Shown: piece by piece, positions 1 through 64,000 of the stretch
Layout of the letters: each line of letters opens with the position of its first letter
How positions within the stretch are numbered: position 1 is the first letter of the stretch
Source: Candidatus Paraprochloron terpiosi LD05
GTDB lineage: Bacteria > Cyanobacteriota > Cyanobacteriia > Cyanobacteriales > Prochloraceae
Direction: 5' to 3'
Length of the DNA stretch: 64,000 nt
Assembly: GCA_018141785.1 (NCBI GenBank)
Contig: CP073341.1
Span: forward strand, 186,001 to 250,000
The notes under the pieces: generated by a model
The model's input: the letters and a program-made list of their open reading frames with translations, nothing else
The model's database searches: none
Told to the model about the DNA's origin: nothing
Program-made: the position numbers and the translations under genes

Positions 1-1
1 A

Positions 2-1138
2 TTGTTTGTGGGTACCGGTGCAGCTCGGGTGCGAGACTTATTTGAACAAGCAAAGAAGAAGGCTCCCTGTATTATCTTTATAGATGAATTGGATGCTATT
101 GGTAAGTCCCGAAGCACAGGAGGTTTCTATGGCGGTAATGATGAACGGGAACAAACCCTGAACCAGTTATTAACGGAAATGGACGGGTTTGGGGCGAAGG
201 ATGGCACTGTTATCGTGTTGGCAGCCACGAACCGTCCCGAAACCTTAGATCAAGCCCTGTTGCGTCCGGGACGTTTTGACCGTCAAGTTTTGGTGGATCG
301 TCCTGATAAAGCAGGAAGGTGGAAAATTCTCGAAATTTATGCGGGGAAGGTGAAGTTAGGAGAGGATGTGGATTTGGAGACCCTGGCTACCCGGACTCCT
401 GGTTTTGCGGGAGCTGACTTAGCTAATTTAGTTAATGAAGCGGCTTTATTGGCTGCTCGCAATAATCGGGAGAAAGTAGCTCAGGAAGACTTTAATGAAG
501 CAATTGAGCGGGTAGTGGCTGGTTTGGAGAAGAAAAGCCGAGTCTTGAGCGATAAAGAGAAGAAGATTGTGGCTTACCATGAAGTGGGTCATGCTTTGGT
601 AGGTGCTTTGACTGCTGGGAAAGCTAAAGTAGCGAAGATATCTATCGTTCCTCGGGGAATGGCTGCTTTGGGCTATACTTTGCAAATGCCTACGGAAGAC
701 CGCTTCTTATTGGATGAAAAGGAAATTCGGGGGGAGATTGCCACTTTGTTGGGGGGACGTGCAGCGGAAGAGATTATCTTTGGTAGTATTACCACAGGTG
801 CTGCTAATGATTTGCAACGTGCCACGGATTTGGCAGAACGGATGGTGACTACCTATGGTATGAGTAAAATTTTGGGTCCTCTCGCTTATGAGAAGGGACA
901 GCAGAACAGTTTCTTGGGGGATAATCCTATGAATCCTCGGCGCATGGTGAGTGATGAGACAGCAAAGGCGATCGATGAGGAAGTGAAGGAGATTGTGGAA
1001 CATGCTCATGAACATGCTTTGAGTATTTTAGAGGGGAATCGGGATTTGTTGGAGAAGATTGCACAACAAATCTTGGCGACGGAAACTATTGAAGGGGAGG
1101 ATTTGCAGAGTCTTCTTGCTCAAGTTCAGTCAGTTTAG
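2..1138 (+). CDS. ftsH: ATP-dependent zinc metalloprotease FtsH, 5'-truncated by the window edge
   Basis: C-terminal ~378 residues of a membrane-anchored AAA+ protease that degrades damaged membrane proteins such as photosystem II D1. The reading frame is already open at base 2; the TTG there is an internal codon, because family members read [13 protein letters not shown] at this point. Visible: Walker B with [11 protein letters not shown] (about residues 24-34), the second region of homology ending in RPGRFDR, the zinc site HEVGHALVG (about residue 194), and the downstream [13 protein letters not shown] helix. The N-terminal membrane segments and Walker A lie outside the window. It ends in a normal stop with no sign of decay. 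Identity is certain; which of the several cyanobacterial FtsH paralogs it is cannot be decided. Confidence 0.97.
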
Positions 1139-1400
1139 ATGGTAGCCTGCTGAAACCACTACCAAAGTTTCTTTTTAGTAGATGTCATGGTTTTACGTAG
1201 TTCTTTCGCTCTGGGAATTAAATCGGAATTGTAGGGAAGGTGAAAGTTGCTTTCTTTAAGGTTTTGTATTCCGATAGGTTTCGCAGTTTATCATCATTTG
1301 TCAAAGCCCTGCCTTAATCAGGGAGGTGCAGGCGGGGGGATCAAATCATGATAGATTGCTAGATCTCGCGCAAAGGGGTTGTTTAAGACGAAGGTAACTT
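1139..1400. other. intergenic region between ftsH and the symporter gene
   Basis: Gap of 262 bases with no convincing ORF. It contains a short inverted segment around 1305-1325 (CCCTGCC...ATCAGGG) and must hold the symporter promoter. No known riboswitch was recognised. Confidence 0.4.
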
Positions 1401-3185
1401 ATGAAAACAATTGACTGGCTAATTATCCTACTCTATCTCGTCTTAGCTATGGGGTTGGGACTGTACTTATCTCGCAAAGCATCCAAATCTATAGAAGACT
1501 TCTTTATCTCCGGGCGATCGCTCCCCTGGTGGTTAGCTGGTATTAGCATGGCAGCCACAACATTCTCCATTGATACCCCTCTCTATATTACGGGAATTGT
1601 GGGTACCAGGGGTATTGCAGGAAACTGGGAGTGGTGGATTTTAGGCATCTCCCATATTACTATGGTGTACATCTTTGCCCGTATGTGGCGGCGATCGCAA
1701 GTTATCACCGATGCAGAATTGACGGAACTGCGCTACGGAGGAGAAATGGCAGCAGTACTGCGTTTCGTGAAAGCCTTCATCTTTGCCGTACCCATAAACT
1801 GCATTGCCATCGGCTATGCTATGCTGGCGATGGTTAAAGTTGTGCAAGCCTTGGAAATTTGGCAAGACCTAGGCATACCCGAAGACGCTAACTATCTTAA
1901 ACTCCTAACGGTAATCGGTGTGAGTATCTTCGTTTTAATATACTCCGGTTTGGCGGGACTGTGGGGAGTAGTATCCACAGACTTCTTTCAGTTTTTCCTC
2001 GCCTTATTGGGAGCCATGGTGGTAGCCTTTTATGCACTGGACAGTGTGGGGGGTATTCATGCTTTAGTTGAGAAAGTACCCCAAGTTGCCCAAGTAGTAG
2101 ATAAAGATATCCTCTCCTTCTTTCCCTTAACCTTGGGGGGTGAAGGAAGTTTCCTGCAATTTAGCCAAACCGCAGGTATCACCGTCAGCACCTTTTTTGC
2201 CTATATCTTTATCCAGTGGTGGTCCTGGCGCCGTAGTGACGGAGGTGGAGAGTTTGTACAACGGTTTGCCGCAGCTAAAAATGAAGGGGAAGCAGAGAAA
2301 GCAGCTTGGATTTTTAATATTATGCACTATATCTTCCGCACCTGGCCCTGGATAATCGTCGCCCTCGCAGCCTTAGTTATTTTTCCCAATTTAGAGGACC
2401 GAGAGTTGGGTTATCCCAAACTGATGTTAGAATTTTTACCCTCGGGAATGTTGGGACTGGTAGTTGCGTCTTTAATAGCTGCTTTTATGAGTACTGTTTC
2501 CACTTCCATTAACTGGGGGGCTTCCTTTATTACCAACGACCTCTATAGACGGTTCTACAACCCCAATGCGTCTCAGGGAGAGTTAGTTTGGGTAGGAAGA
2601 GTCTCCTCAGTGTTAGTTACTGTTTTAGGTGCCGTTGCCGCTTTCTTTGCTAACGACGTAGCCACTGTATTCCGATTAGTAATTATCATCGGTACAGGTT
2701 CTGGCTTAGTATTCATCTTACGTTGGTTTTGGTGGCGAGTCAATGCAGCAGCGGAGTTATCTGCCATAGTAGGTAGTTTTCTCCTAGGTTGCGTTACCAG
2801 CCTGGTGATAAAGGATTTCGGCACCCAGGTGATGGTAAACAGTTTATCTATAACTTTATTGTGGATAATAGTAATGTTTATTACATCTCCCGAGACACCA
2901 GAAACACTAAATCAATTTTATCGCCTAGTGCGCCCAGGAGGTCCAGGGTGGAGTCAACAGCGCATCAGTACTGGTTTAGCCCCAATCCAAGATTTAGGTT
3001 TAGACATAAAAAAAGTTTTAGCATCAATATTACTCTTATTTGGGGCAATGCTGGCCACTGGGGGCTTCTTACTCTTACAACCTTTAACTGGGTGGGTATG
3101 CTTGGTAATTGCCGTAGTAGGGGGTTTTTGGTTGCGTCAACTCAATAAGCGAAAAACCTTCTCCATACCTCGACCAGGATTGTAA
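1401..3185 (+). CDS. sodium:solute symporter family (SSS) transporter
   Basis: 594-residue polytopic membrane protein of the SSS superfamily, which couples solute uptake to a sodium gradient. It starts with a hydrophobic helix and then the typical motif SRKASKSIEDFFISGRSLPWW (a segment of about residues 25-45), followed by SMAATTFSIDTPLYITG, which matches the sodium-site region of the family. About 13-14 hydrophobic segments follow. Length fits the family. The substrate cannot be read from the sequence; some cyanobacterial relatives are annotated as proline or general solute carriers. ATG start with AAGGTAACTT just upstream. Confidence 0.88.
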   Translation: MKTIDWLIILLYLVLAMGLGLYLSRKASKSIEDFFISGRSLPWWLAGISMAATTFSIDTPLYITGIVGTRGIAGNWEWWILGISHITMVYIFARMWRRSQVITDAELTELRYGGEMAAVLRFVKAFIFAVPINCIAIGYAMLAMVKVVQALEIWQDLGIPEDANYLKLLTVIGVSIFVLIYSGLAGLWGVVSTDFFQFFLALLGAMVVAFYALDSVGGIHALVEKVPQVAQVVDKDILSFFPLTLGGEGSFLQFSQTAGITVSTFFAYIFIQWWSWRRSDGGGEFVQRFAAAKNEGEAEKAAWIFNIMHYIFRTWPWIIVALAALVIFPNLEDRELGYPKLMLEFLPSGMLGLVVASLIAAFMSTVSTSINWGASFITNDLYRRFYNPNASQGELVWVGRVSSVLVTVLGAVAAFFANDVATVFRLVIIIGTGSGLVFILRWFWWRVNAAAELSAIVGSFLLGCVTSLVIKDFGTQVMVNSLSITLLWIIVMFITSPETPETLNQFYRLVRPGGPGWSQQRISTGLAPIQDLGLDIKKVLASILLLFGAMLATGGFLLLQPLTGWVCLVIAVVGGFWLRQLNKRKTFSIPRPGL

Positions 3186-3186
3186 A

Positions 3187-3350
3187 GTAGGGTGGGCATC
3201 GCCCTATTCTAAGTTTATACTATTGCTCTCCTCTCTCCTCTCTCCTCTCTTCCCTCTGCGCCCTCTGCGCCTCTGCGGTTTTCTCAAAAAAATAAATTTC
3301 GCCCTCGCCAGACGCTCTTTGGGTAAACAAGACCCACCCTACTCTTCTTC
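3187..3350. repeat. dispersed repeats: TAGGGTGGGCA arms and CTGCGCC tracts
   Basis: Between the symporter and a small minus-strand pseudogene lie TAGGGTGGGCATCGCCC (3187-3204), a pyrimidine run with CCTCTGCGCCCTCTGCGCC (3252-3276), and the opposed arm GACCCACCCTAC (3331-3342). Both motif types recur through the window (for example 4680-4708, 35069-35120, 42705-42750, 62979-63006). They sit at gene ends, look like cyanobacterial dispersed intergenic repeats and are not coding. Confidence 0.6.
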
Positions 3351-3656
3351 CAAATCACGAATTCTTTTTTCAGGTTTTTTTTGAATATAATCCACCATTT
3401 CTGCATTAGTCACTAATCGTTCTGAAATCCGCATTAAAGCTTTAATACCGTCAGAGACTTCAACGAATTCTGACTGACGAAGTAAATCGCTTTCTTGCAA
3501 CTCCCGCTGACGAGCCATAAACCGCTGGTGTTCTTCACTTAATTCCTGGAGTTGCAGCTTGTGTTGGCGATTAAATTCTTCTTGTTCCCGACTAAACTTT
3601 CGCTGAGATTCCAATATTTCTGCAATAATTGCCTACATTTCTTCAAAAGTCATCAT
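3339..3656 (-). pseudogene. small coiled-coil hypothetical protein with an in-frame nonsense codon
   Basis: The reading frame from 3614 down to 3339 encodes about 91 charged, helix-rich residues likely to form a coiled coil (repeated REQEEFNRQ and LQELSEEHQ blocks). Reading upstream in the same frame gives an ATG-ATG start at 3656 preceded by AAGGAG, then TFEEM, then TAG at 3635-3633, then AIIAEILESQRK. The natural product therefore seems to begin at 3656 and to have been cut by a CAG-to-TAG change. Reinitiation at the TTG at 3614 is possible but has no good ribosome site. Function unknown; similar small coiled-coil proteins are common in filamentous cyanobacteria. Confidence 0.6.
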
Positions 3657-3776
3657 TTTTACCACTACTCCTTATACTTGAACAAGATAGATACCTCTAT
3701 TATAGGTGAGCCAGTATTTGCAATCTTCCAGAGGAAATGGTTAAAATATGATAGCTACCAACCACCAAAAATCACA

Positions 3777-3941
3777 ATGGCAATCTTCCGTCAATACATT
3801 GTTCCCTTCCTTATCCTGCTAGTATTCCTAGTAGCATTATTAGCCACCAGCGCCCGAATATTCATCCCTTCAGACATGGCGAACCCAGCACCTATAGAAG
3901 AGCTGGACCTAGTAACCTCCCCCACAGAGACACCCCAGTAA
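3777..3941 (+). CDS. small single-pass membrane protein (54 aa)
   Basis: The open frame runs back to 3552, but the sensible start is ATG at 3777, giving MAIFRQYIVPFLILLVFLVA at the N-terminus: one hydrophobic helix (about residues 8-25) followed by a short acidic, proline-rich tail ending TPTETPQ-like. The upstream part of the frame overlaps the opposite-strand pseudogene and does not look coding. It ends 4 bases before the HEAT-repeat gene, so the two are probably co-transcribed. Function unknown. Confidence 0.6.
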   Translation: MAIFRQYIVPFLILLVFLVALLATSARIFIPSDMANPAPIEELDLVTSPTETPQ

Positions 3942-3945
3942 TCAT

Positions 3946-4668
3946 ATGAATGATAACGAATTAGATTTACTTAATATTGAAAGTCCAACAGGGGAGAGAG
4001 AACCACCAGCTCCCGACCAAGAAGCAATGCTGCCACTGCTTTCTCACCCTGAAACCAAACAAAGAATGCTGGCAGCAAGGGTTTTTTGCGACCAGGAAGA
4101 TCCCCGTTCTATCCCCCAGCTGATGAAACTGCTCACCGACGACTGTGCCCTAGTGCGAGTCAGTGCTGCCTATGCTTTAGGAAGAAACACCAGTCCAGAA
4201 GCTGTAGAATCATTAATAGAGCAACTAAAACAAGATTGGAACGGTTACGCTCGCAAAGGTATAGTTTGGGCACTAGGAAACAGCAAAGACTCTAGAGCCA
4301 CCCAACCCCTGATCCACGCCCTCAAAACTGATATATCCGCCGTTCGTCTCTGGGCTGCCAGCAGTTTAGCTACTGTTGCCAAACTAACCTATGAAGACAT
4401 TATTGCCGCAATTCCCCCCTTAATTCAAAGCTTGCGACGAGACTCCACCGCAGCAGTGCGCAGTAATTGTGCTTGGTCTCTGGGAAAACTTTGCCGTGAA
4501 CTACCCTCTAATGTAGTATACGCTACAGCCATTGACGCTCTCCTAGAAAGCTATGTAGAAGATGAAGATTTAGGAGTCAAGGAAGACGCAAAAGCAGCTT
4601 TGTTACAAGTAGGAGATCCTCGGGGACTGCAAATGATTGAAGAATTAGAACTAGAAGGATTAATTTAA
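3946..4668 (+). CDS. HEAT-repeat (PBS-lyase-like) protein
   Basis: 240 residues made mostly of HEAT-type helical repeats: AIPQLMKLLTDD-like blocks with VRVSAAYALGR, VRLWAASSLATV and VRSNCAWSLGKL at about 35-residue spacing. This is the fold of phycobilin lyases (CpcE/F) and NblB, but it is also used widely as a protein-binding scaffold. No lyase-specific residue can be assigned and no phycobiliprotein genes lie nearby, so only a binding or adaptor role is inferred. It directly follows the 54-residue membrane protein and precedes ubiX on the same strand. Confidence 0.8.
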   Translation: MNDNELDLLNIESPTGEREPPAPDQEAMLPLLSHPETKQRMLAARVFCDQEDPRSIPQLMKLLTDDCALVRVSAAYALGRNTSPEAVESLIEQLKQDWNGYARKGIVWALGNSKDSRATQPLIHALKTDISAVRLWAASSLATVAKLTYEDIIAAIPPLIQSLRRDSTAAVRSNCAWSLGKLCRELPSNVVYATAIDALLESYVEDEDLGVKEDAKAALLQVGDPRGLQMIEELELEGLI

Positions 4669-4679
4669 CACTCCTCTTT

Positions 4680-4708
4680 TCCCCTCTGCGCCCTCTGCGC
4701 CTCTGCGG
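4680..4708 (+). repeat. dispersed CTGCGCC repeat
   Basis: CCCCTCTGCGCCCTCTGCG followed by CCTCTGCGGTT, the same pyrimidine-rich unit seen at 3252-3281. It lies between the HEAT-repeat gene and ubiX. Confidence 0.6.
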
Positions 4709-4735
4709 TTCAACAAAAACAATACTCCCAAAAAG

Positions 4736-5344
4736 ATGACCAAACCCCTTATTATCGGTATTAGCGGTGCTTCCGGTTTAATCTATGCCGTTCGCACCAT
4801 TAAATTCCTTCTCGAAGCAGACTATACTATTGAATTAGTAGCCTCCAAAGCTACCTCAATGGTATGGCTTGCAGAACAAAAAATTTCCATGCCCACAGAA
4901 CCAGACCAACAGGAAAAGTTTTGGCGAGAACAAGCAGGAGTCCTAACAGCCGGAAAACTCCTTTGTCACCGCTGGTCAAACCTAGGAGCAACTATTGCCA
5001 GCGGTTCTTTTCCCACTCAGGGAATGGTTGTTATTCCCAGTAGTATGAGTACTGTTGCTAAAATAGCAGCAGGCTTGAGTTCCGATCTGTTAGAAAGGGC
5101 TGCTGACATTCAGATCAAAGAAGGTCGTCCCCTTATTCTCGTTCCTAGGGAAACCCCTTTTAGCCTTATTCACCTGCGGAACCTAACCGCTCTAGCCCAA
5201 GTGGGAGTGAAAATTGTCCCTGCTATACCTGCATGGTATCACAATCCCCAAACAATTGAGGATTTAGTGGATTTTGTTGTTGCTCGTACCCTAGATCAGT
5301 TGGGAATAGATTGCGTCCCTATTAACCGCTGGTCTGGGGTGTAG
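4736..5344 (+). CDS. ubiX: UbiX flavin prenyltransferase
   Basis: 202-residue flavoprotein that attaches a dimethylallyl group to FMN, making the prenylated flavin cofactor used by UbiD-type decarboxylases; in cyanobacteria this feeds quinone-head decarboxylation. The N-terminus PLIIGISGASGLIYAVR is the classic FMN-binding UbiX motif; SGSFPTQGMVVIPSSMSTVAKIAAG and the late RETPFSLIHLRNL segment are also family signatures. Full length. ATG at 4736 is preceded by AAAAAG. Confidence 0.93.
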   Translation: MTKPLIIGISGASGLIYAVRTIKFLLEADYTIELVASKATSMVWLAEQKISMPTEPDQQEKFWREQAGVLTAGKLLCHRWSNLGATIASGSFPTQGMVVIPSSMSTVAKIAAGLSSDLLERAADIQIKEGRPLILVPRETPFSLIHLRNLTALAQVGVKIVPAIPAWYHNPQTIEDLVDFVVARTLDQLGIDCVPINRWSGV

Positions 5345-5388
5345 GGGCTGGGTCATGGACACTTACATAAGAAATATTATATTTAAAC

Positions 5389-5964
5389 ATGCAAAATAAA
5401 TTTATGTTATTAATATTAGTACTGTTATTGGGAACGACGATCGCCCTTTTCCTTCAAAATCGCCAACCAATATCCCTAGTATTCTTCAATAGTACCCCAG
5501 TCACACTGCCACTAGCAATCTGGGTGTTCCTATTTACTGCTGCTGGTGCATTAACTAGCGTTTGCTTAACATACTTAAATTATATAGCTGTAGCAGGGAT
5601 TGATCCCAAAGCAACAGAATCAGATCCACCATCATTTGAACTCCCTGAACCTCCCAGAGAATACCGAACTGAAAACATGAAGAGAGAAGACGAGTGGAAT
5701 ATTGAAGAACCTCCCGCAGAACCTACCAACCTAAGAGAAGATTACCATGATACCGAAGAGGAATATAATTATGAAAAGGATAGTTCTGATTCTACTTATT
5801 CTTACAGCTATCGGGAAGATTCTCAGCGTAATTTGTACGGAGTACAATCAGAAACAAGTAGTAGGGAGGAAGTTTACGATGCTAACTATCGAGTAATAAC
5901 TCCTCCCTATAGACAAAAACAACCGCAGGAAGAGGAAGATCCAGATGAAGAGGACTGGATTTAA
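5389..5964 (+). CDS. LapA-domain (DUF1049) membrane protein
   Basis: 191 residues. Two hydrophobic helices at the N-terminus (about 4-20 and 38-60) with FLQNRQPISLVFF between them match the LapA/DUF1049 envelope domain. The rest is a long acidic, Tyr/Ser/Glu-rich tail predicted to be disordered and cytoplasmic, ending EEEDPDEEDWI. Relatives in proteobacteria help lipopolysaccharide assembly; the cyanobacterial role is not established. It lies between ubiX and aroK on the same strand. Confidence 0.75.
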   Translation: MQNKFMLLILVLLLGTTIALFLQNRQPISLVFFNSTPVTLPLAIWVFLFTAAGALTSVCLTYLNYIAVAGIDPKATESDPPSFELPEPPREYRTENMKREDEWNIEEPPAEPTNLREDYHDTEEEYNYEKDSSDSTYSYSYREDSQRNLYGVQSETSSREEVYDANYRVITPPYRQKQPQEEEDPDEEDWI

Positions 5965-6016
5965 ATAAAGTAACAGTGTATTTTACTATAGCAAAAGAAA
6001 AAAATTTGTCTAAAAA

Positions 6017-6565
6017 ATGACAAAATTCGATTTACAGGGGATTAACGTCTTTCTCATCGGTATGATGGGAGCGGGGAAAACAACCGTAGGAGAGATAATA
6101 GCCCAAAAACTGGGTTACCGTTTCTTTGATACAGACGTTTTGGTCTCCAGAGTGGCTGGGAAAACGATTAACGAGATTTTTGCCACCGAAGGGGAAAACT
6201 CATTTCGAGAGTTAGAGACCAAAGTATTAGGGGAAATATCCGCCTATACCAGAAGTGCGATCGCTACTGGAGGGGGTATCGTTTTGCGACGCCAAAATTG
6301 GAGTTATCTTCATCATGGCTTGATTATCTGGCTCGATGCAACCGTAGAAACCCTCCTCCAGCGATTAGCCCTTGACAACACCAGACCCCTGCTAACGTCA
6401 GCCAACCCTGCTGCTAAATTTAAATCCATACTAGAAGAGCGCCGACGTCTCTATCAACAGGCTGATATCCATATTACTATAGAATCAAAAGAAACCCCAG
6501 CAGAAATTGCTGCCCGAGCAATAGAAATGATTCCTACCGTTCTTACTACCAAAAACAACAACTAA
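6017..6565 (+). CDS. aroK: shikimate kinase
   Basis: 182-residue P-loop kinase that phosphorylates shikimate at the 3-hydroxyl in aromatic amino acid synthesis. Walker A is [11 protein letters not shown] (about residues 15-25), the shikimate-binding FFDTD and FRELE motifs follow, ATGGGIV is the glycine-rich substrate loop, and RPLL lies in the lid. Its TAA stop overlaps the argB ATG (TAATG), so the two genes are translationally coupled. Confidence 0.96.
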
Positions 6566-7443
6566 TGAAAGCACAAAGGGAATATATCCGAGACGCTGAT
6601 GCAAACCGCGTGCGAGTGTTGAGTGAAGCACTCCCTTACATCCAAAAATTTTCTGGTCGCACGGTAGTTATCAAATACGGTGGTGCAGCGATGAAAGACA
6701 GCAACCTGAAAGAAAAAGTAATCCGGGATATTGTCTTTTTATCTTGTGTTGGGGTTAGACCTGTGGTAGTTCATGGCGGCGGACCGGAAATTAATAGCTG
6801 GTTGACCAAACTCGGTATAGAACCCCAATTTAAAAATGGTTTGCGGGTTACCGATGGTGCCACAATGGATGTAGTAGAAATGGTATTAGTGGGGAGAGTA
6901 AATAAAGAACTAGTTGCTTTAATTAACCAAGCGGGGGCCTTAGCGGTAGGTATTTGTGGTAAAGATGGTAATACAATTCAAGCTCGTCACATGGGTAAAG
7001 AAGGAATTGGGTTTGTGGGATCCGTCAACAGCATTCAACCTAAATTAGTGGAAACCCTGGTATCCAGCGGTTACGTACCAGTTATCTCCAGTGTAGCCGC
7101 TGATGAAAAAGGACAGCCCCACAATATCAATGCAGATACAGTTGCCGGAGAACTAGCAGCAGCTCTGAGAGCAGAAAAACTCATATTGCTTACCGATACA
7201 CCGGGAATTCTCCTAGACTACAAAGATACCTCTACCCTAATACCCAGGCTAGATATCAAGGGAGCTAGAGAACTTATTAGCAAGGGAATTGTTGCTGGTG
7301 GTATGATTCCCAAAGTTGATTGCTGCATTAGCAGTCTAGCTCAAGGGGTAGGCGCTGCTCATATTATCGACGGTGGCATTCCTCACGCCCTGCTGTTGGA
7401 AATTTTTACAGATAAAGGAATTGGATCAATGATTGAAGTATAA
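6565..7443 (+). CDS. argB: acetylglutamate kinase
   Basis: 292-residue amino acid kinase family enzyme that phosphorylates N-acetylglutamate, the controlled step of arginine synthesis. Seen: [10 protein letters not shown] near residue 35, [18 protein letters not shown] and the C-terminal GGMIPKV motif. In cyanobacteria this enzyme is activated by PII (GlnB) and inhibited by arginine. The extended N-terminus typical of arginine-sensitive forms is present. Overlaps aroK by one base. Confidence 0.97.
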
Positions 7444-7486
7444 TCAATTGTTTTATGAATTTATTTAAGTAAATAAACAATAAAAA

Positions 7487-7993
7487 GTGGATACATTCGA
7501 GGGAACAAAATTTAAAATTGAGTATGAGCTAGGGAAAAAAGCCCTGGAGGAGGGTAAATATGGTTTGAGTGTCCAGCATTTAGAAGCTGCTAGTAAACTG
7601 ATAGTCGAATATTCTCCCCAGTCCTACTCAGTGAAGATTTGGCTCGTAACTGCATATCAAGCTGCGGGAATGTTACCAGAAGCGATCGCCCTTTGTCGAG
7701 ACCTGGCCACCCATTCTAACCAAGAAACTCGCAAACAAGCCAAACATCTACTCTATATTATGGAAGCCCCCCAACTTAATCGACCAAAAGAGTGGATGAC
7801 GGAAATCCCAGACCTGACAGCCATGTCAGAGAGTGACTCTCAATACCTTGGTAATAGTAGTGGCAAATCTAATTCCAGTACCAGGATAGAAGAGGTGAAT
7901 TTAAAGGAAGTCAATAGGTCAGATAATCAGTTTATTTGGGTAGCATTATTGGGTATTATTATTATCTTAGGGGGGTTTATTTGGTTTGGTTAG
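7487..7993 (+). CDS. TPR-like protein with a C-terminal membrane anchor
   Basis: 168 residues from a GTG start. The first ~90 residues form helix pairs resembling tetratricopeptide repeats (GKKALEEGKYGLSVQHLEAA, then TAYQAAGMLPEAIALCRDLA). A Ser-rich linker and one hydrophobic helix (FIWVALLGIIIILGGFIWF) close the protein, so it is probably a tail-anchored protein with its domain in the cytoplasm. No function can be assigned. A weak ribosome site leaves the start uncertain. Confidence 0.65.
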   Translation: MDTFEGTKFKIEYELGKKALEEGKYGLSVQHLEAASKLIVEYSPQSYSVKIWLVTAYQAAGMLPEAIALCRDLATHSNQETRKQAKHLLYIMEAPQLNRPKEWMTEIPDLTAMSESDSQYLGNSSGKSNSSTRIEEVNLKEVNRSDNQFIWVALLGIIIILGGFIWFG

Positions 7994-8003
7994 GGGGTTT
8001 CAC

Positions 8004-8036
8004 CCTGAGGCGCAGAGGCGCTGAGAGGGTCTCCAC
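8004..8036 (+). repeat. dispersed GCGCAGAGGCGC repeat
   Basis: CTGAGGCGCAGAGGCGCTGAGAGG lies between the convergent TPR-like gene and chlB and is related, in reverse sense, to the CTGCGCC tracts elsewhere. It may help end both transcripts, but it has no T-tract. Confidence 0.45.
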
Positions 8037-8051
8037 GCCTGCGCTCTATAA

Positions 8052-9578
8052 CTAAGCTCCTACAGCTTCCTTAGCAGCGTACATCACCTCAAGGGTAATC
8101 TCCCCTACTTGGCGCTCGCGAGCAAACTTTTCGGTATTCCGCTTCACCTTACCCCGCACAAAACCGGGAATTTTGTTCAACTCAGTTTGAGCTTCCTTGC
8201 TCCAACTTAAGTCAGAATCAGCAGAAATCCCCTTGTGAATTACTTCCTTGGTATCGTGTCCCCCGAAGATTTCTAAAAGGTGATCTTCCATACCTAGGGT
8301 AAAGGAATTGTACACCAAATCCGCAATCTGATTTGTTCCTTCGTAACCTAAGAAAGGCTTATAACCGATAGGGAAGTTTTGAATGTGAATCGGAGCTGCA
8401 ATAACACCGCAGGGGATATTTAACCGTTTACCCACGTGGCGTTCCATTTGGGTACCAAATATGGCAGCAGGTTCAACTCGAGCGATGGCATCCCCAATTT
8501 CCCCATTATCGTCGCTAATGAGTACTTCCTCGCAATACTCGCTTACTTGCTCTTTGAACCATTCCCCATCATATTTGCAATAAGTCCCCGCCCAGACTAC
8601 GTGAATACCCATTTCCCGGGCAAGAATCTTAGTCATAGCAGCAGCGTGGGTATTATCCCCAAACACCACTGCTTTTTTCCCCGTCAAGTTCTGACAGTCG
8701 ATGGAGCGGGAGAACCAAGCCGCTTGAGAAACATGGAGGGTTTGATTATCAATGTACTCTTCATAGTTGACATCTGCCCCAAGACCTATGAGGATTGCCT
8801 GAATCTTGCGGATGCAGCGAGCAGTTTCCACCACCCCCATAGGAGTAATGTCTACATAGGGGATCCCAAACTCTTTTTCTAAGTAATGGGCAGCCATGAG
8901 ACCAGTTTCCCGATAGGGAACTAGGTTAAACCAAGCCCGGGGCAAGTTCTTGAGGTTCTCAACGTGAGCTGCCTCCGGAATAACCTCATTTACTTCAATG
9001 CCCAGATCCGCCATTAGTCGCTTCAGTTCCGTGCAGTCATGCTGATTGTGAAAACCGAGGGTGGAAGTACCGATAATGTTGACGCTGGGCTTTTCTGTCT
9101 TATTTTCTGACAGATTTCCTTTCTTCCGAGCTTTGTTAATATAGAATTGGACGATTTGATCCAAAGTGCGATCTGCAGCTTGTAATTCGTTCACCCGATA
9201 GTGGTTCACGTCTGCCAGCATCACATCTCCCTTCGCATCCATTTGAGCGCGATGGACGAAGTTTTCTAAGTCTTCTTGGAGGATACTAGAGGTGCAGGTA
9301 GGAGTGAGGACAATCAAATCCGGTCTTTCTTCGAGATCCTTACGGGTAATGTTATCTACTACTTTTTCTTGGGAACCCCGAGCGAGAACGTTCCGATCCA
9401 CCACACTGGTAGTCACTGGGGTAAAATCTCTCTCTCGCTCCAACATGGAGCGCATAACGTTAAAGTAGTCGTCCCCCAAAGGAGCGTGCATAATGGCGTG
9501 GACATTTTTAAAAGAACTAGCTATGCGGAGGGTGCCGATGTGAGCGGGACCAGCGTACATCCAGTAGGCTAATTTCAT
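8052..9578 (-). CDS. chlB: light-independent protochlorophyllide reductase subunit B
   Basis: 508-residue catalytic-component subunit of the dark-operative, nitrogenase-like enzyme (with ChlL and ChlN) that reduces protochlorophyllide to chlorophyllide. N-terminus [18 protein letters not shown] is diagnostic. Conserved [13 protein letters not shown] supplies a cluster cysteine, and the C-terminal segment from about residue 450 is the small extra domain of this subunit. Length matches the family. chlL and chlN are not in the window. ATG is preceded by TTAGGAGATTG. Confidence 0.98.
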
Positions 9579-9971
9579 CTAACAATCTCCTAAGGTTTGT
9601 ACTGAGCGCTTTTGATTGTCTCAGACTGAGTGCTTCTTTGCTCAAAGGTTTCCGATGAAATGATAGATGGGAGGAATAGCTGTAATATAGTCTATGACTA
9701 CTATTCAACTGTTCAAGAATACAACAAAAATGAAATTCAAGGCAATAAATCTTAATATTTACTTAGCTTTTTTAACCCTAGGGTGGGCAATGTGAGGGCT
9801 TTTGGTACCCAATAGGTCAGAGTAAATTTCTTATTGCCCACTGTCGGTGGACAATGAAGGCGATCAATACTACCGATTAAGTTAATTCATGGGAACTAAT
9901 ACTGTTCACAGGCGTCGAACTTAAGTCATTGAGTTGTGCTAATTGTATATTTGGTCCAAAAAATGTTATAT
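9579..9971. other. intergenic region upstream of chlB, with an inverted repeat
   Basis: About 390 bases without a credible gene. It must contain the chlB promoter. Opposed arms GTGGGCAAT (9783-9791) and ATTGCCCAC (9833-9841) form one of the dispersed inverted repeats of this genome. It ends at the 3' boundary of an ORF-less group II intron. Confidence 0.5.
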
Positions 9972-10786
9972 GTCGAGATAGGTAGACCCTTACAGGTTTT
10001 CCCCCTCGCAGTACCGGGCGTGCAAATTTCCAAGCACCCGGCTCCTGGTGTATCATCCTACTCGCTGGCGCGTTTACTTCTCATTTCTGACATCGGCTTT
10101 CAGGTCTCATTCAGATTGGGTTTTGAGTCCTTAAATTCCAATCTCCTCGCCATTGACGTTTGCCCGACGCCTCTAACTTCTGAGGAGCTTTGAGTTTCAA
10201 GTTCCAGCTTTTAGATTGCAAAATCGCAAGTGGTAAGGGATTTTACCGTTACGTTTCACCCTCTCCTACGTCAGCTCCCCTTTCGAGTAGACATTTGCGT
10301 ATCTGCCGGGTTATTGATTCCCCTGAACTTTCGTCCTAGCAGCGTTCGCTTCTTAGGAGAGTCCTGTCTCCCCTGGGAATTGGTTCGCTTTACAGCTTCC
10401 CTACTGATTTCTCAGACCCAGTGGAGGTTTACTCGTTTCACAGTAATTAGATACGTCTGACTTAGGCTGCTCCATACCCCGGCGGCGTGGTGTCTACGCG
10501 ATGTCGTTAACAGTCCATCTTTCACATATGCCGCATACCGTTTTGGTCAGAGTGTATCAGTTCCGCTTTCACTCATTTAAATTGACGAGGCTGCAAGCTT
10601 CGCTTTATGCTCACCATATCAGACTTTCCCTAGGCCGCTACCACCATCGGACTGATAGTAGCTTGGCCATTTAACCCTCTAGCTGTGAAACTCCGGCATT
10701 ACTGCCAAAGCTCCTTCGGGCGGGAACCGGGGAAGACACTCCCCATGGGCTTTCACCCACTAATTACTGCGACTTTCGAGTCGCAC
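9972..10786 (-). mobile_element. ORF-less group II intron D (about 815 nt), intergenic
   Basis: On the minus strand the element opens with GTGCGACTCGAAAG (the bacterial GUGYG 5' end) at 10786 and closes with domain V (GAGCCGGGTGCTTGGAAA...GCACGCCCGGTAC, near 10050-10015), a domain VI hairpin and the end TCTACCTATCTCGAC at 9972. It is closely similar along its length to intron C at 17985-18777, and comparing the two fixes both ends. No maturase frame is present, so splicing or movement would need a protein supplied in trans. It lies between chlB and a secreted protease gene, 30 bases upstream of that gene's start but in the opposite sense. Confidence 0.85.
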
Positions 10787-10816
10787 ATTAGCATATTTAC
10801 TTACCTTTATGGAACG

Positions 10817-11996
10817 ATGAACAATACCCTAAAATTTCAAGCAGCACTAATTAGTACAGCAGTTATAGCAATTGTGCAGCCGCAAGTTTCTGTAGCCCTT
10901 TCCCTGGAAGAAGTGAGTAGAATCGCCGAAGAAATTACCGTCCTCATTTTAGGACCAAGTGCTCCCGGTTCGGGAATAATTATTTCTCGATCTGGGAATA
11001 CCTACTCCGTTCTTGCCGCCAAACATGTGATCCAGAGTACTAATCCCGGAGAGGAAACCGATATTGTTACCTACGACAGACAACAACATCGAGTCGATAC
11101 GAGGAAAATCCAAAAATTTTATGGAGTTGACGGCGGCAATAATCCAGTTTACCAGCAATAAAGAATATAGACTTGCTCAAATCGGGAACTCCGATGATAT
11201 TCGAGTAGGGACAGTAACTTATGTAGCCGGGTTTCCCATTCCAACCATAGCAATTAACCAGCCAGCTTTCAATTTTGAAGAAGGAAGGATCAAGTCCAAG
11301 CCTCTTGGCACTCTCAACGATGGTTATGGCTTAATATACGACAATAACACACTTCCAGGGATGAGCGGTGGTCCCGTACTAAATCAAAATGGAGAAGTGA
11401 TCGGAGTTCATGGTCGAGCAAATACAACCGATACTCAACGAACCGATAATCCAGATATTGTTATTGCCAAGACAGGTCATAATTTGGGCATTCCAATTAA
11501 TACCTATGTAGATCTAGTAGGAGGAACAGTGGCAACTCCTCCTCCTTCTTCTAAGCCTCTGGAGCCAATACCAGTACCACCTAATCCTCCCTTCCCAGTA
11601 CCCCAACCAGATCCTCGTGTTGCACGAGAGTTGCAAATAGTTAGTCAAGCCTACTGTCGGGTGCTGGAAAGAGAAGCAGATCGGGATGGCTTGTGGACTT
11701 ATGGTGAAAACCTGCACCGGGGAAAGCTGACTCCAAAAGAACTTGTCTACGAATTAGTAACGTCCTCGGAGCATCAACGTAAATTCTTTGATAAAGGGCC
11801 TGCGCAATATATATATCATATCTATGACCACTTGCTCGCTCGGAACCCTGATCCAGCTGGATTAAAAACCTATAGAAGAATGTTACAGGAACGAGGTCAT
11901 GAAGCTGTCATTCGTTCAATAATGAATAGTAATGAGTATAGACAAAGGTTTGGAGAGAACACCATTCCCGGTGAGGGAAGACCAGGTTGTTATTAA
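10817..11996 (+). pseudogene. secreted trypsin-like serine protease with DUF4214 domain, frameshifted
   Basis: ATG at 10817 opens a signal peptide (MNNTLKFQAALISTAVIAIV) and a trypsin-like fold: catalytic His in VLAAKHVI, catalytic Ser in LPGMSGGPV, then a proline-rich linker and a C-terminal DUF4214 domain (two FRYRQ-like helical repeats ending EYRQRFG). The frame breaks near 11120-11130: frame 1 reads DTRKIQKFYGVD and stops at 11161, while the next frame continues AAIIQFTSNKEYRLAQIG through to 11996. The break falls at the GVD segment that should carry the catalytic Asp. Either a recent pseudogene or a sequencing error; apart from this single slip the protein is intact. Confidence 0.8.
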
Positions 11997-12092
11997 TCTT
12001 TGTTAAATAGCTCTCTCTGTCAGAAGCAGTCCATTGCTCAATTAAATTGCTGGCATATGGACTTTTATTGGAAATGCTTCACCCCTTTCTTT

Positions 12093-12549
12093 TTAACAAT
12101 TGAGTTTTGCTAAGATTTCCTGAGTTACTAGATCTGGTGGTTGTTCCCCGTTGATAGTTAAGATTCGATGACAATACTCGTAATATTCTAGTATTGGCAT
12201 AGTACTCATGAAACATCTGAATACGACGTTGAAGTACTTCTAGCTAATCGTCAGGTTTCCCTCGCTCCTGGGAACGCTGGAGCATCACCGACTCTCCAAC
12301 CTGCAAGTATACCGCCCAATTTAACTTTTGTCCTAACTCATTCAGTAAGAAATCTAACTCTCCTCTTTGGACATAGGACTTTGCTTGTTCTCGATAGCTT
12401 CTCGCAACACATCTCCTGTGAGAATCTATTTCATCCTCCCATATAGTACGTGTAACCCGTTCTTCCTCTCTTTTCCAAATAGTTCCCTTTCGGATTCTTG
12501 CCCATGCTATACTAGATATAGAGTTTTGTCCCGGTAAAATTCGACTCAT
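12093..12549 (-). pseudogene. decayed adenylate kinase gene
   Basis: No single frame is intact, but pieces of adenylate kinase can be read in order on the minus strand. ILTGDVLREAIE (AMP-binding motif) lies in one frame near 12425-12390. AKSYVQRGEL and NWAVYLQVGESVMLQRSQ then appear in another, ending ERGKPDD at a TAG (12246-12244), followed by LEVLQRRIQMFHE. A further shift gives PILEYYEYCHRILTINGEQ and DLVTQEILAKLNC before TAA at 12093. The segment expected between RGEL and the WAVYL strand is largely missing, so there was also an internal deletion. The N-terminal P-loop is not recognisable. Not functional; a normal adk presumably lies elsewhere in the genome. Confidence 0.75.
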
Positions 12550-12585
12550 ACACTATATATTGTAGCAATTTTCCTCGGATCATAT

Positions 12586-13113
12586 ATGATTGCACAGCTA
12601 GAGAAACCCATTCTCCTTCCCTTTTCTCCTTCGTCCTATCCAGTCTCTGGACAGATCCAAGTTTTTACAGCTCCTTACCGCACCTTTTTTAGCGAAGCGA
12701 TCGCCCACGGTTTGAGAATTGCGAGTCAGGGAAAGCCCGTGCTAGTGGTACAGTTTCTCAAAGGAGGTATTGGACAAGGACACAGACGTCCGGTACGATT
12801 AGGACGCCATTTAGATTGGTTGCGCTGCGATTTACCTCGTTGCATTGATACTCCCCATTTAGATCCGAGAAATGTTCAGGCCTTAAATCAGCTTTGGAAC
12901 CATACCCAAGAGGTAGTACTGGCAGGATTTTACTCCCTTGTGGTGTTAGATGAATTGAGTTTGGCCATTAACTTTGGTTTAATTGAAGAAGCTGAGGTAG
13001 TAGAACTGCTGAAAAAACTTCCTGCCGATCTGGAAATTATTTTGAGTGGTCCAGATATGCCGCCAAAAATTTTAGAACTAGCGGATCAGATTACCAACAT
13101 TAATCCTAATTAA
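12586..13113 (+). CDS. CobO/BtuR-family (cobalamin adenosyltransferase-like) P-loop protein with degenerate Walker A
   Basis: 175 residues. The layout matches CobO/BtuR ATP:corrinoid adenosyltransferases: RTFFSEAIAHGLRIASQGKPVLVVQFLKGG aligns with the helix and strand after the P-loop (about residues 30-59), EVVLAGFYSLVVLDELSLAI with the Walker B region, and LEIILSGPDMPPKILELADQ with the C-terminal strand. The GKGKTT nucleotide loop is replaced by VFTAPYRTF, so catalysis is doubtful. It may be a cyanobacterial offshoot with a different role. A true terminator follows it. Confidence 0.65.
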   Translation: MIAQLEKPILLPFSPSSYPVSGQIQVFTAPYRTFFSEAIAHGLRIASQGKPVLVVQFLKGGIGQGHRRPVRLGRHLDWLRCDLPRCIDTPHLDPRNVQALNQLWNHTQEVVLAGFYSLVVLDELSLAINFGLIEEAEVVELLKKLPADLEIILSGPDMPPKILELADQITNINPN

Positions 13114-13135
13114 AGTAATATAACTAAATTTCAAC

Positions 13136-13168
13136 ATTAAAAAAACACCTATATAGGTGTTTTTTTAA
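13136..13168. terminator. bidirectional intrinsic terminator
   Basis: AAAAAACACCTATATAGGTG followed by TTTTTTT: a perfect ACACCTA/TAGGTGT stem flanked by A- and T-runs on both sides. It lies between the convergent CobO-like gene and psbJ and suits both. Confidence 0.85.
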
Positions 13169-13194
13169 ATTAAATTATGTATTTGGGACTAATT

Positions 13195-13314
13195 CTATAC
13201 AGAAGAACCTAATCCAGCATAGGCGCCGTAGAAGAAAAGACCGACTACAGTTATTACCCCCATACCAGCCACAAGAGCGACAATCCACAAGGGTATTCTG
13301 GCTTCTCCAGACAT
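13195..13314 (-). CDS. psbJ: photosystem II protein J
   Basis: 39-residue single-span thylakoid protein [20 protein letters not shown]... with the conserved [12 protein letters not shown] tail. It sits near cytochrome b559 and affects plastoquinone exchange and photosystem II assembly. GGAGG lies just upstream of the ATG. Last gene of the conserved psbEFLJ operon. Confidence 0.97.
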
Positions 13315-13367
13315 ATTTTGTACCTCCTAATTCTGCTGAACAACAAATAGCTACTTACCGGAACCAG

Positions 13368-13487
13368 TTAATTGAAGAAATAACTGGAAAAGAGAATCCC
13401 AAGGACAGCAACGAGCAGTAAACCTAAGTATAGGGAAGTGCGATTCAGTTCGACAGGTTGTCTATTGGAATTGCGAGTTCTCTCCAT
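13368..13487 (-). CDS. psbL: photosystem II protein L
   Basis: 39 residues, [20 protein letters not shown] followed by one membrane helix ending FSSYFFN. It lies at the photosystem II monomer interface and supports QA function. Third gene of psbEFLJ. Confidence 0.97.
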
Positions 13488-13500
13488 TTCAGATTTGCTC

Positions 13501-13635
13501 CTATCTTTGAATAAATTGCATTGCGGCGATCGCCCCCAAGAAGAAAACTGTAGGCACTCCCAGGGTATGAACCGCCAACCACCTGACGGTAAAAATTGGA
13601 TATGAAACTGGTTGATTTGGTGTTCTGCTTGTCAT
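13501..13635 (-). CDS. psbF: cytochrome b559 beta subunit
   Basis: 44 residues with the heme-ligand histidine in [20 protein letters not shown]. It pairs with PsbE to hold the b559 heme. The HIP1 octamer GCGATCGC lies within the coding sequence. Follows psbE after 6 bases. Confidence 0.97.
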
Positions 13636-13641
13636 AATTAT

Positions 13642-13887
13642 CTACTTATTAAACTCTTGGATTTGATCTATGGCATTATAGCGATCGCTGAGAATGGGCA
13701 ACTCCTGCCTATCTTGGGTAAAATATTCATTGGGGCGGGGAGTTCCAGAAATATCGTATGCCAAACCGGTGCTGACAAAGAGCCACCCAGCGATAAACAA
13801 GGCGGGAATGGTAAAAGCGTGAATGACCCAGTAACGAACGCTAGTGACTATGTCGGTAAACGGACGTTCTCCAGTGGTACCTGCCAT
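13642..13887 (-). CDS. psbE: cytochrome b559 alpha subunit
   Basis: 81 residues, [20 protein letters not shown] then the heme-binding histidine in [15 protein letters not shown]. Essential for photosystem II assembly. Preceded by GGAGGAAATTT. First gene of psbEFLJ, behind rubA and ycf48 as in most cyanobacteria. Confidence 0.98.
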
Positions 13888-13929
13888 TAAATTTCCTCCT
13901 CCTAAATAGGGATATTGTTTATAACTACT

Positions 13930-14916
13930 TTACATTATCGGGGGTTCATATTTCAGCAAAACACCATTATTGGCCAAGACAAATCCTCTATCTTCTCCCA
14001 TAAACAGGATTTTGTAGAAATTAGCGGGAACCTTTTCTAGTTCCCTGTCTTTTTGCCAAGTTTGGCCGGAGTCATTGCTACAGAGTAAATTGCCACTTCC
14101 CCCAGTGACCCAAATTTCTTCAGGGGTGCGGTAAGCTACATCCAGCAATCCCCAACTGGTGCTGGGTTCTGGATATTGAGGCTCGGCCCAAGTTTCTGGC
14201 TCTTCTGGGTCGGAAAACTGAATTTGACCGCCGCGAGCTAGGAGCCAACGTCGTCCATCTTTGCCGAAACCCATATTCTGGAGCCTGCGAGAAGAATTCC
14301 GCTGATGAGGTTGCCACTCTCTAGAACCGGGTTCCCAGGTGGAGTAGAAATTCCCTCTGGCAGAAACTGCAACATATTCTCCATCAGTGGAACGAGCAAT
14401 ATTCCGGGCTACCCCTACTGCTCCTTCTACCAAAGCTTTCCAGCTACTACCGCTGTCTTTTGTTTGGTAAATGGCTCCTAAGTCGGTCACCATTTCTGCG
14501 GCTCCGGGACTCAATGCCAAAATCCCATAGGGAGCACCTGGTAACTTGTCACTTAAAGGGATACGAGACCAGGATTCACCTCCATCATCAGTGTGGAGTA
14601 AAATGGACGGTTTGCCCACAATCCATCCTTCTTCCCCTTTGAAGCTGATACCAGTAAAGGTTATTTTCTCATCTCCCAGCTCTATATTTCTTTGTTTCCA
14701 GGTGTTTCCCCCATCAGTTGTTTCTTCGATAGTGGCTTGACTGCCTACCATCCAACCATGTAATGGATCCTCTGTAAAAGCCAGATCGGAAAAAGTTGCT
14801 TCAGTTGGGAGGTTAATTACTTGCCAGGGGTTAGAACTGGTGGATGCAACAGTGCTACAACCGACACATAATAAAGCCACCATCAACAATAGGCCAATTT
14901 CTTTCAATTTTCTCAT
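13930..14916 (-). CDS. ycf48: Ycf48/HCF136-like photosystem II assembly factor
   Basis: A 328-residue lumenal lipoprotein that assists early photosystem II (D1/reaction centre) assembly. The frame opens further upstream, but ATG at 14916 gives MRKLKEIGLLLMVALLCVGC, a lipoprotein signal with lipobox LLCVGC. The mature part is a seven-bladed propeller with repeated GW.VG, TDDGG.SW and TKDSGSSW motifs. It lies between rubA and psbE, the usual cyanobacterial order, which supports joint expression. Confidence 0.95.
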   Translation of the reverse strand: MRKLKEIGLLLMVALLCVGCSTVASTSSNPWQVINLPTEATFSDLAFTEDPLHGWMVGSQATIEETTDGGNTWKQRNIELGDEKITFTGISFKGEEGWIVGKPSILLHTDDGGESWSRIPLSDKLPGAPYGILALSPGAAEMVTDLGAIYQTKDSGSSWKALVEGAVGVARNIARSTDGEYVAVSARGNFYSTWEPGSREWQPHQRNSSRRLQNMGFGKDGRRWLLARGGQIQFSDPEEPETWAEPQYPEPSTSWGLLDVAYRTPEEIWVTGGSGNLLCSNDSGQTWQKDRELEKVPANFYKILFMGEDRGFVLANNGVLLKYEPPIM

Positions 14917-14930
14917 GAATAACTCTAATA

Positions 14931-15302
14931 TTAGCTCAAACCGTACAAACTCATGAATATTAAAAAGCCCACAGCCAAAGCACCAAAGATAAGCAAATTT
15001 TTCTGCCCTGGAGTCAAAGTGTTGACTCCAAAACCGTATTTGAGATTTTCCTGAAACCCCGAGGGGGCACCACTGGAACCGATGTTTGTGAACTGGGAGC
15101 GGCCCACGCCGCAAACGGGACAGCGCCAGTCCTCTGGTAAGTCTTCAAATAGGGTTCCATGCTCAATACCTGCTTTACTATCTCCTTTGGAGGGTTCGTA
15201 AATGTAGCCACAGCTACGACATTCGTAACGGGCGGGGGCAAGTTCTGCCAGGGTCTGTTCTTGGGGTCGATCCGGAACTGATCCGCTTTGCGGTGCGCTC
15301 AT
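14931..15302 (-). CDS. rubA: membrane-anchored rubredoxin
   Basis: 123 residues. Two iron-binding motifs [12 protein letters not shown] and [11 protein letters not shown] (about residues 27-65) form a rubredoxin domain; a C-terminal helix [19 protein letters not shown] anchors it in the thylakoid. This RubA type is needed for photosystem assembly. ycf48 starts 14 bases after its stop. Confidence 0.96.
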
Positions 15303-15428
15303 CGCTTGTGATTCGCTAATCTTAATCTATGTTATAAATCTTATCATTGAGTTTACCATTCTTAGCAAAAAAGTTCAAGAGGGAACAGGTGATGGACGCA
15401 GATAGACGCAGATGCGTTAGTTTGATAA

Positions 15429-15815
15429 ATGAAAATAGATTATCCTAGGGATATGTTTGTACTCTCAGGTTACGAGTATCTTCTCGGCTTCTTACTTACT
15501 TGCAGCTTAGTGCCGCTCCTGTCTTTGACAGCATCTAAGCTTTTACGACCTAGCGGTGGCGGTCCAGAGCGACGTACTGTTTACGAATCCGGCATGGAAC
15601 CTATTGGTGGTGCTTGGATTCAGTTTAACATTCGCTATTACATGTTCGCTCTGGTATTCGTGATTTTCGATGTGGAAACCGTCTTCCTCTATCCTTGGGC
15701 TGTGGCGTTCAATCGTCTCGGTTTGTTGGCTTTCGTGGAAGCACTAATTTTTATCGCAATTCTGGTAATTGCTCTCGTGTACGCATGGAGAAAAGGAGCC
15801 CTTGAATGGTCTTGA
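15429..15815 (+). CDS. ndhC: NAD(P)H-quinone oxidoreductase subunit 3
   Basis: 128-residue membrane subunit of the cyanobacterial NDH-1 complex (respiration, cyclic electron flow, CO2 uptake). Three hydrophobic segments; [20 protein letters not shown] is the conserved loop near the quinone site. The start is the ATG giving [17 protein letters not shown]. It overlaps ndhK by 10 bases. Confidence 0.97.
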
Positions 15816-16540
15816 CTGAATTTGAACAGCAGCAAAAAGAAAAAATTCTCAATCCCATTAATCGCACTCAGGTAACGTCTGACATGAGCGAAAACGTTGT
15901 CCTGACTACGGTAGACGACCTCTACAACTGGGCAAGGCTTTCCAGCCTCTGGCCTTTAATGTACGGTACTGCTTGTTGTTTTATCGAATTTGCTGCTTTA
16001 ATTGGTTCCCGATTTGATTTTGACCGTTTCGGTTTGGTACCTCGTTGTAGTCCGAGACAAGCGGATTTAATTATCACTGCGGGAACGATTACCATGAAAA
16101 TGGCACCGGCTCTGGTTAGGCTCTATGAGGAAATGCCGGAACCGAAATACGTTATCGCTATGGGGGCCTGCACTATTACAGGGGGAATGTTTAGTAGCGA
16201 CTCTCCTACAGCAGTGAGAGGAGTGGATAAGTTAATTCCTGTAGATGTTTATATTCCGGGTTGTCCTCCCCGCCCGGAAGCAATTTTCGATGCCATTGTT
16301 AAATTGCGTAAGAAGGTTGCTAATGAGTCCATTCAAGAACGGGCTGTGAGACGACAAACCCATCGCTATTACAGTACCACCCACAATATGAAGGTTGGGC
16401 TGCCTATTCTCACGGGGAAGTATATTCGTACCGAAACGCGCCAAGCACCACCCCGAGAATTAACTCAAGCTATGGGTATGGCTATACCCCCAGCACTGCA
16501 AGGAGCGCAAAAAGAGAAGGAGGAGGTGAAGGGTGGCTGA
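15806..16540 (+). CDS. ndhK: NAD(P)H-quinone oxidoreductase subunit K
   Basis: 244 residues. The N2-cluster cysteines are visible in [10 protein letters not shown], in [11 protein letters not shown] and in VPRCSPRQ, with [10 protein letters not shown] completing the set. It passes electrons to plastoquinone. The ndhJ start lies within its last codons, so the three genes are translationally coupled. Confidence 0.98.
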
Positions 16541-17063
16541 AGCAGTATCTAAGCAAGAAGAAAATGGGGTAGCTGGGGAATTAGTGACTCCGGGTAAGGT
16601 TTCTAGTTGGCTGACAGCACAGGGTTTTGAGCAGGAAGCTCTGTCCTCTGACCACCTAGAGGTGGAGATGATAAAAGTGGAACCGGAATTTCTGATTCCC
16701 ATCGCTACTGCTCTGTATGCTTATGGATTTAATTATATTCAGTGTCAAGGAGCATACGATGTGGGACCGGGACAGGAATTAGTCAGTTTTTATCATTTGA
16801 TTAAAGTGGCTGACGATGTTAGGAATCCCGAAGAAGTTAGGATGAAGGTGTTTTTGCCTCGGGATAATCCCCGGATTCCTTCGGTGTACTGGATCTGGAA
16901 GGGGGCAGACTGGCAGGAACGGGAAAGCTACGATATGTATGGCATTGTCTATGAGGGACATCCTCATCTGAAGCGGATTCTGATGCCAGAAGATTGGATC
17001 GGTTGGCCTTTGCGTAAGGATTATATCTCTCCTGACTTTTACGAGTTACAGGATGCTTATTGA
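16533..17063 (+). CDS. ndhJ: NAD(P)H-quinone oxidoreductase subunit J
   Basis: 176 residues from a GTG start preceded by GGAGGTGAAGG inside ndhK. The [20 protein letters not shown] segment is diagnostic of the 30 kDa subunit. Last gene of ndhC-K-J; a hairpin terminator follows. Confidence 0.97.
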
Positions 17064-17065
17064 TC

Positions 17066-17097
17066 CACTCCCGTCCGCTACGCTGAGACGGGAGCTT
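17066..17097 (+). terminator. hairpin after ndhJ
   Basis: ACTCCCGTC and GACGGGAGCT form an 8-9 bp stem around a short loop, followed by a short T-run, 3 bases after the ndhJ stop. Confidence 0.7.
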
Positions 17098-17136
17098 TTG
17101 GGAGCCCTAGAGCTTCAGTTGAAACGCTCATATAGC

Positions 17137-17166
17137 AAAAAAAAGGGGCAGGCATTGCCCCCCCTT
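17137..17166 (-). terminator. intrinsic terminator of the terpene synthase gene
   Basis: Read on the minus strand: GGGGCAATGCCTGCCCC followed by TTTTTTTT. The stem lies about 40 bases after the predicted stop of exon 3 (17203), which supports exon 3 being the true end of that transcript. Confidence 0.75.
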
Positions 17167-17202
17167 CACTTTATGAATAGACTATAAATGGACACACTTA
17201 TA

Positions 17203-17290
17203 TTAAATTAATATAGGTGATTCATGTTGGTAGCGCTCTGTTTCCAGGGCCCAATCTATATAGCCACGCATCCAGGAACGGAGACCTAAG
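17203..17290 (-). CDS. terpene synthase exon 3
   Basis: Codes for LGLRSWMRGYIDWALETE and then RYQHESPILI, ending TAA at 17205-17203. It is too short to be found as a separate gene. The RY pair and the W-M-x-G-x-x-x-W pattern are typical of the C-terminal helix of bacterial terpene synthases. Confidence 0.8.
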
Positions 17291-20200
17291 GTTCGGGTCG
17301 AAGGAGTGGTCGCCCACCCCAGCTCCCTTTCAGAACCGTGCGTGAGACTTTCACCTCACACGGCTCCTATGACCTGTGGATTGAAACCTACCGCAAAGGG
17401 CATAAAATCCGTTGATTGCCTCTATCTAGTTTGGTGCGTCAGGTTGTGGCAATCTTTGCCTGTCCTATCCAGCATCAGTTTTACTGGTTCTTACTCGGTT
17501 TTACAGGAACCTGAGTTTGAAAATGATTCCTACTCGGCTGTCGTCTTACCCAGACCTCAAATTCGGAACTAGGTTATCCTCTCATCCGTGTCTCCACGGT
17601 GGTATACAGCATATTTTCAGCCTAGGCGTCACCTTTTTGGATAGAAATTAGCTCCAACACATTGCGGGCAATTGTTTAGCATCGTGGCTTTCGTTCCCGC
17701 GTCCTATCCGAATGGTCTCGATAGAGGTATGTCTGCCCTCCCTCTCCGGGTACCACCCCGCTTAGAAAGAACCATTCGTTTTTCCTCGTTCCAAATCAGA
17801 AATTGTTCCGAATCTTTAGGTCTCACCACTTCGCCTACCGACCCCCTAGGAATGCTGCTATCCTATGCAAAACGCAGCAGGGTTTTGGTTATCGGTTCTT
17901 GTTGCCCATTAAGGAGGTCTCCCCCCAAACTAAACGCTGTACTCCTACAAATTAGACGCTTTTTCCGGTGAGTGCGTACCTATTGTCGAGATAGGTAGAC
18001 CCTTACAGGTTTTCCCCCTCACAGTACCGGGCGTGCAAGTTTCCAAGCACCCGGCTCCTGGTGTATCATCTTACTTGCTGGCGCGTTTACTCCTCATTTC
18101 TGACATCGGCTTTCAGGTCTCATCCAAATTGGGCTTTGAGTCCTTAAATTCCAACCTCCTCTCCATTGACGTTTGCCCTACGCCTCTAACTTATAAGGAG
18201 CATTGAGTTTCAAGTTCCAATTTTCGGATTACAAATCCTCTTGCGTTCGGATTTGCAGTTACGTTTCACCCTCTCCTACGTCAGCCTATCTGCTGGGTTA
18301 TTGATTCCCCTGAACTTTCGTCCTAGCAGCATTCGCTTTTTAGGAGAGTCCTTTCTCCCCAGGGAGTTGGTACAGATTACTCCTTTCCTACTGGTCGAGA
18401 CCAGACCCTGTGGAGGTTAACTCGTTCCACAATAGTTAGATACGTCTGACGGCGGGCTGCTCTATACCCCGGCGGTGAGGTGTCTACATGATGACCCTAG
18501 AAGTCCATCTTTCTCATATACCGCATACCGTTTTGGTTAGAGTGTTTCAGTTGGGCTTTCACTCTTCCAGGTTAACGAGGCTGCAAGCTTCGCTTTATGC
18601 TCACCATATCAGACTTTCCCTAGGCCGCTACCACCATCGGACTAATAGTAACTTAGCCATTTAACCCTCTAGCTGTGAAACCTCCTCATTACTGTTGAGG
18701 CTCCTTCGGGCGGGAACCGGGGAAGACACTCCCCATGGGGCTTTCACCCACTAATTACTGCGACTTTCGAGCCGCACTCTAGGATACCTGTTGACCATGG
18801 ATTCTCCGGCATTAGGCAGGGTCACTTTCGTGTCTGATTCCGCCCTGTTCCCAGCTTCACGCCCCGGAGACTAACCCCTATCGCCTGCTTGAATTCACAG
18901 TTGCGTGTGGGCAGATAGAGATTCGCTTATCCCCTAAGCGGTTGGACTTGGAAGACTGATTGCTGACCAGCTCCTCACCAACATTCCTGATTTAGTTGTC
19001 AAGGTACAAAATACCTAGCCTGGGGTTATGTCATTTGGCTATTAAGCCGCGACTTTTCGCCCAGAACGAGTCGCCCACATAGTGTTGCAGTTTCGGGTCT
19101 GTTACAGGGCCGAAAGAAGGACGACAAGACTCTAAATCCATGAATTTTCGCACCTCTTCATTGCAAAGTTCAGCAGCGCGATTAATTGCCTCTTGCAGGG
19201 TCAACTGATACTCCTGCTGGAGCACTAAGACTAGGTTGTGAACGTCTCTTCGCTTCATTTCAATTTCCAGACCGATAATATCGTTGGACCAGGAAATAAC
19301 ATTGTTAGCTATCATTAGAGTCGAGGGAGATGTTACCACCTCGCCCCTCTCCTACGAACTGTACGTGAGACTTTCACCTCATACAGCTCAGGTGCTTCTA
19401 ACGGCGCTTTTGCGAGAGTCCATCCTTAATACGCTTGCGATGTATTGCTTGCGCCTGGTGACATTCTCGATGGAGAGCAACCAGGTTCTTACGTTTCCAG
19501 TTGTTATGGTTGCCATCTATGTGATGCAATTCCACGGCACCATCCATCTCCATGAACTTTCGGTTGCAATGCAACCTGCTCAGGCGCGGCTGCGCAGGAG
19601 CAGGCATTTGCCCTTCTGTCGTTTAATGGCGTCGGCGGTTGGGCCACTATATAGCTTGGAATTCCGACCGACCCAATAGGTTAAGTTCCCATCGAAGGGT
19701 GAGGCATCACCTTTGACCATCACGTGTTTATTGACTTTCCTGGGAACTGCTGGGAAAGCTTTCTTTATCTGCTCTGATGTGAGCGCGCGAGGCGCGCTCC
19801 TAAGGGTTTACCCTTGATAGCCAGACGTCTTGCTTTCTCAGCTTCCTTAATCGCCATCCTGCGTTTTTCAGCCCTCAATTTACGCCAAACCCAGTGATTG
19901 AGCGACCATAGTGAGTGCTTGCTCATATCGCAGTTTGTGTGATACTGCCTCCAGCCTCGGACTTGTGACTCTATCCTTTTCAGGCGAGCTTCCGTGGTTG
20001 CACCACTTCTCCAAGTAGCTTTAACCTTGGCCTTTATGTCTGCATAATTCTCCCAACTCGGTGTAGATTTGAAGACTCCACGGGAGTTGACACGGAAGTG
20101 CCACCCCAAGAAGTCGAACCCATCCGTAGCTTTCCTCACCTTAGTCTTAGTTTCGTTAATTCTTAGCCCTCTGGACTTCAGAAATTCGTCGATATCCTCC

Positions 20201-22269
20201 CGTAACCGTTGGATGTCGGTTTCTGGTTTACAGATAAAGACCGCGTCATCTGCGTAACGAATACCCCTTATTGACGGTCTTGACCGTTGTCTTTTCCATT
20301 GGTCTGACCCTAGGTTCTCAAATCCATCTAGGGCGATATTGGCCAGTAGTGGCGAGATAACCCCGCCTTGAGGTGTGCCCTTAATACTGGAGGGATATTC
20401 ACCACGGACGCCCGCCTTTATTGCTATCCTGAGTCCCTTTAAGGCTTCGGTTGGTAAGACTGCTTTCTTGAGCATTACCTGGTGGTCTATCTCGTCAAAG
20501 CATTTGCTGATATCTGTTTCCAGAATCCACTTGTCTTTGCCATTTACTTGGCTCTTTAGGTTGTCGAAAATTAGCTTTTGTGCGTCCGCAGTACAGCGAC
20601 CGGGTCTGAAGCCGTAGCTCCTTTCTCCGGCAGTTGCCTCATAGGCAGGCTCGGCTGCTAACTTGAGCAATGCTTGCCACGCCCGGTCGGCCATTGTCGG
20701 GATGCCTAATCCCCTTGTCTTACCGTTAGGCTTGGGGATATTTACCCTTCTCAGTTGCTGGTGTTTCCAGTGGTACCAGTGCTTATTCAGCCTTTGACAC
20801 AACACTAGACGCTCTCTGGTGGAGAGTGCTATTTTCCCATCAACTCCGGGGGACTTACGCCCTGTATTTAACTGTGTTACTTGTTTGACGGCCCCCGGCA
20901 TCCTCGATGGCGGGGGCTAAGTGGAGTTTCAAGGCTTTCAGACTGCGGTATTCGATTGAAGCCTGTTTAGTGATATTCACAGTTTTGACCTCATTAATCG
21001 CTCTGATAATTACATTGGGTCTCTTCTCTGTAGAAACCATCAGGCAGTTACGCCCTCTCTTACCCTCGCTTTTCCGATAGGCCGTTAATCAGACGATCCC
21101 ACCACTTTCCGTGGAAGTTAAGCGAGTTTTTACTCGTTGGGAAAGAACTATTGCTACGAACCCTTGGGACTCATCCATTGACCTATCACCAACTCAGGAA
21201 TGCAGGTTGCTGAGACTGGACTTGCGAGTTTCTTTCGGTGTTTCTTCTGTCGTCTGTAACGGCCTTCCGACAGTGTCAAAACTTAGGTCTTTTCTCAGAT
21301 GATTCACGTTAAGTTATCCCGGTGTTCTCCCTGTTAGCGGAAGTATCTCTGCCTAACCGTTTGGCCGCACTTTACCGCCCTGCTGCCAGCTTCTGCCTGG
21401 TGATTAACCTCACAGTGGCCAGATAAGGATTCACGTGATTCCCTCACGGGAGGGGCTTTCACCCTCATAGTTCATTCAGTTGTCAAGGTTCGGTAGTCCT
21501 ATATAGGAATCGTTTTGTCCGTTTTCAGCCCCTTTCGGGTAGCTTAGATTATCGGAGACGCTGTCCCGGAACCCTGCTCCTGCTTATGTTTGGCTTACGC
21601 CGCGACTTTCACAGGAAACGAGCCGCACAGCCTCAGTTTTTGCACAGTCTTGTTGGCTCTGACTTGGTTTGGTAGCTCCATTTCCTTGTTGACTTCAATT
21701 TCAATCCAGTCAAAACAGAGATAAGCTGTAGTCAGAAAAGGGCGCATTTTGAGATAGGTTGCCAAATCTGGTGTAATTCCCTGGGTGTGGTTAGCAGCTT
21801 GCCAGACCAATGCTTGCAGGTAGTCCTTCATATTGCTGGTAAAACGGTCCATCCACCCTGAACTTGCATGGGGTTCCACTCTCTGTCTAATATCTGCCAA
21901 TGCCTGCACTAGGGGAGCATCTCCGTGAGTAGGCTTTTCCCCCCGCAAAATGGCTAGTGACCGACTATGTAGAGCGGGCATCAGCTCATCTTGCTTGTTA
22001 ATTCCCAAGTCTTCGCAATAGTCATCGAAGATAAACAGCCAGGTGTAAAAGTTAGCAATAATCTGAAAGATTTCAGGTGAAGCATGGGGGCGGGTACGGG
22101 CTGACATTCTGGGAAATTGTGCTGCCCGGAAACGACGGTAGGCTGATTCATCCGGGAGAAGATGGAAGCGACGTACCCATTTATTGGTTTGCTCCTGGGC
22201 AGTGGCAACATTCTGATGAATTGCTCCAGGAAAGGGACAATATAGGGGGGGTATTTTGATGTTTTCCAT
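17203..22269 (-). CDS. class I terpene synthase, three exons split by group II introns (join 22269-21629, 19313-19077, 17290-17203)
   Basis: Removing introns A and B at the boundaries set by comparison with their relatives leaves 966 bases coding for 321 residues in one frame. Exon 1 carries the metal-binding motif FDDYCED (about residues 80-86). Exons 1 and 2 join within a Leu codon to give KLRL-IANNVISWSNDIIGLEIE, which contains the second metal motif NDxx(G)xxxE. Exons 2 and 3 join within a Val codon to give LQHYV-LGLRSWMRGYIDW, then the C-terminal RY pair in ETERY. This is the complete domain order of bacterial sesquiterpene-type cyclases, which ionise and cyclise a prenyl diphosphate. 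The ATG at 22269 is chosen over the TTG just before it. The Ser of the NSE motif is Gly here. The product is unknown. If splicing fails, no active enzyme is made. It lies 32 bases after a TpsA-like gene on the same strand. Confidence 0.85.
17291..19076 (-). mobile_element. group II intron B (outer, ORF-less), host of a nested intron
   Basis: On the minus strand it opens GGGCGACTCGTTC at 19076, aligned with GTGCGACTCG of intron D, and closes with a clear domain V (GAGCCGTGTGAGG...CACGCACGGTTC, 17366-17333), domain VI and TTCGACCCGAAC at 17291. That end lies six bases after CGAC, as in introns A and E. It interrupts the terpene synthase between exons 2 and 3 and is itself interrupted by intron C at 18777-17985. 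No maturase frame is present. The first bases are GGGCG, not the GUGYG consensus; a start two bases earlier (GTGGG) would pair with a 3' end one base later and also keep frame. Confidence 0.8.
17985..18777 (-). mobile_element. group II intron C (ORF-less, about 793 nt), nested inside intron B
   Basis: Opens GTGCGGCTCGAAAG at 18777 and closes with domain V GAGCCGGGTGCTTGG near 18060 and TCTACCTATCTCGAC at 17985. It is nearly co-linear with intron D. Outside it, intron B sequence resumes on both sides, giving a twintron: C would have to be removed before B can fold and splice. Confidence 0.85.
19077..19313 (-). CDS. terpene synthase exon 2
   Basis: Codes for IANNVISWSNDIIGLEIEMK and then RRDVHNLVLVLQQEYQLT through to PKLQHYV. 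It contains the NSE-type magnesium motif, followed by RRDVHN, which is highly typical of bacterial terpene synthases. An apparent ORF of 102 codons covering it extends into intron sequence at both ends and is an artefact. Confidence 0.85.
19398..21040 (-). pseudogene. decayed group II intron reverse transcriptase/maturase of intron A
   Basis: Against the intact copy in intron E, three pieces remain. An N-terminal piece (21040 to about 20918) reads VKTVNIT...IEYRSLKALKLHLA. It is joined by a GC palindrome to an RT core (about 20890-19806), with YADDAV, GTPQGGVISPLL and GYFLGW-like motifs, after loss of about 180 bases. The RT core then runs into a second palindrome and shifts frame to a stop at 19765. 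The HNH endonuclease piece (19607-19398; ELHHIDGNHNNW, HRECHQAQAI) is cut off by a third palindrome. The RT centre itself still looks intact, but no full-length protein is possible. Confidence 0.85.
20891..20917. repeat. GC-rich palindromic repeat, copy 1
   Basis: GCCCCCGGCATC, a CTC loop, then GATGGCGGGGGC: a 12-bp near-perfect hairpin. It replaces part of the maturase ORF of intron A. Related copies are at 48258-48283 and 50191-50215. Confidence 0.8.
21629..22269 (-). CDS. terpene synthase exon 1
   Basis: Codes for the N-terminal 213 residues plus two bases. IPPLYCPFPGAIHQNV and WLFIFDDYCEDLGI are characteristic of cyanobacterial terpene synthases; FDDYCED is the DDxxD-type metal site. The apparent extra ten residues to a stop at 21595 are intron sequence. 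Confidence 0.9.
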
Positions 22270-22301
22270 CAACTTTTTCTTAATTTTTGCCTAAATGTAC
22301 A

Positions 22302-24848
22302 TTATTTTTCAAATTTACTATGAAACTTTGGCAGACAGGTTTCAGATGAGGTAGGAACATTAGTACGATTAGGCATACTCGCTACCAACTCTATGGTACC
22401 ATCCTCATGGATAACCCAGCCTGTAGCCCGTATTATGGGAGTCGGCAGAGGCTTAACCAATTCGCTGACAGGGGGAAATTTACCCCGAGGTAACGATTCT
22501 TCAGGAAGTTCGGTAAAGTCCCGTAAATCTACCAAAACTCTTGACTGGCTGCGGATGGGTTCCGTGGGGTTTTCTGCTAAGCCACCTCGTCCGATATTGG
22601 TAAAAGAGCTACCCTCAGCCGCAGCACAGCTGGCGATTATTTGGTCGGCGGGGTCTGGCAACTGTTCTTGTAATTGCAATAATCCCGAAGTGGGGTCCAC
22701 TTCCGGGTTGTTAATGTTGACAACGCCATCCACTCCCAGCTGGGAACTAGCGGTGATGGAACTATCGGGGGAGGTAAAAATCCCTTGGGCAGTAAGGTCA
22801 ATATTGCCTCCATTTCCTAAAAAGGCGTTGGCGCTAAGAGAGCTACCCTCCAGGAGTACTAAGGTGTTGGTGTTAATAGTAATGTTGCCGCCATTCCCCC
22901 TTTGCCCTGCTTCAGCTTCAATTTTGCTGTTATTTCTCACTTGCAGGCTGTCGGTCACTTCCAGGTTAATTTCCCCTCCGTCACCGGAAATGGTAGCAGC
23001 AGTGATGCCACTTTCCCTATCCAGGAAGATAGAATCGGCATTGATAGTCAGTTCCCCAGCATCTCCCGTGCCGTCATTTCTGACATTGATGAGAGCACCA
23101 TCCCCTACTTTCAGGATAGGAGTAGTAATAAAAAGGTTGCCCGAGTTTCCAGAAGGCACTGGGGGTGCGTTGATTATTGCCCGGAAAGCTGGATCAATAA
23201 TATTGGCACTTGAGATGATGAGACTGGGATTCACCGATCCAGACACGGTACCGGTCACTTCTACAAACTCGGTAGCATTGATAGTAACGCTCCCGGCACC
23301 GCCAGCAGCTAAAGTGGAAGAGTCCACCCTGCCCCCATTTGCAATTATCAGCCTTCCGGTGTGGATGTTTAAGGAACCCGCATCACCAGCGCCAACAGTT
23401 GAAGAACTCAAAACGCTTGGCTGAAGATTGGTTGGTTCCACTCCTATTACTTCTATAGAATCAGCGTTAACTGTCACAGTTCCCCCAGAACCAGTCCCCA
23501 AGGTTGTAGATGCCATTCTGGCTCCATTTTTGATGGTCAACCGCTCCGTTGTCACATTGATATTCCCCGCCTTCCCCTTCATAAAAGAAAAAGCGTTAAT
23601 GCGGCTGGTCAAAACGGGATTAGCGGTATCGAAGCCCTCTAATTGGATTGTACCGGGAACCTCTAAAATGATATTGCCCCCAAATGGCCTGGTGTTATCT
23701 TCTGGGAGCATATCCATTCCGGGAGTATCTTGCTCCAAGATACCGAAGACTGTGGAGACGGCACCCCCACGCCTGACCTGCAATTCTGGGGTGGAAATAC
23801 GAATATCACCGCCATTTCCATTTTCCAGAGCATGATTATAGAAGCCGCTGCCAATTTCTCCATCGGTGCCAGTCACTGTGACAGACTCGGAAGCATTAAC
23901 TTGGATCGCACCAGATTCTGGTTTCTCTTCGTTGAGAATCAAGAATAGAGAGCCATCCTCTACTTTTAAAGTTGCTCCCTGTACTGTGATGGCTCCCGGA
24001 CCTGCATTTACTAATGCCTTGTTCAGGAGCTGAATATCTTGGAAATTTGACCCATCTTGATAGTCAAAAGTCCAGCCCGAGGTGGTATTCTTCAGCCGAA
24101 CGGAACCGGAACCAACGCTGCCTAACTCAACCCTTCCCGACTCTGCTGTGAGAATGGCGCCGTCTAAGGTAACATTCCCTCCAATTAAAGCTAGGGTTTT
24201 CCCTGGTTTCACTTCTAAACCAGAATTGGTCCCAAAATCGCTCTTCTCTCTATTAATGATGGAAAATGCTGGATTGTCCGGAACAATAAAATGTCCCTTA
24301 TCTTGTACGTGAATGGTTCCTGGGTTATCAAATTGCAGACCAATAGGTACGTTAATAGTAAGCAAAGGAGGAGTATTGGGTTTGGTAGCGTCGAAACTGC
24401 CATTTTCCAAGATGAGTCGGTCAGCAGTACTGCCTAAAAAAGAACCGCCAATATCTAGTCGGGCATTGGGACCAAAGATTATGCCACTGGGATTGAGAAA
24501 ATAGAGGTTTGCGGTACCATTAGCACTTAGGGTTCCGTCAATGTGGGATATTTTGCCTCCCGTAACCCGGGTAATAATATTTTGAATCGCCAGGGAGTTG
24601 TTGAAATGGGCTTCCATACCAATGGGTAGAGAGAATTCCCGAAAACTGTGGAAGAGATTGACTCCTACTGCAGTTCCCTGTTCAATGGTGAAGGTGTTAC
24701 CATTCTTGGTAACATGAGAATTAGTAGGTAGTGTGCTATCGGAAGCAACTTGAGCTACAATGGGTTGAGAAGGTATGCCTATACTTAGCAGTACTAAAGT
24801 CATGAGGTTTTTTATTAAGCGCCAAGAACTGGGTAATTTTTTCTTCAT
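22302..24848 (-). CDS. TpsA-like secreted exoprotein (filamentous haemagglutinin N-terminal domain)
   Basis: 848 residues from ATG at 24848 (MKKKLPSSWRLIKNLMTLVL, signal peptide ending near VAQ). The TPS secretion domain follows with NLFHSFREFSLP, NLYFLNPSGIIFGPNA and IGGSFLGSTADR, then many beta-helix turns of the type GNGGNITINT. The C-terminus has IIASCAAAEGSSFTNIGRGG, common in cyanobacterial members. Such proteins cross the outer membrane through a TpsB (ShlB/FhaC) pore; none is visible in the window. Divergent from the CHAT-protein gene. Confidence 0.9.
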   Translation of the reverse strand: MKKKLPSSWRLIKNLMTLVLLSIGIPSQPIVAQVASDSTLPTNSHVTKNGNTFTIEQGTAVGVNLFHSFREFSLPIGMEAHFNNSLAIQNIITRVTGGKISHIDGTLSANGTANLYFLNPSGIIFGPNARLDIGGSFLGSTADRLILENGSFDATKPNTPPLLTINVPIGLQFDNPGTIHVQDKGHFIVPDNPAFSIINREKSDFGTNSGLEVKPGKTLALIGGNVTLDGAILTAESGRVELGSVGSGSVRLKNTTSGWTFDYQDGSNFQDIQLLNKALVNAGPGAITVQGATLKVEDGSLFLILNEEKPESGAIQVNASESVTVTGTDGEIGSGFYNHALENGNGGDIRISTPELQVRRGGAVSTVFGILEQDTPGMDMLPEDNTRPFGGNIILEVPGTIQLEGFDTANPVLTSRINAFSFMKGKAGNINVTTERLTIKNGARMASTTLGTGSGGTVTVNADSIEVIGVEPTNLQPSVLSSSTVGAGDAGSLNIHTGRLIIANGGRVDSSTLAAGGAGSVTINATEFVEVTGTVSGSVNPSLIISSANIIDPAFRAIINAPPVPSGNSGNLFITTPILKVGDGALINVRNDGTGDAGELTINADSIFLDRESGITAATISGDGGEINLEVTDSLQVRNNSKIEAEAGQRGNGGNITINTNTLVLLEGSSLSANAFLGNGGNIDLTAQGIFTSPDSSITASSQLGVDGVVNINNPEVDPTSGLLQLQEQLPDPADQIIASCAAAEGSSFTNIGRGGLAENPTEPIRSQSRVLVDLRDFTELPEESLPRGKFPPVSELVKPLPTPIIRATGWVIHEDGTIELVASMPNRTNVPTSSETCLPKFHSKFEK

Positions 24849-24905
24849 GATAACGTTCGCAGCAGTGCGATGTTTTTGGTTAATTATAACTATTTTTGCA
24901 AGCAA

Positions 24906-25072
24906 GAAATGTATGATAAGTTACAATTATGAGATAACAGTTAGAGTATTTCTAAACTTAGGAGAAGCAAAATCCAATAGTCAATAAAAAATAACAAGAT
25001 TGAACAAATATTATTGTTAACATAAGTTGCGTATACAAATACATGTTAATAATATATGGCTAATAATCTATT
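24906..25072. promoter_or_regulatory. shared divergent promoter region of tpsA-like and CHAT genes
   Basis: AT-rich 167-225 base gap between two divergent gene starts. Promoters for both must lie here, but individual boxes cannot be assigned with confidence. Confidence 0.4.
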
Positions 25073-27646
25073 ATGAGAAGTAGATCTGGATTTATAAAAA
25101 GTGTTTGGTTACGTTTTGCTTGCTGCTTTTCCCTAACCCTGATAGTACTAACCGTGGTACCAACAGTTGCCCAGGACAGAATCTCAGTTCAAGTACCAAC
25201 AGAACTGTTACAAAGAGGAAGAGAAAACTACGAACAGTCGAGGTTTTTTGCAGCTGCTAATCTCTGGGAACAGGCAGCTGCAGCTTATGAAAAAAGGGGA
25301 GACATTTATCACCAAGTACAAGCTCTGAACTATCTCTCTTTAGCTTATCAAGAGTTGGGAGAGTGGTCTTCCTCAGAAGAGGCGATCGCCTCTTCTATGA
25401 CTCTATTAGAGAGTTTAGGGAAACTAGAGGGCAGGGAAGTGCTGCTTCTGGCTCAAGCTTTAAATACACGAGGGAGTCTGGAACTAAAAAAGGGACAAAC
25501 AGAAGCAGCTGAGATGACTTGGTCCCAAGCAGCAGAGATATACGATCGCGGGAATGATATAACTGGAGCACAGAGCGCCCGCATTAACCAAGCCAGAGCC
25601 CTACAAACTCTAGGGCAGTATCCACAGTCAAAATCTCTGTTGGAGGGTGTGTCAGAGGAGCTTGCCAGTCAACCAGATAGCCTACTCAAAGCCCGTAGTT
25701 TGCGAATGTTGGCCATTGCATTCCAAACCATCGACGATGTGAGGGACGTCGAAGAAATTTTAGAGCAAAGTTTGGCAATTAGCCGCCAATTTAATGCCTC
25801 CGCAGAGACCAGCGCTACTCTCTTCACTCTGGGCAATATTGCGAGAAACAGAAGGCAAGATAACATTGCCTTAGATTACTATCGTAGAGCAGAGAAGATG
25901 GCACAAGACCCCATCGCCATTATCCAAAGCCAACTCAACCAACTTAATCTTTTGGTGCAAATGCCAACAGTGCCAAATGTAATCCCTTTAGTCAATGAAA
26001 TAACCTCAAAATTATCTAAACTCCCCCCAACTCGACCTTCCATTTACGCAAAAATCAATCTAGCAGAAAGCCTGATGAAGTATGAAGCCAAAAGCCTCCG
26101 AGCTAGGAAACCGGATCCATTAAATTTTCAACTTCAGACTTTAGAATTGTTAGCAAGTGCTGTGTCCCAAGCAAGAGAATTGCAAGATTTCGTAGGAGAA
26201 GCTTACGCTCTCAATCAACTGGGAAAGCTCTACGGGAAAAGTCAGCAATGGAAAGAAGCCCAAAGTCTTACCCGCAGAGCGCTAGACATTGGTCAATCAA
26301 TTGATGCTGGGGAGATAACGGCTCATGCTGCTTCCCAACTGGGTAGAATTCTCAAAAAGGAGGGAAAAATTCAGGATTCGCTTGCTGCTTATCAAACTGC
26401 CTTCACCGCCTTTCAATCTCTCCGCAGTGAGTTGGTTGCCATTAATCGGGAGTTGCAGTATGACTTCCAAGAGAGCGTGGAACCAGCTTATCGAGAATTG
26501 CTGGATTTGCTCTTACAACCCGATGCAACACCTGAAGACCTCAAAAAAGCTCGTGAAGTGATAGAAGCCTTGCAATTGGCAGAATTAGATAATTTCTTTG
26601 GGAATGCTTGTCTGAAGAGTGAATCGGTAGACATTGATAGTATAGATCGGTCAACGGCGGTGATCCATTCCATTATTTTGCCAGATCGCCTGGAAGTAAT
26701 TATTTCCCTGCCAAATCTACCCCTGCGCCACTACTTTAAGAAGTTGCCCCAAAGGGAAGTGAAAGCTGTTTTGCGGCAACTGAAGGGTTCTTTTGATCTT
26801 GGTTATAACCGCCAGCAAAGGTTACACTGGTCAGAGGAAGTTTATAACTGGCTGATTCGCCCCGCCGAAGCTGATTTAGCTAAAAACGACATCAAAAACC
26901 TCCTATTCGTATCAGATGGACCCTTGCGTGAATTGCCTCTACCTGCTCTTTATGACGGCAAGCAGTATCTGGTGGAAAAATACAGCAGTGCAGTGAGCCC
27001 GGGATTACAATTATTTCCCCAAGAACTTGCAAAAGAGAAACTGAAAGTTTTGATAGGTGGTTTAAGCGAAGCTCGTCACGGCTTTCCTCCCCTACCGGGA
27101 GTGGAGCCAGAAGTAAAAGCAATTATTGACCAATGGGAGGGGTTGGTGTTGCTCAACCAGAAGTTTACCACCTCTAACTTACTTCATGCCATCGATACCC
27201 AACCCTTTCCAGTGGTTCACCTGGCTACCCACGGTCAATTTAGTTCTAACCCAGAAGAAACATTTCTCTTGACTTGGGACGAGCGTCTCTCAGTAGAAGA
27301 TTTCGGTCTTTTGTTTGAAAGCAGGAAATTCGGCGGACTACCCCCCATCGATCTGTTGGTGATGAGCGCCTGCTCTACTGCTGCGGGAGATAACCGCGCT
27401 AGCTTGGGGTTAGCGGGGTTGGCCTTGCGATCGGGTGCTCGCAGTACTCTGGGCAGTCTGTGGGACGTTAATGACGAGTCTACAGCTGTCCTGATGAAGG
27501 AATTTTATCGCCTGCTTGCCTCACATGATGGCTCCATGAGTAAGGCAGAAGTTTTCCGTCAAGCACAACTAGTCCTGTTGCAGGATAGCCAATATGGTCA
27601 TCCTTTTTTTTGGGCTCCTTTTGTCTTAGTTGGCAATTGGCTCTAA
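25073..27646 (+). CDS. secreted TPR-CHAT domain protein (caspase-like peptidase fold)
   Basis: 857 residues: signal peptide (MRSRSGFIKSVWLRFACC...VAQ), then about eight TPR-like helix pairs (residues 40-470), then a CHAT domain. The predicted His is in PVVHLATHGQF and the predicted Cys in LLVMSACSTAAGDN, followed by LGLAGLALRSGARSTLGSLW. CHAT proteins are caspase relatives used in defence or proteolytic signalling. In cyanobacteria this secreted TPR-CHAT type is often found beside TpsA-like genes, as here. The substrate is unknown. Confidence 0.88.
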   Translation: MRSRSGFIKSVWLRFACCFSLTLIVLTVVPTVAQDRISVQVPTELLQRGRENYEQSRFFAAANLWEQAAAAYEKRGDIYHQVQALNYLSLAYQELGEWSSSEEAIASSMTLLESLGKLEGREVLLLAQALNTRGSLELKKGQTEAAEMTWSQAAEIYDRGNDITGAQSARINQARALQTLGQYPQSKSLLEGVSEELASQPDSLLKARSLRMLAIAFQTIDDVRDVEEILEQSLAISRQFNASAETSATLFTLGNIARNRRQDNIALDYYRRAEKMAQDPIAIIQSQLNQLNLLVQMPTVPNVIPLVNEITSKLSKLPPTRPSIYAKINLAESLMKYEAKSLRARKPDPLNFQLQTLELLASAVSQARELQDFVGEAYALNQLGKLYGKSQQWKEAQSLTRRALDIGQSIDAGEITAHAASQLGRILKKEGKIQDSLAAYQTAFTAFQSLRSELVAINRELQYDFQESVEPAYRELLDLLLQPDATPEDLKKAREVIEALQLAELDNFFGNACLKSESVDIDSIDRSTAVIHSIILPDRLEVIISLPNLPLRHYFKKLPQREVKAVLRQLKGSFDLGYNRQQRLHWSEEVYNWLIRPAEADLAKNDIKNLLFVSDGPLRELPLPALYDGKQYLVEKYSSAVSPGLQLFPQELAKEKLKVLIGGLSEARHGFPPLPGVEPEVKAIIDQWEGLVLLNQKFTTSNLLHAIDTQPFPVVHLATHGQFSSNPEETFLLTWDERLSVEDFGLLFESRKFGGLPPIDLLVMSACSTAAGDNRASLGLAGLALRSGARSTLGSLWDVNDESTAVLMKEFYRLLASHDGSMSKAEVFRQAQLVLLQDSQYGHPFFWAPFVLVGNWL

Positions 27647-27649
27647 CTT

Positions 27650-28789
27650 TCAAGCTGCTAAAGGTTCGCATAATTTCTCCTCTAGTACAAGCTCTTGCTG
27701 CTTCATTATTTGGATCTGCTGTTGGATCAGGTGGCGAATAGGTAGCCCTTGATGGTGTCGAGATAACCACTTTTGAGCCAGATTGCCAGAACGAAGTATA
27801 GTTTTCAATGGGTCCAGAAAGCAGCTGAAGCTCTTTTTTCTAGCTATTGGCAGGACTTGTTGATAAATTTCCCAGATCCAGTCTCTGGCGATAATTTTGC
27901 GCCCATCTTGCCAATGTGTTAACTGAGCATCAAGACTTAGCCTGGCGGCAGCTTCCTCATTTTCATCTGTTATCCCTATTAAAGTAGATTCAGGTAGATA
28001 GCTTGAGTATAACGGATCTAGGCTGGGTTCGGACAACAGTTGAAAGAGACGGGCTTCCAGTAAAGCAGTGACAGCTAACAAGTCTAGGGGATTTTCCATG
28101 AGATCGCAAATGCGCAACTCCAAGCGGTTGAGATGGTAGGGGCGGCGATCGCCGTTGGGACGAACTGAACACCAGAGATGACGGACATTTTTCATCCTTC
28201 CCGCCTCTAATTCAGCTTCCGTCCACTTGATAAAATGGTGGTGGCTGGCAAATAAGGGTACCCTGGCAGGAGTTTTGGGAAAAATACCCCAACGGGTAGA
28301 ATGATAGCCTGTAGTGCGTCCGTCAAGAAAGGGAGAAGAAGCACTGAGAGCGAGGTAGAGGGGCGCTTCTACCCGCACTAAGCGACAAGCCTGCATCAGC
28401 CTTTCCGGATCCCTGATGCCAATATTGATGTGGACGCTGGTAGTGACTACGTTAGTGCCGTAGCTTTTCTCGATGTAGCTGTGGTAAGGATTATGGGGGT
28501 CAGAACGGTAGAAACGGCTGGTATCTCCCAAAGATAGGGTACTGCCGGGAATTAAAGTATAGTTGCCTTGCTGCTGTAAGTAATTCCTCAGCTGTCTTCT
28601 AGGGCGGAGGAGAGCGCAGAGGAGGCGATCGTAGCAACACAGAGGGGCGGTGGTATATTCTACATTGCGACTGTCAGGTTCCCGCACGAATCCATCTAAA
28701 TCCCCCACGATCCGGTCTGAGAGTCCCACCACATCCCCCTGGGGGGTGCCAGTGTACAATTCAATTTCAAAGCCTTTAGATAGCAGCAC
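27650..28789 (-). CDS. gshA: glutamate-cysteine ligase, cyanobacterial type
   Basis: 379 residues. MLLSKGFEIELYTGTPQGDV, FVREPDSRNVEYTTAP and TNVVTTSVHINIGI are hallmarks of the cyanobacterial GshA, which forms gamma-glutamylcysteine, the first step to glutathione. It is convergent with the CHAT gene, with stops 3 bases apart. Confidence 0.92.
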   Translation of the reverse strand: MLLSKGFEIELYTGTPQGDVVGLSDRIVGDLDGFVREPDSRNVEYTTAPLCCYDRLLCALLRPRRQLRNYLQQQGNYTLIPGSTLSLGDTSRFYRSDPHNPYHSYIEKSYGTNVVTTSVHINIGIRDPERLMQACRLVRVEAPLYLALSASSPFLDGRTTGYHSTRWGIFPKTPARVPLFASHHHFIKWTEAELEAGRMKNVRHLWCSVRPNGDRRPYHLNRLELRICDLMENPLDLLAVTALLEARLFQLLSEPSLDPLYSSYLPESTLIGITDENEEAAARLSLDAQLTHWQDGRKIIARDWIWEIYQQVLPIARKKSFSCFLDPLKTILRSGNLAQKWLSRHHQGLPIRHLIQQQIQIMKQQELVLEEKLCEPLAA

Positions 28790-28856
28790 GACTTCTCCTC
28801 AGTAGGGGGGATTGGTTACAGTAAGATTACTATGGCGTCAATAAGGAGATTATACT

Positions 28857-29594
28857 ATGGATCCTAGACTTGAGGAAGCCTTTGCCCAAAGAAAGGCGCT
28901 GAAAATAATCAGCGGCTTGAATAATTTTGACAAGGTTAAAGTAGGAGCAACGGTAAAAGCAGCATTTGCTGGCGGTGCGACTTTTGTAGATATTGCAGCA
29001 GATCCGGAGTTAGTGGGAGCAGTACGTCAGTTAATCAATTTACCCATCTGCGTTTCTGCTGTGGAACCGGAGTTATTCGTCAGTGCGGTGGAAGCGGGAG
29101 CAGACTTGATTGAAATTGGCAATTTTGATTGCTTTTATAGTTCCGGCAGGCGCTTTTCTGGTGCTGAAGTACTGCAACTGACTCACAAAACCCGATGGCT
29201 CTTACCAGAGATTACTCTCTCTGTTACTGTACCTCATATCCTCCCTTTGGACGAACAAGTGGAATTAGCAGTAGCTTTAGTTGCAGCTGGGGCTGATATT
29301 ATCCAAACAGAAGGAGGTACTAGCAGCAACCCAACTCATCCCGGTATTTTGGGACTGATTGAAAAAGCAGCTCCCACTCTCGCTGCTGCTCACAGTATTT
29401 CCCGGGCAGTGGAAGTGCCAGTTCTCTGCGCTTCCGGTTTATCTAGCGTTACCGCACCTATGGCGATCGCCGCTGGTGCTGCTGGAGTTGGCGTTGGCTC
29501 TGCTATCAACCAACTGTCCAGTGAAGTAGCTATGGTAGCAGCAGTACGTAGTATTGTGGAAGCCCTAACTACCCCTGTAAAGGTTCCTGCTTGA
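28857..29594 (+). CDS. DUF561 (Ycf23-like) protein
   Basis: 245 residues with a TIM-barrel look: KVKVGATVKAAFAGGATFVDIA, VEAGADLIEIGNFDCFY and AAGADIIQTEGGTSS. It is conserved in cyanobacteria and some plastid genomes as Ycf23; function unknown. GGAG lies upstream of ATG 28857. Divergent from gshA across 67 bases. Confidence 0.9.
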   Translation: MDPRLEEAFAQRKALKIISGLNNFDKVKVGATVKAAFAGGATFVDIAADPELVGAVRQLINLPICVSAVEPELFVSAVEAGADLIEIGNFDCFYSSGRRFSGAEVLQLTHKTRWLLPEITLSVTVPHILPLDEQVELAVALVAAGADIIQTEGGTSSNPTHPGILGLIEKAAPTLAAAHSISRAVEVPVLCASGLSSVTAPMAIAAGAAGVGVGSAINQLSSEVAMVAAVRSIVEALTTPVKVPA

Positions 29595-29664
29595 TATTTG
29601 TAGAGGCGCACCTTGAAAGAGCTGCGCCCCTATTGGAGATTGTGCTTTAGTAAGTAAATTATTT

Positions 29665-30924
29665 ATGACTAAGATATATCACGGTCATGTTTGGGGTTCC
29701 CGGAAAGATAAATTTCGCTATCTTCTAGAGAACGATATAAACACCGTTGAGTGGACAGAATTAAATCCTCAAGCACCATTTTATCTCTTCATTCCTTTTG
29801 ATACGAAGTTCCTCCCAGAATATGAGACAGGTTGGAAAATTACAGATATAATGCCTGTTAATGTTTTAGGTTTTCAAACCCATAGAGATAGTTTTGCCAT
29901 AGATTTTGAAAAAGAAAAAATCTATAAACGTATTGCAGAAATGCGCAATAATAGGATTTCTGATGAAGAATATTATCGAAAATATAATATTAAAGATAAT
30001 CGAGATTGGAAATTAAAAGAAGCACGTCAAGTAATTAAAAATGATAGTAAATGGGAAAAGAAATTAATTACTTGTTTATATCGTCCTTTTGATTGGCGTT
30101 ATTGCTATTTTAGTAAAGTAGCAATGGATTATCCTAGAACTGAATTAATGAATCATGTTGCTGGTAAAGAGAATTTAGTTTTAAATTTACCCAGAATAAT
30201 TAAATTAGAAGAATGGAGACACGCTTTAGTAGCTCATGTACCATCTGCTGCAATTTCCATTGATATTAATGGATCATATGTTATCCCCCTATACCTTTAT
30301 CCTAACACCCAAAACCAACAAAGCAGCTTGTTTGTGGAAAAATCCCCCAACCTCTCCTCAGACTTCCTCAGTGCAATTAAAACCAAATTAGGCTACATAC
30401 CCACCCCTGAAGCCATATTCTACTACATATACGCCATCTTTCATAGCCCCACCTATCGCCAACGTTACGCCCAATTTCTCAAAATAGACTTTCCCCGGGT
30501 ACCCCTAACAAGTAATAACCAGCTATTTAAAGATTTAGGAACAAAGGGGAAAGAATTGGTAGACCTGCACCTAATGAAATCCAAGAAACTCAACAAGCTC
30601 ATTACCAAAATGGGCGGTGAAGGAGATAACGCTGTTACCAAAATAACCTATAATTGCGTAAGCAACCGCGTTAGCGTCCCTGAGCAACAGCGGGTTTACA
30701 TTAATAAAACTAGCTATTTTGAAGGTATTGCCCCAGAAGTGTGGGAATTTAAGATTGGGGGTTATCAGGTATTAGATAAATGGCTGAAAGACCGCAAGAA
30801 AGCCAAACGTAGCTTATCCTTTGATGATATGTTACATTATCAAAAGGTGGTGGTTGCTCTGAAGGAAACCATAGAACTTATGAGAGAGATAGATGGGCTT
30901 ATTCCGGGTTTCCCTATTGAGTAA
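29665..30924 (+). pseudogene. C-terminal fragment of a Type ISP restriction-modification enzyme
   Basis: 419 residues matching only the C-terminal target-recognition region of Type ISP enzymes, single-chain helicase-nuclease-methyltransferases. The start KIYHGHVWGSRKDKF, DINTVEWTELNPQAPFYLF, MPVNVLGFQTHRDSF and LYRPFDWRYCYF are all typical. The nuclease, helicase and methyltransferase parts (roughly 1,000 or more residues) are absent upstream, where Ycf23-like DUF561 lies instead. No good ribosome site precedes the ATG. Probably a remnant left by a deletion; a stand-alone specificity subunit is possible but unlikely. Confidence 0.7.
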
Positions 30925-30959
30925 AATTTTATCATCAGTTACCGTAAGGAGCAAACAAG

Positions 30960-31191
30960 ATGAAATGGCGTGTTGTGCTGGAAACCGATACTGAAACAGG
31001 AGATTGGGCAGTTTGGTGTCCAGAATTACCTGGTTGCGTGTCAGCAGGAGAAACTGAAGAAGAAGCTTTAGAGAACATTCGTGAGGCGCGCCGCTCTTTA
31101 TCTAAAACCAGATCCCATTGAATTAAAATCAAGAGCGGTTTTACGAATGGTGAGTGCCAATATTCCAGAAACCGAATGGAAAACTGAGTAG
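30960..31191 (+). pseudogene. HicB-family antitoxin, frameshifted
   Basis: ATG 30960 with AAGGAG upstream opens MKWRVVLETDTETGDWAVWC followed by PELPGCVSAGETEEEALENI, a HicB partial RNase-H fold. After IREA the frame slips and stops at 31121. The next frame gives LYLKPDPIELKSRAVLRMV to a stop at 31191. The slip lies in GAGGCGCGCCGCTC where GAGGCGATCGCTC (a HIP1 site) would keep frame. No HicA toxin is adjacent. Confidence 0.7.
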
Positions 31192-31214
31192 AATAGAATC
31201 ATGATCAAGATTGC

Positions 31215-31454
31215 TTATTTAACCCAGAATTGCCAGCCTGTTTCTGCACTCAAACGGTTAGCAAAATTTTGCGCTTCGTTAATATTGGTGAAACTCGCTA
31301 CTTGGACATTCCCATCTTTTGTCACATAAGCATCACCACAGTAACGCTGCTTTACAGCATCGTAGGAACTTTGAGGACCATATACCGCATACCAGGTTGA
31401 ACCACTTCCGGGGGGAGAACCACAGGAAGAACGGTAGGATAAACTGCTGCTAAC
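31215..31454 (-). pseudogene. third C-terminal repeat of the kinase, cut off by a nonsense codon
   Basis: Continuing in frame past the TGA at 31457-31455 gives VSSSLSYRSSCGSPPGSG, then WYAVYGPQSSYDAV and ASFTNINEAQNFANRL, ending QFWVK-TAA at 31215. It aligns over its length with the two repeats kept in the kinase ORF. The equivalent base position in the previous repeat is TCA, so TCA-to-TGA removed this repeat. Confidence 0.8.
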
Positions 31455-33224
31455 TCAACGCTTTCTTTCTGTAACCGAGAATTGCCAGCCTGTTTCTGCA
31501 CTCAAAACCTTAGCAAAATTTTGCGCTTCGTCAATATTGCTGAAACTCGCTACTTGGGTATTACCATCTTTTCTCAGAAAAGCATCACCACAGTAACGCT
31601 CCTTTATAGTATTGCGGGAATTTTTTGGACCCACTACAGCATACCAGGTTGAACCACTTCTTTTGAGAGAACCACAGGAAGAACGGTAGGATAAACTGCT
31701 GCTAACTGAACGCTTTCTTTCTGTAACCGAGAATTGTAAGCCCGTTTCTGCACTCAAAACGTTAGCAAAATTTTGTGCTTGGTTAATATTGCTGAAACTA
31801 GCGACTTGAGAATAGCCATCTTTTCTCACAAAAGCATCACCACAGTAACGCTTTTTTATAGTATTGTGGGAATTTTTTGGACCTACTACAGCATACCAAG
31901 TTGTATCACTTCTTTTGAGAGAACCACAGGAAGAACGATAGGATAAACCGCTGCTAGGTGGTTGTTGGACAACAACTGTTCTTTGTTTATTTTCTGCTTC
32001 TCGACGCTTCCTTTCTGCTTCTCGACGCTTCCTTTCTGCTTCTCGACGCTTCCTTTCTGCTTCTCGACGCTTCCTTTCTGCTGCTGCTGCCTGTTGTCTT
32101 GCTATTTCTGCCTCCTCTTCCCCTTTTTTTTTATCTGCTTCTGCTTGCTTAAGTTCCTCATCTCGTTGTTTTTGTTCTTCCTCTAGTCTAGCTAATTCTG
32201 CTTGAAACTGTTGTTGTTGCTCCAACATATAATAGCCAATAGCACCGCCCCCTCCGAGAAGCAAGATGGCAATACTGACGGGAATGAAAGTTTTTGTCCA
32301 AGGAGAAGAACTTAATGTAGTTGTTGCTGGGGGTTGACTCACCCGAGTTGGAGGAGTAATAGTATTATTTATTGGTATAGCAGGATGATAAGCTGGGTTG
32401 GAAGATGGTAAAGCATCTAACATCTCCTTAGCAGTGCGATAACGCTCCCGAGGATGACTTTGAATCGCTTTATTAATCACAGCAGCAAAACCAGGACTAA
32501 CACCAGGAGCAAACTCTTGCCAAGCTAGTTCTCCTGTATAGGGATCCGTAGTTAAGTCTTGAGGTATTTTACCTGTCATGAGGTAAATAGCGGTGAGGGC
32601 TAAAGCATAAAGGTCGCTCGCAAAAACTGGTCTCCCGGCGGTTTGTTCGGCGGGCATAAAGCCTGGGGTACCAATGACAATGGAAGATTTGACTGTATTT
32701 CCTCCCTGGGATACAGTGGTTTGCATGGTTTCTTTCACTGCACCAAAGTCTATTAGTACGGGTAAATCATCCAGGCGGCGTAGAATAATATTTTCTGGTT
32801 TAATATCTCGGTGAACAATGCCCTGACTGTGAACGTAATTTAAGATTTGTAAAATATTAACTAGAATCTTGCTAACAGTACTTTCCCCCTCTACTCCTTG
32901 GGTTTGTAACCGTCGGGCTAAGGTATCCCCTTCAATATACTCCTGAACTAGGTAAAATTGTCCCCCGGATTCAAAATAGGCATAGAGAGTGGGTATTTGC
33001 TGGCTATTGTTACCCAGTGCTTCTAAAACCGCTGCTTCCCGCTGAAATCTCTGTTTGACTAACTGGTAAACCTGGGAACTTTCGTTCATCGGTTTCAGTT
33101 GTTTAATCACACAGCGTCTACGAGAGGGTATATGAGTATCTTCAGCGATGAAGGTTTTCCCAAAACCCCCATCTCCTAATTCTTGGAGAATTTGATAGCG
33201 ATTTTCCAGCATTCTGTTCATCAT
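31455..33224 (-). CDS. membrane Ser/Thr protein kinase with SPOR-like C-terminal repeats
   Basis: 589 residues: eukaryote-like kinase domain (about 1-270) with GDGGFGKTF, HRDIKPENI and VLIDFGAVKE; a membrane helix (FIPVSIAILLLGGGGAIGYY, about 313-333); a charged coiled-coil with tandem KRREAER units (31992-32085, 21-base repeats); then two ~80-residue repeats with RSSCGSLKRS, TWYAVVGPKNS and ASFSNINEAQNFA, which resemble SPOR peptidoglycan-binding folds. An outside sensor and inside kinase arrangement is inferred. Its ATGATG start overlaps the deacetylase stop by 4 bases, so the two are coupled. A third repeat lies after the stop. Confidence 0.9.
   Translation of the reverse strand: MMNRMLENRYQILQELGDGGFGKTFIAEDTHIPSRRRCVIKQLKPMNESSQVYQLVKQRFQREAAVLEALGNNSQQIPTLYAYFESGGQFYLVQEYIEGDTLARRLQTQGVEGESTVSKILVNILQILNYVHSQGIVHRDIKPENIILRRLDDLPVLIDFGAVKETMQTTVSQGGNTVKSSIVIGTPGFMPAEQTAGRPVFASDLYALALTAIYLMTGKIPQDLTTDPYTGELAWQEFAPGVSPGFAAVINKAIQSHPRERYRTAKEMLDALPSSNPAYHPAIPINNTITPPTRVSQPPATTTLSSSPWTKTFIPVSIAILLLGGGGAIGYYMLEQQQQFQAELARLEEEQKQRDEELKQAEADKKKGEEEAEIARQQAAAAERKRREAERKRREAERKRREAERKRREAENKQRTVVVQQPPSSGLSYRSSCGSLKRSDTTWYAVVGPKNSHNTIKKRYCGDAFVRKDGYSQVASFSNINQAQNFANVLSAETGLQFSVTERKRSVSSSLSYRSSCGSLKRSGSTWYAVVGPKNSRNTIKERYCGDAFLRKDGNTQVASFSNIDEAQNFAKVLSAETGWQFSVTERKR
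31992..32085 (-). repeat. 21-bp tandem repeat encoding KRREAER
   Basis: Four to five near-identical units of CTTTCTGCTTCTCGACGCTT plus one base (plus-strand view), in frame within the kinase linker. Copy number is likely to vary between strains by slippage. Confidence 0.85.
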
Positions 33225-34147
33225 TTCACCTCCGGTTTAGATGGAGAAAGAAAGGCTTCATCTAGAGTAACAAATTTAAAGCCCCGTTTTTTCAATTGGG
33301 GAATAATTTCCTTCAGAGCCTCTACTGTATTCTGTCTGGTATCCGATGATTCGGGAGACTTTAGTTTTGGATTAGCATCAGTTGCATCGTGCATGATGAC
33401 AATATCTTGTCCTTGAGATTTTAAGACTTCATCTGCAATTGATTTTGATGTTGCCGTTTTCCGCCAGTCATTGGTATCCACGGTCCACAAGGCTGTATTT
33501 AACCCCACTTCGCCAGCAACTTGTAAAGTAGTTTCATTTTGAGCACCGTAGGGAGCGCGGAACCAGCGAGGTAATTTATCGGCACACTTTTTAATCTCAG
33601 TTTGGGTTATCTCTATTTCCTCTTTTTGTTCTTCACGATTAAGTTTAGTTAACTTGGGATGAAAATAGGTATGGTTTCCTAGGGTGTGACCTTCTCTAAC
33701 TATACGGTTGACGAGAGGACAATTTTCCTTGACTCTATAACCTACTAAGAAAAAGGTGGCTTGAATTTGATGTTGCTTGAGAATATCTAAAACTTGCTCG
33801 GTATATTTCTTTGATGGTCCATCATCTAAGGTTAAAGCTATAGATTTAGCTGGCATTTGAGCTGTCAAATAACTGGGACTATTCCAATCTATATCAATAG
33901 TTTCCTTGGGTTGAGGAGGAGCGAGAGAGGGAGTTAATTCAGAGTTTGAATTAGTTACAGGAGGTGGTGCTGCAACTATCTCTGAACTATCTGCTGTTGG
34001 CGTTGTAATTTGCTTATTTCGCTCCATTTCTTCCTTTTTTTCTCTAATGATGTCCTTATTCCTTTGGATTTGATTATAGGAGTACCAGGATAATCCAGCT
34101 AAAGCCAAAATACCAACGGCACCAGTAACAATGGTTAATCTCTTCAT
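33221..34147 (-). CDS. polysaccharide deacetylase (carbohydrate esterase 4 / NodB)
   Basis: 308 residues: an N-terminal membrane helix (MKRLTIVTGAVGILALAGLS), a Gln/Pro/Thr-rich linker, then a NodB domain with ALTLDDGPS (catalytic Asp and metal Asp), HTLGNHTYFHP (metal histidines), WFRAPYGA and DIVIMHDA. It removes acetyl groups from an envelope sugar polymer, such as peptidoglycan or an exopolysaccharide. Overlaps the downstream kinase gene by ATGA. Confidence 0.93.
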   Translation of the reverse strand: MKRLTIVTGAVGILALAGLSWYSYNQIQRNKDIIREKKEEMERNKQITTPTADSSEIVAAPPPVTNSNSELTPSLAPPQPKETIDIDWNSPSYLTAQMPAKSIALTLDDGPSKKYTEQVLDILKQHQIQATFFLVGYRVKENCPLVNRIVREGHTLGNHTYFHPKLTKLNREEQKEEIEITQTEIKKCADKLPRWFRAPYGAQNETTLQVAGEVGLNTALWTVDTNDWRKTATSKSIADEVLKSQGQDIVIMHDATDANPKLKSPESSDTRQNTVEALKEIIPQLKKRGFKFVTLDEAFLSPSKPEVK

Positions 34148-34194
34148 GAATGGACATTATAGCAGAAGGCAGGAAGCAGAGGGCAGGAGACAGG

Positions 34195-35052
34195 ATGGAA
34201 AGACTAGCATTTATGAGAGACTTCAAGAAATGTCCTAATCTATCCGCAGGAGATTATAGAATGGTTCGCTTTACACGCCAGGAGAACTTGATTATCAAGC
34301 AGCCGCTGCCAGAGGCGGGGGTGGTTTGTTCTAATCCCCAACGCTACCGCCGTCTTGTGGAGCGCTTTCTAGAACATCCCCAACGACATACGGATAGCTG
34401 GGGGATTGAGGTGCAAACGGGAACGTACCGAGGACAGGATGTTTTTCTGGCGGCAGTTCCGATGGGGGCTGGTGGCTCGGGGTTTGCGTTTTTGGAAATG
34501 TTTGCAGCGGGCGCGGTTTATTTGGTGCGCTATGGCTCCAATGACCAGCAGGTGACGCCGCAGCAGTTGCGCGATATCTGCATTGTGGATGAGGCGGACA
34601 ATCTCTATGGGTTGCTCCGTGGCAGTGGTGAGCCGGAAGCGAGTTTGGGGCGCTCACTGTTCGCTTCTCCGGTGTTAGTGGAGGCACTCAAGGCACAAGC
34701 AAGCCGTCTTAACTATCCGGTGAAGTGGGCGCTCTGCCATCACCTAGAGGATTACCATGGGTTCAATTTTCCAGACTGTGCTGGTGAGGCAGGGGAGCGA
34801 GTTCGAGCCCACTTTCAAGCACTGGATCAAGGTCGGATAAAGGCTAGTGTGTGCGATATGGAAACGGCGGCGTTATTGTGGCGTGCGGAGCAATTTCAGA
34901 CCCATGGGGTAACGGTGCTGCAATCGTTAATCAAGCATCGGGGAGAGAATACCCCCTATGACGGACATTATGGGGAGATTGCGGTGGAGATGGAGCAAAC
35001 GTTTGGCACGTTGATTCTGGATAGTCTCCTAACTGTAGTGGATAGAGCCTAA
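34195..35052 (+). CDS. nucleoside phosphorylase superfamily protein
   Basis: 285 residues from ATG 34195 (AGGAG six bases upstream; the frame is open from 34150). Seen: VFLAAVPMGAGGSGFAFLEM, AAGAVYLVRYGSND and the C-terminal CDMETAALLWRAE, the substrate-binding Met-Glu segment of purine/uridine phosphorylases. The exact base or nucleoside is unclear. The coding DNA is visibly richer in G+C than its neighbours (for example around 34440-34600 and 34860), which hints at transfer. Confidence 0.78.
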   Translation: MERLAFMRDFKKCPNLSAGDYRMVRFTRQENLIIKQPLPEAGVVCSNPQRYRRLVERFLEHPQRHTDSWGIEVQTGTYRGQDVFLAAVPMGAGGSGFAFLEMFAAGAVYLVRYGSNDQQVTPQQLRDICIVDEADNLYGLLRGSGEPEASLGRSLFASPVLVEALKAQASRLNYPVKWALCHHLEDYHGFNFPDCAGEAGERVRAHFQALDQGRIKASVCDMETAALLWRAEQFQTHGVTVLQSLIKHRGENTPYDGHYGEIAVEMEQTFGTLILDSLLTVVDRA

Positions 35053-35068
35053 GCTCAATACCATAGTG

Positions 35069-35120
35069 GTAGGGTGGGCATTGCACGATAATAGCACATG
35101 GTGGGCAATACCCACCCTAC
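35069..35120. terminator. inverted repeat between convergent genes
   Basis: GTAGGGTGGGCATTG (35069-35083) and CAATACCCACCCTAC (35106-35120) pair around a 22-base loop. It belongs to the GGGTGGGC dispersed repeat family. It lies between the phosphorylase-like and M50 protease genes and could end both transcripts. The second arm overlaps the protease stop. Confidence 0.6.
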
Positions 35121-36607
35121 TAAATGTTTAACCATTGAGCAACTGCTTCTGGTAAAGGCAAAAGAATACTTATCAACAGTATCAAGCAAAGGAAACCAGA
35201 GATATCCCGCCAATTATCTAGTTCGGTGACATCATTGAGAGCAGGTTGATCCCCAGGGGGCAATAGTAATAAGATAATGGCAAAGATGAGAAAATCCCGT
35301 TGTATTAGTGCCAGGAGAAACATCAGCAAGCGAGTCACTTGACCGATATTAAAAGCAGTAAGCTGTCCGAAAACGGCGTGAACAATTGATCCTCCATCCA
35401 ATTTTCCCACAGGCATGAGTTTCAAGGCAGTGAATATTAAACCAATATAACCTGCCACTGCTAAGGGATGAAGAGCGATGGCAACCCCCGGTACCAATTG
35501 ACTCCCTAAAGCTATTTTCCCTAACAGGGAGAGCAGGAAGGAAAATCTCGGATTGAGGGCTTCAAAATTCAAGAAGTTGGATTGTTCCGGTAGCTCTACA
35601 ATGTGGGATAAAGATAGTCCCCAAAGCAAGAGAGGTACAGTGACTACCAAACCCATTATGGTACCTGCAATAGCCACATCGAATAAAGCCTTGCGGTGGG
35701 GAATGGGCGATCGCTTCTGAATAAATGCCCCCAAGGTACCGAGGAAAAACATATCAGGAATAAAATAGGGCAGGGTGGTACGAATCTTGTAATATATGGC
35801 GGTTAAATAATGACTCAGTTCGTGGCAGCCTAAAATGGAGACTATACCCAAACTATAAGGAAGTCCCTGTAAGAGCACCATGGGGTCAGATTGTACTTGG
35901 GACCAATCCGTACCACTAATTTGTACCCCAATGACGGTAGTAGTAAAGAGGCTAATCAACAGCAAGGATACAGCTATAATCGGTCGAGTGAGAGGATCCG
36001 TTGGCTGTTGTGGGGATTTATGGAAGGGGTTAGCTACGAGAGCAAAAAAAGGTTTACCTTGGAGACTTTCTTGGAAAATCACTAAGAAGCGATCGCCAAA
36101 TGCTTCTTCCACATTGGTCTTAATCCTCGTGTAAGCTTCCTCAGGTACTCCTCGCAACTTACCGAGACAGAGAATTGCCTGGGGGCGATAGTCAATCTGT
36201 TGTAAATAATAAAGTCCCCAAGGGAAACAATTGCGCAAAGCAGTTTCTTCACTTTTACTGATAGGGCTTAGTTGCCGCTGCTCTGACGATTTAGCTGTTG
36301 AACTTGGCGGATATTGGGACCTGGTATTATAATTATTACTGCTTTGATTTTGTTCTGGTTTTGGTCTCCAGAGCTGAATCAGCCACCAGTAGAGTAAAGG
36401 ACAAGTTACCAATGGACCGACTATTAAAATAGGTGGTATGGGCTGGTCTTCACCAAAAGCGAGGGACCACCCACACCAGATTAGTCCTGGTGTCATCAGT
36501 ACCAGCCACAATAACCAGACTGGTGTCTGAGAAATGTTAGCTACGCTGCGCTTGACAATGAAGTAGGTAATCAAACCAAGTAAAATTACGAGCAACCAGA
36601 GTTCCAT
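35120..36607 (-). CDS. site-2 (M50) membrane metalloprotease, EGY1-like
   Basis: 495 residues from ATG 36607 (a TTG lies two codons earlier). Two N-terminal helices, a soluble domain (about 120-210), then a multi-span M50 core with zinc motif GCHELSHYL (about residue 260) and second motif MPVGKLDGGS. Closely similar to the cyanobacterial/plant EGY group. It cleaves within or near membranes; the target is unknown. Confidence 0.88.
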   Translation of the reverse strand: MELWLLVILLGLITYFIVKRSVANISQTPVWLLWLVLMTPGLIWCGWSLAFGEDQPIPPILIVGPLVTCPLLYWWLIQLWRPKPEQNQSSNNYNTRSQYPPSSTAKSSEQRQLSPISKSEETALRNCFPWGLYYLQQIDYRPQAILCLGKLRGVPEEAYTRIKTNVEEAFGDRFLVIFQESLQGKPFFALVANPFHKSPQQPTDPLTRPIIAVSLLLISLFTTTVIGVQISGTDWSQVQSDPMVLLQGLPYSLGIVSILGCHELSHYLTAIYYKIRTTLPYFIPDMFFLGTLGAFIQKRSPIPHRKALFDVAIAGTIMGLVVTVPLLLWGLSLSHIVELPEQSNFLNFEALNPRFSFLLSLLGKIALGSQLVPGVAIALHPLAVAGYIGLIFTALKLMPVGKLDGGSIVHAVFGQLTAFNIGQVTRLLMFLLALIQRDFLIFAIILLLLPPGDQPALNDVTELDNWRDISGFLCLILLISILLPLPEAVAQWLNI

Positions 36608-36823
36608 GTTCAAATAGTCTTACAGAGGTTCAGGGTTCAGGGTTGGGGGAAGAGATTTTCGCTTGTATATATTCCATTGTAGAGAAAGCTGGCGATCTTG
36701 TAGTTACTCTCCATCAGTTTCGGTGCTCTAGCACTCCTCACACTGGTAAAATTTTTTGGATATTTAACAATATCTTTGATATTATTTAATTTAAGATAAC
36801 AAAAACTAGATTAGGGAGAATCA

Positions 36824-37363
36824 ATGGCCTTATTTGGACTCTTACCCGACAAAGCGAAGTACGTGGATGAGAACGGTAATCCCGTGGAAGTGGTAGAAAA
36901 CAAGGATAGCTTCTACCTCAGTCCAGACGAATCCAAGTCTTTTGGGGACATCGACTACATGCGCAAAAAAGTGCAAGTCAAGAGAACTTTTCCTAATACG
37001 AAGAAGGGCAAGGGTGCTGCTATCGTTAAGGAAGTCTCTGCTGATAAAGCGAAAACTTTTTCCGGTAACAGGCTTCCTGCAACTGCTCCTGCTCCTGTAA
37101 AAGTTGCGACACCAGCTCCAGCTCCCGTAAAAGTTGCTACACCAGCTCCTACTCCTGTAACAGTTGCTACACCAGCTCCAGCTCCCGTAAAAGTTGCTAC
37201 ACCAAAAGTAACTACTGAGCTTAGTACCGTTGAGGATAACATTGATTTCTTGCAAATGGCTCGGAATCTGAGCGGGGCTACTCGCGCAAGTACAGAGCGC
37301 AACGTTGCTGACAGTTATCTGGATCGGTTCCGGAGTATGGCGCAGGAAATTGGCAAATCTTAA
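36824..37363 (+). CDS. cyanobacterial hypothetical protein with APAPVKVATP repeats
   Basis: 179 residues. The N-terminal ~85 residues (MALFGLLPDKAKYVDENGNP then YLSPDESKSFGDIDYMRKKV) and C-terminal ~45 residues (VEDNIDFLQMARNL ... DRFRSMAQEIGKS) look conserved and charged. Between them four copies of a ten-residue unit APAPVKVATP are coded by 30-base tandem repeats (37084-37204), forming a flexible linker. No signal peptide or membrane helix. AGGGAG lies upstream of the ATG. Function unknown. Confidence 0.8.
   Translation: MALFGLLPDKAKYVDENGNPVEVVENKDSFYLSPDESKSFGDIDYMRKKVQVKRTFPNTKKGKGAAIVKEVSADKAKTFSGNRLPATAPAPVKVATPAPAPVKVATPAPTPVTVATPAPAPVKVATPKVTTELSTVEDNIDFLQMARNLSGATRASTERNVADSYLDRFRSMAQEIGKS
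37084..37204 (+). repeat. 30-bp tandem repeat coding APAPVKVATP
   Basis: Four in-frame units of GCTCCNGCTCCNGTAAAAGT plus GCTACACCA. The third unit has two changes (APTPVTVATP). Confidence 0.85.
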
Positions 37364-37439
37364 ACACCTCTAAAAAAGGAATTTAAACCTGGATTGAATC
37401 TTTTTTTACCTAAATAATTTAGTAACATAAAAACAAACT

Positions 37440-37468
37440 GTAAGGTTACGGGCTTGCCGTATCCTTAC
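37440..37468. terminator. hairpin between convergent genes
   Basis: GTAAGGTTACGG and CCGTATCCTTAC form a 12-bp stem with one mismatch around a 5-base loop, between the repeat protein gene and egtB. It has no long T-run, so a terminator role is only likely. Confidence 0.55.
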
Positions 37469-37491
37469 ACATAAGGTAACAAGTAATTATG

Positions 37492-38682
37492 TCAGTGGTT
37501 CACACAACGAAACCCAGCAAAAATTTGCCGTACCCAAGGATGATACCAATTGCGGAAACTACACCGTAACCCCCAAGAACGAGTCCCCCAACTACCACCC
37601 CGCAAAACTCGGTGCTGCCTATCAAAATAAGCTTGGGAATAACCGGGATAAGGGTAACTCTCAAACCCCTCGTAACCATCAAACCAAGAGCTGGTCCATT
37701 CCCAAACATTACCTAACATATCGTAACAACCAGCAGGACTTTTGCCCTGGGGATAGGCATTCACTGGGGTTGTCTTACCCACCAAACCGTTACAATTGCA
37801 GTAAGATCCTGTGTTCTCCCAGGGATAAAGAAGCTTTTCCCCCTTTGCTTCATCCCAACTAGCAGCTTTTTCCCATTCTGCTTCATACCAACTGACACCG
37901 CAAACAGGATGGTTGGGATCTGAGCAGTATAAAGGTTGGTTAACTGGGTTGGGACGCAATTGCAGCCATTCCCACCCCACCTCAGACCAAAACTCCCGTT
38001 TTTGGTAGCCCCCAGCAGCGATGAATTCCCCATATTCACCGCAAGTTACGAGGTAAGTGTCGATCCAGTAGGTATCCAGGTAAACTGAATGTCCAGGACG
38101 TTCATTATCTTGAGTGTCAATAGCGTTACTTCCCATTAAAAACTCTCCCCCAGGAATTTTCACCATTTCTGATTGCGTAGCTTTGCGTAAGCAACCGCTA
38201 CTGAATGTAGATGAAGGGGGATAGCATGGGGATTTTAAGCGTTGGAGTTGAAGGAGGAAGGAGATAGTTTCGCTGTGCTGACTTTCATGCTGGATTAACC
38301 AATACCACAGTCTGGCTTGTTTTTGGATGGGTGCGATGGTAAAATAGTTCAAGACTTTGCTTCTGACGGTATGGAGATAATCTTGAATCGTCTCTCTGGG
38401 GGGGAGATGTTGTCTTTCCTGCTTGGGTAAACCATCCGCAGCAAATAATGTTTTATACTGGGTCCAGAGTAGCTTATACCCTGCAAGTTGTTCTAAAATC
38501 CAGTAAGCTTCGGTAAAAGCAATGTGACCGAAATGCCAACCCACAGGGCTGAAATCGGGATGAGCTTGTTGATAAAAGCTATCTCTGTCCATATCAGCCC
38601 ATAAATCCAGGGTAAGTTGACGACACTGGTGTAAAGCTGACTCAATAGCTTCTCTAGGAGACTGGATATCGACGTACTTCAA
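37492..38682 (-). CDS. egtB: EgtB-like iron-dependent sulfoxide synthase (DinB + FGE-sulfatase domains)
   Basis: 396 residues from a TTG start that overlaps the egtC stop (TTGA). The N-terminal DinB-like domain has iron ligands in GWHFGHIAF and QHESQHSE. The C-terminal formylglycine-generating-enzyme-like domain has KIPGGEFLMGSN, YPWENTGSYCNCNG, CYDMLGNVWEWTSSWFDGYE and RVLRGGSW. In ergothioneine synthesis such enzymes join trimethylhistidine to a thiol. Pairing with EgtC supports this, but no EgtD is present in the window, so a related thiol-histidine product cannot be excluded. Confidence 0.75.
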   Translation of the reverse strand: MKYVDIQSPREAIESALHQCRQLTLDLWADMDRDSFYQQAHPDFSPVGWHFGHIAFTEAYWILEQLAGYKLLWTQYKTLFAADGLPKQERQHLPPRETIQDYLHTVRSKVLNYFTIAPIQKQARLWYWLIQHESQHSETISFLLQLQRLKSPCYPPSSTFSSGCLRKATQSEMVKIPGGEFLMGSNAIDTQDNERPGHSVYLDTYWIDTYLVTCGEYGEFIAAGGYQKREFWSEVGWEWLQLRPNPVNQPLYCSDPNHPVCGVSWYEAEWEKAASWDEAKGEKLLYPWENTGSYCNCNGLVGKTTPVNAYPQGKSPAGCYDMLGNVWEWTSSWFDGYEGFESYPYPGYSQAYFDRQHRVLRGGSWGTRSWGLRCSFRNWYHPWVRQIFAGFRCVNH

Positions 38683-39467
38683 GGTCCTTCCCCCACACTG
38701 ATAATACTTTCTGCTGGACAACGGTTCCAGTTTCCCCCAAATAAGGGCTCTGACGCAATGATGACTCCATTGTATTTTTTTCCCTGGTCTTTTAACCAAT
38801 ATAAACTAGGTGTGTCAAGACCATGACTATAGCGAGAAGCAATTAACTGGTTCCCGTTGCTGAGGATAATATTGGCGGAAAAGTCAACTTGATAAGATTG
38901 AGCTAATTGAGTGAGATAGGTTAAGACCTTCCCTAGAGCTGTTGCTATAAAAATCTTACTCTTTAATTCTTGCAGAATCAGGGCGAAGATGTGTTCTGAG
39001 TCCGTGGTACCTTGAATTAATTGATAGATATCATCATCTAAACTCTTGCGTAGGGGTCGATAGAGGGTTTGGCGAAAGTTACAAATAAAACCGTTGTGGA
39101 TAAATAAGAGTTTGTCCCAGGTAAAGGGCTGGCAGTTACTCAAATCTACAGAAGAGGGTGGGGTAGCGCTGCGGACGTATCCCAGAATGCATTTGGACTC
39201 AACATAGCGACTAATCTGAGGTAGGTTAATATCGCTCCAAATAGGTAAGATATTTTTATAAGTATAGGGGGTAGTTTCTTTGGTTGGATGATACCATCCT
39301 ATACCAAAACCGTCCGCGTTGAGAAGTCCTGCGGTCATTTCTTGGGGTTGATAACTTTGAACCACAAGGGAGTGCTCTGGTTCATATAAGAGTTTGTTTA
39401 GTTGAATCTTGCTTCCCAAATATCCGAGTAATCTGCACATATTTTTAGTTGTGTTTTTTGTTAGCAA
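38679..39467 (-). CDS. egtC: EgtC-like class II glutamine amidotransferase
   Basis: 262 residues as the open frame; the true start is probably the internal MCRLLGYLG (Met10, 39440), since class II amidotransferases need Cys2 as nucleophile. Also seen: DGFGIGWYHP, VRSATPPSSVDLSNCQPF, FIHNGFICNF and DSEHIFALIL. In mycobacteria EgtC hydrolyses the gamma-glutamyl group from the ergothioneine intermediate. The overlap with egtB indicates coupled translation. Confidence 0.78.
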   Translation of the reverse strand: MLTKNTTKNMCRLLGYLGSKIQLNKLLYEPEHSLVVQSYQPQEMTAGLLNADGFGIGWYHPTKETTPYTYKNILPIWSDINLPQISRYVESKCILGYVRSATPPSSVDLSNCQPFTWDKLLFIHNGFICNFRQTLYRPLRKSLDDDIYQLIQGTTDSEHIFALILQELKSKIFIATALGKVLTYLTQLAQSYQVDFSANIILSNGNQLIASRYSHGLDTPSLYWLKDQGKKYNGVIIASEPLFGGNWNRCPAESIISVGEGP

Positions 39468-39505
39468 GTGCTATTCTAGTAAATAATGAAAAAATTTTCA
39501 AGATT

Positions 39506-40435
39506 ATGAACGACGAATATGACAGTCCTTGGAAAGAAGTCATAGAAGACTACTTTCCCGATTTTATCCATTTCTTTTTTCCCCAAGTATATAGAGCCAT
39601 CGACTGGAACAAACCCTATGAATTCCTGGACCAAGAATTGCAGCAACTAGAACCGGATGGAGAAATTGGCAAACGTCTGGTAGATAAAGTAGCGAAGGTT
39701 TGGTTAGTGGAAGGTAAACAAGCGTGGATATTGGTACATATAGAGGTACAGGGAAAATATGAAACCATCTTTCCTGAACGGATGTACTGCTACAATTATC
39801 GCTTGTACGATCGCCATCACAAACCAGTCATCTCTTTAGCAGTTTTGACAGACTCCAATCCCCATTGGCGACCAAATAATTTTAGCTATAATATTGGGAG
39901 ATGTCAGGTTAGTTTGGAGTTTCCCGTAGTCAAACTGCTAGACTACGAATCTGATTGGGAAACTCTGGAAGAAACTACCAACCCCTTTGGGATAATTGTC
40001 ATGGCGCACCTGAAGACGAAGGCAACTAACAAAAATCCAGCAAATCGATTAAACTGGAAACTAAGTCTAGTCAGAAGGTTATACGAAAGGGGTTATAATC
40101 GCTCAGATGTGGTTAAATTATTCCGATTTATTGATTGGATCATGTATTTACCACCGGAGTTAGCCCGTGGATTTAAAGCAGAAGTCAGAAATTACGAGGA
40201 GGCAAGAAAAGTGCGATATGTCACCAGTATAGAACGATTGGCACGGATCGAGAAGGGACGAGAGGATACCTTGGAAATTCTATCCACACGGTTTGGTTCT
40301 GTCCCCAACTCCATGATAGAGGTAATTAATCGTATTGAGGAGCAGTCGGTGCTGAACATCCTTTTTAAACGAGCAATTACCATTGGTAATCTGGGAGAAT
40401 TTCAGCAGTTCTTGGAGCAAACTATTGCTCAGTAG
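39506..40435 (+). CDS. Rpn-family (PD-(D/E)XK-like) putative nuclease
   Basis: 309 residues from ATG 39506 (MNDEYDSPWKEVIEDYFPDF); the frame is open from 39449 but the extra part overlaps egtC. FPERMYCYNYRLYDR and ILVHIEVQGKYE match the Rpn/transposase-like nuclease group, abundant in filamentous cyanobacteria; IEVQ supplies the active-site E-x-Q. The C-terminus LEILSTRFGSVPNSM resembles DUF4351. Role unproven; E. coli relatives act in recombination or defence. Confidence 0.8.
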   Translation: MNDEYDSPWKEVIEDYFPDFIHFFFPQVYRAIDWNKPYEFLDQELQQLEPDGEIGKRLVDKVAKVWLVEGKQAWILVHIEVQGKYETIFPERMYCYNYRLYDRHHKPVISLAVLTDSNPHWRPNNFSYNIGRCQVSLEFPVVKLLDYESDWETLEETTNPFGIIVMAHLKTKATNKNPANRLNWKLSLVRRLYERGYNRSDVVKLFRFIDWIMYLPPELARGFKAEVRNYEEARKVRYVTSIERLARIEKGREDTLEILSTRFGSVPNSMIEVINRIEEQSVLNILFKRAITIGNLGEFQQFLEQTIAQ

Positions 40436-40447
40436 CAGCAGGTTTAG

Positions 40448-40490
40448 GTGGGCAGCGTCATGCAGGGTGGGCACCACCCTACTCCTATTC
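40448..40490. repeat. dispersed GGGTGGGC repeat
   Basis: TAGGTGGGCAGC and CAGGGTGGGCACCACCCTAC lie just after the Rpn-like gene; same family as 3187 and 35069. Confidence 0.5.
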
Positions 40491-40578
40491 TAATTTTATC
40501 GAATAAGGAGACAAAACGAGCAATTGAGAACTGTTATAGTATGATAACGATATTTGATGAAACTGCCGAGCAAACGTG

Positions 40579-42690
40579 ATGGCGAAATCAAAAAGTACTG
40601 CCCATAAAATTAATCTCAAAGACCCACAGTATTATTTTAACCGAGAATTAAGCTGGCTGGAATTCAACCGTAGGGTCTTGCACGAAGCCTTCGATTCCAG
40701 AACCCCTCTCTTGGAAAGAATCAAGTTTATGGCTATTTTCAGCTCTAATCTGGATGAATTCTTCATGGTGCGGATGGCTGGGTTGAAAAAGCAAGTGGAA
40801 GCAGGAGTGAGCAAACTAACTGCCGATGGGCGCACTCCAATCCAACAACTGGAAGACATCAGCCAATGCTTAGGTCCTATTGTACAAGAACAAGACCGCT
40901 ATTTTCAATCTACCCTGAGACCTGAATTAGTTGCTCACGGTATTACCATTCTCGACTATAAAGACCTAAACCCAGAACATAGCATTTACCTACAGCAGTT
41001 TTTTGAGGAGCATATTTTCCCCGTCCTCACCCCTCTAGCAGTGGACCCTTCTCATCCCTTTCCCTATATCTCGAACCTCAGCCTCAACCTCGCTGTGGTG
41101 CTGCGGGAGTCGGATGGGTCGGAAGAATTATTTGCCCGAATTAAAGTACCCAAGGTGCTACCTCGGTTTGTCCCTTTACCAGAACCATTGTGTAAAAACT
41201 CAATCTGGACGGGAGTACCCTTAGAACAGTTAATTGCCCACAATCTGGCAGCTTTATTTCCGGGGATGAATATCCAAGAATGTCATCCCTTCCGCATCAC
41301 CCGGAATGCAGACTTGGACTTAGAAGAAGAAGAAGCAGAGGATTTGTTACTAGCCATTGAGCAGAAATTGCAGAAACGGCGATTGGGGGGCGACTCTGTG
41401 CGGCTAGAAATTCACGCCGGAATGCCAGAACAGGTGGGATCCATGCTGAGAAAGGAATTGGATTTGGAGAGGAGGGATGTTTATCAGATTGAGAGTTTGC
41501 TGGGATTGGCTGATTTAATGTCTTTGACATCATTGCCTCTCCCGGAACTGAAAGTTACCCCTTGGACACCAGTGGTACCACCACAGTTTCAACCCAAGGA
41601 AGTTGATAAGCAAGAAGAAGAACATATTTTTCCCTTAATTCGCTCTTCCGATCAGCTGCTCCACCATCCTTATCACTCTTTCGACGCCACAGTAAGACAT
41701 TTTATTACCCAGGCTGCCAGAGATCCTCAAGTGCTGGCTATCAAAATGACCCTGTATCGTACTTCTGGGGATTCTCCTATTATCCAAGCCCTGATTGCTG
41801 CGGCGGAAAATGATAAGCAGGTGGCAGTGTTGGTGGAACTGAAAGCCCGTTTCGATGAGAAAAATAATATTCTCTGGGCGCGGAAATTAGAGCAAGCTGG
41901 GGTTCATGTGGTTTACGGTTTGGTGGGGTTGAAAACTCATACCAAAATAGTCTTAGTGGTGCGTCAGGAGGAGAACAAAATTCGTCGTTATGTCCATATT
42001 GGCACCGGAAATTACAATCCCAAGACTGCCAACTTCTATACGGATTTGGGTTTATTGAGTTGTCGGGAGGATTTGGGGGCTGATTTAACTGATTTATTTA
42101 ATTACTTAACCGGTTATTCTAAGCAAAAGTCTTATCGCAAACTGTTAGTGGCACCGGTAAATTTGCGGCAGGAAATGATAGCGAAAATTCGCCGAGAAAT
42201 AGACAATTGCCGCAATGGGGGTAGTGGGAGGATAATTGGGAAAATGAACTCTTTAGTAGACCCGGAAATTATCTCCAGTCTCTACGCAGCTTCTCAAGCA
42301 GGGGTCAAAATAGACCTGATTATCCGGGGAATTTGCTGTCTCCGTCCCGGTATTACTAAGGTGAGCGAGAATATTCGGGTGATTAGTATTATCGGTCGCT
42401 TTTTGGAGCATTCCCGCATTTTCTCCTTTTATAATGGTGGTAATGAAGAGATTTATCTGGGTAGTGCAGACTGGATGCGTCGTAACCTGGATCGACGGGT
42501 GGAAGCAGTGACACCAGTGGAAGAGCCAAAGATTAGGCAAGATTTGCAAGAGATATTAGCTATTATGCTAGCAGATAACCGCCAAGCTTGGGATTTGCAT
42601 TCCGACGGTAGTTATCTTCAAAGACAACCCCCAGAACCCGATGGTGTTCAAAGTGCGCAAAATATCTTGATGGAAATGGCTTTAAATTAG
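40579..42690 (+). CDS. ppk1: polyphosphate kinase
   Basis: 703 residues from ATG 40579 (a GTG lies one codon before). It reversibly polymerises ATP gamma-phosphate into polyphosphate. N-terminal YFNRELSWLEFNRRVL, the phospholipase-D-like catalytic halves with VVYGLVGLKTHTKIVLVVR and YVHIGTGNYNPKTANFYTDL (catalytic histidines), and LGSADWMRRNLDRRVE near the C-terminus. Full length. Confidence 0.97.
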   Translation: MAKSKSTAHKINLKDPQYYFNRELSWLEFNRRVLHEAFDSRTPLLERIKFMAIFSSNLDEFFMVRMAGLKKQVEAGVSKLTADGRTPIQQLEDISQCLGPIVQEQDRYFQSTLRPELVAHGITILDYKDLNPEHSIYLQQFFEEHIFPVLTPLAVDPSHPFPYISNLSLNLAVVLRESDGSEELFARIKVPKVLPRFVPLPEPLCKNSIWTGVPLEQLIAHNLAALFPGMNIQECHPFRITRNADLDLEEEEAEDLLLAIEQKLQKRRLGGDSVRLEIHAGMPEQVGSMLRKELDLERRDVYQIESLLGLADLMSLTSLPLPELKVTPWTPVVPPQFQPKEVDKQEEEHIFPLIRSSDQLLHHPYHSFDATVRHFITQAARDPQVLAIKMTLYRTSGDSPIIQALIAAAENDKQVAVLVELKARFDEKNNILWARKLEQAGVHVVYGLVGLKTHTKIVLVVRQEENKIRRYVHIGTGNYNPKTANFYTDLGLLSCREDLGADLTDLFNYLTGYSKQKSYRKLLVAPVNLRQEMIAKIRREIDNCRNGGSGRIIGKMNSLVDPEIISSLYAASQAGVKIDLIIRGICCLRPGITKVSENIRVISIIGRFLEHSRIFSFYNGGNEEIYLGSADWMRRNLDRRVEAVTPVEEPKIRQDLQEILAIMLADNRQAWDLHSDGSYLQRQPPEPDGVQSAQNILMEMALN

Positions 42691-42704
42691 GGTGTAATGT
42701 TTCG

Positions 42705-42756
42705 CGCAAAGACGCAAAGGCGCAAAGGTTAGTAGGGTGGGCATTGCCCACCAAAA
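42705..42756. repeat. dispersed repeats after ppk
   Basis: CGCGCAAAGACGCAAAGGCG followed by GTAGGGTGGGCATTGCCCAC. Both units recur: the first at 50505-50527 and 62979-63006, the second at 3187 and 35069. Confidence 0.6.
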
Positions 42757-42805
42757 CTTGTTGCCGCACTTTGTGTTATAATCCCAAAAAATTTGGTAAA
42801 TTGCC

Positions 42806-43381
42806 ATGACAATCATAACATTAGATCTCAATCCCATTATCCAATTGACTGACGAGCAGTTTTTCCAGCTTTGTCAGCACCACCGCGATTATCAATTCGA
42901 GCGGACAAAATTAGGAGAATTAATCATTATGACTCCCACTGGAAGTGAAACTAGCAATCGGAACATGGAACTATCCTTTCAACTCCAAGCTTGGAGTCGT
43001 AAGTATAAACTGGGGTTTGCTTTCGATTCTTCCGGTGGTTTTAAACTCCCCAATGGTGCAGAACGTTCTCCCGATGCTTCTTGGGTAAGGAAAGAGCGCT
43101 GGAATGCTTTAACTCTTGAGCAACAACAGAAATTTGCTCCCTTATGTCCCGATTTTGTTCTCGAATTACTTTCTCCTACCGATTCTCTTCCCAAGACGCG
43201 GGCAAAAATGGTAGAATATATAGAGAACAACGCTCGTTTGGGTTGGTTAATTGACAGGAAAAATAAGCAAGTGGAAATTTATCGTCCAGGGAAAGAGGTG
43301 GAAATACGACTATCTCCTGTTACTCTCTCAGGAGAAGATGTGTTACCACACTTTGTGTTAGAATTAAAAGAGATTTGGTAA
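42806..43381 (+). CDS. Uma2-family (DUF820) putative endonuclease, tandem copy 1
   Basis: 191-residue PD-(D/E)XK-fold protein: ELIIMTPTGSETSNRN, NGAERSPDASWV (active-site Asp), FVLELLSPTDSLPKTRAKM (Glu) and GWLIDRKNKQVEIYRPG. First of three head-to-tail copies. Function of the family is unknown; it is hugely expanded in cyanobacteria. Confidence 0.88.
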   Translation: MTIITLDLNPIIQLTDEQFFQLCQHHRDYQFERTKLGELIIMTPTGSETSNRNMELSFQLQAWSRKYKLGFAFDSSGGFKLPNGAERSPDASWVRKERWNALTLEQQQKFAPLCPDFVLELLSPTDSLPKTRAKMVEYIENNARLGWLIDRKNKQVEIYRPGKEVEIRLSPVTLSGEDVLPHFVLELKEIW

Positions 43382-43387
43382 ATTGCC

Positions 43388-43963
43388 ATGACAATCATAA
43401 CATTAGATCTCAATCCCATTATCCAATTGACTGACGAGCAGTTTTTCCAGCTTTGTCAGCACCACCGCGATTATCAATTCGAGCGGACAAAATTAGGAGA
43501 ATTAATTATTATGACTCCCACTGGAAGTGAAACTGGAAACCGCAACCTTGAAATCGGCGTCCAATTAGGAATCTGGAATAAAAAGTATAAACTAGGGGTT
43601 GCTTTCGACTCTTCGACAGGTTTCAAACTCCCCAATGGTGCAGAACGTTCTCCCGATGCTTCTTGGGTAAGGAAGGAGCGCTGGAATGCTTTAACTTTGG
43701 AGCAACAACAGAAATTTGCCCCCTTATGTCCTGATTTTGTTATAGAATTACTTTCTTCTACAGATTCTCTTCCCAAGACGCGGGAAAAAATGGTAGAATA
43801 TATAGAGAACAACGCTCGTTTGGGTTGGTTAATTGACAGGAAAAATAAGCAAGTGGAAATTTATCGTCCTGGTAAAGAGGTGGAAATACGACTATCTCCT
43901 GTTACTCTCTCAGGAGAAGATGTGTTACCACACTTTGTGTTAGAATTAAAAGAGATTTGGTAA
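43388..43963 (+). CDS. Uma2-family putative endonuclease, tandem copy 2
   Basis: 191 residues, starting 6 bases after copy 1 stops, with the same TTGCC leader. It differs from copy 1 mainly between residues 50 and 75 (GNRNLEIGVQLGIWNKKYKL) and at STGFK and IELLSSTDSLPKTREKM. Confidence 0.88.
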   Translation: MTIITLDLNPIIQLTDEQFFQLCQHHRDYQFERTKLGELIIMTPTGSETGNRNLEIGVQLGIWNKKYKLGVAFDSSTGFKLPNGAERSPDASWVRKERWNALTLEQQQKFAPLCPDFVIELLSSTDSLPKTREKMVEYIENNARLGWLIDRKNKQVEIYRPGKEVEIRLSPVTLSGEDVLPHFVLELKEIW

Positions 43964-43969
43964 ATTGCC

Positions 43970-44545
43970 ATGACAACCATAACATTAGACCTCAATCCCA
44001 TTATCCAATTGACTGACGAGCAGTTTTTCCAGCTTTGTCAGCACCACCGCGATTATCAATTCGAGCGGACAAAATTAGGAGAATTAATCATTATGACTCC
44101 CACTGGAAGTGAAACTAGCAATCGGAACATGGAACTATCCTTTCAACTCCAAGCTTGGAGTCGTAAGTATAAACTGGGGGTTGCTTTCGACTCTTCTACA
44201 GGTTTTAAACTCCCCAATGGTGCAGAACGTTCTCCCGATGCTTCTTGGGTAAGGAAGGAGCGCTGGAATGCTTTAACTTTGGAGCAACAACAGAAATTTG
44301 CCCCCTTATGTCCTGATTTTGTTATAGAATTACTTTCTTCTACAGATTCTCTTCCCAAGACGCGGGAAAAAATGGTAGAATATATAGAGAACAACGCTCG
44401 TTTGGGTTGGTTAATTGACAGGAAAAATAAACAAGTGGAAATTTATCGTCCTGGTAAAGAGGTGGAAATGCTTCAGTCTCCTGTTACTCTCTCAGGAGAA
44501 GATGTTCTGCCGGGATTTGTGTTAGAATTAAAGGAGATTTGGTAA
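43970..44545 (+). CDS. Uma2-family putative endonuclease, tandem copy 3 (mosaic)
   Basis: 191 residues. Residues 50-75 (SNRNMELSFQLQAWSRKYKL) match copy 1, while STGFK through REKMVEYIEN matches copy 2, and the end (MLQSPVTLSGEDVLPGF) is its own. This mosaic points to recombination among the copies. Confidence 0.88.
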   Translation: MTTITLDLNPIIQLTDEQFFQLCQHHRDYQFERTKLGELIIMTPTGSETSNRNMELSFQLQAWSRKYKLGVAFDSSTGFKLPNGAERSPDASWVRKERWNALTLEQQQKFAPLCPDFVIELLSSTDSLPKTREKMVEYIENNARLGWLIDRKNKQVEIYRPGKEVEMLQSPVTLSGEDVLPGFVLELKEIW

Positions 44546-44550
44546 CGGTC

Positions 44551-44730
44551 ATGATCCATGGTTTTATTCCCCCGGGAAGGTTTTTTCCCTATCTGACTTG
44601 GTGTGATATTGCAGCAATGTCCGATAAGAAGAATGTAGTGATTATTCAGCCAGTGGGAGCAATTGAACAACACGGTCCCCATTTACCTATAATAGTGGAT
44701 GCTGCTATTGGTATGGGGGATGGGGGTTAA
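44551..44730 (+). pseudogene. N-terminal fragment of a creatininase-family amidohydrolase
   Basis: ATG 44551, just after Uma2 copy 3, opens MIHGFIPPGRFFPYLTW then VVIIQPVGAIEQHGPHLPI and VDAAIG, the metal-binding N-terminus of creatininase-like proteins. After DAAIG the similarity ends and a stop follows at 44730. About 200 residues are missing. Confidence 0.7.
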
Positions 44731-45086
44731 CCCCAGCCTATAGTGTAGCTCAGAATTTGTTAGCGGAGCCTTGGTTGCAAATTTACTCGAGAACAGTCTC
44801 AAGTATCATAATGGCTCTTGGAATTATTTGGGCAGCTTCTAGCATCAATAACATGAGAAAAAATAGAAATGATAGAATATTCTTATTCCTCTGCTGTTCT
44901 GTTCTTCTTATATGTGCGACACCAGCCAAAATTACTCATCTATTTTCTAGTAGATATACAGCCACTGCTATTCCTTTAATCATATTAGTGGTCAATAAGT
45001 ATAGCCAAGAAACTTATAGTAAAGCCATAAGGATGGCCATGGGCAATATATTAGGCTTCTCAACCTTAAGTTCGTATTTTAGGTAA
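44731..45086 (+). pseudogene. C-terminal fragment of a multi-span membrane protein
   Basis: The frame YSVAQNLLAEPWLQIYSRTV with hydrophobic helices (SSIIMALGIIWAASSI, IFLFLCCSVLLICA, IPLIILVVNKY) ends at 45086. HLFSSRYTATAIPLIILVV resembles the C-terminal helices of membrane glycosyltransferase-like proteins. There is no proper start; the sequence is joined directly to the creatininase fragment, so a deletion probably fused two broken genes. Confidence 0.5.
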
Positions 45087-45129
45087 ATAAAAGTGCTCAT
45101 AACCTCCAGTCCTTAGTGCGACTACTCCC

Positions 45130-46197
45130 CTATTCCCCGAGAGTATTTAGGATTGTTTCAATACTCTTGGGGGATAAATCTGCAAGAGGCAATTTTAATT
45201 TCACTTGTTGATAAGTTTGACCTAGGGAACGATAATATGCGGGGTCATAATGATATTTTAGTAAATCTCCCACTAAAGCTTCCCACTCCTTCCTATCAAT
45301 CCAATTATACCACTCCTCTATCTTTTTACTACCGTAACGGTACTTCAAACCTCCTAACTTGCTTTTCAGTATTTCAGGATACTCCGTTAAATGGGGATAT
45401 TGCTGCAATAACCACTTAATTCTCTCCTGATTTGGTAACTGTAGTTCAACACAGGTTGCTTGTTTCATCTTCTCCCACAATATTGAGGGTAAGTACACCT
45501 GTCCTATTTTATTGCTTTCTGACTCTACCCACACTATCTTATTGGGATCTAACTTTTGTAATGCCTGGAGGAGCAATGATTCAAACCGCTTTTGGGAAGG
45601 TTGTGGGGAAGGTTTGGACTCCCATTCTTGTCCTAGGAGGGAACCGCGATGATTTCCTAACTCTTCTAAGTCCAGGACTTGCACTCCTCTGGAACTCAAT
45701 TGCCGCAGAATATGGGTTTTCCCTGTCCCGGTTAAACCGCACAAAACTTTGTAAGTAAACTGAGAGGGGAGTTGGGCTAATTGTTGGCGCACGTAAGCGC
45801 GATAAGTCTTGTATCCTTCTTCTAATAAGGTAACTCGCCAGCCTATTTGAGTCAATACCAGTGCTAAACTAGAGGAACGCTGCCCTCCCCTCCAACAGTA
45901 TATTAAGGGGGAGTATTGTTTTTCTTTGGTAGCAAAGTGACTGTGCAAATGTTGGCTGATATTTTGGGATATTATTGCAGCACCAACTTTTCGCGCTGCA
46001 AAGGGAGATACTTGTTTATAGATAGTTCCTACTTTGGCTCGTTCTTCATTATTGAGTACGGGAAGATTGATTGCACCGGGAATATGGTCTTTGGTAAATT
46101 CATTTTCGGAACGGACGTCGATTATTTCGCTGTAAGTTGCTGAGGAAGGGTATTTTGTATAAGTGGGGGTAGGGTGCATTCTTTTATTTTGTTTCAC
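45130..46197 (-). CDS. mnmH: tRNA 2-selenouridine synthase (SelU)
   Basis: 355 residues. The N-terminal rhodanese domain with active cysteine in IYCWRGGQRSSS (about residue 100) is followed by a P-loop domain with CGLTGTGKTHIL (about residue 155). It replaces sulfur by selenium at wobble 2-thiouridine via a geranylated intermediate. Selenophosphate synthase is not in the window. A GCGC repeat (46201-46221) lies just upstream. Confidence 0.92.
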   Translation of the reverse strand: MKQNKRMHPTPTYTKYPSSATYSEIIDVRSENEFTKDHIPGAINLPVLNNEERAKVGTIYKQVSPFAARKVGAAIISQNISQHLHSHFATKEKQYSPLIYCWRGGQRSSSLALVLTQIGWRVTLLEEGYKTYRAYVRQQLAQLPSQFTYKVLCGLTGTGKTHILRQLSSRGVQVLDLEELGNHRGSLLGQEWESKPSPQPSQKRFESLLLQALQKLDPNKIVWVESESNKIGQVYLPSILWEKMKQATCVELQLPNQERIKWLLQQYPHLTEYPEILKSKLGGLKYRYGSKKIEEWYNWIDRKEWEALVGDLLKYHYDPAYYRSLGQTYQQVKLKLPLADLSPKSIETILNTLGE

Positions 46198-46226
46198 CGG
46201 CGGCAGAGGCGCGGAGAGGGGAGTCT

Positions 46227-47806
46227 CTAATATCCTAGGGTTAAAGCACCCTGTTTACGAGGATCTGATGCTCCGTAGAATATACCATTAATATGCATTA
46301 CGCTTTGAGTGGAACCCATGGCTGGTTTTAGGACTACTTTATGACCCTTCCTAGTTAATAGGTTAAAGGTATCCCGATTTAAACCCCGTTCCACCCGCAA
46401 TTCATCGGGAAACCATTGATGATGGATCCTGACTGCATTAGTGGCTGCGGCAATATTCATGTCATGGTCAATAGCATTGAGAATGGTTTGTAGGGTGGTA
46501 GTAATAATTCTACTTCCCCCAGGACTACCTGTTACGAGAAAGGGTTTACCGGACTTCATGACAATGGTGGGAGTCATGGAGCTGAGCATTCTTTTTTCTG
46601 GTTCAATACTATTGGACTCTCCTCCTATGAGTCCATAAGCATTTGCTACTCCCGGTTTGGCGGTAAAGTCGTCCATTTCATTGTTGAGTAAAATACCGGT
46701 TCCGGGAACTGTAATTTGCGACCCATAGGAGAAGTTTAAGGTATAGGTGTTGGCTACTGCATTGCCCTGACTGTCTATAATGGAGTAATGGGTTGTGTCG
46801 TTACTTTCAAAGAATTCTTTCCCTCCTGGTAATATTGATTTACTGGGGGTTGCTCGATCTAAGTTTATTTTATCTCGCAATATCTGGGCGTAATTTTTAG
46901 AAATGAGGCGCTTTATGGGTACGAAAACAAAATCTGTATCCCCGAGAAATTTAAATCTGTCGGCGTAAGCTAGTTTCATGGTTTCCACCATGATATGAAT
47001 AGTTTGGGCGCTATTGTGTCCCCACTCCCCTAAAGGAAATGATTCTAGTATATTCAGCATTTGGACTAAATGAACGCCACCAGAACTGGGAGGGGGCATG
47101 GAATAAATTTCATAGCCTCTATAAGTACCTCGAATTGGTTGGCGTATAACTGGTTCATAGGCGACTAAATCGGCTTTGGTAATTAAACCCCCATTGGCTT
47201 CCATTTCTGCTACAATTGCCTCGGCGATACTTCCCTGATAAAATGCTGCTTTCCCTTCTTTAGCAATTAGTTTCAGACTGCGGGCTAAATCTTTTTGCAC
47301 CAGTGTTTCCCCCACTTGATAGGGTTCTCCACCTGGTTTATAATAGGTAGCAATACTGGCAGGGTGAGCTGCCATATAGGGCTTGGCAAACTTTAAACTG
47401 CGATGCAAATCTTGAGTTACGGGGAAGCCGTTTTCTGCTAAGGCTATGGCTGGTTGTAAGGCTCTCTCTAAAGAAATGGTGCCGTATTTTTCCAGTACCA
47501 TAGTCATACCTGCTACCGTACCAGGAACCCCAACAGCTAAATGACTGAAACGGGATTTTTCTGGATCTGGTTCTCCCTTTTCATCTAGGAACATATCTCT
47601 GGTTGCTGCTAATGGGGCTTTTTCCCGATAGTCGATAGCGATAGTTTCTCCTGTTGCTGCTAGGTGCACCACCATAAAACCGCCCCCACCTAAATTACCT
47701 GCTCTGGGGAGAGTAGCTGCTAAAGTGAAACCTACAGTTACAGCAGCGTCAATAGCATTTCCTCCCTCTTGCAACACTGCTAAACCCGCTTGAGTAGCTA
47801 ATGCTT
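46227..47806 (-). CDS. ggt: ggt exon 2
   Basis: Holds nearly the whole enzyme from EALATQAG onward, including both subunits' catalytic residues. A start at the TTG at 47777, as an isolated gene caller would choose, would lack the signal peptide and the first strand. Confidence 0.92.
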
Positions 47807-50488
47807 ATTAGAGTCGAGGGAGACGTTGCCGCCTCGCCCCTCTCCTACGAACTGTACGTGAGACTTTCACCTCATACAGCTCAGGTGCTCCTAACGGCGC
47901 TTTACGAGTCCGTCCTTAATGCGCTTGCGATGTATTGCTTGCGCTTGGTGACATTCCCGATGGAGAGCAACTAAATTCTTACGTTTCCAGTTGTTATGGT
48001 TGCCGTCAATGTGGTGCAACTCCACGGCACCATCTATCTCCATGAACTTACGGTTGCAATGCGGACATATATTCTTCTGTCGTTTAATGGCGTTAGCGGT
48101 TGGGCCACTATACAGTTTAGAGTTGCGACCGACCCAATAGGAAATATTCCCATTGAAGGGTGAAGCATCACCTTTAACCATCACGTGGTTATTGACTTTC
48201 CAGGAAACTGTAGGAAAAGCTTTCTTAATCTGCTCTGATGTGAGCTGGCGTTTAGCCGCCCCCGCCATCCGCGATGCCGGGGGTTTACCCTTGATTGCCA
48301 GACGTCTTGCTCGAGTTGCTTCCTTAATTGCCATCCTGCGTTTTTCAGCCCTCAGCTTACGCCATACCCAGTGATTGAGCGACCATAGCGAGTGCTTGCT
48401 CATATCGCAGTTTTTATGGTATTGCCTCCACCCTCGGACTTGTGACTCTATCCTTTTCAGGCGAGCCTCCGTGGGTGTGCCGTTCTTCCAAGTGGCCTTT
48501 ACCTTGGCCTTGATGTTCGCATAATTCTCGGAGCTCGGTGTGGACTTAAAGAGCCCACGGGAGTTGACACGGAAGCGCCACCCCAGGAAATTGAATCCTT
48601 CCGTAGCTTTACTCACCTTAGTCTTAGTTTCGTTAATTCGTAGCCCTCTGAACTTTAGGAATTCGTCGATATCTTCCCGTAGCCTCTTGGTGTCAGCTCC
48701 GGGTTTACAGATAAAGACCGCATCGTCTGCGTAACGTATACCCCTTATGAGAGTCCCATTTCGGCGACTCTTTTTCCATTGGTCTGACCCTAGGTTCTCA
48801 AATCCATCTAGAGCGATATTGGCCAGTAGGGGTGAGATAACCCCGCCTTGGGGGGTACCCTTCATACTGGAGGGATATTCACCACGGACGCCAGCTTTTA
48901 CGGCTTTCTTTAACCCCTTTAAAGCTTCTTTTGGCAAGACCACTTTTTCGAGTATTACCTCGTGGTTTATCTCGTCAAAGCATTTGCTGATATCAGTTTC
49001 CAGAATCTGCTTATCTTTGCCATTATTGCTCTTGTTTAGGTTATTAAAAATGAGCTTTTGTGCGTCCGCAGTACAGCGTCCGGGTCTGAAGCCGTAGCTC
49101 CTTTCTCCGGCAGTTGCCTCGTAGGCTGGCTCGGCTGCTAATTTGAGCAATGCTTGCCATGCCCTGTCGGCCATTGTCGGGATGCCTAATCCCCTTGTTT
49201 TGCCGTTTGGCTTGGGGATATTTACCCTTCTCAGTTGTTGGTGTTTCCAGAGGTACCAATGCTTGTTCAACCTTTGGCACAACACTAGACGCTCCTTGGG
49301 AGAAAGCGCTGTTTTACCATCAACTCCGGGGGACTTACGCCCTTGGTTTAGCTGTGTTACTTGTTTGACGGCCAGAGCTTGAGCTGCACGACTCTGTAGT
49401 AGGAGTCGTTGTAAACGTTTGACCTTAGCTTTTGCTTGTTCTTTTTGCGCTTTGAAGATACTCCGCTGTAACCGAAATACATGTTGCCGGAATTTCTTCC
49501 ATGGCAGGTTTTTCCAGACATCGTCAGTTCTCCGGCCAATCTTCCCCGTTAGCAGGAATGCTGCTAGGTGGAGTCTCAGGGCTTTTAAACTGCGGTATTC
49601 GATTGGAGTCTGGTTAGTGATATTCACAGTTTTGACCTTCATTAGTCGCTCTGATAATTACATTGGGTATCTTCTCTGTAGAAACCATCAGGCAGTTACG
49701 CCTTCTCTTACCCTCGCTCTTCCGGTAGGCCGTTAATCGGGCGACCCCACCATCTCACATATCAGGGCTTGGAATCCCTTGTTTTGATGGAAGTTGAGCG
49801 AGTTTTTACTCGTTCCGAATGAACTATTGTTACGAACCCTTGGGACTCATCAATTGACCTATCACCAACTCAGGAATGTAAGTGGCCTCAAGCTTTCCCT
49901 TACGAGTTTCTTTCGGTGTCTTTTCTGCGATACACGGTTTGGCAGTGTTAATCCTTAGGTCTTTTCGTAGATGATTCATGTAAGTTATCCCGGTGTTCTC
50001 CCTATTAGCGGCGTTACCATCGAACCGCTCGATAGCTCCGGTTCCGCCCTGCTGCCAGCTTCAGCCTGATGATTAATCTCACTGTGGCCAGATAAGGATT
50101 CACATGATTCCTTCATGGGAGAGGCTTGGTTGCACAATTTCTGACTGTGTCCTCACTCTCATAGTTTATTCAGTTATCAAGGTTCGGTAACCCCCGGCAT
50201 CCGCGATGCTGGGGGAACGTTTATCCGTTTTCTGCCCCTTTCGGTGGTTTAGATTATCGGAGACGCTGTCCCGGGAACCTTGTTCCTGCTTATGTTTGGC
50301 TTACGCCGCTCCCGAGCAGGAAACAGAGCCGCACCTTGGGAGGATACCATGCCATTGTTAGCAGTAACGGGATGAAAAATATCCTCCCAACGATATATAG
50401 GTTGGGAGTTTCCCTGGGTTAAAGAGATTTGTAAGGAAAAGAGAACTACACCCGCAGCAATCAATTTTGAAATAAGTTTTGTTATCAT
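46227..50488 (-). CDS. ggt: gamma-glutamyltransferase split by a group II intron (join 50488-50335, 47806-46227)
   Basis: Removing intron E joins CAA-G to AA-GCA and gives MVSSQ-EALATQAGLAVLQEGG, a perfect family match, for a total of 577 residues. It has a signal peptide (MITKLISKLIAAGVVLFSLQ), the conserved GNLGGGGFMVVHL, the catalytic Thr in NDTTHYSIID (start of the small subunit after self-cleavage) and GSPGGSRII. The enzyme cleaves glutathione and other gamma-glutamyl compounds in the periplasm. Without splicing only 51 residues of the true N-terminus plus intron readthrough would be made. gshA and egtB/egtC lie in the same window, so a shared thiol pathway is possible. Confidence 0.92.
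47891..49642 (-). CDS. group II intron reverse transcriptase/maturase with HNH endonuclease
   Basis: 583 residues: RT domain with VDGKTALSPKERL, RRVNIPKPNGKTRGLGIPTM, YGFRPGRCTADAQ, GTPQGGVISPLLANIALDG and catalytic YADDAVFI; then a maturase X domain (about 400-480); then an HNH domain with CPHCNRKFMEIDGAVELHHI and the motif HRECHQAQAIHRKR. It assists splicing and retrohoming. A GC palindrome is inserted in frame near KGKPPASRMAGAAKRQ. Compared with intron A it has one extra base near the start, so it begins at the ATG giving MKVKTVNIT. Confidence 0.93.
   Translation of the reverse strand: MKVKTVNITNQTPIEYRSLKALRLHLAAFLLTGKIGRRTDDVWKNLPWKKFRQHVFRLQRSIFKAQKEQAKAKVKRLQRLLLQSRAAQALAVKQVTQLNQGRKSPGVDGKTALSPKERLVLCQRLNKHWYLWKHQQLRRVNIPKPNGKTRGLGIPTMADRAWQALLKLAAEPAYEATAGERSYGFRPGRCTADAQKLIFNNLNKSNNGKDKQILETDISKCFDEINHEVILEKVVLPKEALKGLKKAVKAGVRGEYPSSMKGTPQGGVISPLLANIALDGFENLGSDQWKKSRRNGTLIRGIRYADDAVFICKPGADTKRLREDIDEFLKFRGLRINETKTKVSKATEGFNFLGWRFRVNSRGLFKSTPSSENYANIKAKVKATWKNGTPTEARLKRIESQVRGWRQYHKNCDMSKHSLWSLNHWVWRKLRAEKRRMAIKEATRARRLAIKGKPPASRMAGAAKRQLTSEQIKKAFPTVSWKVNNHVMVKGDASPFNGNISYWVGRNSKLYSGPTANAIKRQKNICPHCNRKFMEIDGAVELHHIDGNHNNWKRKNLVALHRECHQAQAIHRKRIKDGLVKRR
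48258..48283. repeat. GC-rich palindromic repeat, copy 2
   Basis: GCCCCCGCCATCC and GCGATGCCGGGGG form a hairpin inside the maturase ORF of intron E, where it keeps the frame open. Confidence 0.8.
50191..50215. repeat. GC-rich palindromic repeat, copy 3
   Basis: CCCCCGGCATCC and GCGATGCTGGGGG lie in the 5' RNA domain of intron E at the tip of what is a shorter, different stem (TAGTCCTATATAGGA) in intron A. Confidence 0.8.
50335..50488 (-). CDS. ggt: ggt exon 1
   Basis: Codes for 51 residues plus one base: signal peptide, then YRWEDIFHPVTANNGMVSSQ, the N-terminal strand of gamma-glutamyltransferases. The frame runs on into the intron to 50249 but that part is not protein. Confidence 0.88.
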
Positions 50489-50504
50489 GTTATTTTTGTA
50501 GTCT

Positions 50505-50532
50505 CGCGCAAAGACGCAAAGGCGCGAAGAGG
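50505..50532 (+). repeat. dispersed GCGCAAAGACGC repeat
   Basis: GCGCAAAGACGCAAAGGCGC lies between ggt exon 1 and the DUF3782-like gene. Confidence 0.6.
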
Positions 50533-50539
50533 GGAATGG

Positions 50540-51184
50540 TTACCAAGCTCCGGGTGTAAAATCTTGGTTATTAGCAATTTCTACCACCTCCCCTGACTGT
50601 TGGATAACGAATAATCCCTGACGGGAAGCGTAACGATCTACTCCTTCATCGATTTCAATTCCGGCAACAGCAGCATGAAGCAAAACGTCACTATAACGAG
50701 GAAATGCTTCTTTAAAACGAGCTAACTTTTCCAAAAAATAATCCACGTCTGATTTCGATAAATGAGATTTTACTTCTACGGCAACTGCTACATCAGTATT
50801 CATAGCTAGTATATCAATTTCCATTGCTACAGGGGGATTTTTGGTTTTCATCCTCCGGAGAGTTTGCGTCACTGGGATACCTCGTTCTTGAAAAAGACGC
50901 ACAACAGCAGGTTCAACTAAGTTCTCGACGAACTGTCCCCAACGGCTTGTAAGATTCCCAACGGCTTTATTAGTGTTTGCTACAATAGCTTCTAGATTAG
51001 CAAGCCGTTCTTTTGCTTCTGCTGCGCGACGATCTGCTTCTGCTGCTCGTTCTGCTGCGCGACGATCTGCTTCTGCTGCGCGACGCTTACTATCTTCTGC
51101 GAGTTCTGCGAAACGACGATCTGCTTCTTGTTGGGAAGCTTGAAACAGTTTATAAATGTCGTTGACGGTAAAATTTTCTGACAT
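50540..51184 (-). CDS. DUF3782-like coiled-coil protein with PD-(D/E)XK nuclease-like domain
   Basis: 214 residues. An N-terminal coiled coil with tandem RRAAEAD units (21-base repeats near 51010-51090) is followed by a globular part with FVENLVEPAVVRLF, MEIDILAMNTDVAVAVEVKS (the D-x17-ExK-type site) and GLFVIQQSGEVVEIAN. Family function unknown. A truncated paralog lies at 60113-60322, again beside a surface-anchor gene. Confidence 0.82.
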   Translation of the reverse strand: MSENFTVNDIYKLFQASQQEADRRFAELAEDSKRRAAEADRRAAERAAEADRRAAEAKERLANLEAIVANTNKAVGNLTSRWGQFVENLVEPAVVRLFQERGIPVTQTLRRMKTKNPPVAMEIDILAMNTDVAVAVEVKSHLSKSDVDYFLEKLARFKEAFPRYSDVLLHAAVAGIEIDEGVDRYASRQGLFVIQQSGEVVEIANNQDFTPGAW

Positions 51185-51240
51185 TTTCTCTCCAGGGGGG
51201 TTGATATTTTGTGCATCTATTATAGATTGCTCTCTCTATA

Positions 51241-51927
51241 TCACTTGTCTTTACCTCCTCTTTTATTTCTGAAGTAATGGATATAGCCTAAGGATACTGC
51301 GAAAATAATTCCTGGTAGATGCCCAAATTCAAGTGGTGTTCGAAAAGCTATTTCAGAGGTAGCTACAATTTCAGCAGTACCATGGTTACTAAGAATATTT
51401 AGGTGAACATATCGAGTTTCAGTGGCTGTGAAAGAAAATGTATCAACTGATAATGTAGTGTCTGTTCTTACAGGTGCACTAAAAGTAAAATTACCGTTCA
51501 TGCCCAACCTTGTTGTACCTCCGTTATTAAAATCATTATCGTTATCAGCGTATAACTCAAATTGATTTATACTATCATTGGTATTTACATTCCACAATGC
51601 CAATCCTTGGATGCCTCTACGGCGGCCTAAGTCAAAAGTTAAGCGTCGTGATTGTGAGGTCAATTGACCCGCCCATGTATTTCGTCGGACTTCGCGACTG
51701 GTTGCAGTAATAGTATTTACCTCACTCCATGGAGTTACTCCGCTCGTATAACTTCGTGATAACCCACTTTGGTTTATTAGGTTATCTAGTGAAAAGCCTT
51801 CGATTACAGTTAAATTTGAGGTAACACTATTAGGCCGTAGGATAGTACTGACAGCATGAGCAGGGCTGCTACCGAGAGTGAGGAGTAGGGAAGTAATCCC
51901 TAGAGTGACAGTTAGTGGTGTTTTCAT
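51241..51927 (-). CDS. secreted discoidin-like protein with PFE-CTERM-like anchor, copy 1
   Basis: 228 residues: signal peptide (MKTPLTVTLGITSLLLTLGS...AHA), a beta-rich domain that resembles F5/8-type C (discoidin) folds (TFDLGRRRGIQGLALWN, RYVHLNILSN), and a C-terminal tripartite sorting signal: LEFGHLPG, hydrophobic IIFAVSLGYIHYF, basic RNKRGGKDK. The signal resembles the cyanobacterial PFE-CTERM/exosortase type. The ligand is unknown. Confidence 0.72.
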   Translation of the reverse strand: MKTPLTVTLGITSLLLTLGSSPAHAVSTILRPNSVTSNLTVIEGFSLDNLINQSGLSRSYTSGVTPWSEVNTITATSREVRRNTWAGQLTSQSRRLTFDLGRRRGIQGLALWNVNTNDSINQFELYADNDNDFNNGGTTRLGMNGNFTFSAPVRTDTTLSVDTFSFTATETRYVHLNILSNHGTAEIVATSEIAFRTPLEFGHLPGIIFAVSLGYIHYFRNKRGGKDK

Positions 51928-52008
51928 GAGGAAGGAAGTCCGAGAACAACATTGACAGTCTAGTAGATGTTCGTTTCCTCATCCAACTCGAAAACAGGAA
52001 AAATTTGG

Positions 52009-55000
52009 TTATTCGATTCCTTCTATCTTATCTTCCACCTCCTGATATAAGTCCTGTAAGCGTTCTAAGTTACTTTCACTGGTTTCCCAATAACCTCGGC
52101 CATTTATTTCCAACAAAGTGCCTAGCATCTTCCGAAAGGAGTTGGGATTCAAGTTCATCAACCGCTGACACATGGCCTTATCTTCAATAAAGGTGGTATT
52201 CACATCCTCATAAACCCAATTATCCACTGCATCGGCGGTGGCGGACCACCCCATAGTATTAACTAGGCGTTTGGAAAGTTCCCGCACTCCTTCATAACCG
52301 TGGTTCAACATTCCTTCGTACCACTTGGGATTCAGAAGTTTAGTGCGGGCGTCTAAACGAACGGTTTCTGATAGAGTGCGCACTTGAGCATTAGCTGTGG
52401 TAGTATCGGCGATATAGGCAGCTGGTTGCTTTCCATCTTCCCGTAAACTAGCTACTACTTTGGTGGGATCTGAGTCAAAATAGTGGGACACATCTGTTAA
52501 ACTAATTTCAGAGGAGTCTAGGTTTTGGAAAGAAACCTCCGCTGTCTTCAAGGCTGCTTCAAATACTCGCCGTTCTTCCTTCATGGTACCAGGATTATCG
52601 GCGTCAAAAGCAAAACTCTTCCGCTTCAGGTACATTTCCTGTAACTCCTTCTCCTCTTCCCAACTGCTATTTTCCACTGCTAAGTTAATATTGGAGGAGT
52701 AGGAGCCAGAAGCGTTGGAAAATACCCGACTCGCTGCTTGTCGCAGGGTTAAATTCATCTCCGCCGCTTGTTCGAGGGCATGTTTGCGAATAAAATTATC
52801 CTTGGCATCTTCCTCAGCTTCCGCCGCCATCTTTACCCCAAGATCCAACAAATTCATTTGGTTAATAAACAAGTCCCGGAACACCCCAGAACAGTTAACC
52901 ACCACGTCAATACGAGGACGTCCCAACTCTTCTAAGGGTATCAACTCCAACTTATTCACCCTTCCTAAGGAATCTGGAACTGGTTTTACCCCAATCATCC
53001 AAAAAATTTGGGCTAAAGACTCCCCATAGGTTTTAATGTTATCTGTACCCCAGAGGACACAGGCAATAGTTTCGGGATAATGCCCGGAGTTGGCTGCCTT
53101 TTGCCGCTCTAACAGGCGATCCACCACAATTTTAGCAGATTTCACCGCTGCTAAGGTAGGGATAGATTGAGGATCCAGAGCATGGATGTTCTTTCCTGTA
53201 GGTAACACATCGGGGTTCCGAATCGGGTCTCCTCCGGGCCCGGGAAGCACATATTCCCCTGCCAACGCTTTCAGCAGTCCCCCCAACTCTTTATCAGCGC
53301 AAACTTGCTCTAAACAGAACTCTAAATACTGAAATAGGGGTTTGAGAGCATCTACGTCAACTTCCTTATACCCACTTTCCTGCAAAGATTGAACCCAAGG
53401 CGCTTTTTTACCTAAGTTGAGGAAGTTCAGCTTGGAAATCATGGAAACCCGTCCTTCCTCGTTGACAGCAGAGCTCACCAAAGCACTCACAGCCCTGCGG
53501 GTGGCTTGAACAATGTCCTGCAACAACTGAACGTCTGCTAACACACCCTTATCGTTATTACGGTAAATCTCCTCAATATCCCTTCCAATACTCTTGGCAA
53601 TAAGACGAGGTAAAGACACAATACCTTCTTCTTCCCTGTCAAGGTTAGCAATATTCACCAAGGTAGCCACTGCTTCTTCAGCAGTAGGGGGTTTCCCAAT
53701 AACATGAAGTCCACAGGGTAAGAGACGGGACTCAATTTCCATCAGGCGACGATACACCGCACCTACCAATAAGTCCCGGGCTTCGGAAGTCATTTCCTTG
53801 GCATCTACGTCAGGTAAATCAATATCTTGGTCCAAATTCACCAAACGACACTTATCGGCGATAGTATTCACAATAGGAATACCCCTTCCTGTATCCTTCA
53901 AAGTTTGATAAGAGGCAATTAACTCCTGTAATTCCTGCAAACCCTTATACAGTCCAGCATTCTCCGCTGGAGGAGTAAGATAGGAGATGGTATTGGCGTA
54001 GCTGCGACGTTTAGCAATGGTAGCCTCACTGGGGTTATTGGCAGCATAATAATAGATATTGGGAATATGACCAATTAAGTTATCAGGATAACAGTCCCCA
54101 GACATGCCCATTTGCTTGCCCGGCATAAATTCCAGGGAACCGTGAGTGCCGAAGTGGAGCACCGCATCCGCCTTCCATACTTTATTCAAGTAAGTATAGT
54201 ATGCAGCAAAACCGTGATGGGGACTAGCGGAACGGGAAAAGAGTAACCGCATGGGGTCTCCTTCGTAACCAAAGGTAGGTTGCACCCCAATAAAGACATT
54301 GCCAAACTCTTTACCATAGATGAGCAAGTTTTGCCCATCACTGTTGAGATGTCCTGGAGGTGGACCCCAATTTTCCTCCAAACGGGTAGAATAGGGAGTG
54401 AGGCGCTCATACTCGGCCACAGCCATGGGATAGGCTACATTTAGTTCGGGACTTTGATATTGGGCTTGAGCATCGTGGATCACCGCTTCCATCAACTCTT
54501 GGGGCGAGTCGGGCAAATCTTTAATATCGTACCCATTATATTTTAGTCCCTTCATCACCTCGTAAATAGAGCCGAACACATCCAAATAAGCAGCAGTCCC
54601 CACATTCCCCTTATCAGGCGGAAAGCTGAACACCGTAATAGCCACCTTTTTATCCAGTTTGGGCTTTTTCCGTAGATTCGCCCATTTCAACGCCCGTCCA
54701 GCGATGGCTTCCACCCTGTCTTGAAGAGCGATGGCCTTCCCTGTCATACCATCTCGCCCTGAGAGTATTATAGGTTCAATCGCCCCATCTAACTCAGGAA
54801 TGGCAATTTGCAACGCCACTTGGATAGGATGAAGTCCCAAATCGCTCTCTTCCCACTCCTGGGTAGTTTGGAATACCAGAGGTAAAGTTACCATATAGGG
54901 GCGATTCAGCCGTTGCAAAGACTCAATGGCTTTGGGGTGGTCTTGGCGAGCAGGCCCCCCCACGAGAGCAAAACCAGTCAGGGAAACCACCGTATCCACC

Positions 55001-55992
55001 ACAGGTAGAGGTTCCATTCCTTTAATAGTATCATCCCAGAAATAGGCATTCACAGGTTTAGAGAAGTCCAGACCTCCCGCAAAGACTGCAATAACCCGAG
55101 CACCCATGGCCTCCAGTTCCTGTACCATAGCCACATAATGAGCATCATCCCCCGTCACTAGGTGAGTGCGTTGCAATACCAAACCCACACAGGGAGCTAA
55201 GGGGTCTTTGATATCCTCAGAGATATCACTACGACTGTTGAACCAGGTTAGATAGTCCTGCAAATTCTCAAACATATGGGGAGCGAGGGGGTGCCAAATA
55301 CCCATATCAGGATATACTACTGGCTCTTGATAAGAGAAACTATCCAAATCGGGAAACACATATTTATCCGCCAGCATGAGGAGGAAGTTTTGCAAATTAT
55401 CCGCCGAACCTCCCAACCAATATTGGAAGCCCAGCATAAAGTTGCGAGCGTCCTGTGCCTTATCCATGGGCATATATTTTAATACCTTGGGGAGGGTACG
55501 GAGCAACTTCAACATGCTATCCTGGAAAGAAGAGCTGGACTTCTTCTTCCGATTGCGCATAAACTGGGCGATGGCGCTCTTAGACTGACCCAAATTAGCC
55601 ATAGAGAAGGTTCCCAGCTTATTCAACCGCATAACTTGGGGCATTGAGGGGAAGACAATGGCAGCGTCCAGCCTCTCCCGATGGGGTTTTACAGCTTCTG
55701 CTACCTTTTCAGCCAAGTCTTCGATGAATATCAGAGAAGCAATAAAGATATTCGCCGTGGCAATATCCCGCTTAAAGTCCTCATAATTATCCGGATCCCG
55801 CAGCTCCTCAATCAAATAACCGCTTATTTCTACCGCTATTTTCGGGTTATGGCGGTTAATACAGCTGGTCGCTTCCGACAGGGTACTTTGATATTGAGGC
55901 TCCAAAACCACATAAACTACCTTCAGGAGCGATCGCCCCTCTACTTTATCAGGGACTATGTGGCGAATGGTAGATTTTACTTGCGTGAACAT
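52009..55992 (-). CDS. chlH: magnesium chelatase subunit H
   Basis: 1,327 residues, the porphyrin-binding subunit that inserts Mg into protoporphyrin IX with ChlD and ChlI, the first committed chlorophyll step. Typical motifs include [40 protein letters not shown] and [20 protein letters not shown]. The length fits the ChlH type. The 340-base upstream region must hold its promoter. Confidence 0.98.
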
Positions 55993-56334
55993 AAAAGTGA
56001 TTCTCCTCTCGGGCTGGACAGTACTACCTCAATCTTTGATTGTATCGAAAAATCCTCGCCCTATATACGCTGACAGGGTTATTTGAAACAATTCGATATA
56101 TTCTTTGTTACATTTATTTACAATTTGCAATAGTTTTCGCTCACATATTGCTTAACAAAAATTAACTATAATATTTTTTATATCATATGATAATTTAGGG
56201 AAATGGCAGAAGTGTTGAATATTAAAAAAGATTAAAAATTGTGAAAGCAATAGTGAAATATTGCTTACCTTAGCCCGTGGGCCTGTTTAAGCAATCTTGT
56301 AACCATTGGCGGATATGACCCGCACTATTCCAAA
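55993..56334. other. AT-rich intergenic region between sbcC and chlH
   Basis: 342 bases, strongly AT-rich around 56085-56260, with no credible gene. It holds the chlH promoter and the 3' end of the sbcC transcript. No RNA gene was recognised. Confidence 0.5.
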
Positions 56335-59300
56335 CTAATTCAAGATTCTTAATTGAGAACCCCCATCGCCTTTTGAGACTTCAATTCTGTTTTGGAAAGC
56401 TGCTTTAAATTGAGCCATATGTGTTATGGCAAGAATGCAGGAAAAATCAGCAGTAATAGCATTAATAGCAGCAATGAGACGTTCGCACCCTTCTTTATCC
56501 TGACTACTAAACCCTTCATCTATAATTAACATCTGCATTTCTGTTCCTGCTCTTTGGGCTAATAGTTGGGCTAAAGCTAGACGGATAGCAAAATTAATCC
56601 GAAATGCTTCTCCCCCGGAATAAGTTTCGTAAGCACGAGTTCCCCTGGTATCAGCGATGGCTATTTCCAGGGTATCAATTAGTTTAGCATTTTTCTTAGA
56701 GCGATTACTAGCAGCTTTTTGGGTTAAAAACTGAATGTGCAACTGATTATCCGTCAATCGTGCTAGAATTTGATTAGCTTGACTCTCTAACTGGGGGAGG
56801 ATATTCTCAATAGTCAGGGCTTGAATGCCATTTTTGCCAAATGCCTGTGCCAATTCCTGATATACTATATATTGTCGTCGTCCATTTTTAAGCTGTTGGC
56901 AACTATCTTCGTACTGTTTTGCTAGAAGTTCCAGTTGAGTAAGTTCCTGTTGCCAACGTCCCTGTTGACTAATTAATGTGTCTAGTTGACGTCGTCTCTG
57001 CTGAATTTGCTGCTCCAAAGTTTTGATTTCTCCACTTTTATCCCCCATTTCCGCCATTTGTAGTACAATTGCATCTATCTGCTTTTCTAGGGTTACTTTC
57101 TCTTCTAACCTAGATTTGAGTACCTGAGTTAACTCCTCTAGAGCCTGCTGTTTTTGGGGATATGCAGTCTTGGCTTGTTCCAACTCTTTTTGCAGCAAAT
57201 GCCGGGTTGTGCCTTGACGCAATTGGGCAATTAGTTGATTGTGTTGGGTGTCATTATACCCCAATTGGGCAATTTCCCCATCTAGTTCCCCAATTTGTTG
57301 CTTAATTTTAGTTTCCCACTCTTCTTTCTGGCGTTGCAAACTGGCAATTTTTTCCTCACACTGGGGTTTTACTGCTGCAATTTTCTCCCTTAGACGACGA
57401 GCTTCTTCTATTTTAGCTTGTTTAATTTCCGCCCAGCGCCACTTTTCCACCTCTTTCCGCACTAAAGTGTGAGTTTGTTCGTCGTAATTTAAGTCAGCTA
57501 TGAGCTGATCTAACTCAGTTAGTTCCCTCTCTAACTGGGAACCAACCACAAAGGAGCGCTCTAATGATTCTATTTCTAGCTTGATTTGTTGCAGTTGACT
57601 GTATACTTCTTCCGTAGCTTCTAAAAAGCTCTCTAACTGCCCTAGTTCCTGTTGTAGTTGGTCATAAGGAGCTAACTCCTGGGTTAATTGGGCATATTCT
57701 TCCCGCAATAACTGTAGTTCTCCTTCGCAGGTGGCTATTTGTTCCCGAATATTCCACAATTGCTGTTCATTCTCTTGATATTCCCTTTGGGTTTTGCCCA
57801 TTACCCGTTCCCGGTGGTGTTCGTCCAGTTCCTGTTCACACAAAGGACAAGCTGCACTTGGGGATTGTAACATTTTCAGTTTCTGGCGCAGTGCTTCCAA
57901 TTGCTCCTGGCAAATGCCCTGTTTTTCTTCAAGTCGTCCCCGAAAATCCCTCCTTTCCGTACCCTTGTCCTGAACCCGTTGCTGGTAACCTCGCTTTTTC
58001 TCCAACTCCTCAATTTCCCGATTCACTGTCAGCAATGCTTGACGTTTTTCAGGTACTACTGCCATTTGGTTTGCAAGTTGTTCAGCAGTAGAGCGTTTTT
58101 GTTCTAGTTGGGCTGTTCGTTTAGCTTCCAGCAGCTGGATCTCTCTTTCCAGGGTTTGACGCTGTTGCAGGAGGGGGGACACCTGGTGTTGCAAATCATC
58201 TAGTTCTTGCAGTTTAGAGCGCAATTCCTGGAGCTTTTTTAAAGCAGCTTCTACCTCCTCAGCATCCCTGAGCACTTGCTCCTGTTCCTTTTCTTGTTCT
58301 CCTAAAGTTTCCAGATAAGTCGAGCTTTGGCTAATTTGCACCTTTAATTCGTTACTGCGTTTAATTAGCTGCCTTTCTAGTTCCTGACGCTGTTGTTGCA
58401 CATTCTGGTAAGTGGTAAATTTAGCTGCTAAGGCTTCTTCTTCCTCTTGCCATTTTAGCAGTTGGTTATAGTTAGCGGTAATTTCTCGTTCCTGACTGAG
58501 TAGCTGAGCTAGTTCTTTCAGTTGATTTTGGATTTGAGAATGCTCTTGGGAAAGGCGCTCATACTCCCGACACTGGTTTTCCTTTTGATTTTGGTACCAT
58601 ATGAGCTGCTGTTGGGCAGTTTGACGCCTGCTTGCAGCTGCTTGCAGTTCTTGTAGTTTTTCCTTATCCTTCTCCCCTCTCTCTTCCAGTGCTGTCAGCT
58701 CCGTGGTAATGGTAGTTAATTGGGAGATAATGGCTTCTTTCCGTTCTAACTGTTGCTCTAGAGGTTGGAGACTTTCCTCTAACTGCTCTACTTTACCCTT
58801 ATATTCCTTGGAGATATCCTTAGCTTTACCGGCTAACTCCTCATAGCGCTCTAGTTTCAGCAACTGTGCCAAAATTTGTTTCCGTTCGCTGGGGCGACGC
58901 AGCATAAACTCATTTGCTCTTCCCTGACGCAAATAAGCGGAATTGATAAATGTATCGTAATCCAGCTTTAAACTGGTGATAATTAGTTGTTGAGTGGGAC
59001 GTAACCCTTTCAGAGAAAGGGTTTTATATCCACTATGACTTTTTACCTGAAATTCCAGAGTGGAGCTTCTACCCCTTTCACGGTTGCGAATAATGCGATA
59101 GGTTTCTCCGTTGCAAATGAACTCAAAATCCACCCGCACATTCTTTTCCCCCGTGTGAATCACATCCTCTTCCGTGGAAGCACGACTTTTGCCCCAAATA
59201 ACCCAGGTAATGGCATCCAATAATCCAGATTTACCCGCGCCATTGGCTCCAGAAATACACGCAGTATGGAAGGAGCGAAAGTCTAGGGTTGCTTCGCGAT

Positions 59301-59340
59301 AGCTGAGGAAGTTTTTCAGGGTTAGCTGCAAAGGAATCAT
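56335..59340 (-). CDS. sbcC: SbcC/Rad50-type exonuclease ATPase
   Basis: 1,001 residues: N-terminal SGANGAGKSGLLDAITW (Walker A), a very long coiled coil with the zinc hook CPLCEQEL near the middle, and the C-terminal ABC half with ETYSGGEAFRINFAIRLALA (signature) and MLIIDEGFSSQD (Walker B). With SbcD it processes DNA ends and hairpins. Its ATG overlaps the stop of the upstream surface-protein gene by ATGA. Confidence 0.96.
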   Translation of the reverse strand: MIPLQLTLKNFLSYREATLDFRSFHTACISGANGAGKSGLLDAITWVIWGKSRASTEEDVIHTGEKNVRVDFEFICNGETYRIIRNRERGRSSTLEFQVKSHSGYKTLSLKGLRPTQQLIITSLKLDYDTFINSAYLRQGRANEFMLRRPSERKQILAQLLKLERYEELAGKAKDISKEYKGKVEQLEESLQPLEQQLERKEAIISQLTTITTELTALEERGEKDKEKLQELQAAASRRQTAQQQLIWYQNQKENQCREYERLSQEHSQIQNQLKELAQLLSQEREITANYNQLLKWQEEEEALAAKFTTYQNVQQQRQELERQLIKRSNELKVQISQSSTYLETLGEQEKEQEQVLRDAEEVEAALKKLQELRSKLQELDDLQHQVSPLLQQRQTLEREIQLLEAKRTAQLEQKRSTAEQLANQMAVVPEKRQALLTVNREIEELEKKRGYQQRVQDKGTERRDFRGRLEEKQGICQEQLEALRQKLKMLQSPSAACPLCEQELDEHHRERVMGKTQREYQENEQQLWNIREQIATCEGELQLLREEYAQLTQELAPYDQLQQELGQLESFLEATEEVYSQLQQIKLEIESLERSFVVGSQLERELTELDQLIADLNYDEQTHTLVRKEVEKWRWAEIKQAKIEEARRLREKIAAVKPQCEEKIASLQRQKEEWETKIKQQIGELDGEIAQLGYNDTQHNQLIAQLRQGTTRHLLQKELEQAKTAYPQKQQALEELTQVLKSRLEEKVTLEKQIDAIVLQMAEMGDKSGEIKTLEQQIQQRRRQLDTLISQQGRWQQELTQLELLAKQYEDSCQQLKNGRRQYIVYQELAQAFGKNGIQALTIENILPQLESQANQILARLTDNQLHIQFLTQKAASNRSKKNAKLIDTLEIAIADTRGTRAYETYSGGEAFRINFAIRLALAQLLAQRAGTEMQMLIIDEGFSSQDKEGCERLIAAINAITADFSCILAITHMAQFKAAFQNRIEVSKGDGGSQLRILN

Positions 59341-60032
59341 TTTTTTATCATTTTTTTATTTCTGAAGTAATAGATACCTCCTAAGGATACTGCAAATATA
59401 ACTCCTGGTAGATGCCCAAATTCAAATGGTACTTGTTGAAAAGCTATTTCATTGAGAATTAGCCGGTTTCCACCAAAATTCGAGATAACATTTAGGTGAA
59501 CATATCGAGTTTCAATTTCTTCGAAAGGAAACGTCATGGCTCGAGAAATTGAAGGATCTGCATTTTCAACAGTGCTATTCCTAACTGTATTAAAAGTGCC
59601 CAAGCTTGTAGCTCCATTCTCAAAATCATTGTCGTCATCAACGAATAACTCAAATTCCCTTAGAGCAGCGCCAATTTCTGTATTCCACAATGCTAATCCT
59701 CCGATGAGGAAGTTACTACCTAAGTCAAAGGTTATGATTCCCATATCCTCACTGCTAGAACTTGCCCATGTAGTTAGTGATCTTTCCCCCCCCCCGGGAT
59801 TGAAATTCGACGTAATGTTACCTACCTCACTCCAAGGAGTTTCTCTGCTCGTATAACTTTGTGATAACCCACTTTGGTTAATTAGGTTTTCTAATGGATT
59901 GCTTTCCAAGGTACCTATATTTGAGGTAACTCCCTCAGGCTGTAGGATATTATTGACAGCATGAGCAGGGCCCCTACCGAGAGCCAGGAGTGCGGTCGTA
60001 ATTGCCAGAGTGGCGGCTAGTGGTAATTTCAT
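59337..60032 (-). CDS. secreted discoidin-like protein with PFE-CTERM-like anchor, copy 2
   Basis: 231 residues, a paralog of 51241-51927 with the same plan: signal peptide (MKLPLAATLAITTALLALGR), TFDLGSNFLIGGLALWN, RYVHLNVISNFG and sorting tail VPFEFGHLPGVIF, then SLGGIYYFRNKK. The two tails are more alike than the domains between. Odd coupling: its stop overlaps the sbcC start. Confidence 0.72.
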   Translation of the reverse strand: MKLPLAATLAITTALLALGRGPAHAVNNILQPEGVTSNIGTLESNPLENLINQSGLSQSYTSRETPWSEVGNITSNFNPGGGERSLTTWASSSSEDMGIITFDLGSNFLIGGLALWNTEIGAALREFELFVDDDNDFENGATSLGTFNTVRNSTVENADPSISRAMTFPFEEIETRYVHLNVISNFGGNRLILNEIAFQQVPFEFGHLPGVIFAVSLGGIYYFRNKKMIKK

Positions 60033-60112
60033 GAGAAAGGAAATCCGAGAATAACATCTAATCCAGTATAGTAGATGTTCGTTTCCTCACGCAACCCCAA
60101 AATCGGAAAAAT

Positions 60113-60322
60113 TTACCAAACTTTAGGTCGAAAATTTTGGTCATTGACAATTTCCACCACCTCCCCTGACTGCTGGATAACGAATAACCCCTGACGATAA
60201 GCATAGGTGTCGATTCCCTCATCAATCTCAATCCCCGCCACAGCAGCATTTAGTTTGACGTCACTATAACGGGGAAATGCTTCCTTAAAATAAGCCAACT
60301 TTTCTAAAAAATAGTCCACATC
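60113..60322 (-). pseudogene. C-terminal fragment of a DUF3782-like gene
   Basis: Codes DVDYFLEKLAYFKEAFPRYS and then GIEIDEGIDTYAYRQGLFVI to a stop at 60113, matching the last ~70 residues of the intact gene at 50540. The upstream part is replaced at about 60322 by the tail of a group II intron (60321-60335). Confidence 0.8.
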
Positions 60323-60335
60323 TACCTATCTCGAC
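60321..60335 (+). mobile_element. 15-base relic of a group II intron 3' end
   Basis: TCTACCTATCTCGAC is identical to the last 15 bases of introns C and D, here on the plus strand and lying exactly at the breakpoint between two gene fragments. Confidence 0.45.
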
Positions 60336-60339
60336 AGTA

Positions 60340-60428
60340 GTGACAGCATGAGCAGGGCCCCTACCGAGAGCCAGGAGTGCGGTCGTAATTGCCAGAGTGG
60401 CGGCTAGTGGTAATTTCATGAGAAAGGA
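60340..60428 (-). pseudogene. N-terminal fragment of a third anchor-protein gene
   Basis: ATG near 60418 starts MKLPLAATLAITTALLALGR and ends after AHAV at the direct-repeat boundary. Only the signal peptide remains. Confidence 0.7.
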
Positions 60429-60534
60429 AATCCGAGAATAACATCTAATCCAGTATAGTAGATGTTCGTTTCCTCACGCAACAGGCCGTAGAAAAATTCC
60501 TGAGGGCATTGACACTAGGAAGATAGGGAGAATC

Positions 60535-62088
60535 TCAAGTCTTCCAAATGCGTTGGACTAACATGTCTACCTCTGGTAACTTCAATTGTGAGGCAATGAA
60601 GCTAAAAACAGCAAGAACTACAAAAATCCCTATCCCCAACTGCCATAACAGTCCCCAGTTGGCCAAACTCCCTATCCACGAACTGCTCAAACCGGCAATC
60701 CCACTGGCAACGGTTAAACCCAACAGTGCTGTTGCCCACTCCTTCAGAGGTAAACCCTTCAAACGACGGTTTAAAATAGCCAACATTAACCCCATGGAAA
60801 TGACGTTTACCCCTATGGTAGCGAAGACTAAACCGGGAGCCTGAAAGGCTTTTACCAGGAAAAAATCTAACACTCCATTGAGGAAGATATTGGCTATACT
60901 AATCTTAAAAGGGGTTTTACCGTCTCCCAAGGCGTAGAATACTCTCACTAATACGTCTCGTCCCAAATAAAAGAACATACCGCAACCGTAAGCCATTAAT
61001 ACGGGAGCCACAACTTTAACCGCTTCTGAATCGAAACCATAGCGCTGATAAATAACCTGGACAATAGGTTGGGAGAGGGAAACAAAGATGGCAGTGAGGG
61101 GTAACATTGTTAGAGCAGTTAGCAACAACCCCTGACGAATTTTTACCTTCAATTCTGGCCAATTTTCCGGGGCTGCTAACCGGGAAAATACCGGGAGGAA
61201 AGGGACGAGAATCATGTTGGAGATAATACCTACAGGAGTGAGAACGATAAAATTGCCATATCGCATGGCTGCTGCTGCGTTCTGGATATAAGAAGCAAAG
61301 AATAAGTCCGTGTAGACATTAATATGGAGCATACCGGAAGAAAGGGTGGCTGGTATCATGACTTTCAGTACGTCTCCCACTCCCGGAATGCGCCAATTAA
61401 ACCTAAAGCGCAATTTTCCCATGCCCGATCGCCACTGAGCAATTAGTTGGGCTAACCATTGTAAAATAGCTCCTCCTAAGGTACCCCAGGCTAAAATTCT
61501 TCCTCCTAGTTGGAGGTATTCAGCATTGGTGATATTTTCTCCTAACTGTAAGAATAATAAGGTTACAGCTCCCACGAGTGCTAAACTGGAGAAAAGGGGA
61601 CTGATACTGGGGAGCAAATATTGGTCGTCAGCGTTGAGAGTTCCAAAACCAATACCAATTAATCCTGCTAATATGGCGAGGGGAGCCATAATTTGTAATT
61701 GTTCTACAGCGATCGCCCTGGTTTCCCCTGCCAAACCTGGTGCCAGCAGGCTAATAAAAGTGTCTGCAAATACTATGAGCACTACCGTCCCCAATAACAG
61801 TATTCCGGTGACTAGGGTAGTAACAGTTTCTACAATAACCGCAGCTTCCGACTTATCCCGCTTGGAGAGAACACTCACCAAAGCGCTGTGAAAAGGACCA
61901 TTAATACCTCCCAAGAGAATGAGGAGGAAACCGGGGATAACGTAAGCGTAAGCGTAAGCGTTGACAGCGGGACCAACGCCAAAAGCGGCTGCAATAGCCA
62001 TTTCCCGCACTAAGCCGAAAACTTTACTTATGAGGGTAGCGATGGCTACAATACGAGCAATACTAACTAGGGAACGAGCATTTTTCAT
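60535..62088 (-). CDS. murJ: lipid II flippase MurJ
   Basis: 517 residues from ATG 62088 (MKNARSLVSIARIVAIATLI); the frame is open to 62142. About 14 membrane helices of the MOP superfamily. AFGVGPAVNAYAYAYVIPGF and GGINGPFHSALVSVLSK are family signatures. It moves the peptidoglycan precursor across the inner membrane. The AYAYAY codons form a short GTAAGC tandem repeat (61939-61960). Confidence 0.93.
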   Translation of the reverse strand: MKNARSLVSIARIVAIATLISKVFGLVREMAIAAAFGVGPAVNAYAYAYVIPGFLLILLGGINGPFHSALVSVLSKRDKSEAAVIVETVTTLVTGILLLGTVVLIVFADTFISLLAPGLAGETRAIAVEQLQIMAPLAILAGLIGIGFGTLNADDQYLLPSISPLFSSLALVGAVTLLFLQLGENITNAEYLQLGGRILAWGTLGGAILQWLAQLIAQWRSGMGKLRFRFNWRIPGVGDVLKVMIPATLSSGMLHINVYTDLFFASYIQNAAAAMRYGNFIVLTPVGIISNMILVPFLPVFSRLAAPENWPELKVKIRQGLLLTALTMLPLTAIFVSLSQPIVQVIYQRYGFDSEAVKVVAPVLMAYGCGMFFYLGRDVLVRVFYALGDGKTPFKISIANIFLNGVLDFFLVKAFQAPGLVFATIGVNVISMGLMLAILNRRLKGLPLKEWATALLGLTVASGIAGLSSSWIGSLANWGLLWQLGIGIFVVLAVFSFIASQLKLPEVDMLVQRIWKT

Positions 62089-62127
62089 ATTTAGGATTTT
62101 GTGTAAAGAAGTTGTTATTATATTAAA

Positions 62128-62976
62128 ATGGTGTTCATGCAATCAATAAATTATACAACCCAATCGGTAGATACCAGTATGGAAGTTGAGAGGATACAAT
62201 TTGCTAAATGGCGCTCCCTCTCATTGTCCCAAAAAGCAGAGCTGGTAAGTAGCTGGACAAAAGGTTGTTGGGAAATGGGCTTAAATGCCATCCTCTCCCG
62301 TTATCCCGATGCAACTTACCCTATAATCCGAAATAAATTTGCTATTCTTACTCTAGGAAACACAACTGCTCATTGGATTTTAGCACAAAATTACCAGCCC
62401 CCATTAATGATAACCGATCCCATTTCTTTAGCTCTCGTAATCACGGATATATTGAACCAACTAGAAATATCCTACCTGGTAGGGGGTTCTTTAGCAAGTA
62501 GTCTTCTGGGAGAACTCCGCAGTACCCAAGATATTGACTTAGTTGTAGATTTAGATTTAGAGAAAGTTCCTTTATTGCTTGACGCACTAGAACCCAGATT
62601 TTATGTGAGTGAAAATGCTGTGAGAGAGGCGATTATTGCTCAGAAATCCTTTAACATTATTGATAATGAATCTTTGGGCAAAGTTGATATGTTTATCCTG
62701 AAAGATGAACCCTTTTCCCACAGCGAGTTCCAACGGAAGCAACCCCGAATAATACGCCCAGGAACTATGTTAGTATTGCCCACAGCGGAAGATATTATAT
62801 TACAAAAGTTAACTTGGTATAAACTGGGGTATGGGAGCGAGAAACAATGGCGGGACATTTTAGGAGTAATGAAGTTACAAGGAGAAAAACTGGATTTGGC
62901 TTATTTATCCCACTGGGCTGAAAATTTAGGGGTGTTAGAATCATTAAAGAGGGGTTTAACTCAGTCTGGACTTTAA
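62128..62976 (+). CDS. nucleotidyltransferase-like protein
   Basis: 282 residues; start uncertain (62128, 62137 or 62179). YLVGGSLASSLLGELRSTQDIDLVVDLD (about 116-143) has the GS and DxD signature of the nucleotidyltransferase superfamily, and VLPTAEDIILQKLTWYKLG is shared with AbiEii-type toxins and DUF6036 proteins. The first ~85 residues are a separate helical part. No partner antitoxin is adjacent. Divergent from murJ. Confidence 0.72.
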   Translation: MVFMQSINYTTQSVDTSMEVERIQFAKWRSLSLSQKAELVSSWTKGCWEMGLNAILSRYPDATYPIIRNKFAILTLGNTTAHWILAQNYQPPLMITDPISLALVITDILNQLEISYLVGGSLASSLLGELRSTQDIDLVVDLDLEKVPLLLDALEPRFYVSENAVREAIIAQKSFNIIDNESLGKVDMFILKDEPFSHSEFQRKQPRIIRPGTMLVLPTAEDIILQKLTWYKLGYGSEKQWRDILGVMKLQGEKLDLAYLSHWAENLGVLESLKRGLTQSGL

Positions 62977-62978
62977 GT

Positions 62979-63006
62979 ATCGCGCCAAGACGCAAAGACG
63001 CAAAGA
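62979..63006 (+). repeat. dispersed GCGCCAAGACGC repeat
   Basis: CGCGCCAAGACGCAAAGACG followed by CAAAGAAGG, the same family as 42705 and 50505. Confidence 0.6.
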
Positions 63007-63081
63007 AGGACAGTAAATAAATCTTGCTTACTTTCTATCTAAGTGCTATACTAGAAACAGTCTTCTAGCTAAAATAATCAT

Positions 63082-64000
63082 ATGAGTGAAAAAAAGTTAC
63101 GCATTTCCATTCTCGGTGGCGGTTTTGGCGGTTTATATACGGCTAAACGTTTAAGCGAATTACCCTGGGATAGCTCTCCGGAAATCGTTCTCATCGATAA
63201 AAGCGATCGCTTCTTATTTTCCCCCTTATTATACGAATTAGTAACCGGAGAGATGTCTCCTTGGGAAATTGCCCCCAGCTTCACAGAAATCCTCGCCCAT
63301 ACTAATATAACCTTCTCACAAAGTCTAGTGACGGGTATCGACGTAGAAAATAATATCATTCACTTAGATAACCAGCCGTCACTAGGTTACGACAAATTAG
63401 TCATTGCCCTAGGGGGAAGTACTCCTACCAATCAGGTTCCTGGAGCGGAGGAATATACCATCCCCTTCCACAGTCTCCAAGACGCCCAACGCCTTTGTGA
63501 ACGGTTGCGGGCCCTAGAAAGATTAAAAACCGAGAATATCCGGGTAGCAGTGGTGGGAGGGGGTTATAGCGGTGTGGAGTTAGCTTGTAAAATAGCAGAT
63601 CGCCTAGGAAAAAAAGCCAAAATGCGCTTAATCCAACGAGGAGATAAAATCCTCCCTAGAGCCAGTGAATTTAACCGCAATGCAGCTACTGATGCTTTAG
63701 AATCCCGACAGGTATGGCTAGACTTTGAAACTGAGGTAGAGAAAATAAACCCAGACAGTATCTCCCTATCCTATAAAGGACAAATAGACACTATTCCTGT
63801 AGACTTAGTCTTGTGGACCGTAGGAACCAGAGTCCCAGAGTTAATCCAAAACCTCCCCCTGAAAAAGGACTCCAGAGGAATGCTCACCACCACCTCCACT
63901 TTGCAAGTAGCAGAACAACCCCATATTTTTGCTCTGGGAGACATAGCCAACTGTAAGGATGCCACAGGGTTGGAAGTTCCTGCCACTGCTCAAGCAGCCT
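63082..64000 (+). CDS. type II NAD(P)H dehydrogenase (FAD-dependent), 3'-truncated by the window
   Basis: At least 306 residues from ATG 63082. ISILGGGFGGLYTAKRL is the FAD-binding Rossmann motif, VRVAVVGGGYSGVELACKI-like (63541 on) is the NAD site, and FALGDIANCKDATG the second FAD motif. LLYELVTGEM is typical of NDH-2 proteins. It transfers electrons from NADH to quinone without pumping; in cyanobacteria such proteins may act as redox sensors. The C-terminal membrane-binding part lies outside the window. Confidence 0.92.
   Translation, partial: MSEKKLRISILGGGFGGLYTAKRLSELPWDSSPEIVLIDKSDRFLFSPLLYELVTGEMSPWEIAPSFTEILAHTNITFSQSLVTGIDVENNIIHLDNQPSLGYDKLVIALGGSTPTNQVPGAEEYTIPFHSLQDAQRLCERLRALERLKTENIRVAVVGGGYSGVELACKIADRLGKKAKMRLIQRGDKILPRASEFNRNAATDALESRQVWLDFETEVEKINPDSISLSYKGQIDTIPVDLVLWTVGTRVPELIQNLPLKKDSRGMLTTTSTLQVAEQPHIFALGDIANCKDATGLEVPATAQAA

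Follow-up and report, generated by a model that had tools for sequence, protein, structure and literature searches.

Few CHAT proteins have a known substrate. LapG is a cysteine protease of the Peptidase_C93 family (PF06035) and acts on LapA as well as on CdrA. Periplasmic release of an adhesin, as described for LapG and CdrA in the portions of two sources used here, is the same job that we propose below for a TPR-CHAT protein (PMC5422565, PMC8151025). According to the review sections covered, genes for maturation proteases of two-partner secretion (TPS) systems appear outside TPS operons, and a C-terminal disulphide anchor holds HMW1 and HxuA in TpsB (PMC5422565, PMC8151025). In type III-E CRISPR systems, Csx29, the TPR-CHAT component of Craspase, is switched on allosterically via its TPR part and cuts Csx30, as set out in the excerpts consulted (PMC10028731). 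HetF is a cyanobacterial putative protease with CHAT and TPR parts; the sections available place CHAT in residues 1-555, followed by a transmembrane segment and TPR, treat the protein as a divisome component and describe no TPS link (PMC8406250). A literature search with most subscription journals outside its scope returned no paper on CHAT with TPS or haemagglutinin.

A divergent TpsA and TPR-CHAT gene pair

The 64,000-nucleotide stretch of DNA analysed here, the window, is C1:186001-250000 of the 3.84-Mb single-contig genome of Candidatus Paraprochloron terpiosi LD05. An earlier note, made from the sequence alone, described a TpsA-like gene divergent from a TPR-CHAT gene, and both reading frames are present with matches to PF05860, TPR_12 and CHAT. 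The features of the locus are as follows.

22302-24848, minus strand: TpsA-like exoprotein (ORF; PF05860; TIGR01901 adhes_NPXG; sister-genome orthologue)
22335-22754, minus strand: two-cysteine and GRGG C-terminal domain (alignment A2; cysteine codons 22626-22628 and 22335-22337)
23997-24755, minus strand: TPS secretion domain (PF05860; residues 51-303, counted from the TTG)
24849-25072, no strand: divergent intergenic region, 224 bp (sequence)
25073-27646, plus strand: TPR-CHAT protein of family A1, predicted to be exported (ORF; TPR_12 and CHAT; alignment A1; structure model)
25073-25171, plus strand: signal-peptide-like N terminus (hydropathy; model helix 7-27, then low-confidence 28-38)
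25190-26512, plus strand: TPR superhelix, about residues 40-480 (TPR_12 from Pfam; model)
26609-26611, plus strand: codon of Cys513, which follows the motif LQLAELDNFF (Cys in 80/85 aligned proteins)
26834-27637, plus strand: CHAT domain, residues 588-855 (Pfam)
27230-27232, plus strand: codon of His720, presumed catalytic (alignment)
27371-27373, plus strand: codon of Cys767, presumed catalytic (alignment)

The TpsA reading frame (22302-24905, minus strand) is open up to a TTG at 24905. The ATG at 24846-24848 is the likelier start, and the intergenic region is therefore given as 24849-25072; directly after this ATG, a signal-peptide-like stretch can be read from the sequence. The two genes might share a promoter in this region, as the earlier note held. 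The protein matches the TPS secretion domain PF05860 (Pfam, E 3.6e-59) and carries the NPXG-type filamentous haemagglutinin N-terminal motif (TIGR01901, E 3.1e-24). By its TPS domain, signal-like N terminus and NPXG motif, it is predicted to be a two-partner secretion exoprotein, and it is 81% identical to an orthologue in a genome of the same genus, G002. Its C-terminal domain found no match in a Pfam search. The two cysteines of this domain lie 97 residues from each other and enclose a GRGG segment and a hairpin. A C-terminal cysteine pair in a protein with almost no other cysteines recalls HMW1 and HxuA: of 76 partner TpsA proteins (ORFs up to 1700 aa), 73 have exactly two cysteines beyond residue 60. 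The window protein differs from that anchor in the wide spacing of its cysteines and in the conserved GRGG and hairpin between them, and a disulphide between them would be a guess given that spacing. HMW1 systems are not known to have a CHAT partner. Modelled alone, the C-terminal domain reached a mean pLDDT of 64.8 and was confident only at the hairpin, around residues 132-144.

On the opposite strand, the CHAT protein begins with MRSRSGFIKSVWLRFACCFSLTLIVLTVVPTVAQ, which reads as a Sec signal peptide, judged by eye and from hydropathy rather than with a dedicated predictor; the earlier note also gave this protein a signal peptide of its own. In Pfam, the CHAT domain (PF12770, E 1.1e-56) scores 192.9 bits against a curated cut-off of 24, and TPR_12 scores 74.1 bits against 30.1; searches of NCBIfam and PADLOC gave weak matches only. 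His720 and Cys767 are presumed catalytic from the alignment and from known CHAT motifs, and with this His-Cys dyad intact the protein is classed by sequence as a TPR-CHAT putative protease. Its structure model has a mean pLDDT of 85.3. The best fold matches (Foldseek, VIA) are Csx29, the TPR-CHAT of Craspase (8eey_B, E 2.1e-13; 7y84_C, Z 29.7, rmsd 15.8, 536 aligned; about 12% identity in both), and separase (9hma, E 3.8e-13); a fold shared with either, as modelled, does not prove proteolytic activity. Like Csx29, the window protein has TPR followed by CHAT and the same kind of His-Cys dyad. Unlike Csx29, which is bound to Cas7-11, it is predicted to be exported and has a TPS exoprotein as its partner, and no Cas7-11 occurs among the nearby ORFs searched with Pfam. 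LapG has a different fold from this combination of CHAT and a TPR superhelix, and the genome has no PF06035 match, whereas a control genome does.

Pairing and co-occurrence across cyanobacteria

In a survey of 30 genomes, comprising this one and 29 relatives, TPS matches were found in 29 and CHAT matches in 29, with 0 to 55 CHAT matches per genome. Of the 29 relatives, 21 supplied the 80 TPS-centred stretches analysed, which were taken from the best-scoring listed TPS matches and picked after the CHAT matches were already known; G010, G025 and G028 contributed only some of their listed TPS places. A full flank of 8 kb on both sides was available for 51 of the 80. By domain profiles built for this analysis, 35 of these 51 loci have a CHAT domain no more than 8 kb away, against 3.2 expected from CHAT density, and 16 of 18 genomes have at least one such locus; of 20 control stretches, positioned manually on the contigs of the TPS loci, one contained a CHAT match, and that one was partial. 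Among the 52 TPS genes at the 51 loci, CHAT was downstream in the same direction for 22, fused for 7, divergent for 4, convergent for 2, upstream for 1 and absent for 16. When loci with short flanks are included, CHAT lies within 8 kb of 54 of 95 TPS genes. Here the CHAT gene is often inside the TPS cluster, unlike the maturation protease genes, which appear to lie outside TPS operons according to the review cited above.

In the reverse survey, centred on CHAT genes, 35 of 44 named loci with full flanks had a TPS gene no farther than 8 kb away, as did 50 of all 80 loci. These are the best 80 of 573 relatives by similarity to A1, an alignment itself drawn from linked pairs. All 80 record titles name cyanobacteria. 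Taken together, 35/51 loci against 3.2 expected and 35/44 CHAT-centred loci rule out chance pairing. The earlier note had asserted a repeated pairing in cyanobacteria and asked for a neighbourhood survey; the pairing is borne out, and the two families are statistically linked far above chance. One-to-one pairing has exceptions: the TpsA and CHAT genes lie on separate contigs in two genomes (G116, G091), no CHAT was found within 8 kb at either of the two full-flank TPS loci in each of two others (G008, G020), and many genomes have more TpsA genes with the two-cysteine domain than CHAT genes. A permissive scan of the 40 standalone CHAT genes from the TPS-centred loci and the window gave a signal-like N terminus for 39; as a mark of TPS-linked CHAT proteins it was rejected, because many CHAT proteins without a TPS gene nearby have a signal-like stretch too.

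Two sequence families define the link more closely: the TPR-CHAT family A1 and the TpsA C-terminal domain A2. We searched for both in 146 genomes of the phylum that are at least 95% complete. A2 was found in 42 genomes and A1 in 43, and all 42 are among the 43. The remaining genome, G114, has a partial A1 match of 339 bits and no TPS match, and the best A1 match is at least 772 bits in each of the 42 A2-bearing genomes. The A1 cut-off of 1e-100 lies close to the values of other CHAT proteins (up to 7.8e-98 and 4.4e-100, the latter 326 bits, in databases of different sizes) and is backed, after the fact only, by the gap between 339 and 772 bits. Both alignments came from linked pairs, and 7 of the 42 genomes are among their sources. 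Of the 50 genomes in which TPS matches reach E 1e-30 or better, 42 contain both families, and the other 8 (G015, G016, G087, G104, G159, G096, G100 and G143) lack both. These eight rule out TPS exoproteins in general as the CHAT partner, and the coupling, as judged from sequence families, is a narrow one, between a single TPR-CHAT family and the two-cysteine GRGG tail of TpsA rather than between CHAT and TPS at large. A1 and A2 are present or absent jointly within genera g8, g13, g32 (G114 aside) and g47. Each is found in 31 of 74 genera; counting genomes as independent overstates significance. Copy numbers of the two families correlate across the 42 genomes (Spearman 0.87, with a CHAT count of 6 meaning at least 6), and both are commoner in large genomes.

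Co-variation and the two-cysteine tail

We divided the linked proteins into two classes. In class A, the TpsA ends in a tail of about 140 residues comprising a cysteine, GRGG, a hairpin that mostly contains Trp and a second cysteine near the end, and a separate exported TPR-CHAT protein of family A1 is often encoded nearby. By sequence, the window pair is assigned to this class. In class B, TPS, a linker and CHAT form one chain; such fusions occurred at 7 of 20 loci picked by top CHAT score. Across the 69 sequences of the A2 alignment, the first cysteine is invariant and the second is present in at least 90%. The GG of the GRGG segment is likewise invariant and its Arg is not, which rules out GR as an invariant cut site; the tail offers no obvious cut site.

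To compare the two partners, we began with 87 pairs, including the frameshifted L013. Seven of these (L013 included) were without a recognised C-terminal segment, leaving 80, and removal of second CHAT genes that share one TpsA left 78. Across the 78, distances between CHAT domains correlate with those between TpsA C-terminal domains at r 0.57 and with those between TPS domains at r 0.27, a bootstrap difference of 0.30 (0.16 to 0.45), with 0 of 2000 permutations as high. The two ends of TpsA correlate with each other at only r 0.25. Correlation with the C-terminal domain is higher for the TPR part (r 0.65-0.67), and the helix stretch that precedes this domain in TpsA correlates with the parts of the CHAT protein at r 0.35-0.49. 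After controlling for the TPS domain (80 pairs), the partial r is 0.53, with 0 of 2000 permutations as high.

Comparisons inside genomes draw on fewer pairs. When partners were shuffled within groups of several pairs (33 pairs, 13 groups, with named loci labelled by locus and not by organism), 67 of 3000 shuffles were as high for the C-terminal domain, which is only modestly significant; for the TPS domain, 1292 of 3000 were. A Mantel test confined to within-genome comparisons (30-36 of them) was not significant, with 595 and 1438 of 2000 shuffles as high. In the 20 pairs with other gene orders (9 with CHAT upstream, 6 divergent and 5 convergent), the ranking is unchanged, with 0.76 for the C-terminal domain, 0.60 for the helix and 0.44 for the TPS domain; these pairs rule out that co-variation arises solely because the TpsA 3′ end lies physically near the CHAT gene. 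For the 6 divergent pairs, which share the arrangement of the window, CHAT is level between the TPS domain (0.70) and the C-terminal domain (0.72).

The two partners can also be joined in one chain. Two ORFs of 1630-1638 aa (L218 and L219, in G120 and G128) combine a TPS domain, the C-terminal domain of TpsA and TPR-CHAT, the second of these passing directly into TPR; a third such fusion, L086 in G024, was identified with Pfam and the family profiles (A2 E 1.3e-33, A1 E 3.7e-297). All three keep the cysteine before GRGG or GKGG, Cys513 and Cys767, and the terminal TpsA cysteine is missing. Three other ORFs fuse TpsA, the A2 domain and TpsB (A2 E 9.9e-32 or better), and the CHAT gene follows.

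Candidate roles and an unlinked TpsB

From their sequences, TpsA and TPR-CHAT are very likely coupled in function. The earlier note suggested that the CHAT protein processes or senses the exoprotein; of this, the functional coupling stands, on co-occurrence and co-variation, and the partner is narrowed to the two-cysteine C-terminal domain of TpsA. That the TPR-CHAT protein cleaves TpsA is a reading we somewhat favour, and with the same modest confidence we regard it as a dedicated, Sec-exported periplasmic CHAT protease for the TpsA retention tail, which would release or mature the exoprotein. A dedicated tail protease is the simplest reading of the signal peptide, the co-inheritance, the co-variation with the tail and the occasional fusions. 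Counting against it are the want of an obvious cut site, the poor model of the tail, the exceptions to one-to-one pairing, the modest or non-significant statistics within genomes and the level correlations in the divergent pairs.

We infer a route that runs from periplasmic location and a disulphide through binding to cleavage and its consequence. TpsA would be exported by Sec and then threaded through an unlinked TpsB, while its C-terminal two-cysteine domain would stay in the periplasm and retain it. The TPR-CHAT protein, also exported by Sec into the periplasm, would recognise this domain with its TPR superhelix, and the His-Cys dyad of CHAT would cut in or beside it, so that the exoprotein is released or matured at the surface. 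More tentatively, TPR-CHAT may be a third TPS partner, a sheddase of separase/caspase fold that reads a disulphide-tethered tail, is perhaps trapped through Cys513 and times adhesin release; the merged forms could then release themselves. CHAT proteins are abundant here, and for one exported family co-occurrence now predicts a substrate, narrowed to a domain of some 140 residues, with no discordant genome in 146 save one borderline match. This prediction makes testable how filamentous and mat-forming cyanobacteria might shed surface proteins and, if true, would bring caspase-like proteases into the control of bacterial adhesins.

The TPR-CHAT protein might instead act without proteolysis, as a periplasmic chaperone, plug or anchor for the TpsA tail, perhaps through a mixed disulphide with Cys513. 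Such a partner would suit the TPR part being the site of strongest co-variation, and Cys513 is almost fixed in family A1 (80 of 85 rows). A strict pattern before this residue occurs in 69 of 85 family members and in 0 of 22 CHAT ORFs from outside the family (a looser pattern, at 81/85 and 14/22, separates the two poorly), and the three fusions retain Cys513 together with a single TpsA cysteine. Against this, Cys767 is present in 84 of 85 rows and the His-Cys dyad is intact in 84 of 84 standalone proteins, the frameshifted L013 being the remaining row; a pure scaffold would not need it, and we consider this alternative unlikely.

Rather improbable, in our judgement, is a signalling protease, in which an event at the exoprotein is passed through the C-terminal domain to activate CHAT, which then cuts another periplasmic target. 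The surplus of TpsA over CHAT genes in many genomes fits this arrangement, as does Csx29, the closest fold match, whose activation through TPR and cleavage of Csx30 are described in the excerpts of the source used (PMC10028731). Against it, a third gene tied to the pair is not known.

We give a very low probability to CHAT belonging to a contact-dependent or polymorphic toxin system, either as the toxin that is delivered or as a domain for toxin processing. Class B is where this is most plausible, since CHAT stands at the C-terminal end of those fusions, and caspase-like domains are releasing peptidases or toxins in polymorphic toxins according to the part of the source consulted (PMC3482391). 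The window CHAT, however, forms a full-length protein of its own that belongs to a conserved family, and none of the neighbouring ORFs of 100 aa or more was recognised as a candidate immunity gene. As for the variable C-terminal toxin of such systems, the tail of the window TpsA is a conserved domain that occurs in 42 genomes.

Class B resembles the window pair in combining a TPS exoprotein with CHAT, the difference being that its CHAT ends the same chain. In 10 of 10 tested class B proteins there was no match to A2, and A1 matched only from profile position 502 onward (4.4e-100 at best), so they lack the TPR part of A1. Linkers in those inspected are proline-rich or collagen-like. The window genome has only two PF05860 matches, the window gene and one at C1:3081891, which lies beside a TpsB and continues, across a collagen-like repeat with one frame change near L013:5990, towards a CHAT domain that has lost both dyad residues (HLATQ, SAS). 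Both TPS genes of this genome are thus tied to CHAT, in two different ways.

Shared neighbourhood ancestry or genome size, without joint function, draws on the frequency of both families in large genomes and on gene orders common to related genomes, but is extremely unlikely given the joint changes inside four genera, the tie of co-occurrence to the C-terminal domain and not to TPS, the co-variation that persists in 20 pairs with other gene orders, the TpsA/TPR-CHAT fusions and the absence among the 146 genomes, borderline G114 apart, of any with one family only.

Export of the window TpsA would depend on a TpsB encoded elsewhere. The earlier note had reported no TpsB nearby and supposed a distant one, and we likewise found no ShlB/TpsB match inside the window. 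Elsewhere in the genome there are two clear ShlB matches, far from the window, and a third at the cut-off (22.9 against 22.7 bits). One of the two clear matches, an unlinked TpsB at C1:2393827, shares 90% identity with a TpsB in G002, where that gene and the orthologue of the window TpsA share one 9.3-kb contig; among 33 TpsB proteins compared, its next best matches are at 49-55%, mostly in class A clusters. By sequence it is likely to be the cognate of the window TpsA, which, because the sister genome has both on one contig, probably lost its TpsB neighbour by rearrangement. A TpsB gene (POTRA_2 plus ShlB) usually adjoins that of its TpsA, though this is no strict requirement. In the relatives surveyed, TpsB lies within 8 kb of 23 of 95 TPS genes, and the lack of a TpsB neighbour is thus not universal. 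For the TpsB beside the genome's own class B gene, the best match (57%) is a TpsB that adjoins another TPS-CHAT fusion.

Fused and collagen-like TPS proteins

At three loci, a single ORF encodes both the two-partner-secretion (TPS) exoprotein TpsA and its outer-membrane export partner, TpsB:

L026:9580-14994, TpsA and TpsB
L034:9567-13919, TpsA and TpsB
L051:9495-13922, TpsA and TpsB

The two-cysteine domain of TpsA is retained as the joint between the two parts, and a CHAT gene comes after each fused ORF. The second TPS locus of the window genome has another arrangement:

L013:1772-8294, TPS protein leading to a CHAT domain

Here, the TPS protein contains approximately 190 collagen-like GXX triplets that run up to the CHAT domain, which has lost both residues of the His-Cys dyad. 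The frame changes once, near 5990, which may reflect assembly error, decay or slippage.

Split and tandem genes

The coding sequence of one CHAT gene is broken in two, either by a stop or by a change of frame, and the gene is apparently decayed:

L016, C1:1901812-1902229, split CHAT gene

TpsA genes occur in tandem at locus L035 and at G102:C3:4225807-4240811, with at least five TPS matches in each; at L035, one CHAT gene adjoins the array of five.

Other genes in the window

19031-19339, reverse strand, ORF, putative C-terminal terpene synthase part
19314-19391, reverse strand, group II intron match (Rfam RF00029)
19765-20901, reverse strand, reverse transcriptase ORF
21595-22272, reverse strand, terpene synthase part (Pfam PF19086)
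29665-30924, forward strand, 419-residue ORF with domain and model matches
31455-33224, reverse strand, serine/threonine kinase (ORF and domain match)

A group II intron appears to interrupt the terpene synthase gene (19031-22272, reverse strand); judged by eye, the 19031-19339 ORF reads like the missing C-terminal part. The 419-residue ORF resembles Type ISP restriction enzymes in their C-terminal specificity domain, and longer restriction enzyme models are matched solely over their final part; on both counts the ORF looks like a remnant. Besides a charged coiled segment, the kinase has a pair of C-terminal repeats, each roughly 75 residues long, that are highly alike by eye.
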